Positions 1 through 55,427 of a stretch of DNA of 55,427 nt are shown one piece after another (the stretch's first letter is position 1; each line of letters starts with the position of its first letter). The DNA is from an uncultured Rhodospirillales bacterium (GTDB lineage: Bacteria; Pseudomonadota; Alphaproteobacteria; CAAGCB01; CAG-977): assembly GCA_902777205.1 (NCBI GenBank), contig CACYSU010000015.1, forward strand, positions 1 to 55,427, read 5' to 3'. Below the pieces are notes generated by a model. It was not told where the DNA came from, did not search any database, and was given only the letters and a program-made list of their open reading frames with translations. The translations under genes were made by a program, and so were the position numbers.

Positions 1-189
1 GTGCCGTTGAGCCTCTTTTTTCAGCGAAAGCCCGACCCTGAATTTGATAAATCCGTTCAAGTCGTCCGACTTGTGCCGCGCAGTGCAGGAAAGCTTCGTG
101 GGCACATTGTGGACACCCGCAGCGTTTCCTGCACTCGCTTTTTTTGATGTTTTCGACGAACGGAAAAGCAAGTCCGCAAAGCCCGTCAT
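1..189 (-). CDS. Partial hypothetical protein, cut by the window edge
   Basis: An open frame of 63 codons runs off the left edge on the minus strand. Its ATG (189-187) overlaps the stop of the HTH gene upstream (ATGA), and the end of that gene supplies a GGAG about 7 bases before it, so the pair is translationally coupled. The visible part starts MTGFADLLFRSS and is rich in Ser, Lys and Ala; I recognise no domain. Directly following an excisionase-like gene, it could be a replication, mobilisation or integration protein of a mobile element, but that is inference from position only. Confidence 0.5.
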   Translation of the reverse strand, partial: MTGFADLLFRSSKTSKKASAGNAAGVHNVPTKLSCTARHKSDDLNGFIKFRVGLSLKKEAQRH

Positions 190-428
190 TTGTCATCTCC
201 GTCGTAAGGGATTCCCGTTGACGAGAATATCTTGGATAGTCGCCGTTCGATCCATTCGTCCAGATCTTCGACTTTGTAAATCACGCGCATCGTTCCGAAC
301 TTGCGGAACTTCGGCCCGCCGCCGACGCACGCGTATTTCGCCAACGTCTTCGGGCTGACCGGCAAGCCTTTCCTTAAACAGTATTCGGAAGCCTGTCCGC
401 GCGTCAGGTATTGTTTTTCTTCAGTCAT
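186..428 (-). CDS. AlpA/excisionase-like helix-turn-helix DNA-binding protein
   Basis: An 80-residue protein with the plan of MerR-type winged-helix excisionases and AlpA regulators. It has 'LTRGQASEYC' leading into a helix, a second helix around 'SPKTLAKYA', a glycine-rich turn 'VGGGPKFRK', a strand 'RVIYKVEDLDEWI' and a basic tail. Such proteins direct excision or activate integrase genes of prophages and integrative elements. I chose ATG at 428 because GAGGAG lies 7-9 bases upstream; a TTG (443) and an ATG (434) in frame are badly spaced. It overlaps the next gene by 4 bp. The product should be cytoplasmic. Alternatives are a phage regulator or a toxin-antitoxin-type repressor. The family call rests on pattern only. 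Confidence 0.65.
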   Translation of the reverse strand: MTEEKQYLTRGQASEYCLRKGLPVSPKTLAKYACVGGGPKFRKFGTMRVIYKVEDLDEWIERRLSKIFSSTGIPYDGDDK

Positions 429-595
429 ATTCATTCTCCTCAAAAAAGTTAAACGCGGTCATTCGCGTCAAAACGAATTTGAAAGGAGGGAAAAGACTTA
501 AAACAGAGGGGACGGTCTTGTTTTTTTATTCAAAAACAAGGGGAACTATGTTTTTTATGGCGGAAACAAGCCGGTTTTTTTATAGGAAAAATTTT

Positions 596-1705
596 TCAAC
601 CTGAAACGGTGTGGCGGAGGTTTTCGTCTTTCTTTCCGACGGGACGACCGCCTTTCGCCTTGTGCGGCAGGACGCCCAACAATGCTTCGATTCTTTTTTC
701 GGGCAAAGCGGGCGCGCGTTTGACAATCTCCTGTCGCAAGTCGGCGGCGGAATAGTCCGCAAAACGGTTTTCCAAATCCAAAGCGGCATAAATATCCCGA
801 CACAACGAATAATACAAAGACGCGTTTTGCGGATAGTATTCGCCGACGTTCAAATCCTTTTCAGAGTATTCCGCTTTTTCCCATTCGTATTCACACTCAA
901 AATCAGGTTTGTTCTTCGGTGGGAACTTTTCCAAAACATCTTTCGTTGAAATTTGAAGTTCTTCCCACCCCGTATAACGGCGATACAGCGGCGACAAAAT
1001 CTTTGCAAGGAAACCGTCCTCGATATGGCGGTTTTTATAAGTGATAAACACGCGGTTGGCGGGCAAGTCGAAACGATACGAGCCGAGTTTCTGGTTGATG
1101 TCGGGCGTGATCCCGATTCTACCGTCGACGATCCCTCGGTCTTCCAAAGCGGATTTTAGGATTTTGTTCAAAACGGCGGACGGCGTTTGCAACGGCAGGT
1201 AACTGTCTTTTTCAACAAAGCGGCAGGAGGCGGCTTCTTCGGCGGGAATAAAGTCGATATAAAGCTGTCTTTCCGGACAATACTTGCGTTTCAACCGTCG
1301 GTATTGCTCGATCCGATAATGCGGTTTCAACATCCTGAACGCGAACGGAGCCCCCAAAAGGGAGCAAGCCGTCAATCCCGCGGTTAAAGGACGCTCTTTT
1401 ATCGAATTGTCGATTTTGCGCTTGAACAAGGAACAGCCGACAAAACCGATCAGCGTAATGACACTTATAAAAGGCAAAGACAACAACGGCAAGCGGGTGT
1501 AGAGATACCCTGTGACGTGAACAAGTCCGAGTTCCAAAATACACCTTGCCCGAAGTTCCGCCGCGGCGCGCTCTTTTTTATCAGCCGGATGAACGGAATC
1601 AAACTGACGTTCAAACAACTCGTCGGTCGGCACTCTGCCGTTTGTCAGATACGCGACAAACTCCGCCAACGTCATATATTTGCGAACAAAAATTTTGGAA
1701 GACAT
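596..1705 (-). CDS. Hypothetical membrane protein with two transmembrane segments
   Basis: A 369-residue protein that I cannot assign. Two hydrophobic stretches, about residues 73-95 ('LPLLSLPFISVITLIGF') and 105-125 ('GLTACSLLGAPFAFRML'), are joined by a short basic loop. They suggest an inner-membrane hairpin with both large flanks in the cytoplasm. The C-terminal two thirds is soluble, with many charged and aromatic residues ('FECEYEWEKAEYSEKD'), and ends in a basic tail. AGAGG sits six bases before the ATG. The gene lies alone between the putative mobile-element end and a plus-strand lipoprotein operon, and about 170 bases without a gene separate it from the HTH gene. It may belong to the same element. 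Confidence 0.6.
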   Translation of the reverse strand: MSSKIFVRKYMTLAEFVAYLTNGRVPTDELFERQFDSVHPADKKERAAAELRARCILELGLVHVTGYLYTRLPLLSLPFISVITLIGFVGCSLFKRKIDNSIKERPLTAGLTACSLLGAPFAFRMLKPHYRIEQYRRLKRKYCPERQLYIDFIPAEEAASCRFVEKDSYLPLQTPSAVLNKILKSALEDRGIVDGRIGITPDINQKLGSYRFDLPANRVFITYKNRHIEDGFLAKILSPLYRRYTGWEELQISTKDVLEKFPPKNKPDFECEYEWEKAEYSEKDLNVGEYYPQNASLYYSLCRDIYAALDLENRFADYSAADLRQEIVKRAPALPEKRIEALLGVLPHKAKGGRPVGKKDENLRHTVSG

Positions 1706-2083
1706 ACAAAACCTCTTTTTAAATCAGGAGGCATATTAGCACACTTAAAAGGAATGATTTAAGCTTATATTTTAATCGGGTTGCGTTGTTTGAAAAAATT
1801 TTGTACCTTGTAAAAAGGTAATTTTTGGATAAAAAAGTCATCAAACCGGAAATGTCCTCAAAGGAAAGAAACATCGGAAAAACTGTTACCCCGATGTTAC
1901 CCGCAGGATTTTTTAAGGATTGAACCGACACAGGAAAAAGAGGAATTAAACAAATAAAAACAATTAGATAAGTCAAATCTTAAGATATAAAAACTTTTCG
2001 CCGTTTTTATTCTTTCTGAACATCCGCCCGCTTTTTTCAAAGCGGGTTTTGTTTTAACTAAAAACAAAAGGATTGTTCAGATT
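1706..2083. other. Intergenic stretch without a supported gene
   Basis: These 378 AT-rich bases separate a minus-strand gene from a plus-strand operon, so they should hold promoters for both. A possible plus-strand pair is TTAGAT, 16 bases, TATAAA near 1963-1990, but it is weak. An 85-codon minus-strand frame (1719-1976) begins with TTG and has no ribosome binding site; I do not accept it. The only clear structure is the hairpin at 2027-2050. Confidence 0.5.
2027..2050 (+). terminator. Terminator-like hairpin ahead of the lipoprotein operon
   Basis: CCCGCTTT (2027-2034), loop TTTC, AAAGCGGG (2039-2046), followed by TTTT. The 8-bp stem is perfect and ends only 37 bases before the first lipoprotein ATG. 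No plus-strand gene lies upstream in the window, so it is either a leader attenuator of the operon or the terminator of something lost. Confidence 0.55.
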
Positions 2084-2479
2084 ATGAATAAAATTATCTT
2101 GTCTTTGACGGGGACGTTGCTGGTGTCGGGGTGTGCCACGATCGTCACCGGAACGACGCAAACGGTTAATATGATGACATCTTCCGGCAAATCGGCGAAT
2201 GCGACCGTAACGTCCGCGAACGGAACATTCCCCGTGATTTTGCCCCAAGCGGTCGCAGTAAAGAAATCGTCCGAAATTTTAATCGTCAATGTGACGGAAA
2301 GCGATTGCGTTTTGCCGTCAGCAACAATGATCATTTCCCATCAACAACCTTGGTTTTGGGGAAATATCGTTTTTGGCGGTCTGTTCGGTTCCACGACCGA
2401 TTCCGCTTCGGGCGCCGCGTGGAAATACGACAGCAACACTTTGATCAACGTCATTGAAAATGAAAGGTGCCGTCAATGA
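2084..2479 (+). CDS. Outer-membrane-type lipoprotein, first of a tandem pair
   Basis: A 131-residue protein with a short signal peptide and lipobox (LLVSG before Cys18), so it should be lipidated and anchored in the envelope. The mature part opens 'CATIVTGTTQTVNMMTSS' and contains 'PVILPQAVAVKKSS', 'QPWFWGN' and 'GSTTDSASGA'. I recognise this plan from a widespread family of small proteobacterial lipoproteins without known function. AAAAGGA lies about 10 bases before ATG. It overlaps the next gene by 4 bp (ATGA), and the next gene is a close paralogue, so the pair arose by tandem duplication. The DUF4105-like gene follows in the same operon. Function unknown. Confidence 0.75.
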   Translation: MNKIILSLTGTLLVSGCATIVTGTTQTVNMMTSSGKSANATVTSANGTFPVILPQAVAVKKSSEILIVNVTESDCVLPSATMIISHQQPWFWGNIVFGGLFGSTTDSASGAAWKYDSNTLINVIENERCRQ

Positions 2480-2892
2480 TTATCAGCAAGCTTTTGACTA
2501 AATTTTTTTTCGCAACAGCCGCCATTTTTATTTTGTCCGGTTGCGCGACCGTTTCCCAAGGAACAACGCAAACGATCAACATTATGACGACGGCCAACAA
2601 ACGGACGAAAGCAACGGTAACTTTTTCAAAGGACACCATCCCTGTCTTGTTGCCGCAAGCCGTATCAGTCAAGAAATCTTCAAAAGATTTAATAATTACG
2701 GTTGAAGAAAGCGAATGTGTCCTGCCTTCGACCATTGCCGTGGATTCGCACCTGACGCCTTGGTTTTGGGGAAATATGTTTTTGAGTCTGTCGGGGATTC
2801 TTGGTTCTACAACCGATTCCGCTTCGGGCGCGATGTGGGAATACGACAATAACATTTTGGTCGGCGTCGCGCGAAAAGATGATTGCAAATAA
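2476..2892 (+). CDS. Outer-membrane-type lipoprotein, second of a tandem pair
   Basis: A 138-residue paralogue of the preceding lipoprotein. It has the same lipobox (FILSG before Cys), the same 'CATVSQGTTQTINIMTT' opening, 'PVLLPQAVSVKKSS', 'TPWFWGN' and 'GSTTDSASGAMWEYD'. An in-frame GTG lies at 2467, but ATG at 2476 is preferred: it overlaps the upstream stop as ATGA and has AAAGG eight bases ahead. The C-terminus overlaps the start of the DUF4105-like gene by 14 bp, so all three are translationally coupled. Conserved tryptophans and the glycine/serine-rich loop suggest a small beta-rich domain. Function unknown. Confidence 0.75.
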   Translation: MIISKLLTKFFFATAAIFILSGCATVSQGTTQTINIMTTANKRTKATVTFSKDTIPVLLPQAVSVKKSSKDLIITVEESECVLPSTIAVDSHLTPWFWGNMFLSLSGILGSTTDSASGAMWEYDNNILVGVARKDDCK

Positions 2893-4030
2893 AGTGAAAG
2901 GCGGCGCGTTTTTGGCCGCCTTTTTCATATCCGTTTCCACGTTTGCGGCCGATGCGGAATATGAATCCAAAGTCGTTTTCGATTCCGTATCGCTGGTGTT
3001 GGCGGCGGAAAAGAACGCGTCCCCGTCATCCATGATGGGACATTCGTTCCTTAAAATATCGGGCGGCGGGCGCGTTCACGCTTTCGGTTATTACGCCGCG
3101 TTGGACGGCGGATTGAAATCCTATATCGCCGCATTGTTCGGCAATCAACGAGGCATATACGTTTTAACGCCCTACACGTCTAAAGCGGCGGAATATCTTT
3201 TGGTCGAAAACCGTTCGCTGTGGGAATTCGAGCTGGATTTGTCCGATTCCGAAAAAACAGTGCTGAAACGGGAAATCGGCAAAACGAAAGGTAAAGAGGA
3301 CGCTTATTCGTTCGTGTCGCATAACTGTTCGTCAGCGATTGAAAGTTTGTTGAAATCAGCCAATTCCGATTACGGTTTTGACCGCGTAAAGCCGTTTACA
3401 ACGCCCGTAGAATATGCACAATTCCTTTACAGAACCGGAAAAATCAAAAACGTGTCTTACATTCGCGCGCCCGATAAAAAGGATCGGCCGGTTAAAAACA
3501 TTTTAACCGCCGCTCCGCCGTCCAGAATTGGCATAGACACGAAATACGTTGAATTTTCACCGGTTTATCAGGATTTGCGCACGGTTTCCGATGCTTATAA
3601 TACCGAACTTGAAACCAAAATGCTGTCCGCAAAGTTTGACACGAAAAATGGCCGGTTGGACAAACTTGATTTGCTGAAATTGTTTTCCGTTCAGCCTGTT
3701 TCAAAATATTTTCGCATCGGATGGGAAAGCGGCGGCGTTTTGGAAGCAGGCATCGGAACGGGCATGATAAAACACGGATTTTCCGTTTATGCCGTGCCAA
3801 TGGTCGGCACGCGCGACAGTCGAATATTCGCTGGCTTAAAAACTGGCGGTGTATTACATTTGGCGGACAAGGCAAAATTTATCGCCGAGTACGAAACCGC
3901 CACGGACACCGACAAGTTCACCGCCTATGCCGGCATAAAAGTTCACGCAAATACGGAACTGTATATTCAATATGAACACAGGCACGCCTGCGCCGATAGA
4001 ACCGTCGTCGGCGCGGCGGTGTATTTTTAA
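2879..4030 (+). CDS. DUF4105-like envelope protein with C-terminal beta-strand region
   Basis: A 383-residue protein. ATG at 2879 gives a clean signal peptide (MIANKVKGGAFLAAFF... cleaved near FAADA); the frame is open further upstream inside the previous gene but without a signal. The N-terminal half resembles the DUF4105 / Lnb N-terminal periplasmic domain: 'MMGHSFLKISGGG', 'FELDLSDSEKTVL', then 'SFVSHNCSSAIESLL', with the conserved His and Asn-Cys that suggest a thiol-hydrolase-like fold. From about residue 280 the sequence alternates as amphipathic strands and ends in an aromatic residue (AVYF), typical of an outer-membrane barrel. Last gene of a three-gene operon with two lipoproteins; a cell-surface role is likely. 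Confidence 0.65.
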   Translation: MIANKVKGGAFLAAFFISVSTFAADAEYESKVVFDSVSLVLAAEKNASPSSMMGHSFLKISGGGRVHAFGYYAALDGGLKSYIAALFGNQRGIYVLTPYTSKAAEYLLVENRSLWEFELDLSDSEKTVLKREIGKTKGKEDAYSFVSHNCSSAIESLLKSANSDYGFDRVKPFTTPVEYAQFLYRTGKIKNVSYIRAPDKKDRPVKNILTAAPPSRIGIDTKYVEFSPVYQDLRTVSDAYNTELETKMLSAKFDTKNGRLDKLDLLKLFSVQPVSKYFRIGWESGGVLEAGIGTGMIKHGFSVYAVPMVGTRDSRIFAGLKTGGVLHLADKAKFIAEYETATDTDKFTAYAGIKVHANTELYIQYEHRHACADRTVVGAAVYF

Positions 4031-4039
4031 GATAAAAGA

Positions 4040-4066
4040 AAAGCCCCGAACGGGGCTTTCCTTTTT
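4040..4066. terminator. Bidirectional intrinsic terminator
   Basis: AAAGCCCC (4040-4047), loop GAAC, GGGGCTTT (4052-4059), then CCTTTTT. It closes the lipoprotein operon on the plus strand and, with AAAAGAAAAG on its other side, the convergent metallopeptidase-like genes on the minus strand. Confidence 0.85.
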
Positions 4067-4077
4067 GATTTTGCGGG

Positions 4078-6213
4078 TTATCTGTCCGTCCGGCTGGCGG
4101 CGATTTGCGCGCGGATCATCTTTGATGCCAGATCCCGCGCCTGCGTCGTTTCCTTGTTTTTCAGAATCTGCCGACGTTTGGCGTCGCCGTTTTTCACGGC
4201 CGGCCGTTTCATCCCCTTGGTGCGCGGGGGAATCGTGTCGGCGCGTGTCGGGATGCCGTCCAAGGCCTTGGAATCGTCCTTCCCCGTCAATTCCTTGCGG
4301 ATTTCAAAGTATTTTTTCATCTGCGTCATCGTATGATCGCAAACGTCCAGATACTTTCCGCCGTTCAGGATTTCGGGATCGTCCTTGAAATAGTTGCCGT
4401 GCTGCGTCCACGCGATTTCCGCAATCGTTTTTTGCGCGGAAATCGACATATCGAACGTCATCTGCGCGTCCTTGTCCTTGCCGTTCGCGATGTCGCGCAG
4501 ATCCTGCTGCATCGGTTCCAGCAAATAGTTGGCTTCGTACACCGACTTCGTTCCCTGCTGGTCGTACCACGATTTGAACGTGTCGGTCAGCAGCTGATCG
4601 CCCAGCTGCGCGTCGTTCTTGATCAACGCTTTCGTAAAGGCCTCGGCGATCGGCGGATAGTATTTGTAGAATTCCTGTTTCGGCGCTTCGTCGCCCAACC
4701 GGAACATTTCTTCGCACGCCGTCGCGGCGTACGCCTGCGCGTCGGCTTCCATCGCGCGCATATAGATCAGGTTCGTTTTCACGTCCCATCTGTTTTCCTC
4801 CAGATTGGACGCGCGGACGAACTGTCCCGCGTGGCGGCATTCGTGACACATCGTGCCGACCAGCTTCGCGTCGGTGAATTTCGGGTTCAGCGCGATGCGC
4901 TTGTGTTCCGGATCGGCAAAACCGAACGCGCGGGTCTTGCTGTCTTTGATAAAGTTGAAGTGATAGCCGTTGTCCGCCGCGATGCGCAGGGTTTCCAAAC
5001 CGGTTTTGCTGCGCGCCAAACGGTTGATCAGCGCGATCATGCGCGGCCGGTCTTTTTTCGCGCAATAACGCAAATCGACGTCAACAGCGGGCTTTTCGTC
5101 GGGATATTCGGATTTTTTGTACGGCGCGAACGCCTGTTTCAGCGTGCCGACCAGCTTGCGCTGCGCCAGAATGGATTTCCAGCGTTCCATCGTGTTGCCC
5201 ATGCTCATCGTTTCGCCGACGTTGCCGCGGGGCTGTCCCATTTCGGGCAGACGGCGTTCAAACGCGTCCTTGTTCGTCGGCAGAGCGTCAACCGATTTGT
5301 CCGGCGCGATCCCCGCGCGTTCCTGACGGATTTTAAAGAACGCCTGTGCGTCGGATTTCGTGCGTTCGCCGACGGAAGCGAAACGCTCCCCGTCCAGAAA
5401 ATCCGGATTTTCGGCCGACAGGTAGTTGCCGTTTTTCGTCCAGCCGACCTTTTCGACGACGGTTTTGGAATCGACGTTTTCGGAAAAGGTGTAAATGCCC
5501 TCGTCATCGTTGCCGCCGCTCGCCAGATTGAAGTTTTGTTCAATCGCGTCGTGCATCGGTTCGATGATATAGCCTTCTTCGTAATTCTGTTTGGTGCGCG
5601 TCTGGTCGTACCACCCTTTGAACACGTCGGCGACGACCGCGTCGTTCAAAACGCCCTCTTTGGCGATCGCCTGTTCATAGGATTTGTAAATGGGCGGATA
5701 GAATTTGGCAAACGTCGCCAAAGGCCCTTTGTCCCCTTGGTCTTCCAATTCCTTGCACGCTTTGACGGCATAGGCCTGCGCGTCGGCTTCCTTGGCGCGG
5801 GAATAGCGGATGATCGACGCGACATTCAGTTTGTCGCGGTCGGGCAGATCCGCCATACGCACGGATTGCCCCGCGTGGCGGGATTCGTGGCACAAGGTCG
5901 AAACCAGTTTGTCGTCGGACGCCATGGGCCCTAAGCCGATATAGTTGACGCCGCCGAAAAAGCATCCGAAACAGTTCGTCTTCGCGTCCAGAAAACCGAA
6001 TTTGACGCCGGCCTTGTTCGCGATTTCCAGCGTTTCGCGCCCCGCTTCGGATTTGGCCAAGCGGTTGACGATGTGGATCATGCGCGGCAATTCGTCGTCC
6101 GCGCACAGCGACAAATCGACATCGACCGTCAATTTTTCGTTCGGATCGTAAGTGATTTGCGGTTTTGGTTCTTCCATAACCTTTTGCAGCATCGAAGAGG
6201 TCATTATTTCCAT
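4078..6213 (-). CDS. Putative metallopeptidase with two HExxH domains (DUF6782-like)
   Basis: A 711-residue protein built from two copies of one domain of about 330 residues. Each copy has a zincin signature: H109-E110-S-R-H113 with E142 ('KEADAQAYA') in the first, H457-E458-C-R-H461 with E489 ('MEADAQAYA') in the second. The Glu 28-29 residues after the last His fits the third zinc ligand of gluzincins. Both copies share 'PRMI..(V/I)NRLA', 'FKGWYDQ' or 'FKSWYDQ', and 'EPM'. The plan matches what I remember of DUF6782 putative metallopeptidases. There is no signal peptide or membrane segment. AAGGAG stands nine bases before ATG. It is 12 bases downstream of a single-domain paralogue, so it shares an operon and probably arose by duplication and fusion. 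Substrate unknown. Confidence 0.75.
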   Translation of the reverse strand: MEIMTSSMLQKVMEEPKPQITYDPNEKLTVDVDLSLCADDELPRMIHIVNRLAKSEAGRETLEIANKAGVKFGFLDAKTNCFGCFFGGVNYIGLGPMASDDKLVSTLCHESRHAGQSVRMADLPDRDKLNVASIIRYSRAKEADAQAYAVKACKELEDQGDKGPLATFAKFYPPIYKSYEQAIAKEGVLNDAVVADVFKGWYDQTRTKQNYEEGYIIEPMHDAIEQNFNLASGGNDDEGIYTFSENVDSKTVVEKVGWTKNGNYLSAENPDFLDGERFASVGERTKSDAQAFFKIRQERAGIAPDKSVDALPTNKDAFERRLPEMGQPRGNVGETMSMGNTMERWKSILAQRKLVGTLKQAFAPYKKSEYPDEKPAVDVDLRYCAKKDRPRMIALINRLARSKTGLETLRIAADNGYHFNFIKDSKTRAFGFADPEHKRIALNPKFTDAKLVGTMCHECRHAGQFVRASNLEENRWDVKTNLIYMRAMEADAQAYAATACEEMFRLGDEAPKQEFYKYYPPIAEAFTKALIKNDAQLGDQLLTDTFKSWYDQQGTKSVYEANYLLEPMQQDLRDIANGKDKDAQMTFDMSISAQKTIAEIAWTQHGNYFKDDPEILNGGKYLDVCDHTMTQMKKYFEIRKELTGKDDSKALDGIPTRADTIPPRTKGMKRPAVKNGDAKRRQILKNKETTQARDLASKMIRAQIAASRTDR

Positions 6214-6225
6214 AACTTTTGCTCC

Positions 6226-7290
6226 TTAGCGGGAACGGTTGGCGGCGGCGCGCGCGAAAGCGGCCTTCTGCGCCTGTTTTTCGGACGCGTAACGCTGTTT
6301 GTTGTTCAAAATGCGGTCTTTGGCCTCGAACATTCCCGCCATCGGCTTTTCGCCCATTTTGGGACGTTCGCGGTGCATATAATCCGGACGCGTCGGGATC
6401 GTTTCCAACGACGGATCGGGTTTCATGCCGGTCAGCTCCTCGCGCATTTTGAAAAATTCGCGCATATCGCCCATCGCCTGCTGGGCGACATCCATAAACT
6501 TGCCGCTTTCCAGCTGTTTCGGGTCTTTGGTGTAATAGTTGCCGTCCTTTGTCCAACACGCCAGCGCGACGACCTCTTCCGCGGTCATTTTCTGCTTGTC
6601 ATAGAACAAAGTCGGTTCCTTGCCCTGTTTCAGATCGTAGATTTCCTTGGTCATCGGTTCGATCTGATAGGCTTCCTCGTAAACGGTTTTGGTGCGGATC
6701 TGATCGTACCACGCTTCGTTCGTTTCCGTCATCACGTCGTAATTGACCTTGCCGTGTTTGTCATAGGACGCGCGGAACGCCTCTTCGATTTCGGGATAGC
6801 GGGCGGCGAAAATGTTGTAAGGCGACCGGTCGCCCTGCAGGGACAATTCCTTGCACGCGGTAACGGCGTAGGTCTGCGCGTCGGCTTCCATCGCGCGGAA
6901 GCACATCAATTCCGAACGCACGTCCATCACGCCGAACGCTTCGTGCGCGCCGCGGACGAACTGCCCCGCGTGGCGTGCTTCGTGGCACAGCGTGCCGACC
7001 AGCTTCGCGTCGGATTCCTGCGGGTTCAGGCGCACCCAATGCCCCGCTTCGTCGCACGCGCCGCAGCAGCGCACGCCCGCGTCGAAAAAGCTGAACTTGA
7101 AACCGTTGTCCGCCGCGATTTGCAGCGTTTCCAAACCGCACGGGCTTTTCGCCAGACGATTGACCAAAGCCACCATGCGGGGCTGATCCTCCGGCTTGCA
7201 TTCCGTCATGTCAATGGCGACGACGGGCTTTGCGGCGGGATCGTAATCGTCTTTGAAAACATTGGCGTCAAAAATCTGCTGTAACGGCAT
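6226..7290 (-). CDS. Putative metallopeptidase, single HExxH domain (DUF6782-like)
   Basis: A 354-residue paralogue of the domains in the next gene. The zinc-binding motif is H103-E104-A-R-H107, with E135 in 'RAMEADAQTYA' as likely third ligand. The N-terminal part 'DYDPAAKPVVAIDMTEC' and 'PRMVALVNRLAKS' align by eye with both domains of the 711-residue protein. A cysteine-rich stretch 'GVRCCGACDEAG' (about 72-83) precedes the motif and has counterparts in the paralogues. The C-terminus is basic and probably disordered. GAGG lies seven bases before ATG. No export signal is visible, so it acts in the cytoplasm or leaves by a route not apparent here. It is first in a two-gene operon. Confidence 0.72.
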   Translation of the reverse strand: MPLQQIFDANVFKDDYDPAAKPVVAIDMTECKPEDQPRMVALVNRLAKSPCGLETLQIAADNGFKFSFFDAGVRCCGACDEAGHWVRLNPQESDAKLVGTLCHEARHAGQFVRGAHEAFGVMDVRSELMCFRAMEADAQTYAVTACKELSLQGDRSPYNIFAARYPEIEEAFRASYDKHGKVNYDVMTETNEAWYDQIRTKTVYEEAYQIEPMTKEIYDLKQGKEPTLFYDKQKMTAEEVVALACWTKDGNYYTKDPKQLESGKFMDVAQQAMGDMREFFKMREELTGMKPDPSLETIPTRPDYMHRERPKMGEKPMAGMFEAKDRILNNKQRYASEKQAQKAAFARAAANRSR

Positions 7291-7517
7291 GGGTGAACCT
7301 CGCTTAAAAAAACTTACGCGAATATAGTAGAAAAGATCGTGATTTTGTCAATATTTTTTATAAAACGCCCCTCCGTCGTCCCGCGCCGCAAAACAGCATT
7401 TTTATTTAAAATCAATTTGATATGATGAAAAATTAATTTCTTACATCATAAAATAAAAACGGCTCGTTTTATGGACGAAAGGTTAATTTTCCGATTCCCG
7501 ACGGAATCATATGAAAA

Positions 7518-7547
7518 CCCCGCCGCGGATCGGTTCCGGCGACGGGG
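7518..7547 (-). terminator. Intrinsic terminator after the third metallopeptidase-like gene
   Basis: On the minus strand CGGGG and CGG arms pair with CCG and CCCCG, and the hairpin is followed by TTTTCAT. It lies 28 bases past the stop of the 344-residue gene. The stem has a small internal bulge, so the call is moderate. Confidence 0.55.
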
Positions 7548-7574
7548 AGTGTTTGAACGGTCAAAAGCGGGACA

Positions 7575-8609
7575 TCACCTGCGCCGCGCCGCCAAAGACG
7601 CGACAATCCGCGCGGTCACGGGATTGATCTTGCGGTCGCGCATCCCCTGCTGCGTTTTTCCGGCTTCTTTCGTCGCCGGATCGTTTTCACTGCCGCGCAC
7701 TTTCAGCGTGTTCAAGGACGGATCCGGCTTTTCTCCGGTCAACTTTTCGCGTTTGGCGAAATATTCCTCGGCGACATCGCGCGTTTCCGGCGCGATCGAC
7801 AGCTTGTCCGCGTTTTCCAAAACATCCGGACGATCCGCCCAATAGCATTTTCCGGCGGCGTTGTGACAAAACAGGTTGACCACGTCGGAGGATTTAAGCT
7901 TTTCGTCATACGGCGCGAAATCCTCGTCTTCCATCATCTCCTGCATGACATCGGTGATGTCCGCCTCGTACGCTTCCATCATATCGACATCCTTGTACCA
8001 TCCCTCGAACGCGCCCTGCAGCATCTTGTCCGTCACGGGCGATTCCGGATCGGGCGCCGCGTTCATAAACCCTTCGGCGATATCGACGGAATCCTCGGCA
8101 AAGCTGTTCCACGGGGCGGCGTTTCCGGAATTGACGCGGATTTCGTGGCACGTCGCGGCGGCGGCCGTTTCGGCGTCCGCTTCCAACGCGCGGTTGTGCA
8201 TCACCTCGCCCCTGACATCGTAACATCCGTATTCGGCCGTCGCGCCGCGGATGAATTGCTGCGCGTGTCTGGATTCATGCGCCAGCGTCGCCACCAGCAG
8301 CCCGTCGTCCATACTGGGGTTCAAAACGATCATGGCGCTGCCCGCTTCGCAAAATCCGCAAGTGTCCTTTTGCTTTTCCATTGTCAGCGTGTATCCGGCT
8401 TTGGCGGCGTCCTCCAACACGGCGCGGCCGAACGGCGAGTTTTCGGCGATCGTGTTGACCAGATGCGTCAACCGCTTGACATCGGCGGGGCCGCATTTCT
8501 TCCCCGGACGCCCGACGATTTGGATATCCACCAACGGCTTTTCATCGGGATAGGATTTATTGGGAACGTTTTTTTTGCCGAAAACCTGTTTAGGGGTTGA
8601 ATTTGCCAT
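7575..8609 (-). CDS. Putative metallopeptidase, divergent single HExxH domain (DUF6782-like)
   Basis: A 344-residue protein, the most divergent member of the local family. It has H111-E112-S-R-H115 and E143 in 'RALEADAETAAA'. 'VKRLTHLVNTIAENSPFG' corresponds to the 'PRMI..NRLAKS' helix of the others, and 'GAFEGWYKD' to their 'FKGWYDQ'. The 'CGFCEAG' cysteines before the motif are kept. It has no signal peptide, and its C-terminus is basic. GGAGG stands five bases before ATG. It carries its own terminator and is separated by 284 AT-rich bases from the next pair, so it is probably transcribed alone. Same uncertainty about substrate and family name as its neighbours. Confidence 0.7.
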   Translation of the reverse strand: MANSTPKQVFGKKNVPNKSYPDEKPLVDIQIVGRPGKKCGPADVKRLTHLVNTIAENSPFGRAVLEDAAKAGYTLTMEKQKDTCGFCEAGSAMIVLNPSMDDGLLVATLAHESRHAQQFIRGATAEYGCYDVRGEVMHNRALEADAETAAAATCHEIRVNSGNAAPWNSFAEDSVDIAEGFMNAAPDPESPVTDKMLQGAFEGWYKDVDMMEAYEADITDVMQEMMEDEDFAPYDEKLKSSDVVNLFCHNAAGKCYWADRPDVLENADKLSIAPETRDVAEEYFAKREKLTGEKPDPSLNTLKVRGSENDPATKEAGKTQQGMRDRKINPVTARIVASLAARRR

Positions 8610-8726
8610 TTGAACCTCCGCCGGACTTGTTTAAATCAAATGGAAGATAGCACCGTTTTGACAAAAACAAAACACATTTTTTGTCAAAAACGGATAAAAA
8701 AACACTCCGCCCCGTTTGAAAAGATG

Positions 8727-8755
8727 TTGCCAACGCGCAAAATCCGTCGTATATT
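8727..8755 (+). promoter_or_regulatory. Sigma-70 promoter of rpsU
   Basis: TTGCCA (8727-8732), 17 bases, TATATT (8750-8755). Predicted start near 8762, giving a leader of about 160 bases before rpsU. Confidence 0.6.
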
Positions 8756-8761
8756 AAAGGA

Positions 8762-8922
8762 AGTGATAAACCGCTTTCCGTAAAGGAGGGGATTTTTCTC
8801 TTTTCGCCGGAGAAGAGCTTTTTATGGTTGAATTTTCGTCTGTTTTCGGGTAATTTTCCCCCGAACAGCTGATTTTGTGTTTATCGGAGAATAATCTCCT
8901 CTTACAAAAGGATGTGAATTTT
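8762..8922 (+). promoter_or_regulatory. Structured leader of rpsU with an orphan Shine-Dalgarno sequence
   Basis: About 160 untranslated bases. Three short hairpins are visible: CTCTT/AAGAG (8798-8817), TTCGGG/CCCGAA (8845-8865) and GGAGA/TCTCC (8886-8899), the last ending 23 bases before the start codon. AAAGGAGG at 8782-8789 is an excellent ribosome binding site but has no start codon after it. It could bind 30S subunits or pair with CTCCT at 8896-8900. An autogenous control region for bS21 is plausible but not shown. Confidence 0.4.
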
Positions 8923-9129
8923 ATGGTACAGGTTATCGTACGTGACAACAATGTCGATCAGGCTTTGAAAGCTTTGAAAAAGAAAATGCAGCGCGAAGGC
9001 GTTTTCCGTGAAATGAAATTGCGCCGCAACTTTGAAAAGCCGTCCGAAAAGAAAGCCCGCGAAAAGGCCGAAGCCGTTCGCCGCGCCCGCAAGTTGGAAC
9101 GCAAGCGTTTGGAACGCGACGGATTCTAA
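8923..9129 (+). CDS. rpsU: 30S ribosomal protein bS21
   Basis: A 68-residue, very basic protein beginning [19 protein letters not shown], the classic bS21 opening. It continues with '[31 protein letters not shown]' in pieces typical of alphaproteobacteria and a C-terminal Arg/Lys helix. bS21 binds near the 3' end of 16S rRNA on the 30S platform and assists initiation. The frame is open to 8875, but ATG 8923 gives the exact family N-terminus and has AAAAGGA ten bases ahead. It is monocistronic: own promoter, long leader, and terminator directly after. Confidence 0.97.
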
Positions 9130-9152
9130 GCATCGCGAAAATCCATAAAAGG

Positions 9153-9179
9153 CGGAAGAGAAATCTTCCGTCTTTTTTT
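9153..9179 (+). terminator. Intrinsic terminator of rpsU
   Basis: CGGAAGA (9153-9159), loop GAAA, TCTTCCG (9164-9170), then T-C-TTTTTTT. Perfect stem and strong U tract. Confidence 0.9.
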
Positions 9180-9248
9180 GTGCTTTTTGCGGCCGGCCGT
9201 TCATAGCTGCCGGCGATTTTGTCTATTTTGGAAAAATTACGCTATTTC

Positions 9249-9278
9249 TTGACACCCCCGCCCCGCCCGTGCTATATA
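9249..9278 (+). promoter_or_regulatory. Strong sigma-70 promoter of the 552-residue protein gene
   Basis: TTGACA (9249-9254), 18 bases, TATATA (9273-9278). It stands about 30 bases ahead of ATG 9307, which also has a near-perfect AGGAGGA site. Confidence 0.65.
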
Positions 9279-9306
9279 TATTTTAAAGTATGCAGGAGGA
9301 TATCCC

Positions 9307-10965
9307 ATGGACAAAACATCGACAGCCGCACAAAAGGACAAACTTTCGCCGGAACAGGCCGCGTCCATCCGGATATCCCGCGAAATGGCCGCCAAACTGA
9401 AAACCAAGTGGGAGGATCTGCAAAAACGCCAAAACGGCCGGCGCGTCAGATCGGACGACCGCATCAGCTCCGTTTCCATCATCCGCAGCCGTCAGGGCAA
9501 GGAATCCGTGCGCGTCAACATGGGCGACGGCCGCGAAATCCTCGGCGCGTCCATGGAACGGGCGGCCGCCGAATTTGAAAAAACGGCGCGCAAAGTTTAC
9601 GCCGGTTCCAGAATCGAAGAATTTTTAAGAAAGATCAAAGAAAACGGCTGGGATGCCGTCGAAGGCGAAATCCCCGCCGAAATCAAGGACGCCGTGCGCA
9701 GCGCGTGCGAACGCGCGAACATTTCCCTGTCGTCCAAAGGCGAACGCGCCAAGGAACGCGAAGCGTCGCAGCGCGCTGCCGAAACGGCCGACCGCGCCAT
9801 AAAGGCCGCCGTCCGTCCCGCCGCGCAGCCGGCCGCGTTCGACAACAAAAAAGCGGCCGATTTCATTGTCGCCGCCGCCGTCGCCGACTTCGCCGCCTCC
9901 GCTTTCTGTAAAAACAGCGGCATAAAGATGATCAAGCCGACGCAACAACGCCGCAAGGGATCGTCCTCCAAACGCGAAACAATCGCCCTGAAAATGCCGG
10001 ACGGCTCTTTATTTAACATCGATCAGGTCGGCGACAACATCAACGCCAACCGTGTCAAAGCGCAGGCGATAGCCGAAACTTTGTTCCGTCGCGAAAAAGG
10101 GTGGCCTGCGGAAAAAGGCGACGAAAAACTGTTGGCGGCCATGGCGAAACTGAAAATCGAAACGCTGGCCGATTTGCTGCAAAAATCCGGCCGCGTCAAC
10201 AACGTGTCCGACAAACTGATCCCTGAAAAATACAAGGCCGCTTTGGCGCAGGAAAAAGAGAAAGACATCAACAATTTGAAAATATTCAATGAAAAATTCC
10301 GCCCGCCAAGAGCCAATGGCGGAAATAAAACCAAACGCACCGCCGAAACCGTATCGCTGGATATGCGGGTCGGACGCAATATTGACGATATGGTGCAGGA
10401 ATGCCGCGCGAACAAAAATGAAAATAAAAAACTTTCCGCCGAGGATATGAACAAATACACCCTGCTCAACTTTTACGGCAAAATGAACAAAGAGGACGTC
10501 ATCACACCCGCCGCTGAAAAATTCGCGGCGCAAATGGCGGAAAAGGGCGTTTCCGGTAAAGAGTTGTTCGCCAAATACAACAACGGCAAAACGTCGCAAA
10601 AGGAAATGGAAAGCTATATCGCCGACCGTGTCAGCGGGAAACTGCCCGCCCCCGCCCCGAAAAAAGGCAAAAAGAAGAAAAAACAGAACACGGCCGCCTC
10701 CCCCGCCAAAAAAACGGCCGGCGCGGAAAAAACAACCGCGAATGAAAAACGGCGCGTGCTGGAACAGATGAAAGCGGATTACGCGGCGCAAAAACGACCG
10801 CAGCCCAAAGGATTGCAGCAGCAAATCGCCGGCCGGCAAACAACGGCCGCCGCGAAAACGGCAACAGGCAACACCGCGCCCCACCCCGCCGCCAAACGGC
10901 CGGTCGCCCTGTCCCCCGCGATGCAGGCGGCGCTGATCAAACAACGCATCACGCCCACGCGCTGA
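9307..10965 (+). CDS. Hypothetical lysine/alanine-rich protein
   Basis: A 552-residue hydrophilic protein that I do not recognise. Residues 1-180 are helical and charged. A short apolar stretch, 'AADFIVAAAVADFAASAF' near 185-205, is the only candidate membrane-proximal segment. Residues 280-430 hold a folded-looking region ('AMAKLKIETLADLLQKSG', 'TLLNFYGKMNKED'). From about 440 the tail is low complexity: a Lys run ('KKGKKKKKQN'), Ala, Pro and Gln. This composition suggests nucleic-acid binding or an intrinsically disordered tail. It has its own consensus promoter and AGGAGGA six bases before ATG, pointing to high expression. It ends 181 bases before the tracrRNA terminator region; no functional link to CRISPR is visible. 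Confidence 0.7.
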   Translation: MDKTSTAAQKDKLSPEQAASIRISREMAAKLKTKWEDLQKRQNGRRVRSDDRISSVSIIRSRQGKESVRVNMGDGREILGASMERAAAEFEKTARKVYAGSRIEEFLRKIKENGWDAVEGEIPAEIKDAVRSACERANISLSSKGERAKEREASQRAAETADRAIKAAVRPAAQPAAFDNKKAADFIVAAAVADFAASAFCKNSGIKMIKPTQQRRKGSSSKRETIALKMPDGSLFNIDQVGDNINANRVKAQAIAETLFRREKGWPAEKGDEKLLAAMAKLKIETLADLLQKSGRVNNVSDKLIPEKYKAALAQEKEKDINNLKIFNEKFRPPRANGGNKTKRTAETVSLDMRVGRNIDDMVQECRANKNENKKLSAEDMNKYTLLNFYGKMNKEDVITPAAEKFAAQMAEKGVSGKELFAKYNNGKTSQKEMESYIADRVSGKLPAPAPKKGKKKKKQNTAASPAKKTAGAEKTTANEKRRVLEQMKADYAAQKRPQPKGLQQQIAGRQTTAAAKTATGNTAPHPAAKRPVALSPAMQAALIKQRITPTR

Positions 10966-11145
10966 CCGCCGGAACGCAAGCCGGAATCCGGATAACCGCG
11001 ACATCAAACCGCGCCGCGCTTTCAACCGGCTGCAACACCTGATCGCCGCGTTCCGAACGACAGCAGCACCGGATATCCGATCGCCGTACTATCATAAACC
11101 GCCGCCGCGTCACAGCCGACCGGCGGCTTTCCATATTCTTTTGAT

Positions 11146-11242
11146 AAAAAGAAAGGGGGCGACGCGCGGTCAACCCCCGAATTTTGTGTGTCTTTGACAC
11201 TTGTTAGCGGAAAGAACACAAAATAATCATCTGCTAAATGAT
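11146..11242 (-). ncRNA. tracrRNA of the type II-C CRISPR system
   Basis: Read on the minus strand. The upper anti-repeat (11236-11217) pairs with the 3' half of the crRNA repeat in 19 of 20 positions. After a bulge, CCGCTAAC (11210-11203) pairs with the repeat start GTTGCGG around one bulged U. Next comes a perfect nexus hairpin GTGTC-AAA-GACAC (11200-11188), then a GC-rich hairpin with GGGGG/CCCCC arms (11178-11155) and the tail TTTCTTTTT (11154-11146), an intrinsic terminator. This is the order of a II-C tracrRNA: anti-repeat, nexus, terminal hairpin. The predicted promoter is TTGCAC (11277-11272), 17 bases, CAATAT (11254-11249). It guides RNase III trimming where used, and Cas9 loading. 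Confidence 0.85.
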
Positions 11243-11251
11243 ATATGGATA

Positions 11252-11277
11252 TTGCCATATTCAACCGAATAGTGCAA
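11252..11277. promoter_or_regulatory. Dyad holding overlapping divergent cas9 and tracrRNA promoters
   Basis: TTGC-NN-TATTC and GAATA-NN-GCAA arms make an imperfect 26-bp palindrome, 9 of 13 positions per arm. On the plus strand TTGCCA (11252-11257), 17 bases, CAAGAT (11275-11280) points at cas9. On the minus strand TTGCAC (11277-11272), 17 bases, CAATAT (11254-11249) points at the tracrRNA. Each -35 box coincides with the other's -10 region. Both -10 boxes match only 3 of 6 consensus bases. Confidence 0.45.
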
Positions 11278-11312
11278 GATATTTTTAGTTGATTTTCACA
11301 CAGGGGTTGCAA

Positions 11313-14300
11313 ATGGATTATATTCTGGGATTGGATTTGGGATCGACATCATTGGGATGGAGCGTTGTCGAATTGGATAAAACCGGCGTCCCCGTCCGGT
11401 TGGAACGCATGGGCGTGCGCATTTTTTCAGACGGACGTGACAGTAAAAGCAAGGAACCGCTGGCTGTCGCGCGCAGAACGGCGCGTGGAATGCGCAGACG
11501 CCGCGACCGCTATGTGATGCGCCGCGAAACATTGATGCGCAAGCTGGTAAAATACGGTTTGATGCCCGAAAATGAATCCGAACGCAAAGCCTTGGAACGG
11601 TTAAATCCATATGAACTGCGCGCAAAAGGACTGAATGAAAAGCTGCCGCCCTATGAATTGGGGCGCGCCTTGTTTCACATCAACCAACGCCGCGGATTTA
11701 AAAGCAACCGCAAAACCGATCGCAAAAACGACGAAGCCGGCGCGATGAAATCCGCGATCAGGGATTTGACCGAAAAAATGACCGAAAGCGGCGCGCGGAC
11801 TTTGGGTGAATACTTGTATAATTTAAACAAAGACAAAAAATCGACACAGAATTTCGCCCCCGTCCGCGTGCGCACGCATTTGGAAAAAAGCAAGGCCGTT
11901 TATTCCATGTATCCCACGCGAGAAATGTACGAAGACGAAGTGCGCCAAATCTTTTTAAAACAGAATTTAAGCGATGAAATCAAAGCCGATTTGTTCCATA
12001 CGATTTTCGATCAGCGCCCTTTGAAAACGCCGCCGAAAGGCCGCTGTCCCTTTGAAAAAAGCGAAGAACGCTGCTATATCGCCTTTCCCGCGTTTCAACG
12101 TTTTCGCGCGTTGCAGCAAATCAATCAGCTGCGGGTACGCGACGACTTTACCGAAGTCGAATTGAACGACAAGCAAAAACGGGAACTGCGCCATTGGCTG
12201 CTGGATGATTTTTCAAAGCTGGACAAGGATTACCGCCTGACGTTCGCGGCAATTAAAAAGATTCTGAAATTGCCCAAAAACGTTAAATTCAATTTGGAAT
12301 CCGAACGCCGCAAAGGATTGGACGCGGACAAGACCTCCGCGCAGCTGCGCCCTCTGTTCGGAACTATTTGGGCGGAAAAGCAGGACGAAATCGTCGATTT
12401 GCTGCTGAATATGGAAAACGAAGACGAATTGAAGCAGGCTTTACGGAAATACGGCTTGCCCGATGAACAAATCGAACGGGTGCTGGCCGTGAATTTGCCG
12501 GACGGCACGGGATCGCTCAGCTTGAAAGCGATCGGTAAAATCAATCCTTTTTTGGAACAGGGAATGATGTACGACAAAGCGGTCGTCGCGGCGGGATATG
12601 TGTTTTCTAAAAAATTCGACAAGCTGCCCGATAAATATGAATCTTTCATTGATCCCGAATACGGCACCGTTTTTGATGAACTGCCCTATTACGGACAGGT
12701 TTTGCCAGAACAGGTCATCGGCGGAACGGGTAAGGACGAAGACAGAAATGATGAAGCCAAATTTTTCGGAAAAATCAACAACCCGACCGTTCATATCGCG
12801 TTAAACCAAGTGCGAAAACTAGTGAATGCCTTGGTAAAGAAATACGGTCATCCGAATTCGATCGTCGTCGAGCTGGCGCGTGATCTGAAGTTGTCGCGCG
12901 ACGAAAAAAAACGCCTTGAAAAAGAGCAAACGCAAAATGAAACGGAAAATAAGAAAATCGCTGAGGAATTTCAAAGATTAAATTCGGAAAAAGGACTAAA
13001 TATCAAAAATAATTACGATAACCGTATGAAATACAAACTGTGGGAAGATTCGTCCAAAAATCCGATGCAACGATGCTGCCCGTTTTGCGGCAAACCGATT
13101 CCCGCGGTGGAATTGGCAATGTCGGCGGAATTTGAAATTGAGCATTTGCTGCCGTTTTCACGCTCTTATCTGGATGCGCGATCAAACAAAGTACTTTCCT
13201 GCCGCCGGTGCAATCGTGAAAAAGGAAACCGTTCGCCGTGGGAAGCTTTCCATAACGACGCCAAACGCTGGAATGAAATTCTGGCGCGCGCGGAAAATCT
13301 GCCCGAAAACAAACGCTGGAAATTCAACGAAGACGCTTTTAAACGACTGCAAGATGAAAATGGCGACGTGCTGGCGCGAATGTTGACCGACACGCAATAT
13401 ATGTCGCGAATCGCGCGGCAATATTTGTGTTTTGCGGCAAATCCGAAACGGGTTTACGGCATTCCGGGGCAGTTGACATCAAAATTGCGCGAGCATTGGG
13501 GATTAAACTCCATTTTAAGCGAACAGCACGAAAAGGACCGCACCGATCACCGCCACCATGCGATCGACGCTTTTGTCGTTGCTTGCACCAGTCGCGGAAC
13601 ATTGCAAAAGTATGCGACAGAACGGCGTGATTTCGGCGAAATGCCGCAAGAAAAAGCACCGCACATCCCCTTCCCTGCGTTCAGATTGGCGGAAATCAAA
13701 GAGGCTTTTGATCAAATCGTGATTTCACACAAACCCGATCACGGCAATCCGCGAAAGGCGATCCGGCAAGGTAAAACCGTCGCCAAATTGCACGAAGAAA
13801 CATATTACGGCATGATCGGCGAAGGCGAGAAAAAAGGAACCGTACGGTTAACGAAAAGAGTTCCTTGTTTGGCGTTTACAAAGTCGTTCAACCCTCAAAA
13901 GAAACCGTATAAGCTGGAGGATATTGTCGATCAAAACAGAACAGCGAACAAAATTCGTAAACGATTGGAAAATTCAGATCCCGCGGATTACGAAAAAATC
14001 GTTATGGCATACTTTAACGAAAGAGGTATGAAACGCGTTAAAGTGTTTGAAGACCGGAACAAAAATGTTGTTTTGGCGTTCCATGACAGAAAGACGGGGC
14101 AACCGTACCGTTACGCGATTTACGGCGGTAACGCGTATGCCGAAATTTACTGTCCCGACCGCGGCAAAAACGCCGGAAAATGGCAGCTGGAAATCATACC
14201 GAATTTTAAAGCACATCAGAAAGGCTTTGTTCCGAACTGGCGGCACACGGACGCGCACGCAAAACTGATTATGCGTCTGCACATCGACGATATGGTCGCC

Positions 14301-14519
14301 TATGAAGAAAATGGAGAAACCGTTATTGCGCGCGTCAAAAAGATGACTGGTAATTTATTCTATTTAAGACCTCATCATGTAGCGAAAGAAGAAGCCGATA
14401 AGTTGTCATGGGCTGCTTCTGCAGAACAACTCAGGCTACATAATGGACGTAAAATCACCGTCACTATTGACGGCGTTGTTCTTGATTCAAAACGTCCGAA
14501 GGGCGACACGGATGGATAG
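11313..14519 (+). CDS. cas9: Type II-C CRISPR RNA-guided endonuclease Cas9
   Basis: A 1068-residue Cas9, a compact II-C size. RuvC-I is 'YILGLDLGSTSLGW' with D8; the arginine-rich bridge helix lies at about 54-80; RuvC-II 'SIVVELARDLKL' has E520; RuvC-III 'DHRHHAIDAF' has H749 and D752. The HNH centre is E610-H611 ('EIEHLLPFS') with N634, 23 residues on as in SpCas9 H840/N863. C589-x-x-C592 and C630-x-x-C633 flank the HNH and look like a Cys4 zinc site. All catalytic residues are present, so both strands of a target should be cut. ATG 11313 is chosen (AGGGG ahead) over TTG 11289. It overlaps cas1 by 8 bp; no csn2 or cas4 is present. Confidence 0.97.
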   Translation: MDYILGLDLGSTSLGWSVVELDKTGVPVRLERMGVRIFSDGRDSKSKEPLAVARRTARGMRRRRDRYVMRRETLMRKLVKYGLMPENESERKALERLNPYELRAKGLNEKLPPYELGRALFHINQRRGFKSNRKTDRKNDEAGAMKSAIRDLTEKMTESGARTLGEYLYNLNKDKKSTQNFAPVRVRTHLEKSKAVYSMYPTREMYEDEVRQIFLKQNLSDEIKADLFHTIFDQRPLKTPPKGRCPFEKSEERCYIAFPAFQRFRALQQINQLRVRDDFTEVELNDKQKRELRHWLLDDFSKLDKDYRLTFAAIKKILKLPKNVKFNLESERRKGLDADKTSAQLRPLFGTIWAEKQDEIVDLLLNMENEDELKQALRKYGLPDEQIERVLAVNLPDGTGSLSLKAIGKINPFLEQGMMYDKAVVAAGYVFSKKFDKLPDKYESFIDPEYGTVFDELPYYGQVLPEQVIGGTGKDEDRNDEAKFFGKINNPTVHIALNQVRKLVNALVKKYGHPNSIVVELARDLKLSRDEKKRLEKEQTQNETENKKIAEEFQRLNSEKGLNIKNNYDNRMKYKLWEDSSKNPMQRCCPFCGKPIPAVELAMSAEFEIEHLLPFSRSYLDARSNKVLSCRRCNREKGNRSPWEAFHNDAKRWNEILARAENLPENKRWKFNEDAFKRLQDENGDVLARMLTDTQYMSRIARQYLCFAANPKRVYGIPGQLTSKLREHWGLNSILSEQHEKDRTDHRHHAIDAFVVACTSRGTLQKYATERRDFGEMPQEKAPHIPFPAFRLAEIKEAFDQIVISHKPDHGNPRKAIRQGKTVAKLHEETYYGMIGEGEKKGTVRLTKRVPCLAFTKSFNPQKKPYKLEDIVDQNRTANKIRKRLENSDPADYEKIVMAYFNERGMKRVKVFEDRNKNVVLAFHDRKTGQPYRYAIYGGNAYAEIYCPDRGKNAGKWQLEIIPNFKAHQKGFVPNWRHTDAHAKLIMRLHIDDMVAYEENGETVIARVKKMTGNLFYLRPHHVAKEEADKLSWAASAEQLRLHNGRKITVTIDGVVLDSKRPKGDTDG

Positions 14520-15417
14520 AATCATCGAAATTGCGCAAGATAATCGACACTTGGCGACGGAGCACGGATTTATGACTGTCGCCGAAAATGGATCGGAAAT
14601 AGGCCGCGTTCCCCTTGACCAAATCGGCGCAGTTATCGCCAACGCGCACGGCTTGACGTATTCCAACAACTTGTTAGTGCGTCTGGCGGAGCAAAACGCG
14701 CCTTTGGTGATTTGCGGCAGCAATCACGTCCCCGTTTCCGTTATGCTTCCTTTGGACGGCCATCATTTGCAGGGCGACATCATCACGGCGCAAGCGGCGA
14801 TGAAACAAACAACGCTGAACCGTTTTTGGAAAGAAATCATTCAGGCTAAAATCAGACAGCAGGCGGAAGTATTGGACGCCTGCGGTTTGCCGGACAAACC
14901 ATTGCGTTATATGATTCCGCAAATCAAAAGCGGCGATCCCGAAAATTTAGAGGGACAAGCCGCGCGATTTTATTTTCAAACATTTTTTGGCAAAGCTTTT
15001 CGCCGCGACAGAACGCAGCAAGGCATCAACGCTTTGCTGAACTACGGTTACACGATTTTACGTTCCGCCGTTATTCGCGCGATTGTCGGCGCGGGACTGC
15101 ATCCGTCCTTGGGCATTCACCATTGCAACCAATACAACCCTATGCGGCTGGCTGACGATTTAATGGAACCGTTTCGTCCTCTGGTTGATTTTTGCGTGCA
15201 TCGGCTGGTCGTTGACAAAGTGGAGGAAGTCAACACCGCCGCCAAAAAAAGATTGGTTTCCTTGCTGTCATGCACGGCACAAACGGACAAAGGCGCGATT
15301 GAAATCAACACACTGATTTTAAATTTGGCCGTTTCAATGGCGAAATGCGCGTTGGGACAGGCGGAAAAATTGGACTTGCCGCCGCCGATGACGGGAATGG
15401 CGCTGTGGGGATTGTGA
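14512..15417 (+). CDS. cas1: CRISPR-associated endonuclease Cas1
   Basis: A 301-residue Cas1, the integrase subunit that with Cas2 inserts new spacers. The likely catalytic set is visible: E147 in 'ENLEGQAARFYF', H203 in 'HPSLGIHH', and the acidic 'ADDLMEPFRPLVD' following. The frame is open back to 14443 inside cas9, but ATG 14512 matches the II-C start (MDRIIEIAQDNRHL) and overlaps the cas9 stop by 8 bp, indicating translational coupling. cas2 follows with no gap. Intact, so the locus should be able to acquire spacers. Confidence 0.96.
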   Translation: MDRIIEIAQDNRHLATEHGFMTVAENGSEIGRVPLDQIGAVIANAHGLTYSNNLLVRLAEQNAPLVICGSNHVPVSVMLPLDGHHLQGDIITAQAAMKQTTLNRFWKEIIQAKIRQQAEVLDACGLPDKPLRYMIPQIKSGDPENLEGQAARFYFQTFFGKAFRRDRTQQGINALLNYGYTILRSAVIRAIVGAGLHPSLGIHHCNQYNPMRLADDLMEPFRPLVDFCVHRLVVDKVEEVNTAAKKRLVSLLSCTAQTDKGAIEINTLILNLAVSMAKCALGQAEKLDLPPPMTGMALWGL

Positions 15418-15747
15418 ATGTCGGTAACGGGGTATAATTTAATGTGGATGATGGTCATGTTCGATTTACCCGTAACTGAACCCGAAGAACGCAAGCGCGC
15501 GACGGCGTTCCGGAATTATTTGCTGGACGAAGGTTTTGAGATGAGCCAGTTTTCCGTATATCTGCGTTTTTGCGGCACGCGCGAAATGGCCAATCCGTTT
15601 GTGAAACGAATCAAAGCGCATATTCCGCCCGATGGAAATGTCAGTATTTTATTTTTTACGGACAAACAGTTCGCGGATATCATTACATTTCAGAATCGAA
15701 AACCCGTTTCCATGGCTGAAACACCTGATCAACTGACGCTTTTTTAA
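15418..15747 (+). CDS. cas2: CRISPR-associated protein Cas2
   Basis: A 109-residue Cas2. 'MWMMVMFDLPV' is the signature first strand with the metal-binding Asp, followed by 'ERKRATAFRNYLLDEGFEMSQFSVYLRF' in fragments typical of II-C Cas2, and the 'NVSILFFTDKQF' strand. It is the structural partner in the Cas1-Cas2 integration complex. ATG follows the cas1 stop directly; starts at Met9 or Met11 are also possible, since related proteins often begin at 'MWM'. It ends the operon, and a terminator follows 14 bases downstream. Confidence 0.95.
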   Translation: MSVTGYNLMWMMVMFDLPVTEPEERKRATAFRNYLLDEGFEMSQFSVYLRFCGTREMANPFVKRIKAHIPPDGNVSILFFTDKQFADIITFQNRKPVSMAETPDQLTLF

Positions 15748-15761
15748 CCTTGGAATATAGA

Positions 15762-15789
15762 AAAAAGCCTTTGTTTCCAAAGGCTTTTT
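15762..15789. terminator. Bidirectional terminator between cas2 and the CRISPR array
   Basis: AAAAAGCCTTTG (15762-15773), loop TTTC, CAAAGGCTTTTT (15778-15789): a perfect 12-bp stem with A and T tracts on opposite sides. It stops the cas operon from the left and array transcripts from the right, which fits convergent transcription. Confidence 0.9.
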
Positions 15790-15797
15790 CCAATCAT

Positions 15798-16732
15798 ATT
15801 ATAGCAGATGGTTATTTTGTGTCAAACCACAACCTTTCCAGGTGTTTTTAAAGGAAAACGGTATTATAGCAGATGGTTATTTTGTGTCAAACCGCAACTC
15901 AACCTAAGTGGTGGACTTCAAATAAGAAATTATAGCAGATGGTTATTTTGTGTCAAACCGCAACTTCCCTTTCAGCCGTAATCAAATCGCCATAATTATA
16001 GCAGATGGTTATTTTGTGTCAAACCGCAACCAGCGGGAGTAAAATATGAAGACAACAAACATTATAGCAGATGGTTATTTTGTGTCAAACCGCAACATAT
16101 CCCGTCGATTTTGTTGGTTGCCGATTATTATAGCAGATGGTTATTTTGTGTCAAACCGCAACGAACACGCCGATGAATTAAGAGAGCGTCAAATTATAGC
16201 AGATGGTTATTTTGTGTCAAACCGCAACTGGGTGGTGCGATATGAAACATTCCTCGAAATTATAGCAGATGGTTATTTTGTGTCAAACCGCAACTAATGA
16301 CCCTTCTAAACTTCTGGACTTTATATTATAGCAGATGGTTATTTTGTGTCAAACCGCAACAACGTACACTTTCAACCATTCGCGACGTTGATTATAGCAG
16401 ATGGTTATTTTGTGTCAAACCGCAACAGAAATGGAAGCACGCTGTCGGCGTGGCGAATTATAGCAGATGGTTATTTTGTGTCAAACCGCAACCCATATGG
16501 TCTTTGCGATATTGGTGAAGTTATTATAGCAGATGGTTATTTTGTGTCAAACCGCAACGCGAAGCCAATTCGGTTATCATTCCGTCAAATTATAGCAGAT
16601 GGTTATTTTGTGTCAAACCGCAACGATTTTGGTTCAATGCTGCTTGGCGCTCAGATTATAGCAGATGGTTATTTTGTGTCAAACCGCAACTATTCGTGCG
16701 ACTTTTCGCCCAATTTGATTATTATAGCAGAT
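15798..16732 (-). CRISPR. Type II-C CRISPR array, 14 full repeats plus a truncated one
   Basis: Fourteen 36-bp repeats (plus strand begins ATTATAGCAG, ends ACCGCAAC) start at 15798, 15863, 15929, 15995, 16061, 16127, 16193, 16259, 16325, 16391, 16457, 16523, 16589 and 16655. A fifteenth copy at 16721 keeps only its first 12 bases. Spacers are 30 bp, except the leftmost at 29. All full copies are identical except the first, which has A instead of G at 15829. tracrRNA pairing and the GTTGCGG start show that crRNAs are read on the minus strand. In that direction each repeat carries TTGACA (bases 9-14), 16 bases, TATAAT (31-36) with TGC before it, so each spacer may have its own promoter. I found no obvious match of a spacer within the window. 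Confidence 0.97.
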
Positions 16733-16964
16733 TGCCACCCCATATCGTACAATTTTTTGAATATAAAATATAAAAAAATTACAAGTAACAAGTTCTATTC
16801 TGTATATTAAAAAAAACATTTAAAAGTTACTTTTAGTTGCATATAAAAATAAGCCAATAGTAATCTGACTCCATCTTTTCTGTCTTTAACAACATCATGA
16901 TTTATACGTTCAAATAAATTGTTTTATCTAAACAGGGGAGAGGTATCTCTCCCCTCTGTAAATA
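16733..16964. other. AT-rich flank of the CRISPR array
   Basis: These 232 bases are strongly AT-rich, with runs of A and T and no supported gene. They lie at the 5' side of the array in its minus-strand reading direction, so they are the candidate leader. The array-proximal repeat here is truncated, however, which is more usual at a trailer end. Which side acquires spacers cannot be decided from one sequence. Confidence 0.4.
16934..16955 (-). terminator. Hairpin after the flavodoxin-like gene
   Basis: AGGGGAGA (16934-16941), loop GGTATC, TCTCCCCT (16948-16955). It sits ten bases past the stop of the minus-strand gene. The following minus-strand GTTTAGATAAAAC is a weak U tract. Confidence 0.55.
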
Positions 16965-17597
16965 TCAGCGGATGAAATTCGTTCGTTCGACGGGTTCGCG
17001 TTCCAGCGGCGTGATGCCGGCTTTGGCGGCGGCTTCCTTGCATTTCAGCAGGTATGCCATGTTTTTAGCCAGAATACGCATATTCTGCATCCCCTCTTTG
17101 TCCTGCCGGACTTCGTCGGGGGTGTTGCCGTGAACCATATTCCAATAACGGCCGGAAACGACCGGCATTTCCGAAATCTGAAAATACTTGTTCAGCTGAT
17201 CCAAAGCCGCCGTTGCGCCGGCGCGTCTGGCGCAAACGACCGCCGCAGCCGGTTTCAAACGGAAAACGTTTCTTTTTCCGGCGGATTCGGAATAAAAAGC
17301 CCTGTCCATAAAAGGGGTGATCACGCCCGAAGCCGCCGCGTAATGCACCGGTGATCCGAACACATAGCCGTCAAATCCGGCCGCCGTTTCCACAAATTCG
17401 TTCACGCGGTCGTCAATAACGCATTTGCCCAATTCGGCACATTTGCGGCACGCCATGCACGGGACAAGCGGTCTGACGCCGATTTGAAAGATTTCCGCGC
17501 CGACGCCCTCTTTTTCCAACTGGGCGGCGATTTCCGTCAAAGCAGTGTATGTGCATCCCTTTTCATGCGGCGAACCGTTGACCAACAAAACTTTCAT
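16965..17597 (-). CDS. NAD(P)H-dependent FMN reductase / flavodoxin-fold protein
   Basis: A 210-residue flavodoxin-fold protein. 'VLLVNGSPHEKGCTYTAL' is the FMN phosphate loop. 'PCMACRKCAELGKC' is the cysteine cluster seen in iron-sulfur flavoproteins and multimeric flavodoxin reductases. 'FDGYVFGSPVHYAAASGVITPFMDR' (in pieces) is the second flavin loop. Such enzymes use NAD(P)H to reduce flavin, quinones or nitro compounds and are common in anaerobes; the exact substrate cannot be read. AAAGGA lies before the ATG. It is cytosolic and stands between the CRISPR array and malQ; a hairpin with T tracts at 17626-17651 separates it from malQ. Confidence 0.8.
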   Translation of the reverse strand: MKVLLVNGSPHEKGCTYTALTEIAAQLEKEGVGAEIFQIGVRPLVPCMACRKCAELGKCVIDDRVNEFVETAAGFDGYVFGSPVHYAAASGVITPFMDRAFYSESAGKRNVFRLKPAAAVVCARRAGATAALDQLNKYFQISEMPVVSGRYWNMVHGNTPDEVRQDKEGMQNMRILAKNMAYLLKCKEAAAKAGITPLEREPVERTNFIR

Positions 17598-17625
17598 AGC
17601 CTTATCCTTTCAAAAAGCGGGTACA

Positions 17626-17651
17626 AAAAACCGCCCTGTTCAGGCGGTTTT
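17626..17651. terminator. Intrinsic terminator of the glucanotransferase gene
   Basis: AAAAACCGCC, loop, GGCGGTTTTT. A/T tracts on both sides of a GC stem just after the malQ stop on the minus strand. Confidence 0.85.
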
Positions 17652-17672
17652 TCGGTTTAACAGACATTACGA

Positions 17673-20312
17673 TTATCTGGCTTTGTAATCCATAGCCTTT
17701 TTCATCACGACCTGCTGCGGCGCCGTGGCGGCCGGCTTTTGCTGGTACTGGCGTTTTCTCGCTTCGATCGCGGCGCGGCGTTCGTCGTAATTCTTTTTGA
17801 ATTCTTCCGTTTTGTTCACGTCGCGCTGTTGATGTTTCTGCGAGAATTTCGCCGCGATGATGTCATAAGCGTACGTTTTGAAATAGCCGCTGTTGGCCAT
17901 CGATTCGTACAAAGCCACCACGCGTTTGGCGTCGCGCTGTTTGTTTTCCGTGCGGCCGGGGCGTTTGAATTCCGAAATCTGCGGATCTTTGACTTTGGAA
18001 TTTTCGTTGCCCGCCTGACGGTAGCCGTTCAAAATGCCCGCGATGTCTTTGAAAACGGGAATTTCCTTGATTTCATTGACCTTGATGTGCATTTTCGGAC
18101 GCCAGTTCTTCCACGGGATACGGCTGGCGCCGCCCTGTTCAAAGACTTTCAGGTCTTTGCCGCCCTCTTTGGATTCGGAACGCTGGCGCGTGCCGGGGAT
18201 GTTGCCCATATAGTTGGTGCGGAACATATCCGAGAACGGGAACAACAGCATTGCGGAACGGGATTGCCCCAGATAGTCGGCAACCGCCTGTTCGTATTTT
18301 TCCGGACAGGAACGCGTGTCGTGCGCGGGGTCGGTCACGGCGTGTCCGCCGACGCGATCCCAGCACCCCTTTTCGTTCAAAGCCCAGTTCAGGGCGCAAC
18401 GCTGGGATTCGTACTGACGGAATTCCATATCGCGCTGCTGGCTGCTTTCGTAATATCCCAAGTAGTCTTTCAAATGCACGTCGCGCGCCGTCCATTGGCT
18501 GGCCAAAGACGGAGTGTCGTGCGTGGACGGAGCCGCCGTCGAATACTGCGGGTATTCTTCGGGGTGGCGGAACGCGTTGTTGTTTCCGCCGTGCTGATAT
18601 CCCCATTCGCGTTCAAACGGCATCACGCGGTAGGACAAAATCCCGTGATCCATCAGCTTGTCCTGAAATCCGGGAGGCAGCTGCCCCAAGTCTTCGCCGA
18701 TCAACATACATTTGTTGCGGTGGGATTCCAACGCGGCGACCGCCATCAAATCATCGACGGGGTAGTACACGAACGCGCCTTCCTTGGCGGATTTGCCTTC
18801 GGGGATCATGTACAAACGCGCCAACTGCAAAACGTGATCCAAACGGGTGCAGCCGGCCGTTTTCATGTTGTTGCGCAACATTTCGACAAACGGTTCGTAA
18901 GCCGTGTCTTTCAACGCTTTCGGCTTGAAGCCCATCACATCCCAGTTCTGGCCGTTCGGCGACAGAACGTCTGCCGGCGCGCCGGCGGAAGCCTTCATAT
19001 ACAGATCCTTGCACCCCCATCCTTCAAATCCGAACGGAGCGGAACCGACGGCGATATCGGTGTACAAACCGATTTTCATACCGCTTTCCTTGCAGGTTTT
19101 CTGTACGTTTTCCATCTGGTTCAACGTTTCAAACTGCAGATAGGTATAGAAACCGACGCGGTCTTTGTTGGCTTCGGCGAACGCCTTGACTTCCGGCGTT
19201 TTGGAATCCTGATATTCCTTCGGCCAATCGCGCCAATCGGTCAGCTTCGGTTCCTGCTTGGCGAAATGTTCACACAGCGTCTGGAACACCGCAAAATCCT
19301 GCAGACGTTCACCGCCGTCGCGCTTGAACGCTTCAAATTTTTCCTTACGTTCCGGCGAACCGTTTTTCACGAACTGGTCGTAGCATTTTTCCAAAACGGG
19401 TGTTTTCAGTGCAAACGCGGCCGTGTAATCGACATCAACGCCGTCCTGCGCCTTGCGCCGTTTCGCCGTGTATTCGGGCGAATCGTACAAAGCCGTGGCT
19501 TCTTTGCTCTGCTCGAATTCAGGGACGGCCGTCACGTCAACATAAACGTGGTTGAAATAGGTACGGCTGGCCGGCGAATACGGCGAAGCTTCCTCGGCCG
19601 CTTCGGGGAACATGGCGTGCAACGGGTTGACGCCCAAAATGCCCGCGCCGCTTTTACCGACGGTATCCGCGATTTCCGCCAAATCGGAAAAGTCGCCGAT
19701 CCCTTGGTTTTCATCGGAACGCTGTTCATACAGCTGAACGGGGACGCCCCACGCTTTGCCGCCGTCTTTGATATCAATCGGGTCGTAGCATTTCGTCGGC
19801 GCATAGATCATGCGGGTGGATGCCTTGGGCTGCCCGGGGATATCCATTTCCAGCGTGTGATATCCGATATCGAAATCGGCCGGCATTTTAAAGCCGCGCT
19901 TTTCATATTTGACGCCGTTGATTTCGCGTACCATCGGCTTGCCTTCGTCGTCGTATTTCAAATAAGTGTCGGCGATTTTAACGGTTCCGGCCTGCGTGTT
20001 GCCGTTTTCCTCTTTGACCGACCAGCTCAACTGTTCGCTGTCTTTTCCGGCGGGAACGACGAATTCAACCTCTTTTTCGCGGTCTTTACGCATGACGCAA
20101 ACGGGCCCCAAGGGAGAAGCGTACTGCGCATCCAAAGCCTTGTTCAACGTTTCATTGATGTCGCGGGCGTATTCCTGATCGGACATATTGCCTTGCGGTT
20201 TCAACACGTCCAGCGCGATCAGCAGGGACTGCTTGTTTTCAATCGTCGCATAACTGTCGATACCCGCCATGACGGCCAAGCGATGTAATTCGTATTCATT
20301 TAAAATAGCCAT
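17673..20312 (-). CDS. malQ: 4-alpha-glucanotransferase (amylomaltase, GH77)
   Basis: An 879-residue GH77 enzyme, longer than E. coli MalQ (694). It moves alpha-1,4-glucan segments between chains in maltodextrin and glycogen metabolism. The three catalytic acids are visible: D492 in 'RLDHVLQLAR' (nucleophile), E540 in 'GEDLGQLPPG' (acid/base) and D599 in 'STHDTPSLASQW'. 'GIGDFSDLAEIAD' and 'NPLHAMFPEA' are family motifs. About 190 N-terminal residues form a beta-rich domain, and about 110 C-terminal residues beyond the barrel end in a Gln/Ala/Lys-rich tail, accounting for the size. GAGG stands before ATG. No other glycogen gene is nearby. Confidence 0.92.
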   Translation of the reverse strand: MAILNEYELHRLAVMAGIDSYATIENKQSLLIALDVLKPQGNMSDQEYARDINETLNKALDAQYASPLGPVCVMRKDREKEVEFVVPAGKDSEQLSWSVKEENGNTQAGTVKIADTYLKYDDEGKPMVREINGVKYEKRGFKMPADFDIGYHTLEMDIPGQPKASTRMIYAPTKCYDPIDIKDGGKAWGVPVQLYEQRSDENQGIGDFSDLAEIADTVGKSGAGILGVNPLHAMFPEAAEEASPYSPASRTYFNHVYVDVTAVPEFEQSKEATALYDSPEYTAKRRKAQDGVDVDYTAAFALKTPVLEKCYDQFVKNGSPERKEKFEAFKRDGGERLQDFAVFQTLCEHFAKQEPKLTDWRDWPKEYQDSKTPEVKAFAEANKDRVGFYTYLQFETLNQMENVQKTCKESGMKIGLYTDIAVGSAPFGFEGWGCKDLYMKASAGAPADVLSPNGQNWDVMGFKPKALKDTAYEPFVEMLRNNMKTAGCTRLDHVLQLARLYMIPEGKSAKEGAFVYYPVDDLMAVAALESHRNKCMLIGEDLGQLPPGFQDKLMDHGILSYRVMPFEREWGYQHGGNNNAFRHPEEYPQYSTAAPSTHDTPSLASQWTARDVHLKDYLGYYESSQQRDMEFRQYESQRCALNWALNEKGCWDRVGGHAVTDPAHDTRSCPEKYEQAVADYLGQSRSAMLLFPFSDMFRTNYMGNIPGTRQRSESKEGGKDLKVFEQGGASRIPWKNWRPKMHIKVNEIKEIPVFKDIAGILNGYRQAGNENSKVKDPQISEFKRPGRTENKQRDAKRVVALYESMANSGYFKTYAYDIIAAKFSQKHQQRDVNKTEEFKKNYDERRAAIEARKRQYQQKPAATAPQQVVMKKAMDYKAR

Positions 20313-20631
20313 TTTAGACCTCGTAATTGAACCGTTAAAATCTGATTAGTAAGAATAGTATGACATCTTTTTCGGATTTTCCAGTTTTTTTTGGAAAAAA
20401 AAATCATTTTTCCGGAAAAAACATTTGCGTCGTTCCAATGTTCCGACGGCCGAACGGCCGGCCGCCCCCGTTTTTTATGAAAGTTCAATCGGATACATTG
20501 TATTTTAAGGCCTTCAGACCGCCCAAAACTTCCCTTTCCGTCAGATAAAACGCCGCAAAACGCACCGACAACGGACGCAATCGCAAAAATATAGCCGTAA
20601 AAAGTTTCCGGAAAGGATAAAGCGCGCGTTT
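20313..20631. other. Intergenic stretch upstream of malQ
   Basis: No gene is supported in these 319 bases. They must hold the malQ promoter on the minus strand; TACTAT near 20360 is a possible -10 box, but no good -35 is seen. A 14-bp perfect palindrome TTTTTCCGGAAAAA lies at 20407-20420, and its core TTTCCGGAAA recurs at 20605-20614 next to the ankyrin gene. The repeated core could be an operator. Confidence 0.4.
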
Positions 20632-21174
20632 TTATGTCGTTTTTTCAAAAACAGACTCGGCGTCGTTTGCCGGTTTGGAATTTCGCGCTTTTTCAAACAA
20701 CGCGGCCAGCCCGTCCCGCCCCTTTTCCCGCGCGATCGCCGCCGCCGTCCGGCCGCCGTAAACGGGCGCGAACGGATCAGCGCCCGCATCCAACAACAAA
20801 ACAGCGATTTTTTCATATCCGCGCAGCACCGCGTCGGCCAGCGCCTCGTCCCGCGTTCGGGCTGGAGTCGTCAGCAAAAAGCGCGCGCTTTCCTCTTTTC
20901 CGTGCGCGGCCGCGCCGATCAAGGCGGCATCGACATCCCCGCCGACGCGCTCATAAAGATAGCGCACCGTCGCCGCCGTTCCGAACGAAGCCGCCGCGAC
21001 GATCGCCCAATCGTCCCGCGCGCCGCCTTGCACCAGACATTCGACCAACGGCAGCCGCCCCAATTCGGCGGCGTTGCGCAGCGCGCCGGCCAAATCGGCG
21101 GGTTTCGCGTCCGGAATCGCCCGCCGCAGCGCGTCCAAATCATTGTTCTTCACCGCCTCGAAAACACCGGTCAC
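20632..21174 (-). CDS. Ankyrin-repeat protein
   Basis: A 180-residue protein of about five ankyrin units. Examples are 'GALRNAAELGRLPLVECLVQ', 'WAIVAAASFGTAATVRYLYE', 'AALIGAAAHGKEESARFLLT' and 'ADAVLRGYEKIAVLLLDAGA', ending with 'GADPFAP...GRTAAAIAREKG'. There is no signal peptide or membrane segment, so it is a soluble protein-binding scaffold in the cytoplasm. The start is GTG at 21174, with GGAGG seven bases before it. Composition is GC-richer than the flanks. It is transcribed alone, since the neighbours are on the other strand or behind a terminator. Partner unknown. Confidence 0.82.
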   Translation of the reverse strand: MTGVFEAVKNNDLDALRRAIPDAKPADLAGALRNAAELGRLPLVECLVQGGARDDWAIVAAASFGTAATVRYLYERVGGDVDAALIGAAAHGKEESARFLLTTPARTRDEALADAVLRGYEKIAVLLLDAGADPFAPVYGGRTAAAIAREKGRDGLAALFEKARNSKPANDAESVFEKTT

Positions 21175-21340
21175 GATCGCCCTCCGCCTTTTAACGGTTC
21201 AAGCTTAAATCAAAGCGGAAAAAAATCAACAAAACCCTGCGGTTTTCCTGAAAAAAGCGTGTCATTTCGTTGACAAAAAACGCGAAATGTGAAAAAATGA
21301 GAATAAGAAAAGAATTTCTTGGAAAGAACGGTGAATAGAA

Positions 21341-21739
21341 ATGTCATCTGCGAAGGTATCTTCAAGCGCGCCCGTAGGGCACACGGCGCCGACCGTTAAA
21401 TTGAACGGCGTCCGCGCGGCGTCCCCCGCGTCGGTCAGCGCGTCCGTGTCCGCTTTGAACGATTCGACCAACGTCGGCACGTCCACAGACCAATACCTGC
21501 CCGCCGGCGACGATGCGGCCGTTCCCGTTTTCGACCAAAAACCGGAGGAAGAGGAACTCCCCCTGCCCCGCGCGTCATTGAACGACGACGACGCGGCCAT
21601 GCGGATCGGGCTGCAGTTTATGGAACACGGCGCGCCGTTTTTCACCATTCAAGAGGTTGAACAACGCGTCGAAACCTATGAACGCACCGTTGAACAATCC
21701 GACGAACCGTTACGCAAAAGGACGCAGGGGTTCGGATAG
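21341..21739 (+). CDS. Hypothetical small acidic protein
   Basis: A 132-residue protein that I do not recognise. The first 80 residues are Ser/Ala/Val/Thr-rich and probably disordered. The rest ('DDDAAMRIGLQFMEHGAPFFTIQEVEQRVETYERTVE', read in pieces) looks helical and acidic. GGAAAGAA lies upstream of ATG. Only 24 bases separate it from the flagellar-rod-like gene, and both run in the same direction, so they are probably co-transcribed. Small proteins of this type are often found beside flagellar genes in alphaproteobacteria, but no other flagellar gene is in this window. Confidence 0.6.
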   Translation: MSSAKVSSSAPVGHTAPTVKLNGVRAASPASVSASVSALNDSTNVGTSTDQYLPAGDDAAVPVFDQKPEEEELPLPRASLNDDDAAMRIGLQFMEHGAPFFTIQEVEQRVETYERTVEQSDEPLRKRTQGFG

Positions 21740-21763
21740 AACCAAACAGGAAAGGAACGCGCC

Positions 21764-22066
21764 ATGAAAATCGCATCCGCCGCTTTGTCAGGCATCCGTT
21801 CGGCGCAAATCCGTTTTGAAAACAGCGCGAATCGCATTGTCAACGCCCCTTTCACCCCCGAAACGTCCGGCGAACCGGCCGTAAATCCCGTCACCGGCGC
21901 ACAGGCGGTTGGTGTTCCGTCACCCGCCTTCACCGCCGCGGAGGATGTTTACACGCAAGAAGCCGTCAATATGACAACGGCCGTTTTCGCCTATAAAGCC
22001 AGCATTTCCGCCTTTAAAACATGGAACGAAACAACGCGCGAAACCATTGCCGCCCTGTCCGTTTAA
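21764..22066 (+). CDS. Short flagellar basal-body rod-like protein
   Basis: A 100-residue protein with the two ends of a flagellar rod/hook protein and little between. 'IASAALSGIRSAQIRFENSANRIVN' resembles the N-terminal rod helix ending in Asn-Ile-Ala-Asn, and 'EAVNMTTAVFAYKASISAFKTWNE' (in pieces) resembles the C-terminal 'EMVNMI.AQRAYQAN...' helix of FlgC and FlgB. True FlgC is about 135 residues. It may be a degenerate or specialised rod component. GGAAAGGA precedes ATG. The gene stands apart from any flagellar operon within the window and is followed by tRNA-Lys. Confidence 0.55.
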   Translation: MKIASAALSGIRSAQIRFENSANRIVNAPFTPETSGEPAVNPVTGAQAVGVPSPAFTAAEDVYTQEAVNMTTAVFAYKASISAFKTWNETTRETIAALSV

Positions 22067-22094
22067 TTTTTTTTCAAAAAAACAAAAAAAACTA

Positions 22095-22123
22095 TTGACC
22101 TGAGAGCGAACGGGCTATATGTT
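22095..22123 (+). promoter_or_regulatory. Promoter of tRNA-Lys
   Basis: TTGACC (22095-22100), 17 bases, TATGTT (22118-22123), 12 bases before the mature tRNA. Confidence 0.6.
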
Positions 22124-22135
22124 GCGACGTGTTAA

Positions 22136-22211
22136 GGGCGTGTAGCTCAGCTGGTAGAGCACTTGACTTTTAATCAAGTGGCCCCGGGTTCGAATCCCGG
22201 CACGCTCACCA
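22136..22211 (+). tRNA. tRNA-Lys (anticodon UUU)
   Basis: A complete cloverleaf. GGGCGTG pairs with CACGCTC (one G-U), the anticodon loop is CTTTTAA between CTTGA and TCAAG, the T arm is CCGGG-TTCGAAT-CCCGG, and CCA is encoded. Confidence 0.97.
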
Positions 22212-22215
22212 AAAA

Positions 22216-22248
22216 AACCCTCGTGATCAATCACGGGGGTTTTCTTTT
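22216..22248 (+). terminator. Terminator of tRNA-Lys
   Basis: ACCC-T-CGTGAT, loop CA, ATCACG-G-GGGT, then TTTCTTTT directly after the tRNA. Confidence 0.85.
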
Positions 22249-22600
22249 GCCGGAATTCCCCCGTTCACGGGGCGGCCGTTGCGCGCGGGTTGGTTTTAGC
22301 TTTTTCGGATACGGATTTGATATTCAAAACGCAGGATGGTTTTAAATTAAATCTATCCCGCGGTTTTCGTTTAAGGACAGGATAAACCGCCCCTTAATGC
22401 CCGTTAAACCATCGTGCGACCGCTCGAAGTCGGCGCGGATAAGGAAGAACCGCGCGGCGTGTTCAATATCCGTCAGTTTTTCCGGCGGCGACGATGCCCT
22501 TTAAATTTTTGGCGAGATTTGGTTAAAACCAACCGGCACACGACAGCGGCACCTATTCGCACGCGGCTTTTTCACCACGGCGCGTCCGAAAAATTTTATA
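22249..22600. other. Region between two tRNA genes without a gene
   Basis: About 350 bases of ordinary composition. An 86-codon frame (22414-22674) runs into the CAU tRNA and has no ribosome binding site; I reject it. I see no repeat, attachment-site duplication or RNA gene here. Confidence 0.5.
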
Positions 22601-22628
22601 TTGAAAAATATGAAAAGGCTGATATTTT
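22601..22628 (+). promoter_or_regulatory. Promoter of the CAU tRNA
   Basis: TTGAAA (22601-22606), 16 bases, TATTTT (22623-22628), seven bases before the tRNA. Confidence 0.55.
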
Positions 22629-22635
22629 AACAACT

Positions 22636-22712
22636 GGGTCCATAGCTCAGTTGGTTAGAGCTGGGCGCTCATAACGCCTTGGTCGGGGGTTCGAGTCCCT
22701 CTGGACCTACCA
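22636..22712 (+). tRNA. tRNA with CAU anticodon (Met, or Ile2 read by lysidine)
   Basis: A complete cloverleaf. GGGTCCA pairs with TGGACCT (first pair G-U), the anticodon loop is CTCATAA, the T arm is GGGGG-TTCGAGT-CCCTC, and CCA is encoded. The first acceptor pair G-U and three non-GGG base pairs at the anticodon stem top exclude initiator Met. The 'CTTGGTCG' variable loop resembles E. coli tRNA-Ile2, so an isoleucine identity is possible. Confidence 0.9.
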
Positions 22713-22716
22713 AAAA

Positions 22717-22739
22717 ACCTCCCCGTGCGGGAGGTTTTT
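22717..22739 (+). terminator. Terminator of the CAU tRNA
   Basis: ACCTCCC (22717-22723), loop CGTGC, GGGAGGT (22729-22735), then TTTTC. Confidence 0.88.
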
Positions 22740-22800
22740 CTTTGTTCCGGCGATTTCGGGCGGCCGTTCCGCGCGCGGGATACTTCCAACTGAAAAAAAA

Positions 22801-22833
22801 CGCGGAACGGCCTTAAACTCAAACCATTCCGCG
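22801..22833 (-). terminator. Intrinsic terminator of the Mrp gene
   Basis: CGCGGAA (22801-22807) pairs with TTCCGCG (22827-22833), with an A tract at 22793-22800 (T tract on the minus strand) and T tract on the other side. It lies just past the mrp stop. Confidence 0.8.
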
Positions 22834-22854
22834 TTTTTGTTCAAACCGACCGGC

Positions 22855-23679
22855 TTAACCGATCATCTTTTCCAAAACGTCCGCGACCGAATCCAAAGCA
22901 GCGGTGTTGATTTCCTCCACCGTTCCGGCGTCACACGCCGCCGCGACGGCGGGGTCGATCGGCAAACGCGCCGTGTGTTCGATTCCGTATTCGACGGCGG
23001 TCTTTTTCAAATGCGATTTGCCGAAGATTTCATATTCCCGTCCGCAATCGGGGCATTTGAAATACGACATATTTTCGACCAGCGCGATCACGGGGATGTT
23101 CATCATCTTGGCCATTTTCACGGCCTTTCCGACGATCATCGAAACCAGTTCCTGCGGCGAAGTCACAACCACGATGCCGTCAACCGGCAGGGATTGAAAC
23201 ACGGTCAGCGGCACGTCCCCCGTTCCGGGCGGCATATCGACGAACATCATGTCAATGTCGCCCCAAACAACGTCCGTCCAAAACTGGCGCACCGTTCCGC
23301 CGATGACGGGACCGCGCCACAACACGGGGTCGGTGTCGTTTTCCAACAGCATATTCACCGACATGATTTCAATGCCGCCGTCCGTTTCGGCGGGGAATAT
23401 CCCCTTTTCATTGCCGAACGCCTTTTGCGTCACGCCGAACGCCTTGGGGATCGAAGGCCCTGTGATATCGGCGTCCAAAACCGCCGTTTTACGCCCGCGC
23501 CGGTTCATCGCGACCGCCAGCATCGACGTTACCGACGATTTGCCGACGCCGCCTTTGCCGCTGACGACGGCGATCACCTTTTTGATTTTGCTGCCGGCGT
23601 TCGGGGCGTCCTTTTGAATTTCCTTGCGTTCCCCGCATTTCGCGCCGCATTGGGAACAGTTGTGATTACATTCCGTCAT
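22855..23679 (-). CDS. mrp: Mrp/ApbC-type iron-sulfur cluster carrier ATPase
   Basis: A 274-residue P-loop ATPase of the Mrp/NBP35 family, which carries and delivers iron-sulfur clusters. The deviant Walker A is 'VVSGKGGVGKSS'; 'VLDADITGPSIP' is the switch; 'VDMPPGTGD' is Walker B-like; and the C-terminal 'YFKCPDCGREYEIFG' holds the CxxC that binds the shared cluster between two subunits. An N-terminal Cys motif 'CNHNCSQCGAKCGE' is extra and typical of anaerobes' Mrp. ATG 23679 is chosen: GGAG lies eight bases ahead and the family N-terminus is restored; the open frame upstream is not used. It stands alone, behind the lon terminator. Confidence 0.92.
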   Translation of the reverse strand: MTECNHNCSQCGAKCGERKEIQKDAPNAGSKIKKVIAVVSGKGGVGKSSVTSMLAVAMNRRGRKTAVLDADITGPSIPKAFGVTQKAFGNEKGIFPAETDGGIEIMSVNMLLENDTDPVLWRGPVIGGTVRQFWTDVVWGDIDMMFVDMPPGTGDVPLTVFQSLPVDGIVVVTSPQELVSMIVGKAVKMAKMMNIPVIALVENMSYFKCPDCGREYEIFGKSHLKKTAVEYGIEHTARLPIDPAVAAACDAGTVEEINTAALDSVADVLEKMIG

Positions 23680-23759
23680 AACCGAATCTCCATTGTTTTT
23701 TTTACGTTCATAACCCGATCGCGGCGCGCCGTCAACCTTTTGACGCTTTACCGCGGCGC

Positions 23760-23784
23760 AAAAAGAAAGGGGATTTTCATCCCC
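23760..23784 (-). terminator. Intrinsic terminator of lon
   Basis: On the minus strand GGGGAT-GAAA-ATCCCC is followed by TTTCTTTTT. It begins 18 bases after the lon stop. Confidence 0.85.
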
Positions 23785-23801
23785 CTCCTTTGATTTCATT
23801 G

Positions 23802-26246
23802 TCAGTGACAGCGGATGCTTTCGTCCGCGTCGTCCTCCTGCCCCATCAAAGCCTGCTTCGCCTTGGCCTTGTTTTCCTCTTCCTCCTCGTTCCATTCGAT
23901 CGGGATCAAAGGACGGATCAGGGCGCGTTTCAGGACTTCCTCGGCGTTGGAAACGGGGATGATTTCCATTCCCTTTTTCACGTTGTCGGGAATTTCCTCC
24001 AAATCCTTTTCGTTTTCCTGCGGAATCAAGACCGTTTTAATCCCCGCGCGCAACGCCGCCAACAGCTTTTCCTTCAGCCCGCCGATCGGCAAAACCTTGC
24101 CCAGCAGAGTGATTTCGCCGGTCATGGCGATGTCTTTGGACACGGGGATGCCCGTCATCGCGGAAACCAGAGATGTGCACATCGCGATGCCCGCGGACGG
24201 CCCGTCCTTGGGGGTCGCGCCTTCCGGCACATGGATGTGGATGTCGCGTTTGTCGAACAGATCCGGACGGATGCCGAATTGCACCGCGTGCGAACGCACG
24301 AACGACCGCGCCGCCGCGATGGATTCCTTCATCACGTCGCCCAGCTGCCCCGTTTGCGTCACGCGGCCGTGGCCGGGCATCATGACGGCTTCGATCGACA
24401 GGATTTCGCCGCCGACCTCCGTCCACGCCAGCCCCGTCGTCACGCCGACCTGATCCTGTTTTTCCGCAACGCCGTAAGTGTAAACGGGGATGCCCGCGTA
24501 TTTTTTCAGGTTGCGTTCGGTGACGGCGACGGATTTTTTATTCGTCGTCATCAACTCTTTCGCCGCCTTGCGCGTCAATCCCGCCAAAGCGCGATCCAGA
24601 CTGCGGACGCCGGATTCGCGGGTGTAAAGCCGGATCAAGGTGCGCAAAGCCTCGTCGCTGATGCTCCATTCCTTTTCGGACAGGCCGGCGGCCTCGCGCT
24701 GTTTTTTAATCAGGTGACGCTTGGCGATTTCGACCTTTTCGTCCTCGGTGTAACCGGCGATGCGGATGATTTCCATACGATCCAGCAACGGACGCGGCAT
24801 TTTCAGCGAATTGGCCGTCGTGATGAACATCACGTCCGACAGGTCGTAGTCCACCTCCAGATAATGGTCGCTGAACGTGCTGTTCTGCGCGGGATCGAGA
24901 ACCTCCAGCAGCGCCGAAGACGGATCGCCGCGCCAATCCGCGCCCAGCTTGTCGATTTCATCCAGCAAAAACAGCGGGTTGCGCGTTTTGACCTTTTTCA
25001 TGCTCTGGATGATCTTACCGGGCATCGAACCGACATACGTGCGGCGGTGGCCGCGAATTTCCGCTTCGTCGCGCATACCGCCCAAGCTGGCGCGCACGAA
25101 TTTGCGCCCCGTCGCCCGCGCGATGGATTCGCCCAGCGACGTTTTCCCAACGCCCGGAGGTCCGACCAAACACAAAATGGGACCGTTGACGGATTTTGTC
25201 TTCTTTTGCACCGCCAGATATTCCAAAATGCGTTCCTTGACCTTTTCCAAACCGTAATGGTCGTGGTTCAGGATTTCCTCGGCCTTTTTCAAATCGGTCT
25301 GAATCGGCGATTTTTTGCCCCACGGCAGATCCAGCAGCCAATCCAGATAGTTGCGGATGACGGTCGCTTCGGACGACATGGGGCTCATGTGGCGCAGTTT
25401 TTTCAGCTCGGACTGCGCTTTGGCTTTGGCCTCGGCGGACATTTTCGTTTTTCTGATCTGCGCTTCCAGCTCGTCCAGTTCGGCGGAACCGTCGTCATCG
25501 CCCAATTCCTTTTGAATGGCTTTCATCTGTTCGTTCAGATAATAGTCGCGCTGGGATTTTTCCATCTGCTTTTTGACGCGGCGGCGGATTTTCTTTTCAA
25601 CCTGCAGAACGCCCATTTCGGATTCGATATAGCCGAACAGCAGCTCCAGCCGCGTGAAAACGTTCTGCGTTTCCAACAGGTTCTGACGGTCGGACAGTTT
25701 CAGCGACAAATGCGACGCGATCACGTCGGCCAGTTTGGACGGATCTTCGATCTGCCCGATGGACAGCAGGATTTCCGGCGGGATTTTTTTGTTCAGCCGG
25801 ACGTATTCCTCGAACTGCGCCATCAGCGAACGCATAAAGGCGTTGATGTCGTCCTTGGCGTTGATTTTATCCGCGACATCGGTCACGCGCGCTTCAAAAA
25901 ATCCGTTCGCGTCGGAAAATTCATCGACTTTGACGCGGTTGATCCCTTCGACCAAAGCCTTGACCGTCCCGTCGGGCAAACGCAGCAGCTGGACGACGGA
26001 ACCCATCGTCCCGACCGAATGCATATCATCGGCCGACGGATTGTCCAAAGCGGGGTCTTTTTGGGTCAGCAGCACGATCCGCCGGTCGGCCGACATCGCC
26101 TTGTCCAGCGCCTTGACGGATTTTTCCCTGCCGACGAACAGGGGAACGATCATATGCGGGAAAATGACGATATCCCGCAGCGGCAACAGGGGATACGTTT
26201 TTTCCGCGGTCGTTTCAACAACAGGTTCTTGATTCGGGGCATCCAT
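23802..26246 (-). CDS. lon: ATP-dependent Lon protease
   Basis: An 814-residue LonA protease, usual length. The N-terminal substrate domain begins 'YPLLPLRDIVIFPHMIVPLFVGR' in pieces, the AAA+ Walker A is 'GPPGVGKTSLG', and Walker B is 'LFLLDEID'. The protease domain has the Ser in 'PKDGPSAGIAM' and the Lys in 'LLGKVLPIGGLKEKLLA', the Ser-Lys dyad. Lon degrades misfolded and regulatory proteins in the cytoplasm. GAGG lies seven bases before ATG. A candidate heat-shock promoter sits upstream, separating it from clpX. The C-terminus is acidic with a His end, without obvious meaning. Confidence 0.98.
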   Translation of the reverse strand: MDAPNQEPVVETTAEKTYPLLPLRDIVIFPHMIVPLFVGREKSVKALDKAMSADRRIVLLTQKDPALDNPSADDMHSVGTMGSVVQLLRLPDGTVKALVEGINRVKVDEFSDANGFFEARVTDVADKINAKDDINAFMRSLMAQFEEYVRLNKKIPPEILLSIGQIEDPSKLADVIASHLSLKLSDRQNLLETQNVFTRLELLFGYIESEMGVLQVEKKIRRRVKKQMEKSQRDYYLNEQMKAIQKELGDDDGSAELDELEAQIRKTKMSAEAKAKAQSELKKLRHMSPMSSEATVIRNYLDWLLDLPWGKKSPIQTDLKKAEEILNHDHYGLEKVKERILEYLAVQKKTKSVNGPILCLVGPPGVGKTSLGESIARATGRKFVRASLGGMRDEAEIRGHRRTYVGSMPGKIIQSMKKVKTRNPLFLLDEIDKLGADWRGDPSSALLEVLDPAQNSTFSDHYLEVDYDLSDVMFITTANSLKMPRPLLDRMEIIRIAGYTEDEKVEIAKRHLIKKQREAAGLSEKEWSISDEALRTLIRLYTRESGVRSLDRALAGLTRKAAKELMTTNKKSVAVTERNLKKYAGIPVYTYGVAEKQDQVGVTTGLAWTEVGGEILSIEAVMMPGHGRVTQTGQLGDVMKESIAAARSFVRSHAVQFGIRPDLFDKRDIHIHVPEGATPKDGPSAGIAMCTSLVSAMTGIPVSKDIAMTGEITLLGKVLPIGGLKEKLLAALRAGIKTVLIPQENEKDLEEIPDNVKKGMEIIPVSNAEEVLKRALIRPLIPIEWNEEEEENKAKAKQALMGQEDDADESIRCH

Positions 26247-26281
26247 AGCTACACCTCATTGTGTTTTTTCAAATCGGTTAA

Positions 26282-26311
26282 AAAAATGGGATCGCTGTCG
26301 AAAAAGCGCAA
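26282..26311 (-). promoter_or_regulatory. Candidate sigma-32 (RpoH) promoter of lon
   Basis: On the minus strand CTTGCGC, 15 bases, CCCATTT. Spacing and both boxes agree well with the RpoH pattern CTTGAAA-N13-17-CCCCATNT. It lies about 36-65 bases before the lon ATG. Confidence 0.55.
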
Positions 26312-26331
26312 GGGCGCGGCGCGAAAAAAAA

Positions 26332-27603
26332 TCACGCGCCGGCGGCTTCCTTGCCTTTCTTTTTATTGTAAATGCGCAGCGGCGCCGTTTCGCCGGTCAC
26401 GACCTTGTCGTCAACGACGATTTCGCAAACACCCTCCATGGACGGCAATTCAAACATCGTTTCCAACAGCAGACGTTCGATGATCGCGCGCAAACCGCGG
26501 GCACCCGTTTTGCGTTCGACCGTTTTTTTGGCGATTTCGCGCAAAGCCTGCGGCGTGAACGTCAGCTTGACGTTTTCCATGTCGAACAGGGTCTGGTACT
26601 GTTTGACCAGCGCGTTTTTCGGCTGGGTCAAAATCGTGACCAGCGCGTCCTCGTCCAGATCCTGCAGCGTCGCCAAAACGGGAACGCGGCCGATGAATTC
26701 GGGGATCAGCCCGAATTTCAGCAGATCCTCCGGTTCGACATCGCGCAGCACATCTCCCGTTTTGCGTTCGTCGGGGGCGGAAACGTTCGCGCCGAACCCG
26801 ATCGACGATTTGTTCGTGCGCTGCTGGATGATCTTTTCCAATCCGGCGAACGCGCCGCCGCAAATGAACAGGATGTTCGTCGTGTCAACCTGAATGAATT
26901 CCTGTTGCGGATGCTTGCGCCCGCCCTGCGGCGGAACGGAAGCGACCGTGCCTTCCATGATTTTCAGCAAAGCCTGCTGCACACCTTCGCCCGACACGTC
27001 GCGGGTGATCGACGGGTTTTCGGATTTACGGGAAATCTTGTCGATCTCATCAATGTAAATGATGCCGCGCTGCGCCTTTTCAACATTGTAATCGGCGGCC
27101 TGCAGCAGTTTCAGGATGATGTTTTCGACATCTTCGCCGACGTATCCCGCTTCGGTCAGCGTCGTCGCGTCCGCCATGCAAAACGGCACATCCAAAACGC
27201 GCGCCAGCGTTTGCGCCATCAACGTTTTGCCCGATCCCGTCGGCCCGATCAGCAGGATGTTCGATTTTGAAATCTCGACATCCGATTTGCCGCCGTCCTT
27301 GGTCGCCAAGCGTTTGTAGTGGTTATACACGCTGACGGACAGGACTTTTTTGGCCAATTCCTGACCGATGACGTAATCGTCCAGCACGTCTTTGATCTTT
27401 TGCGGCGTCGGAATCTGCCCGTCTTCTTTAACGGCGGTTTCGCGCGTTTCCTCTTTGATGATATCGGTGCACAAACCGATGCATTCATCGCAAATAAAGA
27501 CGTTCGGCCCCGCGATCAGCTTTTTGACCTCGTGCTGGCTTTTTCCGCAAAAAGAGCAATACAGCGTTCCCTTTTTGTCATCTTTGGACGTCGTTTTGGT
27601 CAT
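26332..27603 (-). CDS. clpX: ClpXP protease ATPase subunit ClpX
   Basis: A 423-residue ClpX, the same length as in E. coli. The N-terminal zinc domain has '[11 protein letters not shown]' and '[10 protein letters not shown]'. Walker A is '[14 protein letters not shown]', Walker B 'IIYIDEIDK', the ClpP-contact loop region follows 'RGIIYIDEI', and '[19 protein letters not shown]' (in pieces) is the C-terminal subdomain. It unfolds substrates and feeds them to ClpP. ATG 27603 is preferred, with AGGA 11 bases ahead; the TTG at 27612 is too close to the same site. It follows clpP on the same strand with 74 bases between. Confidence 0.98.
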
Positions 27604-27677
27604 AGTCGTCAAAATCCTTTACAATTCTTTGCCATGCTACACACGCGCGGCGGCAAAGGCAATATCATATTAGGGCG

Positions 27678-28307
27678 TTATTCCGCGGCCTTGGGGCGGG
27701 TGTAAACCACTTCGTCGATCAATCCGAACGATTTGGCTTCCTCCGCGCTCATAAAGTTGTCGCGTTCCATCGCCTTTTCGATCGTTTCCAGCGTCTGCCC
27801 CGTCCGTTCAACGTAAATGTTGTTCAAACGGGCGCGCAAAGCCAGAATTTCGCGGGCGTGGATTTCAATGTCCGTCGCCTGTCCGCGGAAACCGCCGGAC
27901 GGCTGGTGGATCATCACGCGCGCGTTGGGCAGACAGAAACGCTTTCCTTTCGCGCCGGCGGCCAGCAACAGCGACCCCATGGACGCGGCCTGTCCGATAC
28001 ACAGTGTTGACACGTCGCAGCGGATATAGTTCATCGTGTCGAAAATCGCCATACCGGACGTGACGACGCCCCCCGGCGAATTGATGTAAAACGCGATATC
28101 CTTGTTCGGATTTTCGGATTCCAGAAACAGCAGCTGCGCGCAGATCAGGCTGGCGACTTCGTCCTGCACTTCGCCGGTCAGGAAAACGATCCGTTCCTTT
28201 AACAGGCGGGAATAAATGTCGAAAGACCGTTCGCCGCGGCTGGTCTGTTCAATGACCATCGGCACCAAAGTGTTCATGTAAACGTCCATCGGGTCGCGTT
28301 CGCGCAT
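27678..28307 (-). CDS. clpP: ATP-dependent Clp protease proteolytic subunit ClpP
   Basis: A 209-residue ClpP serine protease. The catalytic triad is visible as Ser in '[10 protein letters not shown]', His in 'MIHQPSGG' and Asp in 'QATDIEIHA'. '[16 protein letters not shown]' is the oxyanion-forming loop. Two heptamer rings form the chamber capped by ClpX. AAGGAAGG lies before the ATG. It sits between trigger factor and clpX, the classic tig-clpP-clpX-lon order, which links nascent-chain folding to degradation. A hairpin separates it from trigger factor. Confidence 0.98.
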
Positions 28308-28338
28308 GGTATGTTCCTTCCTTTAAAATTCGCTCAAA

Positions 28339-28369
28339 AAGGAATCGCCGGAAAATCCCGCGATTCCTT
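28339..28369 (-). terminator. Terminator-like hairpin between trigger factor and clpP
   Basis: AAGGAATCGC (28339-28348) pairs perfectly with GCGATTCCTT (28360-28369); on the minus strand TTTTT follows. It leaves only about 30 bases before the clpP ATG, so it may attenuate rather than fully separate the two genes. Confidence 0.75.
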
Positions 28370-28406
28370 TATAAAGATAAGATTTAAAACAGCCGTTTAA
28401 AGCGGA

Positions 28407-29876
28407 TTATTCCGCTTTTTTCTTGGCGGCGGTCTTTTTAGCCGGCTTTTTTTCCTCGCCGTCTTCGGCCTTGGCCTTTTTCGCCGTTTTCTTTTCTTCG
28501 GACGCTTCCGCGGACTTGGCGGATTTTTTCGCCTTTTTCGCGGGTTTCTTGGCGTCTTCGGCTTCGGCTTTGTACAATTCTTCCGGCGTCACTTTCTTTT
28601 CGTTCAGTTTGACACCTTTCAAAATGAAGTCGATGACCTTTTCTTCAAACAGCGGGGCGCGCAGTCTGTCCAGCATTTCCGGATGTTTCGCATAGAAATC
28701 GAACACAGCCTTTTCCTGACCGGGGAACTGGCGGGCTTCCATCATGATGGCGCGGTTCAAATCGGCGTCCGTGACGGCGATTTTGTTTTTCATGCCGATT
28801 TCGGCCAGCAGCAATCCCAAACGAACGCGGCGTTCGGCGATCGCGCGGTATTCGTCGCGCAATTCCTCGTCGGTCTTTCCGGCGTCGTCTTCATCCAGCT
28901 GCTTTTTGTCTTTAGCGGCCTGAACCTGCTTCCAAATCGCATCAAATTCCAGATCCAGCATACTTTCCGGAACGGGGAAATCGTGTGCATCGGCCAAAGC
29001 GTCCAACAGAACGCGTTTCAGGTTGCTCATGGACACGTCTTCGTATTCGCGCGTCAATTCGGAACGGATCATTTCGCGCAGTTCGTCCAAAGAGTTCTTG
29101 CCGAAGAATTTGGCGAATTCGTCATTGATCTCGGCGGCTTTTTTCGCGCGCAATTCCTTGACGGTCACGGCGAAAACGGCGTCTTTGCCGGCCAAGTCCT
29201 TGGCATGGTAATCGGCGGGGAACGGAACTTTCACATCCACTTTTTCACCGGCCTTTTTGCCGACCAGCTGGTCTTCAAAACCGGGGATGAAAGAACCGGA
29301 GCCCAGTTCCAGCGAATAGTTTTCGCCCTTGCCGCCGGCGAATTCGACGCCGTCGATGGAACCGACAAAGTCGATCACGGCGATGTCGCCGTTTTTCGCG
29401 CCGCGGTCTTCGGTCACGGGTTCGGAATCGCTGCGGGCGGAGGCCAGACGTTCCAACGCCTTTTCGACTTCGCCTTCGGGGATTTCGGCGATCAGCTTGT
29501 CCAGCGTGATCGTGGCGAAATCAACCGGCGTGATTTCGGGGACGACTTCCAAATCCATGGTGAATTCCAGATCTTTTCCTTCGTCATAGGCGGTGATTTC
29601 GATCTTGGGGCGCATCGCGGGGCGCAAAGACCGTTCGGCCAGCAACTGCGACGTTTCGGATTGGATCAATTCGTCCAGCACTTCGCCCATGACGGCCTTT
29701 TCATAACGCTGACGCAAAAAGCTTTCCGGCGCTTTCCCTTTGCGGAATCCGGGGATCGTGGCGTTTTCCCCGATGGATTTGATTTTGTCCGTGACCTTGG
29801 CGGCGATCGTTTCCGCGGGAACGACCACTTTAAAACCGTGTTTCAGCCCTTCAGCCTTTGTTTCAGTAACCTGCAT
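28407..29876 (-). CDS. tig: Trigger factor, peptidyl-prolyl isomerase chaperone
   Basis: A 489-residue trigger factor. 'MQVTETKAEGLKHGFKVVV' starts the ribosome-binding domain, whose signature is 'IPGFRKGKAPESFLRQRY'. The FKBP-like PPIase domain contains 'GDIAVIDFVGSIDGVEF' and 'FIPGFEDQLVGKKAGE'. The chaperone domain follows. Beyond about residue 436 comes an extra basic tail of Lys, Ala and Pro with acidic spacers ('KKPAKKAKKSAKSAEASEEK'), absent from E. coli (432 residues). It binds at the ribosome exit. ATG 29876 has GGGAAAAGG ahead; the long open frame upstream crosses tRNA-Leu and is not coding. It lies 47 bases downstream of tRNA-Leu. Confidence 0.97.
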   Translation of the reverse strand: MQVTETKAEGLKHGFKVVVPAETIAAKVTDKIKSIGENATIPGFRKGKAPESFLRQRYEKAVMGEVLDELIQSETSQLLAERSLRPAMRPKIEITAYDEGKDLEFTMDLEVVPEITPVDFATITLDKLIAEIPEGEVEKALERLASARSDSEPVTEDRGAKNGDIAVIDFVGSIDGVEFAGGKGENYSLELGSGSFIPGFEDQLVGKKAGEKVDVKVPFPADYHAKDLAGKDAVFAVTVKELRAKKAAEINDEFAKFFGKNSLDELREMIRSELTREYEDVSMSNLKRVLLDALADAHDFPVPESMLDLEFDAIWKQVQAAKDKKQLDEDDAGKTDEELRDEYRAIAERRVRLGLLLAEIGMKNKIAVTDADLNRAIMMEARQFPGQEKAVFDFYAKHPEMLDRLRAPLFEEKVIDFILKGVKLNEKKVTPEELYKAEAEDAKKPAKKAKKSAKSAEASEEKKTAKKAKAEDGEEKKPAKKTAAKKKAE

Positions 29877-29923
29877 ATCCTTTTCCCTAACAAATAAAAC
29901 ACAAAAGTCCGACAAACCGGAAA

Positions 29924-30008
<85 letters not shown>

Positions 30009-30039
30009 ATTCGCGATCCGTCGAAATACGCTGAATGTG

Positions 30040-30067
30040 TCTATAGCATACTTTTGCGAAACGACAA
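30040..30067 (-). promoter_or_regulatory. Promoter of tRNA-Leu
   Basis: On the minus strand TTGTCG (30067-30062), 16 bases, TATAGA (30045-30040), with TGC directly before the -10 box (extended -10). Confidence 0.5.
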
Positions 30068-30129
30068 ACATTTTTAAACCGCGCCGGCGCGTTTTTCGCA
30101 AACGCCGCGGAACATCGGCCGTTTTTCGG

Positions 30130-30158
30130 TTGACAACGCGGCGCGTTTGCCCTATAAG
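30130..30158 (+). promoter_or_regulatory. Consensus promoter of tRNA-Thr
   Basis: TTGACA (30130-30135), 17 bases, TATAAG (30153-30158), 12 bases before the tRNA. Confidence 0.75.
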
Positions 30159-30170
30159 CCGTACATCAAA

Positions 30171-30246
<76 letters not shown>

Positions 30247-30250
30247 TAAA

Positions 30251-30273
30251 ACCCGCGGAACACGCGGGTTTTT
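30251..30273 (+). terminator. Terminator of tRNA-Thr
   Basis: ACCCGCG (30251-30257), loop GAACA, CGCGGGT (30263-30269), then TTTT. Confidence 0.88.
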
Positions 30274-30313
30274 GTTGTTTTCTGATGCTTTTTTTTCGGT
30301 TACAAGGAAAAAA

Positions 30314-30892
30314 ATGATGAAAAAACTGATGATATTGGGCGTGTTGCTGTTGTCCGGCTGCGGAACGGTGTTTTGCGGACAAAACCAGACGGTTTTGATC
30401 GACAGCGATCCGGCCGGCGTCAAAATTTATCAAAACGGGCGGCTGTTAGGCGAAACACCTTTGACAACCGAATTGGAACGCACGAAAAAACCGTTAATGC
30501 TGTTCGCTAAAAAGGAAGGATACAACGACCAAAGCATCATGTTGCATTCAACGTTGGGAATGGGTGCCATTTTTGACGGCGCATTTGCCGTCATTTCAAT
30601 CACGGGGACGACCGGATTTTCAACGGACGCATCCAATGAAACGATTTACGCCTATTCGCCGGATCAGATTTTCGTTGATATGATCAAAACCGGCGAAGAA
30701 AACACACGCGACAGCAAAATCAAAATGTTCATCACCAAAAACTTCGACGTTTTGCATTTGGAAGCAGCCAACGGCGGCGGCATGACCGTTTCGGCTTTGG
30801 CGCAAATGAGCGGCAAGAACGAAGCGTTGCTGATGCCGGCCATTCGGATTTCAAACTATCCGTCGGAATTGATTCACGCGGTATTGAAATAA
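30314..30892 (+). CDS. PEGA-domain-like lipoprotein
   Basis: A 192-residue lipoprotein. The signal peptide 'MMKKLMILGVLLLSG' ends at lipobox Cys. The mature protein begins 'CGTVFCGQNQTVLIDSDPAGVKIYQNG' (in pieces) and 'LLGETPLTTELER', a PEGA-type beta domain of the sort that presents a surface for cell-wall or protein binding. The segment 'GYNDQSIMLHSTLGMGAIFDG' continues the plan seen in family members with a Trp/Gly-rich loop. The C-terminal 70 residues are unassigned. AAGGA lies before the double ATG; the upstream frame is not used. Its opening 'CGTVFCGQNQTV' faintly recalls the lipoprotein pair at 2084-2892. It stands alone between terminators. Confidence 0.75.
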   Translation: MMKKLMILGVLLLSGCGTVFCGQNQTVLIDSDPAGVKIYQNGRLLGETPLTTELERTKKPLMLFAKKEGYNDQSIMLHSTLGMGAIFDGAFAVISITGTTGFSTDASNETIYAYSPDQIFVDMIKTGEENTRDSKIKMFITKNFDVLHLEAANGGGMTVSALAQMSGKNEALLMPAIRISNYPSELIHAVLK

Positions 30893-30920
30893 AGCCCACG
30901 CGATCCGGACAATTCAATCG

Positions 30921-30952
30921 AAGCTTCCGCTGTCAACGGGCGGGAGCTTTTT
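30921..30952 (+). terminator. Terminator of the PEGA lipoprotein gene
   Basis: AAGCT-T-CCGC (30921-30930) pairs with GCGG-G-AGCTT (30940-30949) with one mismatch, then TTTTT. Confidence 0.7.
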
Positions 30953-32160
30953 CATTTCCGGATGAACGACGCGGCGAAAAATCCGTCCGTTCCGAAAACG
31001 GCGGGGGACAGCCGGACGGTCGCGTCCGGCGACCGCCGCCCCGTCAGGCGTTCCAAAACAGGCGACAGGTTTTCAACGGAAAAATCCGGATGCCTTTTCA
31101 GGAAATCCGCCGTCTGATCCTCGTTTTCCGCGCGATCCAAAGAACAGGTGATGTAAAACAGCCGACCGCCCTTTTTAACGCGGGAACACGCCTTGTCCAG
31201 AATTTCACGTTGAGTTTTAATGATTTGCGCCGACTGTTCGGGCGACATCCGCCACCGCGCGTCCGCGCTGCGCCGCCACGTCCCCGTTCCGGTGCACGGC
31301 GCGTCAATCAGCACCAGATCGTACATTTTCAAGTTGTTGTAATCGTTCAGCAAAATGACGTTGTTCGCCCCCGCCCTGCCCGCGCGTTCAGGCAGATCGC
31401 GCAGCCGTTTGACATTGGCATCGGCGGCGTACAGCGTCCCTTTGGCGTCCATCATCGCCGACAGCGCCAGCGTTTTTCCGCCCCCGCCCGCGCACCAGTC
31501 GATCACGACCTGTCCGGCCGCCGCTTGGGTCAATAGGGAAACGATCTGCGATCCCTCGTCCTGAATTTCGACCATGCCGTCCGTGTAAACGGGCAAAGCC
31601 GTCACGTTCACGCGCCCGTTCACGCGCACGCCGACAGGGGAATACGGCGTCTTTTCCGCTTCGATCCCCGCCTGCGCCAGCTGTTTCAGCACCTCTTCGC
31701 GCGTTGTTTTCAACGTGTTGACGCGCAGATCAAGCGGCGCTTCGTCAACCATCGCGCGAATGTCGGCGTCGTCGATCCGCCCCCGCAGCCAATCGGGGCA
31801 TTCCGCGCCGGCGTCCGGCAGATCGGCGGGCAGCTTTTCCAACATTTCCCGTTCCGCCGCCGTCAAAGGCGCGGGCGAATACCTTTCCCCGTCGAACAGC
31901 GTTTCGACCGCCGCGCCCTGATAGTGCAAAGCCGCCGCGACGGCCTCCCTGCCCGTCGGGATTTTTCCCAAAACCGAGCGCAAACGCCCGTAACGGCGCA
32001 GCACATACCACACCAGCGCGGAAATTTCGCGCCGGTCGCCGCCGCCGATATAGCGGTGCGTCCGGAAATACACATTGACCGTGTTGTCGGCCGGCTGGCG
32101 AAACGCGAAGATTTCGTCCAGCAGCTCTATCGCCGTCTGTATTCTGCCCGATTGTTTCAT
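30952..32160 (-). CDS. rsmB: RsmB/NOP2/Sun-family rRNA (cytosine-C5) methyltransferase
   Basis: A 402-residue SAM-dependent RNA m5C methyltransferase. The N-terminal NusB-like helical part is followed by the Rossmann fold: 'VIDWCAGGGGKTLALSAMM' (SAM loop), 'LIDAPCTGTGTWRR' with the release Cys, and 'FYITCSLDRAENED' with the catalytic Cys. The likely target is 16S rRNA C967-type. ATG 32160 overlaps the rlmE stop as ATGA; the frame is open above but runs inside rlmE. It is the last gene of the ppx-rlmE-rsmB operon. Confidence 0.9.
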   Translation of the reverse strand: MKQSGRIQTAIELLDEIFAFRQPADNTVNVYFRTHRYIGGGDRREISALVWYVLRRYGRLRSVLGKIPTGREAVAAALHYQGAAVETLFDGERYSPAPLTAAEREMLEKLPADLPDAGAECPDWLRGRIDDADIRAMVDEAPLDLRVNTLKTTREEVLKQLAQAGIEAEKTPYSPVGVRVNGRVNVTALPVYTDGMVEIQDEGSQIVSLLTQAAAGQVVIDWCAGGGGKTLALSAMMDAKGTLYAADANVKRLRDLPERAGRAGANNVILLNDYNNLKMYDLVLIDAPCTGTGTWRRSADARWRMSPEQSAQIIKTQREILDKACSRVKKGGRLFYITCSLDRAENEDQTADFLKRHPDFSVENLSPVLERLTGRRSPDATVRLSPAVFGTDGFFAASFIRK

Positions 32161-32840
32161 TCTTCGCCCTTGAACCCCGTCGCGACGACGTAAAATTCGG
32201 ATGATTCCTTGCGGCTGGCGGGCGGCTTGGCGTGCTTGATAACCTTGAATTTCCGCTTCATTTCGTTCAGCAGGTTCTGTTCCGTCCCGCCTTGAAAAAT
32301 CTTCGCCACGAACACGCCGTCCGGATTTAAAATCTCGCACGCGAAAGCGTACGCCGTTTCCAGCAGCCCCATAATGCGCAAATGGTCGATGTCTTTCATC
32401 CCCGTCGTGTTGGGCGCCATATCGCTCAGCACCACGTCGGCCTTGTGCCCGCCCAGCATTTCTTTCAGCACGTCGGGCGCGCGATCGTCCAAAAAGTCCA
32501 GCTGCGTCGTTTTCGCCCCCGCGATCGGCGCCATTTCCAACAAATCAAGTCCGACGACCAGCGGGTTTTCCGGCGTCGATTTCACGCGTTTAACCGCGAT
32601 CTGCGTCCACCCCCCGGGCGCCGCGCCCAAATCGACGACGCGCTTTCCGGCCGCCAAAAAGCGGAATTTGTCGTCCAGCTCGATCAGCTTGAACGCCGAA
32701 CGCGCGCGGTATCCTTCCTGTTTGGCCATGGCGACATAGGGGTCGTTCAGCTGCCGCTGCAGCCATTGCGTTGACGCGGACGACCGCTTTTTCGCCGTTT
32801 TGACGTAGGTTTTCAACATATGGGCGTTAGGCTGTTTCAT
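32157..32840 (-). CDS. rlmE: 23S rRNA (uridine-2'-O)-methyltransferase RlmE (FtsJ)
   Basis: A 227-residue RrmJ/FtsJ enzyme that methylates U2552 in the 23S A loop. Basic N-terminal 'WLQRQLNDPYVAMAKQEGYR' and 'RSAFKLIELDDKF' bind rRNA; 'VVDLGAAPGGWTQIA' is the SAM loop; the K-D-K-E tetrad can be placed at Lys of 'RSAFK', Asp of 'VLSDMAPNTTG', Lys of 'FVAKIFQGG' and Glu of 'SSEFYVVATGF'. ATG 32840 overlaps the ppx stop by 4 bp, and its own stop overlaps the rsmB start by 4 bp. Confidence 0.96.
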   Translation of the reverse strand: MKQPNAHMLKTYVKTAKKRSSASTQWLQRQLNDPYVAMAKQEGYRARSAFKLIELDDKFRFLAAGKRVVDLGAAPGGWTQIAVKRVKSTPENPLVVGLDLLEMAPIAGAKTTQLDFLDDRAPDVLKEMLGGHKADVVLSDMAPNTTGMKDIDHLRIMGLLETAYAFACEILNPDGVFVAKIFQGGTEQNLLNEMKRKFKVIKHAKPPASRKESSEFYVVATGFKGEE

Positions 32841-33877
32841 TTCTTTTCCGTTCCCGAATTGGATTGACGTATCAAGTCCATGACGATTCCTTCGCGCAAA
32901 CCGCGGTCGGCGATCGTGATTTCCCCGATCGGCCACATTTCGCAAATCCCCTGCAAAATCGCGCACCCCGGCAAAGACAGGTCGGCGCGCTGGGGCCCGA
33001 TGCACGGGTGTTTTTCCTTTTCCGCGTAAGGCAGCTTTTCCAGCTTGCGTTTCGCTTTGACCAAATCGTCGAAGCTCAGCGCCATGCCGTCCACCACCGC
33101 GCGGTTATACACGGGCAGCCCCAAATGGAACGCCCCGATCGTCGTCGCCGTTCCCGACATGGCGATCATCTGCACGTCGCTTTGCTCGATCACTTTTAAA
33201 ATGCCGTAGCGTTCCTCGAACGGCTGCAGATAGGACAGAACCTTTTTCACGACCGCCCGATACGCCGCCGAAGACAACCCTTTGCCGGTAAAAGCTTCGG
33301 ACACCGTGATCACCCCCAGCGGAAACGACAGGACGCCTTCAATATGCGCGCGGTTGCGTTCGTCGATATTCGCCCACGAAACCTCGGTCGAACCGCCGCC
33401 GATGTCGAACACCAGCGCGTGGCGGATGTCGCGGTTGATCAGCGGCACACATCCCGAAACCCCCAGCCGGCATTCCTCTTCAAACGAAATGATTTCCAGA
33501 TCCAGCCCCGTTTCCCGTTTCACGCGGGCGACGAAATCCGCCCCGTTTTTCGCGCGGCGGCAAGCTTCGGTCGCCACGAAACGCATGCGGACGGTTTTGT
33601 ATTTTTCCAGCTTTCTGACGCACAGTTTCAGCGCGGAAATCGTGCGTTTCACGGCGCGTTCGGACAAAACGCCGTCGCTGACCAGCCCTTCGCCCAAACG
33701 GGTGATGCGGGAAAAGGTTTCCTTGACGGCAAACCCCGTCGGCGTCGGCGTCGCGATCAACAAACGGCAATTCGTCGTCCCCAAATCAATGGCGGCGAAA
33801 ACGGGCGACTGCGGCCTTTTGTCCCTGTTGGCCGCCGGCCGGCGTTTTCCGTAATGTTTTCCGTCCTTTTTATTCAC
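32837..33877 (-). CDS. ppx: Ppx/GppA-family exopolyphosphatase
   Basis: A 346-residue member of the Ppx/GppA ASKHA phosphatases, which remove phosphate from polyphosphate or pppGpp. 'AAIDLGTTNCRLLIATPT' is phosphate loop 1, 'RFVATEACRRAKN' the next conserved element, 'IISFEEECRLGVSGC' follows, and 'ALVFDIGGGSTEVS' is phosphate loop 2. It lacks the C-terminal HD domain of E. coli Ppx, as is normal for the short alphaproteobacterial form. The start is uncertain: GTG 33877 with a tight GGGG ahead, or TTG 33910. First of the three-gene operon with rlmE and rsmB, joined by 4-bp overlaps. Confidence 0.9.
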   Translation of the reverse strand: MNKKDGKHYGKRRPAANRDKRPQSPVFAAIDLGTTNCRLLIATPTPTGFAVKETFSRITRLGEGLVSDGVLSERAVKRTISALKLCVRKLEKYKTVRMRFVATEACRRAKNGADFVARVKRETGLDLEIISFEEECRLGVSGCVPLINRDIRHALVFDIGGGSTEVSWANIDERNRAHIEGVLSFPLGVITVSEAFTGKGLSSAAYRAVVKKVLSYLQPFEERYGILKVIEQSDVQMIAMSGTATTIGAFHLGLPVYNRAVVDGMALSFDDLVKAKRKLEKLPYAEKEKHPCIGPQRADLSLPGCAILQGICEMWPIGEITIADRGLREGIVMDLIRQSNSGTEKK

Positions 33878-33945
33878 GTTTCCCCGCGATGAAAAAATTG
33901 CATTTTGCAATATAGTGGATTTTGCCCCGCAACGTACAGTCTTTT

Positions 33946-36144
33946 TTAAAAAAAGCTGTACGGGTCGATGTCCGTCTGCACCCGAACCGACGACGGCAGG
34001 GAAACGCGCGCCAGCCAGTTTTGCAAAACGTCTTGGATTTTCACGCGCCGCCCCGTTTGCAGCAGCAGGCGATAGCGGTACTTTCCCCGCAGCAAAGCCA
34101 GCGGCGCGGGCGTAGGCCCCAGCACACGCACCCCGTCGCCCGCCGGCGCGCTCCGTCCCAGCGTTTGCGCCGCGCGTTCGGCGGCCTCTTGCGACGCGGA
34201 GCTGACGACGACGCCGGCCAAACGTCCGAACGGCGGCATTTTCAGCAATTCGCGCGTTTGGATTTCGACATTCAAAAAATCGTCCGCGCTGCCGGTTTTC
34301 AACGCCTGCATAATATTATTGTCCGGATCGAACGTTTGCAAAAAGACGTGTCCTTTTTTATCGGCGCGCCCCGCGCGTCCCGCGACCTGATGCAGCATCT
34401 GGAACGTCCGTTCCCCCGCGCGCAGATCACCGCCGGCCAATCCCAGATCCGCGTCAACCACGCCGACCAAAGTCAAATCGGGGAAGTGGTGGCCTTTGGT
34501 CAAAATCTGCGTTCCGATCACGATATCGACTTCGTGGTCGTGGATTTGGCGCATCAGCTCGGCCATTTCCGCGGCCGTCGCGTTCAAATCGCCCGAAACG
34601 ACCAATCGCCGGACATCCGGAAAACGCGCGCCGATTTCTTCGTTGATGCGTTCGACGCCGGGGCCGCACGACGCCAGCTCGCCCTCCTCCCCGCAAACGG
34701 GACACGCGTCCGGCACGGGAATGTGATAGCCGCAATGGTGACATTCCAGCCGCCGGCCGTTCCTGTGTTCCACCAGCCACGCCGAACAGTTCGGGCATTG
34801 GAACCGGTGGCCGCATTTCCGGCACAGCACCAACGGCGCGTATCCCCGCCGGTTCAAAAACAGCAGCGCCTGCTCCCCGCGTTCCAGCGTCCGGCCGATT
34901 TCGCCCAACAACACCGGCGACAGGAAACTTTTCTCCCCCGCCCTGTTTTCGGGCGGACAGCGGCGCATATCAATCAGGTCGATCGACGGCATGACGGCGT
35001 TTCCGAAACGGTCGGGCAGGACGACTTCGCGGTATTTGCCGTTTTGCACGTTGACCCGCGTTTCCAGCGACGGCGTCGCCGAAGACAAAACGATCGGAAT
35101 GTTTTCGATTTTCGCGCGCACAACGGCCATGTCCCGCGCCTGATAGATCACGCCGTCCTCTTGTTTATAAGACGGGTCGTGCTCTTCATCGACGATGATC
35201 GCGCCCAATTCGGAAAACGGCAGGAACAAAGCCGACCGCGCGCCGGCCAACACGCGGACTTCGCCGTTCAAAACCGCTTTCCACGTTTCGCGGCGCACGC
35301 GTTGGGACAAATCGGAATGCCACAGCGCGGGCATCACGCCGAACCGCCGCCGGAACCGTTCCAGCCATTGCCCCGTCAGCCCGATTTCCGGCAGCAGGAT
35401 CAACGCCTGCCGCCCTTGGTTCAGCGCGGCCGCGATCATGTCGAAATAAACCTCGGTCTTGCCCGAACCCGTCACGCCGTTCAACACCGTCACGGAAAAA
35501 CCGTTTCCCACCGCGCCGGACAAAACGTCGGCCGCCGCCCGCTGCCCGTCGGACAAAGCCACGGCCGCGGCGTCGGTTCGCGGCGTTTCAAAAACCGACG
35601 GCTTGATCTTTTCGCTTTTCAACGCCCCGCCGCGCGCCAGCCCCGTCACCACCGACGGCGTCACGCCGGCCGCGCGGGCGATTTCCGCGGCGGTTTGCGG
35701 CGCATCCGTCAAAACGTCCAACACTTTTTGCCGCGCGGCGGTCATCCGGACAGACGGCGGAACGGTGTCCGCCCTGACATACCCCGTCGTTTCCCCGACG
35801 CCGGTGAACGCGTCGTCAACGCTCATCGCCATTTTCAAAACGGCGCCCGCGGACGACAAAGTGTATCCCGCGACCCAGTCGATCAGCCGCCGGTTCGATT
35901 CGGTCAAGGGCGGCAGGGCGCAAACGCGCGAAACATTTCTGATTTTCGATTCGTCCAGATCGGATTTTTCCGCCGTGTCCCAAACGACGCCGGTCATCGT
36001 CCGATTACCGAAAGGAACGCGGACGAAATCGCCTTTTTCAGGCGGGACAAGGCTTTCGGGGCACGCGTAATCGAACGCGCCCGACAGCGGCAACGGCAAT
36101 AAAACCCGCAAAAGTTTTTTATTTGATTGATTCTTGTCCGACAT
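33946..36144 (-). CDS. priA: Primosomal replication-restart helicase PriA
   Basis: A 732-residue PriA, usual length. The N-terminal DNA-binding domain begins near 'RVLLPLPLSGAFDYA'. Helicase Walker A is 'NGVTGSGKTEVYFD', the DEEH box is 'IIVDEEHDPSYKQ', and 'LSSATPSLET' is motif III. The zinc region has four CxxC pairs: 'CRKCGHRFQCPNC', 'CHHCGYHIPVPDACPVCG'. It reloads the replisome at stalled forks. ATG 36144 matches the usual start; TTG 36171 is in frame. It is divergent from the transaldolase gene. Confidence 0.96.
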   Translation of the reverse strand: MSDKNQSNKKLLRVLLPLPLSGAFDYACPESLVPPEKGDFVRVPFGNRTMTGVVWDTAEKSDLDESKIRNVSRVCALPPLTESNRRLIDWVAGYTLSSAGAVLKMAMSVDDAFTGVGETTGYVRADTVPPSVRMTAARQKVLDVLTDAPQTAAEIARAAGVTPSVVTGLARGGALKSEKIKPSVFETPRTDAAAVALSDGQRAAADVLSGAVGNGFSVTVLNGVTGSGKTEVYFDMIAAALNQGRQALILLPEIGLTGQWLERFRRRFGVMPALWHSDLSQRVRRETWKAVLNGEVRVLAGARSALFLPFSELGAIIVDEEHDPSYKQEDGVIYQARDMAVVRAKIENIPIVLSSATPSLETRVNVQNGKYREVVLPDRFGNAVMPSIDLIDMRRCPPENRAGEKSFLSPVLLGEIGRTLERGEQALLFLNRRGYAPLVLCRKCGHRFQCPNCSAWLVEHRNGRRLECHHCGYHIPVPDACPVCGEEGELASCGPGVERINEEIGARFPDVRRLVVSGDLNATAAEMAELMRQIHDHEVDIVIGTQILTKGHHFPDLTLVGVVDADLGLAGGDLRAGERTFQMLHQVAGRAGRADKKGHVFLQTFDPDNNIMQALKTGSADDFLNVEIQTRELLKMPPFGRLAGVVVSSASQEAAERAAQTLGRSAPAGDGVRVLGPTPAPLALLRGKYRYRLLLQTGRRVKIQDVLQNWLARVSLPSSVRVQTDIDPYSFF

Positions 36145-36199
36145 TTCCTTACACTCTTTAATCAGTTTCAATCTACTAACTTTAGGGTGAGATACTCAA

Positions 36200-36856
36200 A
36201 TGAAATTTTTTATCGACACAGCTGATTTGAACGAAATCAAAGATCTGGCTGCCACCGGCATGGTTGACGGCGTCACGACGAACCCGTCTTTGGCCGCCAA
36301 ACAGGGTATGAACTTCAAAGAACTGATCGGCGAAGTCTGCAAGGTCGTTTCCGGCCCCGTTTCCGCCGAAGTCACCGCTTTGGATTACGAAACGATGATG
36401 AAAGAAGCCGAAGTTCTGCGTAAAATCGCCCGCAACGTCACGATCAAGGTTCCCCTGACGCAGGACGGCTTGAAAGTTTGCCGCGCCCTGTCTTCCGAAG
36501 GGACGATGGTCAACGTGACGTTGTGCTTCACCTGCGGTCAGGCCATTCTGGCCGCCAAAGCCGGCGCGACGTTCGTTTCCCCGTTCGTCGGCCGTCTGGA
36601 CGATCTGGGCGTCAACGGTATGCAGCTGATTGAAGACATCCGTATGGTCTATGACAACTACGACAACTTCAAAACGCAGATTTTGGTCGCTTCCGTCCGT
36701 TCGCCGGAACACGTCATCAACGCCGGAAAGATCGGTGCCGACGTGATCACGGCTCCTCCCAAAGTGATTCGCCAGCTGTACCATCATCCGCTGACGGACG
36801 CGGGATTGAAGACGTTTGCCGAAGACTGGGCAAAAACAGGTCAGTCGATTCTGTAA
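36200..36856 (+). CDS. tal: Small transaldolase / fructose-6-phosphate aldolase family
   Basis: A 218-residue enzyme of the short transaldolase subfamily (TalC/FSA type). '[14 protein letters not shown]' and '[15 protein letters not shown]' open the barrel; the Schiff-base Lys is in '[14 protein letters not shown]'; '[20 protein letters not shown]' (in pieces) and '[11 protein letters not shown]' follow. It transfers dihydroxyacetone units in the non-oxidative pentose phosphate pathway. True FSA activity cannot be told from the sequence. AGGGTGAGA lies about 8-14 bases before ATG. Its base usage suggests high expression. The gene sits between priA and xerC, an order seen in alphaproteobacteria. 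Confidence 0.94.
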
Positions 36857-36889
36857 GCCGGTTATTTTTTGTTAAACGTTATCCGTTAA

Positions 36890-36919
36890 AATCCGGGAGA
36901 GAAATTCCCCGGATTTTTT
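36890..36919 (+). terminator. Terminator of the transaldolase gene
   Basis: AATCCGGG (36890-36897), loop, CCCGGATT (36908-36915), then TTTT, just ahead of the recombinase gene. Confidence 0.85.
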
Positions 36920-36931
36920 GAAAGAAGAATC

Positions 36932-37894
36932 ATGGCCAAGCTGTATGAACCTCAAAACGTTGTGATCAACTATGCCGCCGACGGGCGGCTGAAAACGGCG
37001 ATTGAGGAATGGCAACGCTGGCTGGCGACCGAACGCCGGTGTTCGGGACACACGGCGGCGGCCTATGGTCGGGATCTGGCGTTTTTTTTGCGTTTTGTAC
37101 AGGATTATACAGCCGAAACACCGTCTTTCGCCGTGTTGCAAAAAATGGAAGTCACCGATTTCCGCGCTTATCTGGCCGCCAGAACGCAGGAAGGAATCGG
37201 CCGGACGTCTTTGGCGCGCAATATGTCGACTCTGCGCAACTTTTTTAAATTTTTAGAGCGCAACGCCCTGCTGTCCAATCCGGCCGTCAATGTTATTCAT
37301 TCGCCTTCGGTTCCCAAAGCTTTGCCTAAACCGCTGACAAGAGAACAGGCGTTTAACGTCATCAAAACGGCCGGCGAACTGCAAGAGGACGGCTGGCTGA
37401 AAAAACGCGACATGGCCTTTGTCACTTTGCTGTACGGTTGCGGACTGCGTATCGGAGAAGCCGTATCGCTGGATGTCGCCGACCGTCCCAAATCCGACAT
37501 GATGACCGTCGTCGGCAAAGGACAAAAAGAACGCGTCGTCCCGGTTTTGCCGATTGTCCGGGAAATGATCAACGCCTATTTAAAAGAACGCCCGGACGGC
37601 GCGCCGGACAATTCTCCTTTGTTCATCGGCGCGCGCGGCGAACGGGTCAATCCCGGCGTTATGCAGCGTCAAATGCGCAAAATCCGCGATATGCTGGGTC
37701 TGCCCGAAACGGCGACGCCGCACGCCCTGCGCCACAGTTTTGCCACTCATCTGTTATCCGGCGGCGGCGATCTGCGTACCATTCAGGAACTGTTGGGGCA
37801 TTCGTCGCTGTCCACAACCCAACGTTACACCGGCTTGGATTCCGACAGAATGATGGACATTTACACACACGCCCACCCGCGCGCAAAAAAGTAA
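36932..37894 (+). CDS. xerC: Tyrosine recombinase XerC
   Basis: A 320-residue tyrosine recombinase. The N-terminal SAM-like domain has 'AIEEWQRWLATERRCSGHTA'. The catalytic residues are R in 'GCGLRIGEAVSLDV', K in 'VVGKGQKERVVPV', H-x-x-R in 'HALRHSFATHLL', H in 'LLGHSSLSTTQ' and the nucleophile Y in 'QRYTGLD'. It should resolve chromosome dimers at dif with XerD. Position beside priA and transaldolase favours the housekeeping XerC over a phage integrase, and no att-like repeats are nearby. The ribosome binding site is weak (AAGAAG). Confidence 0.93.
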   Translation: MAKLYEPQNVVINYAADGRLKTAIEEWQRWLATERRCSGHTAAAYGRDLAFFLRFVQDYTAETPSFAVLQKMEVTDFRAYLAARTQEGIGRTSLARNMSTLRNFFKFLERNALLSNPAVNVIHSPSVPKALPKPLTREQAFNVIKTAGELQEDGWLKKRDMAFVTLLYGCGLRIGEAVSLDVADRPKSDMMTVVGKGQKERVVPVLPIVREMINAYLKERPDGAPDNSPLFIGARGERVNPGVMQRQMRKIRDMLGLPETATPHALRHSFATHLLSGGGDLRTIQELLGHSSLSTTQRYTGLDSDRMMDIYTHAHPRAKK

Positions 37895-37905
37895 AGGAAT
37901 ATTTT

Positions 37906-38505
37906 ATGGATTCGTTCTTTTTCCTTCTTTTCGCTTTGTTTCCTTTTTACCCGATCGGGATTGCCTACCTGATTCTCCGCCTGACAAAAAAACTTACGCC
38001 GGAAACATTCTCCAGACTGAAATTAATCTTGGCCTGTTTTGCCGCCGTTACGGGCTGGTTTTATTTTTTTGAAGATAAACAAACCGTTTTTGAATGTCGG
38101 AACCCTTCTTTAACCTGCGTCTATTACCATTCAACGATTGCCGATCCGAAACTGCGTTTTGTGCGTTCGTTTAATCTGAACGGCCTAAAAGAAATTGAAT
38201 TAAAAAGGGTAAAACGCCGCAGCGGAAAATATTCCACCCGTACCGTTTATAAAATCGTGTTTCATTCGGAAACGGAGCAGAATGAGTTTCCCAAGACTTT
38301 TGATATTGAAGATTGGGCGCAGGAAGAAATCGGGAAAATCAATCGTTTTTTACAAGACGGCAAGAAACAACGCTATGTTTATCGGGAAGGACGCGAAGAA
38401 ATAGATGTGTTTGATCAAGGAATCAAATTCGACTTTTTCTTTACAACAGCCGCATTCATATGCTGGTGTTTATATGACTGGAAAAAGAAACGCCGATATG
38501 CTTAA
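37906..38505 (+). CDS. Hypothetical membrane protein, first of a paralogous pair
   Basis: A 199-residue protein that I do not recognise. It has helices at about 4-25 ('FFLLFALFPFYPIGIAYLIL'), 37-54 ('LILACFAAVTGWFYFF') and a third near the C-terminus ('FFFTTAAFICWCLYDW'). Between them lies a soluble domain: 'TVFECRNPSLTCVYYHST', 'LRFVRSFNLNGLKEIELKRVKRR', ending 'QRYVYREG'. The two Cys of the first motif recur in the next gene and may form a disulfide in the periplasm. AAAGGAAT precedes ATG 37906; the open frame upstream lies inside xerC. The next gene overlaps by 8 bp, and the pair is a duplication. Confidence 0.7.
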   Translation: MDSFFFLLFALFPFYPIGIAYLILRLTKKLTPETFSRLKLILACFAAVTGWFYFFEDKQTVFECRNPSLTCVYYHSTIADPKLRFVRSFNLNGLKEIELKRVKRRSGKYSTRTVYKIVFHSETEQNEFPKTFDIEDWAQEEIGKINRFLQDGKKQRYVYREGREEIDVFDQGIKFDFFFTTAAFICWCLYDWKKKRRYA

Positions 38506-38878
38506 AGCACTCAGTATACTTTTAGCCTGTATTATCGTCATCGGATATCATGTTTTTTTTGATGACGCGCAGATATTTTTTGAATGTCGCAAGGATACGG
38601 CGCAATGTGTTTTTTTTCATACAACGTATGCCAATAAATCGATCCGGCATGTTAAAACTTATGATATTTCGACATTGAAAGAGGTAGTTGTGGAACGGCG
38701 CCGGAAATTAATTGCGGGCAGAGGGTGCAGTCATAAATATTATGTCGTCCGTTTTATGACAAACGAACCGTTTGAGCTGCCCGAACAGTTTTCCGGCGAA
38801 TCTCGCGCGCAAAAAACAGCGAACAAAATAAAAGATTTTCTTTCTTCCGATCAACAACGATATTTGTACACGAAGTAA
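38498..38878 (+). CDS. Hypothetical membrane-anchored protein, second of a paralogous pair
   Basis: A 126-residue paralogue of the preceding protein, reduced to one N-terminal helix ('ALSILLACIIVIGYHVFF') and the shared domain. It has 'IFFECRKDTAQCVFFHTT', 'IRHVKTYDISTLKEVVVERRRK' and 'FLSSDQQRYLY', each matching its neighbour in order. The start is ATG 38498, overlapping the upstream stop by 8 bp, or ATG 38474, which adds 'MTGKRNAD'; neither has a strong ribosome binding site. It is probably translated by coupling. It faces marC with only nine bases between the stops. Function unknown. Confidence 0.62.
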   Translation: MLKALSILLACIIVIGYHVFFDDAQIFFECRKDTAQCVFFHTTYANKSIRHVKTYDISTLKEVVVERRRKLIAGRGCSHKYYVVRFMTNEPFELPEQFSGESRAQKTANKIKDFLSSDQQRYLYTK

Positions 38879-38887
38879 ACCGCTTCT

Positions 38888-39520
38888 TTATCCAATCCAA
38901 GCGGGGAACATCGCGCGCAGGGAAGTATATATGAATTCGATTCCCAAAGCGGACAGCAGCATACCGCACAAACGTCCCAAAATGTTCAAACCGGTTTGAC
39001 CGAGAACGGAGGCGATTTTGTCGGCGACGCGCAAAAGAAGCCAAGCGACAACGGCAACGGCGACGGCGGCGCTGCAAACGGCCATAATGTGGAGGACGCT
39101 TTTATCGACCTCGGTCGCGATGACCATGGCGGAAATGGCGCCCGGACCGGAAATGATGGGGATGGCCAGCGGCATGACGCCGATGGCGTCGCGGGATTCG
39201 GCTTCGGCCTCTTCTTCTTTGGTATGACGTTTTTCGGACGCTTTCATCATGCCGAACGCGATGGTGATCAGCAGGATGCCGCCGGCGATACGGAACGAGT
39301 TAAGGCTGATGCCGAACACGTCCAAAAGCGCGCTGCCGAAAAAGGCGGAACACAGCAGAATGCACGCGACGGCGACGCCGGTTTGGCGGGCGATCCCCGA
39401 TTTTTCGCGGGTGCCCATGCCGTCCGTCAGATTCAAAAACACGGGAATGGCGGATTGCGGGGCGCAAACGGCCAGCATCGCCAACGTAAAATGCAGAAAA
39501 TCTAAAAACCAAGCTACCAT
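38888..39520 (-). CDS. MarC-family integral membrane protein
   Basis: A 210-residue inner-membrane protein with six predicted helices: 'FTLAMLAVCAPQSAIPVFLNL', 'GVAVACILLCSAFFGSALLD', 'SFRIAGGILLITIAFGMM', then after a charged cytoplasmic loop ('EKRHTKEEEAEAESRD') 'MPLAIPIISGPGAISAMVIA', 'IMAVCSAAVAVAVVAWLLLR' and 'GRLCGMLLSALGIEFIY'. 'PLAIPIISGPGAI' is the MarC signature. The family's transport role is not settled; it does not seem to cause multidrug resistance itself. The stop is nine bases from the convergent gene, and no terminator is visible. Confidence 0.9.
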   Translation of the reverse strand: MVAWFLDFLHFTLAMLAVCAPQSAIPVFLNLTDGMGTREKSGIARQTGVAVACILLCSAFFGSALLDVFGISLNSFRIAGGILLITIAFGMMKASEKRHTKEEEAEAESRDAIGVMPLAIPIISGPGAISAMVIATEVDKSVLHIMAVCSAAVAVAVVAWLLLRVADKIASVLGQTGLNILGRLCGMLLSALGIEFIYTSLRAMFPAWIG

Positions 39521-39589
39521 TTGAAAACCGCCGAACGTTTAGAGTCTGTATTCAGTATTATCATCTTTCGCAAAAAGAGGAAAGCTGAT

Positions 39590-39612
39590 AAAATCACAGG
39601 CGTGATTTTTTT
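39590..39612 (+). promoter_or_regulatory. Hairpin or operator upstream of the nitroreductase gene
   Basis: AAAATCAC (39590-39597), AGGC, GTGATTTT (39602-39609), followed by further T. It lies between the divergent marC and nitroreductase genes, so it is either a terminator-like attenuator in the nitroreductase leader or a palindromic operator. Confidence 0.5.
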
Positions 39613-39627
39613 GAAAAGAGGCTTGCC

Positions 39628-40143
39628 ATGGAATTGATGCAAGGATTGATCACGCGCCGCAGTGTCCGCCAATACACGGATCAACGCGTTTCCGACGCCG
39701 ACATCACGGAAATCGTCACGGCGGGGATGTACGCCCCCAGCGCGCGCCACCAGCTGATTTGGGAATTCGTCGTCATTACGGACAGGGAAAAACTAAAAAA
39801 ACTGTCCGAAGGGCTGCATACCGCGCCGATGGCGAAATCGGCGGCGTTTGGAGTGGCCGTTTGCGCCGATTTGTCCCGCGCGGCGTCGCCCGATTATTGG
39901 GATCAGGATTGCGCGGCGGCGACACAGAACATTTTGCTGGCCTGCCACGATAAGGGATTGGGCGCGGTGTGGGTCGGAATGTATCCGCACGCCGAACGCG
40001 AAGACGTTGTGAAAGGGATTTGCGGCATTCCCGCGGAAATCAGGGTGCAATCCCTGATTCTTGCCGGACACCCCGCCGCCCCCGCCAGACAGGAGGACCG
40101 GTTCGACGAACATAAAATCCGTTTCAACGATTGGAACGATTGA
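39628..40143 (+). CDS. Nitroreductase-family FMN oxidoreductase
   Basis: A 171-residue short nitroreductase. 'LITRRSVRQYTDQRVSDADI' is the FMN-binding opening, 'GMYAPSARHQLIWEFVVIT' the next flavin segment, and 'GLGAVWVGMYP' plus 'IRVQSLILAGHP' the C-terminal flavin contacts. These homodimers reduce nitro groups, quinones or flavins with NAD(P)H; the true substrate is unknown. ATG 39628 is preceded by AGAGG. A hairpin sits in its leader. Together with the flavodoxin-like gene at 16965 it adds to the window's flavin-reductase content. Confidence 0.9.
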   Translation: MELMQGLITRRSVRQYTDQRVSDADITEIVTAGMYAPSARHQLIWEFVVITDREKLKKLSEGLHTAPMAKSAAFGVAVCADLSRAASPDYWDQDCAAATQNILLACHDKGLGAVWVGMYPHAEREDVVKGICGIPAEIRVQSLILAGHPAAPARQEDRFDEHKIRFNDWND

Positions 40144-40178
40144 GCTTCCGCGATATTTTTCTATTGACAACGGGGTCG

Positions 40179-40211
40179 GGGCTTGCCACTTTTTTACGGA
40201 AGGGCAAGCCC
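40179..40211 (+). repeat. Inverted repeat upstream of the ATP-grasp gene
   Basis: GGGCTTGCC (40179-40187) and GGCAAGCCC (40203-40211) form a 9-bp stem around a 15-base T/A-rich loop. No T tract follows. TTGACA occurs just before (40164-40169) and just after (40212-40217) it. It is probably a regulatory leader hairpin or operator of the ATP-grasp/esterase operon. Confidence 0.5.
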
Positions 40212-40243
40212 TTGACATAAAATCCGTTTAGGACACTTTGAAA

Positions 40244-41419
40244 ATGAATTTTCTTTACTTTTCCCCGAATTTTCCGACCTACGGGTGGAAATTCTGCCGT
40301 TATTTGAAAGAAGACGGCGTAAACGTTTTGGGAATCGGCGATTCCGACTATGATTCCCTGCAACCCGAATTGAAAGATGCGCTGACCGAATATTACCGTG
40401 TTGACAATCTGCAGGATTACGATCAGGTTTACCGCGCGACGGCGTGCCTGATCCACCACCACGGCAAAATCGACCGCATCCGGTCGAACAACGAATTCTG
40501 GCTGATCACCGAAGCCAAACTGCGCACCGATTTCAACATCGACGGCATCAAATACCCCGAAATCATGGATCACAAACAAAAATCCAGAATGAAGGCCTTT
40601 TTCAAAAAAGCGGGTGTCGATTGCGCCGAATACTGCCTGCCCGCGACGTTCGCGGACGGCAAGTCCTTTACGGACAAACACGGTTTTCCCGTCGTCGTCA
40701 AACCCGATGACGGCGTCGGCGCGTGCGACACCTACACCCTGCGCACGGAATCGGAAATGGCGGATTTTTTCGCGCAAAAACCCGATGTGCAGTACATTAT
40801 GGAAACGTTCATCGACGGCCACGTCGAAACGTTCGACGGCATCACCGACCGCAACGGCGACATCGTTTTCTGTGCCAGCCAAATCTATCACCAATCCCTG
40901 ATGGACACGGTTGTGAACGACGATTGCATCATGTACCACACCGAACCGGTGATGGCGGACGACATCCGCAAGGCCGGAACGGCGATCGTCAAGGCATACG
41001 GCATCAAAGACACGTTTTTCCACTTTGAATTTTTCCGCACGACGGACAAAAAGACCGGCAAGACCAAAGTCATGGCTTTGGAAGTCAATATGCGTCCGCC
41101 CGGCGGCATGATCACCGAACTGTATGAAGCGTCCCACGACGTCAATATCTACAAAGTCTGGGCCGACACGCTGGTCAAGGGCAAACCCGAAGGCGATATG
41201 TCGCAAAAACGTTTCGCCGCGTACGCCAGCCGTAAATTCCGTTTCAACTACCTGTACACGCACGAGGCAATTCTGGCGAAATACGGCGCCCACATCATGG
41301 AACATATGCCGATTGAAGGCATTACCGCGCGCGCGATGGGCGATTACGTCTATCTGCTGTACGCCGACACGCTGGACGAGATCAACGAAATCATCGACGC
41401 GATCAACGCGCGCGTGTAA
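40244..41419 (+). CDS. ATP-grasp domain ligase-like protein
   Basis: A 391-residue ATP-grasp protein, which should couple ATP to join a carboxylate to an amine, thiol or other nucleophile through an acylphosphate. 'FPVVVKPDDGVGACDTYTL' is the ATP-binding loop, 'YIMETFIDGHVETFDGI' the hinge, and 'VMALEVNMRPPGGMITELY' carries the metal-binding Glu and Asn. The N-terminal 'FLYFSPNFPTYGWKFC' is a Rossmann-like pre-domain. Substrate unknown. ATG 40244 has AGGA ten bases ahead; TTG 40238 is also open. The esterase gene starts ten bases after its stop, so the two are one operon and probably act on related substrates. Confidence 0.82.
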   Translation: MNFLYFSPNFPTYGWKFCRYLKEDGVNVLGIGDSDYDSLQPELKDALTEYYRVDNLQDYDQVYRATACLIHHHGKIDRIRSNNEFWLITEAKLRTDFNIDGIKYPEIMDHKQKSRMKAFFKKAGVDCAEYCLPATFADGKSFTDKHGFPVVVKPDDGVGACDTYTLRTESEMADFFAQKPDVQYIMETFIDGHVETFDGITDRNGDIVFCASQIYHQSLMDTVVNDDCIMYHTEPVMADDIRKAGTAIVKAYGIKDTFFHFEFFRTTDKKTGKTKVMALEVNMRPPGGMITELYEASHDVNIYKVWADTLVKGKPEGDMSQKRFAAYASRKFRFNYLYTHEAILAKYGAHIMEHMPIEGITARAMGDYVYLLYADTLDEINEIIDAINARV

Positions 41420-41429
41420 AGGGGATGAG

Positions 41430-42182
41430 ATGAAAGAAGAATATTTCAAGGAATACTCCTTTTGCCTTGACCGCGATATGGAATTCAAGGTTTACGGCCA
41501 CACGGGAAAGCCTGTTCTGGTCTTCCCCCCCGGATGCGGGCGGTTCTGGCATTACGAACACCACGGGATGGTGAACACCTGCGCCCCCTATATCGACGAC
41601 GGGCGGATTCAGCTGTTCTGCATCGACGGCATCGACTGGGAAAGCTGGGAAAACAAGGGCGGCAACCCGTACGACAATATGCAGATGCAGGAACGCTACT
41701 TCAATTACACGGTTGAAGAGTTCATTCCGCGGATCAAGGAAATCAGCCGCGACGCCAACGGCGGGAAAGAGATCGGAATTCTGGCGACGGGGTGTTCCAT
41801 GGGCGCGACGCACAGCGCGAACACGTTTTTCCGCCGTCCCGACCTGATCGATTCGGTCATCGCGCTCAGCGGGCTGTATTCGTCCAAATATTTTCTGGGC
41901 GATTATATGGACGACACGGTCTATCACAACTGCCCGATCTATTTCCTGCCCGACGTGACGGACGAGGATTACCTGAACCAAATGCGCCGCGCGCGGCTGG
42001 TGTTCTGCGTCGGTCAGGGCGCGTGGGAGGATCCGATGATCGAAGACACCCTGCGCCTGAAACAAATTCTGGAAGAAAAGCGCATTCCGGCGTTTGTCGA
42101 TGTGTGGGGCAAGGATGTCAACCACGATTGGGATTGGTGGCAAAAACAGCTGCCCTATTTTCTGGACAAGGTTTTGGCCTGA
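41430..42182 (+). CDS. Alpha/beta-hydrolase esterase (COG4947-like)
   Basis: A 250-residue alpha/beta hydrolase. 'KPVLVFPPGCGRFWHYEHHG' holds the oxyanion region, 'ILATGCSMGATHSANTFF' the nucleophile Ser in G-x-S-x-G, and 'GKDVNHDWDWWQKQLPYFL' the catalytic His; a likely acid is the Asp in 'QGAWEDPMIED'. The plan resembles the putative esterases of COG4947. No signal peptide, so cytosolic. ATG 41430 has AAAGGGGATGAG before it. Directly behind the ATP-grasp gene and ahead of a terminator, it completes a two-gene operon that might make and hydrolyse the same class of ester or amide. Confidence 0.8.
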   Translation: MKEEYFKEYSFCLDRDMEFKVYGHTGKPVLVFPPGCGRFWHYEHHGMVNTCAPYIDDGRIQLFCIDGIDWESWENKGGNPYDNMQMQERYFNYTVEEFIPRIKEISRDANGGKEIGILATGCSMGATHSANTFFRRPDLIDSVIALSGLYSSKYFLGDYMDDTVYHNCPIYFLPDVTDEDYLNQMRRARLVFCVGQGAWEDPMIEDTLRLKQILEEKRIPAFVDVWGKDVNHDWDWWQKQLPYFLDKVLA

Positions 42183-42203
42183 CCGTATCCTTTGACGCGA
42201 AAA

Positions 42204-42231
42204 CCCGATCGTTAACGGTCGGGCTTTTTTT
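42204..42231. terminator. Intrinsic terminator after the esterase gene
   Basis: CCCGATCG (42204-42211), loop TTAA, CGGTCGGG (42216-42223) with one G-U pair, then C-TTTTTTT. Confidence 0.85.
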
Positions 42232-43234
42232 ATTCGGACGCAGCGGCGTCTTTTCTTTTGGCCGCCTTGATTTTTTCCGCCAGTTTGACGGCCAGCGCCT
42301 GCCCGTTTTCGATTTCTTCGGGCGTCATGGAACGCATCAGCCGTTCCAGATCAGGCGACACGGCGACCAGATCGGACGCCTGCGGAAACAGCGACGACAG
42401 CGCGATCACCAGCCACGCGTAGGCCTGCGCGGCGTCCGGCCGCAAACCGGTGTAAACGGACGCCAGCTTCCTTTGCGCCTCGACATAGCCCGATTCCGCC
42501 GCCTTGGTCAGCCAGAACACCGCCTTTTCCGTATCCTGTTCCACGCCGTCGCCGTTGGCGTACAGCTTGCCCAGCAACGCCTGCCCCTGCGCGTTTCCGG
42601 CGTCGGCCGCGATTTGGTACAAACGCGCCGCGCGTTGAAAATCCTGTGCGGCGCCCCGCCCCGTTTCCGCCATTATCCCCAACGAAACGGCGGCGTCGGC
42701 GTCCCCTTGGCGCGCGCCGAGTTCCAGCCATTCGACGTTTTCCTTTTTCCGTCCCGTATTGGCGTTTTTCTCGCCCGTCTGACGGTAAACGACGTTCAGC
42801 TGTCCCATCGCTTCGCCCGACCCTTTGGCCGCGGCCATTTCATACCAGACGCGGGCGGCGTTCAGATCCTGCGGAACGCCGCGGCGGCCGTATTGATAAA
42901 TGCGCCCCAACATCACCTGCGCCGGCGCGTATCCCTGCGCCGCCGATTTTTTCAAAACGGCGACAATTTCGGTGTTCGGGCGGCGGCCGTCCGTCGCCTT
43001 GTCATAAATCAACGCCTGATAATACAGTGCTTCGGCGTCGCCGGCGGCGGCGGCTTGTTCGATCCATTGCGCGGCTTTGACCTCGTCCTTTTCGATATCG
43101 TAGAAATACCGCCCCAGACGCGACGCCGCGCCGACATCCCCGTTCATCGCCCGCGCCCGCAAAGCGTCCGCGTCCGACGCCGCCGCCGTTGATGAAAACA
43201 GCAGCAGCGCCGCGATCAATCCGGCCGGATTCAC
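42230..43234 (-). CDS. Sel1-repeat (TPR-like) secreted protein
   Basis: A 334-residue protein with an N-terminal signal ('MNPAGLIAALLLFSSTAAA') and at least six Sel1-like repeats: 'ASRLGRYFYDIEKDEVKAAQWIEQAA' and 'VMLGRIYQYGRRGVPQDLNAARVWYEMAA' in pieces, 'VSLGIMAETGRGAAQDFQRA', 'ALLGKLYANGDGVEQDTEKA'. These helical hairpins bind proteins in the periplasm. The C-terminal 50 residues are a charged helix. The start is GTG 43234, with GGA eight bases ahead, overlapping the pentapeptide gene's stop by 4 bp. Third gene of a rhodanese-pentapeptide-Sel1 operon. Confidence 0.88.
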   Translation of the reverse strand: MNPAGLIAALLLFSSTAAASDADALRARAMNGDVGAASRLGRYFYDIEKDEVKAAQWIEQAAAAGDAEALYYQALIYDKATDGRRPNTEIVAVLKKSAAQGYAPAQVMLGRIYQYGRRGVPQDLNAARVWYEMAAAKGSGEAMGQLNVVYRQTGEKNANTGRKKENVEWLELGARQGDADAAVSLGIMAETGRGAAQDFQRAARLYQIAADAGNAQGQALLGKLYANGDGVEQDTEKAVFWLTKAAESGYVEAQRKLASVYTGLRPDAAQAYAWLVIALSSLFPQASDLVAVSPDLERLMRSMTPEEIENGQALAVKLAEKIKAAKRKDAAASE

Positions 43235-45531
43235 TTTTTATCCTCCGGCTTTTTTTCCGGCTTCAGCTCCAGCTTTTCGGAATACGGGATTACCTCCGTC
43301 TGCAGCGTCCACGGATTCCACCCGTCGCGGTAAATGCGGACTTTTTCCGGTTTCCACACGGGCGTCGGCAGGGTAAACGGCTTGAACAGACGGATTTTGT
43401 ACGGGAACCGTGTAAATTCGTCGATCAAAATCTGGTCGAAAAGGGCGTAAGTCCTGTCGGCCAGCGAATTGTGCAGATCCGCACCGCTAAGATTTGATCC
43501 GGAAAAATCAATCCCCAACAGGTTCGACCGCGACAAATCGGCCGCGCGCAAATCCGTTCCCGTCAGATCGATCAACCGGTTGCGGTCGCGTTTCAGCTTC
43601 ATATCCGTCAAAACGAACAAAGCCATTTGCACTTCGGGCGTGACGGGGCTGTAGGGTTTGAACAAATCGGTTTCCGCATTCCACGGGCGGTTGCGTTTGA
43701 TGAACGCGGCCAGAATGTCGATTTGCGAATCGGACAGCTTCTTATCCTTTTGCGCGATGCAGCCCATCGTGCACAGAGCCCACCCTTGGGCGTCCAAATC
43801 CGATTCCTGATTTTCCAAAATCGTCATGGCGCGGACGGCCAGATTCTGATTGCCCGTCCGTCCCAGCAAACGGTCTTCGCACGTGCGATGCGAACAGGAA
43901 TAGCGGTCAACTTTTTCCACCTCGACGGGGTTTTCCAATTCGATATCGAACGCGTCCGTTTCATATTCGGACAAACCGTCCGGCAAAACCGTTTCGCGGT
44001 CGATTTTCACCTGCGCCATTTCTTCGGGCTGGACGTTTTCCAACGCGCCCATATCCGCCCCGCCGAAATCCGCGCGGTATCTGGAAACGTCGTGGAATGA
44101 AACGTTTTTCAGGAATTTCGCCGTACGCATATGCGCCTTTTCGATATAAGCGCGGTCGAACACCGTGTTCCGGAATTTCGCGTCGTAAAAGTAGGATTCT
44201 TTGAAATCGCCGCGTTTGAACATACATTCGTTGCACGAAACATTGTTGAACACGGTTTTGCGCGCCTGTATCTGGTTGAACAGAACGTTGTCGAATTCGG
44301 CGTTTGAAAAATTAGCACCGTTTGCGCGTATGCGTCTGCCGCGAATATCCATCCAATGCGTATTTTGCAAAACGGCGTTATTGAACACGGCATGAGTCAA
44401 ATTCACGTCGCGGAACTGAGCGTTTTGCAGATCGGCGTCGTCAAAACCGGCCGCCGCCGCTTCGACCTGATAGAAATGCGTGTCTTTCATCCGCGCATTG
44501 AAAAACAAAGCGCCGTTCAGCCGCGTTCCCTGAAAATAAGCGTTTTCCATATCCGCCCGTCCGAAATTGGAATCGGACAGGTTCACGTCGGAAAATGTCG
44601 CTTCGTGAAAATAGGAACCGGTGAAATCCGTGTTGCCCAGTTCGCCTTTGATGAAATCGACCTTGTCGAAATTCACGCCGGCCAAGTTCAAAGACGGGCA
44701 TTTTTTGGTATTGAAAACCGTTTCCAGATATTCGACGGACAGCTGAACCGGCGAACGCACCGCCACGTCGTTGTTGACGGGCGTATAGTATGCGGCCGGC
44801 CAAGGGTGGCATTGACGCAAATATCCGGCGACGGCCGATTTCATATCGCAATCGGTCGTTCCGTCCGCCAGCTTTCCGTTCGCCGTCATCCAATACGCCG
44901 TCGGCAAAACGACGTTGGCGTCCATGGAACAGTCTTTCAACCGGTCGAGAACCCACCCCGTCCACTTTTCCATATCCTGCGGCCGTTTGTTGCTTTGATC
45001 AACGGGGGGATCAACCGGACGGTAAGGCGCAACGACCGGCCGTTCCCTGTGTTCTCGGACGATCGCCTTAGCGGGGCTTTTCAGCGGAAAAACGCGCACC
45101 TTGTCCGATGTCACGCTTTCGGGCAAACCGGCGACGTGCTTCGGCACCGGAATGTCCTTGCCGTCCGTTTGCGCCTTTTTGTTGCGCTGTCGAGGCAAAA
45201 TCAGGACGCGGGCGGGCAACAAAATGTTTTGCGCCGCCTGCTCAACGGTTACGTTCCCCTTGTCCAGCAAAGACACGCCGGCAGGTGTCGGGATGCCGTG
45301 TTTTTCCTGATTTGCGTCTTTTTTCCCGATTTCCTGCGCGCGCACACCTGCGGACACCCCGTCGGCGGGCAACGGAGTCGGAACGGCTTCCTGCAACGAA
45401 TTGATTTCCGCCGTGTTTTGAACGGGCAGGAAAAAGATGACGACGTTTTTCGGTTCCACCGCGGCGACGGCGGCGGCGGACGCCAGCGCAAAAGCCGCGA
45501 TGGGCAACAGTTTTTTATACTTTTTTGACAT
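43231..45531 (-). CDS. Exported pentapeptide-repeat protein
   Basis: A 766-residue protein with signal peptide ('MSKKYKKLLPIAAFALAS', cleaved near AVAAV). Residues 30-270 are proline-rich then globular with paired cysteines. From about 280 to 500 run pentapeptide repeats of A(D/N)LXX type: 'VNLSDSNFGRADMENAYFQG', 'GFDDADLQNAQFRDVNL', 'ANFSNAEFDNVLFNQ'. After a second globular part with Cys ('CSHRTCEDRLL') a short block 'TDLRAADLSRSNLLGIDFSG' returns near 690-725. The right-handed quadrilateral beta-helix suggests a rigid scaffold in the periplasm. ATG 45531 overlaps the rhodanese gene by 17 bp. Function unknown. Confidence 0.85.
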   Translation of the reverse strand: MSKKYKKLLPIAAFALASAAAVAAVEPKNVVIFFLPVQNTAEINSLQEAVPTPLPADGVSAGVRAQEIGKKDANQEKHGIPTPAGVSLLDKGNVTVEQAAQNILLPARVLILPRQRNKKAQTDGKDIPVPKHVAGLPESVTSDKVRVFPLKSPAKAIVREHRERPVVAPYRPVDPPVDQSNKRPQDMEKWTGWVLDRLKDCSMDANVVLPTAYWMTANGKLADGTTDCDMKSAVAGYLRQCHPWPAAYYTPVNNDVAVRSPVQLSVEYLETVFNTKKCPSLNLAGVNFDKVDFIKGELGNTDFTGSYFHEATFSDVNLSDSNFGRADMENAYFQGTRLNGALFFNARMKDTHFYQVEAAAAGFDDADLQNAQFRDVNLTHAVFNNAVLQNTHWMDIRGRRIRANGANFSNAEFDNVLFNQIQARKTVFNNVSCNECMFKRGDFKESYFYDAKFRNTVFDRAYIEKAHMRTAKFLKNVSFHDVSRYRADFGGADMGALENVQPEEMAQVKIDRETVLPDGLSEYETDAFDIELENPVEVEKVDRYSCSHRTCEDRLLGRTGNQNLAVRAMTILENQESDLDAQGWALCTMGCIAQKDKKLSDSQIDILAAFIKRNRPWNAETDLFKPYSPVTPEVQMALFVLTDMKLKRDRNRLIDLTGTDLRAADLSRSNLLGIDFSGSNLSGADLHNSLADRTYALFDQILIDEFTRFPYKIRLFKPFTLPTPVWKPEKVRIYRDGWNPWTLQTEVIPYSEKLELKPEKKPEDKK

Positions 45532-45973
45532 TTCTTTCCACCGTCGGCAAACCTTGACGCAACCAGTTCGACACACCGTAATTCAAAATGGCGACGTTGA
45601 CGAACCCCTTTTGTTTCAAAACGCAATAAGCCTTGAACACGCTGTTTTCATCGCGCAATCCGGTCAAAACGACGGGCGTGTCCTTAAATCCGGCCAACCG
45701 GTCGGCCGTTTCCGATATGCGGATCATAAATTCCCCGAACGGCAGATTGATCGCATGGTCGATATGGCCGAACATATTATAAAATTCGCCCTGCGTCCGC
45801 AGGTCGATCAGCAACACATCCTCTTTCGCGGAAAGCTTTTTTTCCAAATCCTTCGGTTCAATGTAGGCGACGTTCCGGCCGCGCAGCATCCGTTTCAGCC
45901 GCGGATACACAAACCGCATAAAGCAATAGACGGCCAGCGCGACAATCAAAAAAGATTTAAAATTTCCGTTCAT
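45515..45973 (-). CDS. Membrane-anchored rhodanese-like protein without the catalytic Cys
   Basis: A 152-residue protein. One N-terminal helix (about 6-24, 'KSFLIVALAVYCFMRFVY') is followed by a basic stretch and one rhodanese domain: 'VLLIDLRTQGEFYNMFGHIDHAINLPFGEF' (in pieces), then 'VVLTGLRDENSVFKAYCVL'. In active rhodaneses the loop reads C-x-x-G-x-R; here Thr104 replaces the Cys, so sulfur transfer is unlikely and a binding or sensing role is more probable. ATG 45973 has GGGAAAG ahead. First gene of the operon with the pentapeptide and Sel1 proteins; divergent from trmFO. Confidence 0.85.
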   Translation of the reverse strand: MNGNFKSFLIVALAVYCFMRFVYPRLKRMLRGRNVAYIEPKDLEKKLSAKEDVLLIDLRTQGEFYNMFGHIDHAINLPFGEFMIRISETADRLAGFKDTPVVLTGLRDENSVFKAYCVLKQKGFVNVAILNYGVSNWLRQGLPTVERNVKKV

Positions 45974-46070
45974 TTTCTTTCCCGCAAAAAAATATGTTTG
46001 TTTCGGTTCAGGGTTATATCTAAGATAGACAATCAACTATAAACCGATTCTGTTCGAGGATAAAGAAAAG

Positions 46071-47435
46071 ATGACACAAAAACCGATCACCGTCGTCGGC
46101 GCGGGGCTGGCGGGATGCGAATCCGCTTGGCAGATCGCACGGGCGGGCATTTCCGTCGTGTTAAAGGAAATGCGGCCGAAACGGCAGACGCCGGCGCATA
46201 AAACGGCGAATCCGGCGGAACTGGTTTGCTCCAATTCCCTGCGTTCCGACGATCCGGCGCATAATGCCGTCGGTTTGCTGCACGAGGAAATGCGCCGTTG
46301 CGGTTCGCTGATCATGGCGGCGGCGGACGCGTCCGGCGTTCCGGCGGGCGGGGCTTTGGCGGTCGATCGCGACGCGTTTTCCGGCTTTATCGAACAAAAA
46401 CTGCGCGAACACCCGCTGATCACCATGGAAACGGCGGAACTGACCGACCTGCCCGACGAAAACGCAGGGCTGCACATCATCGCGACAGGCCCCCTGACGA
46501 CGCCCGAACTGGCGGAAAAAATCCAAGCGGTTGCGGGCGGCGAAGACTTGTTGCACTTTTTCGACGCGATCGCACCGATCGTGACGGCGGAATCCGTCGA
46601 TATGGAAAAGGCGTGGAAACAATCGCGCTATGACAAAGGCGACGGCGACGATTACATCAACTGTCCCATGACGCGCGAAGAATACGACTCGTTCATCGAC
46701 AACCTGTTGACCGGCGAAAAGGTCGCGTTCAAGGATTGGGAGAAAAACACCCCGTATTTCGAGGGATGCCTGCCGATCGAAGTCATGGCGGAACGCGGCC
46801 GCGAAACGCTGGCGTTCGGCCCGATGAAACCTGTCGGATTGATGAATCCGCACACGAATTCGCGCCCTTACGCCGTTGTCCAGCTACGCAAGGAAAACCG
46901 GCAGGGGACTTTGCTGAATCTGGTCGGTTTCCAGACAAAGCTGACCTACGGCGAACAAAAACGAATTTTCAAAACCATTCCGGGGCTGGAAAACGCGACG
47001 TTCGTGCGTTACGGCGGCATCCACCGCAACACGTTCATCTGTTCGCCCAAAGTGTTGGACGAAACGTTGCGGTTGAAAACGCGCCCGAACATCCGGTTCG
47101 CCGGACAGGTCACGGGGTGCGAAGGCTATGTCGAAAGCGCGAGCGTCGGATTGCTGGCGGGGTTGTTCGCGGCGTGGGAAACCGTCGGAAAGCCGGCCGT
47201 TTTGCCGCCGGAAACGACGGCGTTGGGCGCGATGCTGCGTCACATCACCGTCAACGCGAACGAAGAATGTTTTCAACCGATGAACATCAATTTCGGCCTG
47301 ATCCCGCCCCCGCCCGTTCCGGAAGGAAAGCGCAAGATCAAAGGGCTTGACCGCAAACGCGCCCAAAGCGAGCGGGCTTTGGCGGATTTGGGCGAATGGA
47401 TCGCAAAGGCAGGTGTCAATGACCGATCGAATTAA
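46071..47435 (+). CDS. trmFO: FADH2/folate-dependent tRNA m5U54 methyltransferase TrmFO
   Basis: A 454-residue TrmFO, full length. '[21 protein letters not shown]' is the FAD Rossmann loop; '[29 protein letters not shown]' (in pieces) is the diagnostic GidA-like segment; '[13 protein letters not shown]' follows; '[22 protein letters not shown]' is the C-terminal FAD segment. It uses methylenetetrahydrofolate and FADH2 to methylate U54 of tRNA. GAGGAT lies before ATG. Its end overlaps hpnC by 17 bp, the order seen in several alphaproteobacteria. Confidence 0.97.
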
Positions 47436-48309
47436 AAGAACGAAAGATGCGGACGGCGAAAACTTTCCCGTCGGTTCGCGGCTGATTCCGAAAAAACTGC
47501 GGCCGCACGTCGCAGCGTTTTACGATTTCGCGCGCACGGCGGACGACATCGCCGATTCGACCGAAATTTCCGGCGATGAAAAATTGGAACGCCTGAACCG
47601 GCTGGAACGGGTTTTGTTGGGGCAAGAGGACGCGGACGACGAAACCAAATGCGCCGAAACCCTGAAAAAATCGCTGGAGGAATGCGGCGTCACCAACCAG
47701 CACGCGCTGGATCTGTTAAAAGCGTTCCGTCAGGACAGCGAAGGCCACCACACCTATCACACTTGGGAGGACGTGATGGCCTATTGCCGCTGGTCGGCGG
47801 GCAGCGTCGGGCGTTTCATGCTGGATCTGCACGGGGAAAACCCGACGGCGTACTGGCCGTCCGACGCGTTGTGCGCCGCGCTGCAGATGAACAACCATTT
47901 GCAGGATTGCAAACAGGATTATCAGGAAAAGCACCGCATCTACCTGCCCAAAGACTGGTTCAAAGACGCCGAAATCAAATACGAGGCGCTGGACGACAGC
48001 CAGACCTGCGCCGCGCTGCAAACCGTGTTCAACCGCGTGACCGACGCGATCGACGGATTGCTGGTCGAAGGGTCGTCCCTGCCTTTGGTCATTGTGAACC
48101 GCGGTCTGCGCATGGAGGTGTGCGTCATTTTCCGTTTGGCGCAGCGGCTGGTCAAGCGGTTGAAACGCAACGACATTTTGCACCGCAAGGTCGAATTAAG
48201 AAAAACGGACTGGATCATCGCGTGTCTGCTGGGCGTCGCCGGCGGGCTGAGAAGAAAGAAGATATCATGCATCAGGAAAAAAGATCTGAAACCGCCGAAA
48301 AAGAAATAA
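47419..48309 (+). CDS. hpnC: Squalene synthase subfamily enzyme HpnC
   Basis: A 296-residue isoprenoid synthase of the squalene/phytoene synthase fold. '[32 protein letters not shown]' (in pieces) holds the first Asp-rich motif, '[14 protein letters not shown]' the middle helix and '[22 protein letters not shown]' (in pieces) the second motif. In the three-step HpnCDE route HpnC converts presqualene diphosphate to hydroxysqualene. ATG 47419 is chosen; it overlaps trmFO by 17 bp. It ends 43 bp inside hpnD. Confidence 0.93.
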
Positions 48310-49151
48310 CCGCGCAAGTCAACGCGATCGTCAAAGCGTCGGGGTCGTCGTTTTATCCCGCGATGAAACTGTTGTGCCGCGAAAAACGCGACGCCATGTA
48401 CGCGATTTACGCGTTTTGCCGCGAAATCGACGACATCGCCGACGAACCCGCGCCTTTGAGCGAAAAGAAAAAGCGGCTGCAAATCTGGCGCGACGACATC
48501 GAACGCGTATATGACGGCGCCGAACCCGAATCGACCGTCGCAAAGGCTTTGATCGCGCCGGTCAAACGCTTTTCCCTGCCGAAATCCGAATTCATCGAAT
48601 TGATCGACGGCATGGAAATGGACATTCCCGACGGGATGCGCGCGCCGACGATGACGGAATTGCAGCTGTACTGCCGCCGCGTCGCGGGGGCGGTCGGAAT
48701 GTTGTCCGTCTGCGTGTTCGGCGATTTTTCCCCGACGGCGCAGCGGTTCGCGATCACGCTGGGCGAAGCGCTGCAGCTGACGAACATCCTGCGCGATATG
48801 GAAGAGGATATGGAGCTGGGGCGGCTGTATATGCCGCGCGAATGTCTGGATCAGGCCGGAATCGCGATCACGGACGACACGGCGCTGAGCAGCGTTTTAA
48901 GCGACCCGAACCTGAAAATCGCGCGGCAAGAGCTGGCCAAGCAGGCCGCCCTGCGCTTTACGGAGGCCGACGCCGCTCTGGACGAACTGGACGGACGGAA
49001 AATGAAGCCCGCCGTCATTATGAAAGACGTTTACAAAAAAATATTCGACATGATGGAAAAGCGCGGCTGGGACGTTTTGTTCCCCCGCCCGAAACCGTCC
49101 AAAGCCTTTGTCGTTTGGACGGCTTTGCGCGTCACCCTGTTCGGGAAATAG
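48267..49151 (+). CDS. hpnD: Presqualene diphosphate synthase HpnD
   Basis: A 294-residue paralogue of HpnC that joins two farnesyl diphosphates into presqualene diphosphate. The first Asp-rich motif is 'FCREIDDIADEPAPL', 'YCRRVAGAVGMLSVCVFG' is the middle helix, and 'LTNILRDMEEDMELGRLYMP' the second Asp motif with its following Arg-Leu-Tyr-x-Pro. ATG 48267 lies inside the end of hpnC, a 43-bp overlap, so the two are strongly coupled. hpnE follows three bases after the stop. Confidence 0.94.
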   Translation: MHQEKRSETAEKEITAQVNAIVKASGSSFYPAMKLLCREKRDAMYAIYAFCREIDDIADEPAPLSEKKKRLQIWRDDIERVYDGAEPESTVAKALIAPVKRFSLPKSEFIELIDGMEMDIPDGMRAPTMTELQLYCRRVAGAVGMLSVCVFGDFSPTAQRFAITLGEALQLTNILRDMEEDMELGRLYMPRECLDQAGIAITDDTALSSVLSDPNLKIARQELAKQAALRFTEADAALDELDGRKMKPAVIMKDVYKKIFDMMEKRGWDVLFPRPKPSKAFVVWTALRVTLFGK

Positions 49152-49154
49152 CCC

Positions 49155-50243
49155 ATGACCGTCCACGTCGTCGGCGCCGGAATGGCGGGATTGTCCGCCG
49201 CGTTCACCCTGACAAGGGCGGGCGTCCCCGTCGTCGTTCACGAATCCGCGGCGCGCGCGGGCGGGCGGTGCTGTTCCTTTTTCGATAAACGGCTGAACGC
49301 GGTGATCGACGCCGGAACGCATTTGATGCTGGGGGCGAACACGGCTTTGCTGGCGATGCTGGCCGAATGTCCGACGCGGACGCCGCTGAAAAACGCCGGC
49401 ACGAAAATGCTGTTTTTCAGAAAGGACGGAACGCGTTTTGAAATCGATACCGCGCGCCCGCTGTCCGCCGCCGCGCATCTGCCGGAACTGTATCCCCTGC
49501 TGTGCGAATCCGTGATGAACACCCCCGCGCGCCAAGCCGACGCGGCGATGTTTTTAAAAACGGCGGCCAAGTGTTTCGGCGCGAAAAACGGCGCGGTCTA
49601 TCTGGCCGATCCGTCCTTGCGCGACAGCGTCGTCGCCCCCGTCGAACAATACCTGAAACAGCGCGGCGTCGCTTTCCGTTTCGGCCGCCGGCTGCGGCGC
49701 GTCAGGGAAAACCGGCTGATATTCTTTGACGGCGAAGAAATCGAATTGAGCGGCGGCGACAAAGCGGTTTTGGCGGTCAGCCCCGACAGCCTGTCGCGCC
49801 TGATCGTCGGCGCGCCGGAATTTCCGCATCAAACGATCGTCAACCTGCATTACAAAACGGACGCCGCGATGCCCGCGCCGTTTTTCGGAATGACCGGCAT
49901 GACGGGGCATTGGGTCTTTGCCAAAAACGGCATTGTGTCGGTCACGATCAGCGCGGCGAACGATTTGACCGCGCGTTATTCGCCCGACGCTCTGGCCGGA
50001 TTGGCGTGGCGCGATCTGGCGCGGATTTTGAAAACGAATGAAGCCGCGCCGCCGTTCCGCGCCGTTTTGGAAAAAAGGGCGACGATTCTGCAAACCCGCG
50101 CCGTCAACCGGTCGCGGCTGAACCAAGACATCGGTTCCGGCACCGTTTTCATCGCCGGCGACGCGACGGCGACCGCCCTGCCCTGCACGATCGAAGGCGC
50201 GGTGCGTTCCGGCATCGCGGCGGCGCGTGCGGCTTTAAACTAA
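49155..50243 (+). CDS. hpnE: Hydroxysqualene dehydroxylase HpnE
   Basis: A 362-residue FAD-dependent amine-oxidase-fold enzyme. 'VHVVGAGMAGLSAAFTLTRAG' is the dinucleotide loop, 'VHESAARAGGRCCSFFD' the second, and 'FIAGDATATALPCTIEGAVRSG' (in pieces) the C-terminal FAD segment. HpnE reduces hydroxysqualene to squalene, the hopanoid precursor. Family members are usually somewhat over 400 residues; this one is short, mainly in the middle. Last gene of the squalene operon; no shc cyclase gene follows in the window. Confidence 0.9.
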   Translation: MTVHVVGAGMAGLSAAFTLTRAGVPVVVHESAARAGGRCCSFFDKRLNAVIDAGTHLMLGANTALLAMLAECPTRTPLKNAGTKMLFFRKDGTRFEIDTARPLSAAAHLPELYPLLCESVMNTPARQADAAMFLKTAAKCFGAKNGAVYLADPSLRDSVVAPVEQYLKQRGVAFRFGRRLRRVRENRLIFFDGEEIELSGGDKAVLAVSPDSLSRLIVGAPEFPHQTIVNLHYKTDAAMPAPFFGMTGMTGHWVFAKNGIVSVTISAANDLTARYSPDALAGLAWRDLARILKTNEAAPPFRAVLEKRATILQTRAVNRSRLNQDIGSGTVFIAGDATATALPCTIEGAVRSGIAAARAALN

Positions 50244-50251
50244 AAGCGATT

Positions 50252-50280
50252 TTGACATCGCGATCCGAAAACAGGACAAT
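50252..50280 (+). promoter_or_regulatory. Promoter of the superoxide dismutase gene
   Basis: TTGACA (50252-50257), 17 bases, GACAAT (50275-50280), 25 bases before the ATG. Confidence 0.65.
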
Positions 50281-50304
50281 GATTAAAAAATGAAAGGATC
50301 GCCC

Positions 50305-50904
50305 ATGTTTTTTGAATTGCCCCAACTGCCGTACGACACCGACGCGCTTTCACCGTTCATGTCAAAGGAAACAATCGCCCTGCATTACGGCAAACACCAC
50401 CAAACCTATGTCGCCAACCTGAACAATCTGCTTAAAGGAACGGATTTGAAATGCGACAATCTGGAATGTCTTATCGCCGAAACGGCCGGAAAACCGGATC
50501 AGACCGCCGTGTTCAACAACGCCGCGCAAGTATGGAACCATTCGTTTTTCTGGAAATGCCTGACCCCGCTGGGCGGCGGCGCATTGCCCGACGGAGCTTT
50601 TAAAAACGCCGTCCTGCGCGCCTTTGACAGCGAAGAGAATTTCAAAGAAAAGCTGAAAGAAGCCGCGCTTTCCCAATTCGGCAGCGGCTGGGCGTGGGTC
50701 GTCGCCGGCACGGACGGAATCGACATCGTCAAAACCGCCAACGCGGACACGCCCGTCGCGCGCGGGATGAAACCGCTGTTCACGATCGACGTTTGGGAAC
50801 ACGCCTATTATCTGGATTACAACAACCGCCGCGGCGATTACGTCCAAGCGTTGATCGACCGGCTGGCCAACTGGCATTTCGCGGCGGCGGCGTTCGCGTT
50901 TTAG
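50305..50904 (+). CDS. sodB: Superoxide dismutase, Fe type
   Basis: A 199-residue Fe/Mn superoxide dismutase. Metal ligands are His in 'ALHYGKHHQTYVANLN', His in 'AAQVWNHSFFWKCL', and Asp and His in 'TIDVWEHAYYLDY'. 'LKEAALSQFGSGWAWVV' and the Ala-Ala-Gln before the second ligand motif favour iron. It removes superoxide in the cytoplasm. ATG 50305 has AAAGGA eight bases ahead; ATG 50290 lies before that site. It has its own promoter and a strong terminator, so is monocistronic. Its presence shows that the organism meets oxygen. Confidence 0.96.
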   Translation: MFFELPQLPYDTDALSPFMSKETIALHYGKHHQTYVANLNNLLKGTDLKCDNLECLIAETAGKPDQTAVFNNAAQVWNHSFFWKCLTPLGGGALPDGAFKNAVLRAFDSEENFKEKLKEAALSQFGSGWAWVVAGTDGIDIVKTANADTPVARGMKPLFTIDVWEHAYYLDYNNRRGDYVQALIDRLANWHFAAAAFAF

Positions 50905-50928
50905 CCAGACGCCCCGCCCCGTTAACGA

Positions 50929-50959
50929 AAAGCCCTTGTTTTTCAACAAGGGCTTTTTG
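50929..50959. terminator. Bidirectional terminator between sodB and the antiporter gene
   Basis: AGCCCTTGTT (50931-50940), loop TTTC, AACAAGGGCT (50945-50954), with A tract before and TTTTT after. Perfect 10-bp stem serving convergent genes. Confidence 0.92.
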
Positions 50960-50961
50960 CT

Positions 50962-52515
50962 TTATTTCTTTTTGTCGTCCATATGGCGCAGCCGGATGAA
51001 CATCGGTTCGCCGCGGTCGCGCATTCTGTGCGCCAAATCGTCCTCCGCTTTCTTTTTCGCCTCCGCCGTATCCTGTTCCAAACAATAGGCGTGTATCTGG
51101 TTCAGTATGACATACAGCCGTTTTTTCGCCCTGTTCCACAATTCGCGCGGCTTTGACATTTTGTCGGTTTCATCGTGTATCTGTAAATCAAGGATACCGG
51201 AAAGCGCTTTGACCGCCCCCATGACGGAACGCAACAGGGCGGATTTCGCGGAAACGTAAATTTTGGGGTCTTTGTCCCCGCGCGGCGCGCCCAACGGTTC
51301 GCCCATTTCACGCAATTCATCGGGTGTCGGGTTATCGTGGCTGAGGTTCAAGACCTTCGCCAGCGAAGCCAGCGTCTGCCCCTGCAGCAAAACGGACACG
51401 ATCACAAGGAAGAAAATCACGTTGAACAGTTCCCGCGCGCCATCAATGTTGTTCATCAACGGATACGTCGCCAAAATGATCGGTACGGCGCCTTTCAGCC
51501 CCGCCCAGCTGATGAACAGCTTTTCGCTGCGGCTGTAATCGCTTTTTGCCAGACACAAAAACACGGCCAGCGGACGAGCGACCATGATCAGGCAGACCGT
51601 CGCGCTCAGCGCCGTTCCGAACAGGCCGCCCAATTCCTTGGGGTTGACAAACAGCCCCAGCGTCAGGAACATCATGATCTGCATCACCCACGACAGGGCG
51701 GATTGAAACTGGATGAACGGGTTTTTATACGGGTACGACGCGTTGCCCAAAACGATCCCCGCGATATACAGCGCCAGATAGCCGCTGCCGCCGACCAGCT
51801 GGGTCAGCGAAAAGATCAGGCAGACGACGCTGACGCCGAAAACGGGGTAAAGGCCTTGATAGACAAAGGAAAACTTTTTCAAAACGGCCAAAGCCAGAAC
51901 ACCCAGCCCGTACCCCAGCACGACGCCCAGCCCCATTTGCAACACCAGCATCACAATCAGGTTCAGGCTTGAAAAGCTATCCCCCGCCGTCAGATAGGCG
52001 ATCGCCCCGACGGATAAAATCACCGCCATGGGGTCGTTTGAACCGGATTCGTATTCCAGAACGGATTTTAATTTCGGGTTGTTCAAATAAAGCCCGTTCG
52101 TCCTTAAAATGTTAAACACCGCCGGCGCGTCCGTGGACGACAGGATGACGCTGAGCAGCAGCGCGATCGCGAACGGCATTTCCAACAGGTAAAACGATAA
52201 AACGAACATAAACACCGCCGTCAGCGCGACCCCGACGGTGGCCAGCAAAGTGCCGCGCCCCAAAACGCTTTTGATCGACGGCCATCCGGATTCCAGCCCG
52301 CCGGAAAACAAAATGAACGCCAAAGCGAACGAACCGATGTAATTGCTCAGCTCCGCGGAATAAAACTGTATCCCCGCCCCGTCCGATCCGGCGATCATGC
52401 CGACGGCCAAGAAAACCAGCAAGGACGGTATCCCCAATTTACTGGAAATTCTGTTCGCGAAAACGCACATCAACAACAATACGCCGCCAAGGGCCATTAA
52501 AATTTCCAGTTTCAT
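50962..52515 (-). CDS. nhaP2: CPA1-family K+(Na+)/H+ antiporter, NhaP2-like
   Basis: A 517-residue inner-membrane antiporter with about twelve helices in the first 390 residues. 'LSSTDAPAVFNILRTNGL' and 'VLEYESGSNDPMAVIL' carry the ion-binding Asp residues of CPA1 carriers ('SNDP'), and 'ISWAGLKGAVPIILATYPL' is another family motif. The remaining 120 residues are a cytoplasmic, TrkA-C-like regulatory tail ending in a charged helix. It exchanges K+ or Na+ for H+. The preferred ion cannot be read. It is transcribed alone, between two terminators. Confidence 0.92.
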   Translation of the reverse strand: MKLEILMALGGVLLLMCVFANRISSKLGIPSLLVFLAVGMIAGSDGAGIQFYSAELSNYIGSFALAFILFSGGLESGWPSIKSVLGRGTLLATVGVALTAVFMFVLSFYLLEMPFAIALLLSVILSSTDAPAVFNILRTNGLYLNNPKLKSVLEYESGSNDPMAVILSVGAIAYLTAGDSFSSLNLIVMLVLQMGLGVVLGYGLGVLALAVLKKFSFVYQGLYPVFGVSVVCLIFSLTQLVGGSGYLALYIAGIVLGNASYPYKNPFIQFQSALSWVMQIMMFLTLGLFVNPKELGGLFGTALSATVCLIMVARPLAVFLCLAKSDYSRSEKLFISWAGLKGAVPIILATYPLMNNIDGARELFNVIFFLVIVSVLLQGQTLASLAKVLNLSHDNPTPDELREMGEPLGAPRGDKDPKIYVSAKSALLRSVMGAVKALSGILDLQIHDETDKMSKPRELWNRAKKRLYVILNQIHAYCLEQDTAEAKKKAEDDLAHRMRDRGEPMFIRLRHMDDKKK

Positions 52516-52620
52516 GAAATACCTCTAAAATCTTTTGAAAATAACACTATTCAGTGTGCCTGATTTTTTTGATAAAAGTCAACGGACTTTTCGGTTTGAC
52601 GCGATTTGATCCGGACATGA

Positions 52621-52646
52621 AAAAAGCGCCCCGCAGGGCGCTTTTT
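52621..52646. terminator. Intrinsic terminator of the sec operon
   Basis: AAAAAGCGCCC (52621-52631), loop CGCA, GGGCGCTTTTT (52636-52646). Perfect stem just past the secF stop on the minus strand. Confidence 0.92.
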
Positions 52647-52661
52647 CCGGCATTCAAACGA

Positions 52662-53597
52662 TCATTCCGCCGTTTCAAACGGATTGACGTTCTTGTTTTT
52701 ATTTTCCATCGTTTTGCGGATGTCCATATACAGCAACACCGGCATGGCGACGTAAATCGACGAATAGGTGCCGACAATAATTCCCCACAGCATGATCAGG
52801 GCGAAACCCTGCAGCACGGATCCGCCCAAAAACAGCATCACCGTCAGCATGATGATCGTGGACATCCCCGTCAGCAGCGTGCGGGGCAGCATTTCGTTCG
52901 TCGTTTTATTGATCATCTCGTCAATCGGCATTTTGCGGTATTTGTGCAGGTTTTCGCGCATACGGTCATAGGAAACGATCGTGTCGTTGACCGAAAAACC
53001 GGCCAGCGTCATCAATCCGGCGATGATCGTCATGTCGAAATCCAGCTGGAACACGGAAAACAGGCCGACCGCGATGATGATGTCGTGGATCAGGGACAGC
53101 ATCGTCCCCAACGCGAATTCCCATTCAAACCGCGTCCACACATACGCCGTGATCATCACGCCCGCCAGAATGACGGCCAGCACGCAGTTGCGGATCAATT
53201 CGGCGCCGACGCGCGGTCCGACCATTTCAACGCGGCGGAACGTGTATTCGTCGCCCAGTTCGGCGCGGATGACCTTGGTGATTTTCATCTGTTCCTGTTC
53301 GTTGTCGCCGCGTCCCAAAGCGGTGATCAGGACTTCCGTCCCGTTTTCCCCGACGGGCTGCAAATCGACGCCCAAACCGGACAGTCTGTCGCGCATATCC
53401 TTCATGTCGATTTTCTGTTCGGCCTGCACTTCCATCAAAACGCCGCCTTTGAAATCAATGCCGTAGTTCATGCCTTTGGTGGCGACGGACACGATCGAAA
53501 TCAAACACAGCAGGACGGAAACGAAGAAAGCGGGTTTGCGCGCGCCGATGAAATTAATGTGCGTCGGTTTAATGAAATAGTGAATCAGTCTAGGCAT
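52662..53597 (-). CDS. secF: Protein translocase subunit SecF
   Basis: A 311-residue SecF with six helices. 'NYGIDFKGGVLMEVQ' is the Sec_GG motif opening the periplasmic P4 domain; 'VGPRVGAELIRNCVLAVILAGVMI' (in pieces) starts helix 2; 'LAGFSVNDTIVSYDRMRE' is the conserved Asn-Asp-Thr helix. With SecD it uses proton flow to pull exported proteins across the inner membrane. AAGGAG lies before ATG. 12 bases follow secD; this is the last gene of yajC-secD-secF. Confidence 0.97.
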   Translation of the reverse strand: MPRLIHYFIKPTHINFIGARKPAFFVSVLLCLISIVSVATKGMNYGIDFKGGVLMEVQAEQKIDMKDMRDRLSGLGVDLQPVGENGTEVLITALGRGDNEQEQMKITKVIRAELGDEYTFRRVEMVGPRVGAELIRNCVLAVILAGVMITAYVWTRFEWEFALGTMLSLIHDIIIAVGLFSVFQLDFDMTIIAGLMTLAGFSVNDTIVSYDRMRENLHKYRKMPIDEMINKTTNEMLPRTLLTGMSTIIMLTVMLFLGGSVLQGFALIMLWGIIVGTYSSIYVAMPVLLYMDIRKTMENKNKNVNPFETAE

Positions 53598-53609
53598 TTC
53601 AAATACTCC

Positions 53610-55169
53610 TTACACATTGAGTTTCTTGGGTTTGCAGAATTTGACCCACGCCAGAATCAGGACTTTGGTCACATACACGGCGGTGAACACGGACGTCACC
53701 AACCCCAAACACGTCGTCACGCCGAACCCGCGGACAGGTCCGTTACCCAGCCAGATCAGGATCAATCCGGCGAACAGGCTGGTCAGGTTGGAATCGAAAA
53801 TCGCCGACGAAGCGTTTTCAAAACCGGCCTCAACCGTGTTCAAAACGGATTTGCCGTAAGCCTGTTCCTCGCGCATACGTTCGTAAATCAAAACGTTGGC
53901 GTCCACGGCCATGCCCAACGTCAACGCGATACCGGCGATCCCCGGCAGCGTCAGCGTCGCCCCCAGCGCGCTCATCGCGCCGCACAGCAAAACCAAGTTC
54001 AGCACCAAAGCGATGTCGGCGAACAATCCGAACACACCGTAGGTGGCCACGACGAACGCCAACACCAAAACCATACCGATCAGGCACGATTTTTTACCGG
54101 CGTCGATCGAATCCGTTCCCAATCCGGGGCCGACGATGCGTTCTTCGACCACTTCCAGCGGCGCGGGCAAAGCGCCCGAACGCAGCATCAACGCCAAATC
54201 GGACGCACTTTGAACCGTAAAGCTGCCGGTGATGATGCCGGAACCGCCCGTGATCGCGCTTTTCACTTCGGGCGCGGTAATGACCTTGCCGTCCAAAACG
54301 ATCGCCAGACGCCGGCCGACGCCGTCGCGCGTCGCCGCGCCGAAACGTTTGGAACCGTAGGAATTGAAACGGAAAGCGACAACGGGTTCCCCTTCGGCGA
54401 AATCGGCGCGGGCGTCCGTCAAATGTTCGCCCCCGACAATCGGTTTGCGCTCAATGACGTAAAACGCGGCGCTGGCGTCTTCCGCCCCCTGCACCACCTT
54501 TGATTCCGGCGAAATCTTGCCGCGGCGGGCATCCGCCATGGTCGTCGTTTCGTCAACGAAATGGAACGTCATTTTTGCGGTTTTCCCCAACAGTTTTTTG
54601 ACTTCGTTCGGGTCTTCGACGCCGGGCAGCTGCACCTGAATACGGTCGGAACCCTGACGCATGATCGACGGTTCGCGCGTTCCCAGCTGGTCGATACGGC
54701 GGCGGACGATTTCAATCGACTGATCAACGGCGTTGGCTTTGATTTTCGTCAAAGCGACATCCGTATAGCGAACGGTCACGACATCGCCTTTTTCCGTCAC
54801 GTCCAGATTGCCCTTGTCGATTTTACGCAGCAACTCTTTGGCCTTGGCGATTTGTTCGCTTTTCACGATTTTAACGGTCAAGGCGTCGTCCTGAACGGTC
54901 AGCCCCGTATAGCGGACGCCCTTTTCGCGCAAAACGCTGCGGGCGGCTTCCTGCACGGAATTCAGCTGGTCGATGACGACCTGTTTCAAATCCACCTGCA
55001 ACAACAGCTGCGACCCGCCCTGCAGATCCAGCCCCAACGTCATCGGCTGCCACCATTCGGGCAGCTTTTCCTGCTGGCTTTTGGGCAGAAAATTGGGAAT
55101 ACAGAAAAACAGCCCCAACGCGGTGATCGCGCCGATCAGAGCCACTTTCCATTTCGGATAGTTAAACAT
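53610..55169 (-). CDS. secD: Protein translocase subunit SecD
   Basis: A 519-residue SecD with six helices. 'MTLGLDLQGGSQLLLQVD' is the family opening, 'VRRRIDQLGTREPSIMRQGSDRIQVQLPG' (in pieces) the periplasmic P1 part, 'VVEERIVGPGLGTDSIDAG' the linker, and 'GMAVDANVLIYERMREE' the conserved proton-pathway helix with Asp. AAAGGA lies before ATG. It is 11 bases after yajC and 12 bases before secF. Confidence 0.97.
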   Translation of the reverse strand: MFNYPKWKVALIGAITALGLFFCIPNFLPKSQQEKLPEWWQPMTLGLDLQGGSQLLLQVDLKQVVIDQLNSVQEAARSVLREKGVRYTGLTVQDDALTVKIVKSEQIAKAKELLRKIDKGNLDVTEKGDVVTVRYTDVALTKIKANAVDQSIEIVRRRIDQLGTREPSIMRQGSDRIQVQLPGVEDPNEVKKLLGKTAKMTFHFVDETTTMADARRGKISPESKVVQGAEDASAAFYVIERKPIVGGEHLTDARADFAEGEPVVAFRFNSYGSKRFGAATRDGVGRRLAIVLDGKVITAPEVKSAITGGSGIITGSFTVQSASDLALMLRSGALPAPLEVVEERIVGPGLGTDSIDAGKKSCLIGMVLVLAFVVATYGVFGLFADIALVLNLVLLCGAMSALGATLTLPGIAGIALTLGMAVDANVLIYERMREEQAYGKSVLNTVEAGFENASSAIFDSNLTSLFAGLILIWLGNGPVRGFGVTTCLGLVTSVFTAVYVTKVLILAWVKFCKPKKLNV

Positions 55170-55180
55170 CAGGGTTTCCT

Positions 55181-55427
55181 TTATTTCTTGGTTAAAACGT
55201 CTTTCAGGCCTTCGCTGCCCTTTTTGGCGTTATCGTTCACCGATTCCTCTTCCGTAAACGGCTGGTTCGGCTGAGAGCGGCGTCCCAAAACGCGGTCGCG
55301 CACGACGATGACGCGCACGCCGTCGGCGATTTCAACCAGCAAATCGTCCGAATTGGAACGGATGACTTTGCCGACGACGCCGCCCGTCCTCACGATCGTG
55401 TCGCCGCGGGAAACGTTCATCTGCATC
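55181..55427 (-). CDS. yajC: Preprotein translocase subunit YajC, 5' end beyond the window
   Basis: The C-terminal 81 residues of YajC. 'GDTIVRTGGVVGKVIRSNSDDLLVEIADGVRVIVVRDRV' (read in pieces) is the soluble core; the N-terminal membrane helix lies off the right edge. The first Met visible here is internal, since the family has about 30 more residues before it. YajC accompanies SecDF in the inner membrane. The tail after 'RRSQPNQPF' is acidic and typical of alphaproteobacteria. First gene seen of yajC-secD-secF. Confidence 0.93.
   Translation of the reverse strand, partial: MQMNVSRGDTIVRTGGVVGKVIRSNSDDLLVEIADGVRVIVVRDRVLGRRSQPNQPFTEEESVNDNAKKGSEGLKDVLTKK

Follow-up and report, generated by a model that had tools for sequence, protein, structure and literature searches.

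The window analysed here, a stretch of 55,427 nucleotides from an uncultured Rhodospirillales bacterium, holds a CRISPR array whose repeats each contain what reads as a sigma-70 promoter pointing into the adjacent spacer. This raises two questions: whether each guide RNA at this locus is made as a transcript of its own, and whether the -35 box, which accompanies the -10 box in every full repeat, is a working promoter element or an accident of repeat sequence.

An apparently complete type II-C locus

The cas genes and the tracrRNA gene associated with the array are as follows.

11145-11245, minus strand: tracrRNA gene, divergent from cas9; ends approximate (duplex folding, boundaries by inspection)
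11155-11159/11174-11178, minus strand: G+C-rich tracrRNA terminator stem, downstream of the anti-repeat
11202-11237, minus strand: tracrRNA anti-repeat, upstream of cas9 (duplex -36.9 kcal/mol)
11272-11277 and 11249-11254, minus strand: possible tracrRNA promoter, TTGCAC-N17-CAATAT (by inspection)
11313-14519, plus strand: cas9, type II-C, 1068 aa (TIGR01865, E 8.8e-180)
14512-15417, plus strand: cas1, NMENI type (TIGR03639, E 2e-74)
15418-15747, plus strand: cas2 (TIGR01573, E 3.4e-19)

The gene set is that of type II-C, which is marked by a Cas9 of about 1,000-1,100 aa together with Cas1 and Cas2 and by the lack of Csn2/Cas4: it comprises cas9 (1068 aa), cas1 and cas2 with no other gene between cas9 and the array. 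The array is antisense to and convergent with the cas genes and possesses a degenerate first repeat, a layout described for II-C (PMC4607530), and the genome encodes RNase III. Folding the repeat against the window gave a single outstanding duplex partner at 11202-11237, the next non-overlapping site reaching -27.5 kcal/mol; this repeat-complementary anti-repeat is followed by the terminator stem expected of a II-C tracrRNA. An ungapped anti-repeat scan misses the tracrRNA owing to an internal loop, and an Rfam scan of the window returned only tRNAs and no tracrRNA family. The locus is, in our view, a type II-C CRISPR-Cas9 system of the ordinary kind and apparently complete. The anti-repeat is complementary to a minus-strand array transcript only, and crRNAs are therefore read from the minus strand, which lends good support to the direction proposed in an earlier note on this DNA.

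The genome belongs to Alphaproteobacteria, the class of most of the named relatives closest to it in Cas9. Proteins of the same Cas9 group are also found on contigs of Verrucomicrobiota, Deferribacterota (Mucispirillum) and Spirochaetota (Treponema) (L099, L112, L168 and L172), which suggests that Cas9 may have reached these lineages by horizontal transfer. In two relatives with intact arrays the Cas9 reading frame is interrupted, by an internal TAA in one and by a split in the other (L020 in G011; L026/L096 in G009), reflecting either pseudogenisation or assembly error. Read on the plus strand, the anti-repeat (11202-11239) is itself a degenerate repeat directed into cas9, with the -10-like sequence CTAAAT, and might be a former or present cas9 promoter. 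Two further features lie near the locus: a 552-aa Lys/Ala-rich protein without a Pfam match, encoded just upstream of the tracrRNA/cas9 region (9307-10965, plus strand), and three tandem genes for putative DUF6782 metallopeptidases (PF20573; 4078-8609, minus strand), the first of which contains the domain twice, in an apparent gene-family expansion beside the CRISPR locus.

A complete promoter sequence in every full repeat

The array consists of the following parts.

15798-16690, minus strand: CRISPR array of 14 full 36-bp repeats with 30-nt spacers (direct count)
15798-15833, minus strand: last repeat, at the cas2-side adaptation end; one substitution, C5T on the crRNA strand; flank conserved in relatives
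16691-16720, minus strand: oldest spacer, 30 nt, next after the partial repeat
16721-16732, minus strand: oldest, decayed first repeat, 12 nt (ATCTGCTATAAT), extended -10 only (sequence and first-repeat decay pattern)

Thirteen of the 14 full repeats are identical and the copy at 15798 has one base changed; one spacer measures 29 nt. On the minus strand the repeat reads GTTGCGGTTTGACACAAAATAACCATCTGCTATAAT. A direct count found TTGACA at bases 9-14, followed after 16 nt by TATAAT at bases 31-36, in 14 of 14 full repeats, and in each TGC precedes TATAAT to give the extended -10 TGCTATAAT (bases 28-36). All 14 thus display the signature of repeat-embedded II-C promoters, a gnTAnaaT -10 flush with the repeat's 3' end. 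Both boxes in every full repeat, with the -10 ending at the repeat edge after TGC, had been claimed in the earlier note, and we confirm each element of this description. The copies are not independent, being a single duplicated sequence, so they amount to one coincidence or one adaptation.

We assessed how unusual this box pair is by pattern searches of the whole 1.94-Mb genome and by analysis of regions upstream of 27 of its tRNA genes, which together form the basis of our genome-wide promoter statistics. TTGACA-N15..19-TATAAT has 14 matches in the array and a single one in the rest of the genome, the reversed control pattern has 0 anywhere in it, and TTGAC followed after 16-18 nt by TATAAT is confined to the array. 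Shuffling of repeat bases 1-30 with the -10 held fixed produced a perfect -35 at a gap of 15-19 nt in 0.2% of cases, and a -35 with at least 5 of 6 matches in 3.3%.

The repeat also resembles the promoters of its host. Upstream of the tRNA genes, the -35 is TTGAC or TTGC[AC] with A, C or G as the sixth base, the -10 is TATAA[A/G/T] or TATAT[A/G], and the gap between them is mostly 15-17 nt, a pattern summarized as TTG[AC][CA][AG], 15-17 nt, TATAA[AGT]; TTGAC itself, with a sixth base of A, C or G, stands at the promoter position of 8 of the 27 genes. We fitted a two-box matrix to these regions, seeded with TTGNNN/TANNNT and consequently mildly biased toward such a form. On this matrix the minus strand of the repeat scores 15.4 bits, against -13.9 for its plus strand. 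The minus-strand value lies among those of the tRNA promoters (mostly 11-19), was reached by 3 of 5000 shuffled repeats, and is approached within 3 bits or exceeded at only 7 non-array sites in the 55-kb window. With its spacing of 16, the repeat conforms to the host sigma-70 promoter as captured by this seeded matrix (-35 TTG[AC][AC]N, -10 TATAAN, 15-17 nt). For the related S. meliloti, a passage of PMC2573895 cites the promoter consensus CTTGAC-N17-CTATAT. The sigma-70 type and the position proposed for the element are accordingly well supported, its boxes matching those of the host's own tRNA promoters.

Array polarity and a terminal hairpin

Six other loci of this family, and a comparison set of 92 II-C arrays of which a Cas9 tree covers part, allowed us to orient the array. 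The seven arrays of the family have mutually unrelated 5' flanks, and most of them share a conserved sequence beyond the last repeat, on the cas2 side (ATCAAnGAAAAAAGCCTTTG...CAAAGGCTTTTTTC). Published work on II-C arrays places growth at the last repeat, a promoter in each repeat and first-repeat decay mostly within the first 15 nt (PMC12080349); the polarity of the window's array agrees with this growth at the last repeat. In the set of 92, first repeats are altered in 47 arrays and last repeats in only 5. Changes in first repeats cluster in bases 1-16, with hardly any in 20-36, and -35 positions enjoy no special preservation. The window's first repeat is an extreme case of this decay: its -35 and tracrRNA-pairing part are gone, and the 12 nt left still provide the oldest spacer with an extended -10. 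New spacers would be inserted at the cas2-side end, the oldest repeat having decayed to its -10 end. We considered the sparing of the -10 in first repeats as proof of selection for promoter function and rejected it; bases 17-30 are spared almost equally, and inward erosion from the flank therefore explains the sparing just as well.

The promoter of the last repeat (15798-15833) has no spacer ahead of it and is directed into cas2. Between the two lies one further feature.

15760-15791, minus strand: hairpin with T-tract (dG -19.3, z -5.8), conserved in L021-L024

This hairpin begins 6 nt past the last repeat, at about the start site predicted for the last promoter. In 80 of the 92 II-C arrays a strong hairpin (z below -2) forms within 52 nt of the last repeat, its onset lying 0-12 nt past that repeat; the median z over all 92 is -5.15. 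A strict terminator rule found 30 cases after the last repeat against 0.4 expected from shuffled sequences, a background that leaves room for convergent gene pairs in general to show the same. The simplest reading is that the hairpin in the window acts as a terminator common to cas2, which it probably terminates on the plus strand, and to the array, and that it would also silence the last promoter. In the 80 arrays, too, the hairpin sits at the start site expected for a last, spacer-less promoter and may silence it; PMC12080349 examined the opposite end of the array.

A probable promoter for each spacer

Transcription of crRNAs from starts inside each spacer, driven by -10 boxes in the repeats, has been shown experimentally in C. 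jejuni (PMC3656092), and of 58 II-C species whose array is convergent, nearly all have predicted -10 boxes (PMC4607530). The earlier note had described promoters in repeats, with one transcript per spacer, as known from the II-C system of Neisseria meningitidis. Its interpretation holds for the most part, but the mechanism at our locus is this known one, with a start inside the spacer from the repeat -10 being established for II-C; its unusual feature is a perfect, host-matched -35 added to the known -10.

The minimal II-C system of Campylobacter jejuni (Dugar et al. 2013, PMC3656092) likewise has cas9-cas1-cas2, a repeat of 36 nt with an extended -10 at its end, crRNA starts within spacers (here predicted) and a need for tracrRNA and RNase III at the 3' end only, but its repeat (GTTTTAGTCCCTTTTTAAATTTCTTTATGGTAAAAT) lacks TTGACA at bases 9-14, has the weaker -10 TAAAAT and starts transcripts at spacer position five. 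Neisseria meningitidis and N. lactamica share with our locus a convergent array and an extended -10 in a GTTG...TGCTACAAT repeat, whereas bases 9-14 of the Neisseria repeat (GTTGTAGCTCCCTTTCTCATTTCGCAGTGCTACAAT; PMC4607530) are TCCCTT, leaving no -35, and the -10 is TACAAT. In Flavobacterium columnare and F. psychrophilum (PMC8092290, PMC10309648), a putative in-repeat element near -33 (TTG) matches the promoter code of the host and the array is read toward its variable end; there, however, the TTG element is of Bacteroidetes type rather than part of a sigma-70 pair, and the usual II-C -10 is reported missing. In the literature we found, proteobacterial and clostridial repeats are described with a -10 box alone and those of Flavobacterium with the TTG element.

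For the Neisseria II-C system, Zhang et al. 2013 (as cited in PMC8616872) reportedly observed starts inside the spacer, crRNA 5' ends independent of processing and one RNase III cut, in the next repeat. That 5' processing would be unnecessary had been claimed for this array; a single processing event has already been published for II-C.

At our locus, each guide RNA probably arises from a separate transcript. RNA polymerase with the housekeeping sigma-70 would bind TTGACA and TGCTATAAT in the repeat on the minus strand and start about 7 nt into the following spacer, giving a transcript of the last ~23-24 nt of that spacer, which would form the guide, and then the next repeat. The tracrRNA would pair with this repeat and RNase III would cut on the 3' side, so that the 5' end of the crRNA would be a primary end. 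The -10 would represent the part common to II-C repeats generally, and the perfect -35 a lineage-specific addition, arisen from TGGAC via one unpaired loop base, that probably raises promoter strength in the present host and may make the repeat stronger than an extended -10 alone; the spacer-less promoter at the array end would be shut off by the hairpin terminator at its start site. We consider this model as a whole, in which an ordinary II-C locus has a sigma-70 promoter per repeat, a lineage-specific -35 and a terminal hairpin that shuts the last promoter, to be likely. It would extend the repeat-as-promoter design of II-C to a complete consensus promoter. crRNA levels might then be independent of array position and expression near-equal among spacers. 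The usual footprint of RNA polymerase exceeds the 66-bp spacing of these promoters, so equal spacer expression is not to be assumed, and mutual exclusion of neighboring promoters is possible. Use of the -35 would make this row of 14 strong, near-identical promoters at 66-bp intervals a natural test of promoter interference.

Origin of the -35 box

All seven same-family loci, the window's included, share the TTGAC core and the 16-nt spacing, and the six others have TATAAT except for L020 (TAAAGT). Variable repeat positions among the seven are bases 14 and 21-24. At base 14, the sixth position of the -35, all four nucleotides occur in different species, and whichever is present pairs or wobbles with the tracrRNA of its species. 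The crRNA:tracrRNA duplex leaves bases 8-10 unpaired, among them the first two T of the -35.

Other alphaproteobacterial II-C arrays have the same skeleton (GTTGCGGyTGGAC...GCTAnAnT), spacing and gene order as ours, but differ in mostly having TGGAC or a close variant rather than TTGAC at bases 9-13 and an imperfect -10 (GCTAnAnT; GCTAAACT, GCTACAAT and so on). TGGAC is found in 29 arrays of the Cas9 tree and TTGAC in 14 of the 92 II-C arrays, 12 of them in the tree and among them those of Bartonella (L137), Mucispirillum (L112) and Treponema (L168); interchange between the two motifs requires at least three changes on the tree. With TTGAC in the minority among mostly-TGGAC alphaproteobacterial repeats, the -35 would most simply be a one-base derivative of an older TGGAC motif. 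TTGA stands at bases 9-12 in 10 of 24 low-GC loci versus 2 of 66 high-GC loci, and independent pairs on the Cas9 tree, at most six, yielded no link beyond chance between TTGA and either TATAAT or GC content. The present data therefore do not distinguish a -35 favoured by selection from an unpaired loop base subject to AT drift.

One tentative proposal, which we put forward as possible rather than probable, is that II-C repeats evolve as host-matched promoters and that a full -35 was gained through a single base in the loop left unpaired by tracrRNA, independently in this lineage, Bartonella, Mucispirillum and Treponema. If this is true, the same 36 bases would form a complete sigma-70 promoter, a tracrRNA-pairing segment and an integration target. 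The choice of TTGAC or TGGAC at one unpaired base offers a natural comparison of transcription with Cas9 or Cas1-Cas2 in shaping the repeat.

Alternative explanations

A competing account, which we judge conceivable but on balance doubtful, holds that the extended -10 works alone, as in Neisseria and Campylobacter, and that the -35 is accidental, a TGGAC motif serving Cas9/tracrRNA recognition or Cas1-Cas2 integration having drifted in AT-richer hosts. The -35 could in that case be an AT-drifted loop motif conserved for another reason. Base 10 lies in the unpaired loop of the crRNA:tracrRNA duplex, where G to T is pairing-neutral; the excess of TTGA in low-GC loci is what drift predicts, and TTGA and TATAAT lack a phylogenetically independent link. 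The oldest repeat of the window retains just its -10, and II-C repeats proven experimentally to work do so without a -35 (PMC3656092), which may be dispensable. That high-GC alphaproteobacteria mostly retain TGGAC, though TTGAC is one mutation away, also counts against a -35 in use. What an accident accounts for poorly is that the repeat perfectly matches the tRNA promoter type of its host at the correct spacing, and that the base varying among relatives is the sixth of the -35, which varies in host promoters too, while the core stays constant.

The remaining accounts dispense with the repeat promoters or with transcription altogether. The general CRISPR model would have a single precursor arise from a promoter outside the 5' end of the array (16733 upward) with the repeat boxes silent, and readthrough from upstream is compatible with the sequence; we find this quite unlikely, as the unrelated 5' flanks of the seven family arrays provide no conserved leader, and the conserved flank is at the opposite end, the last repeat being where II-C adaptation occurs (PMC12080349). 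Plus-strand crRNAs co-transcribed with cas2 are next to impossible in our estimation: the array does lie directly downstream of cas2, where readthrough of the cas operon would cover it, but such a transcript would be like the anti-repeat instead of complementary to it, the plus strand of the repeat scores poorly as a promoter (-13.9 bits), and a terminator-like hairpin intervenes between cas2 and the array. Finally, the array might be a relic lacking transcription or activity in this strain, a view consistent with a search of IMG/VR for six spacers as 23-27-nt exact strings (for strand and PAM), which returned no matches. We hold a relic to be highly improbable, given that the full repeats are identical except for the last, cas9, cas1 and cas2 are open, and pairing with the tracrRNA is intact.
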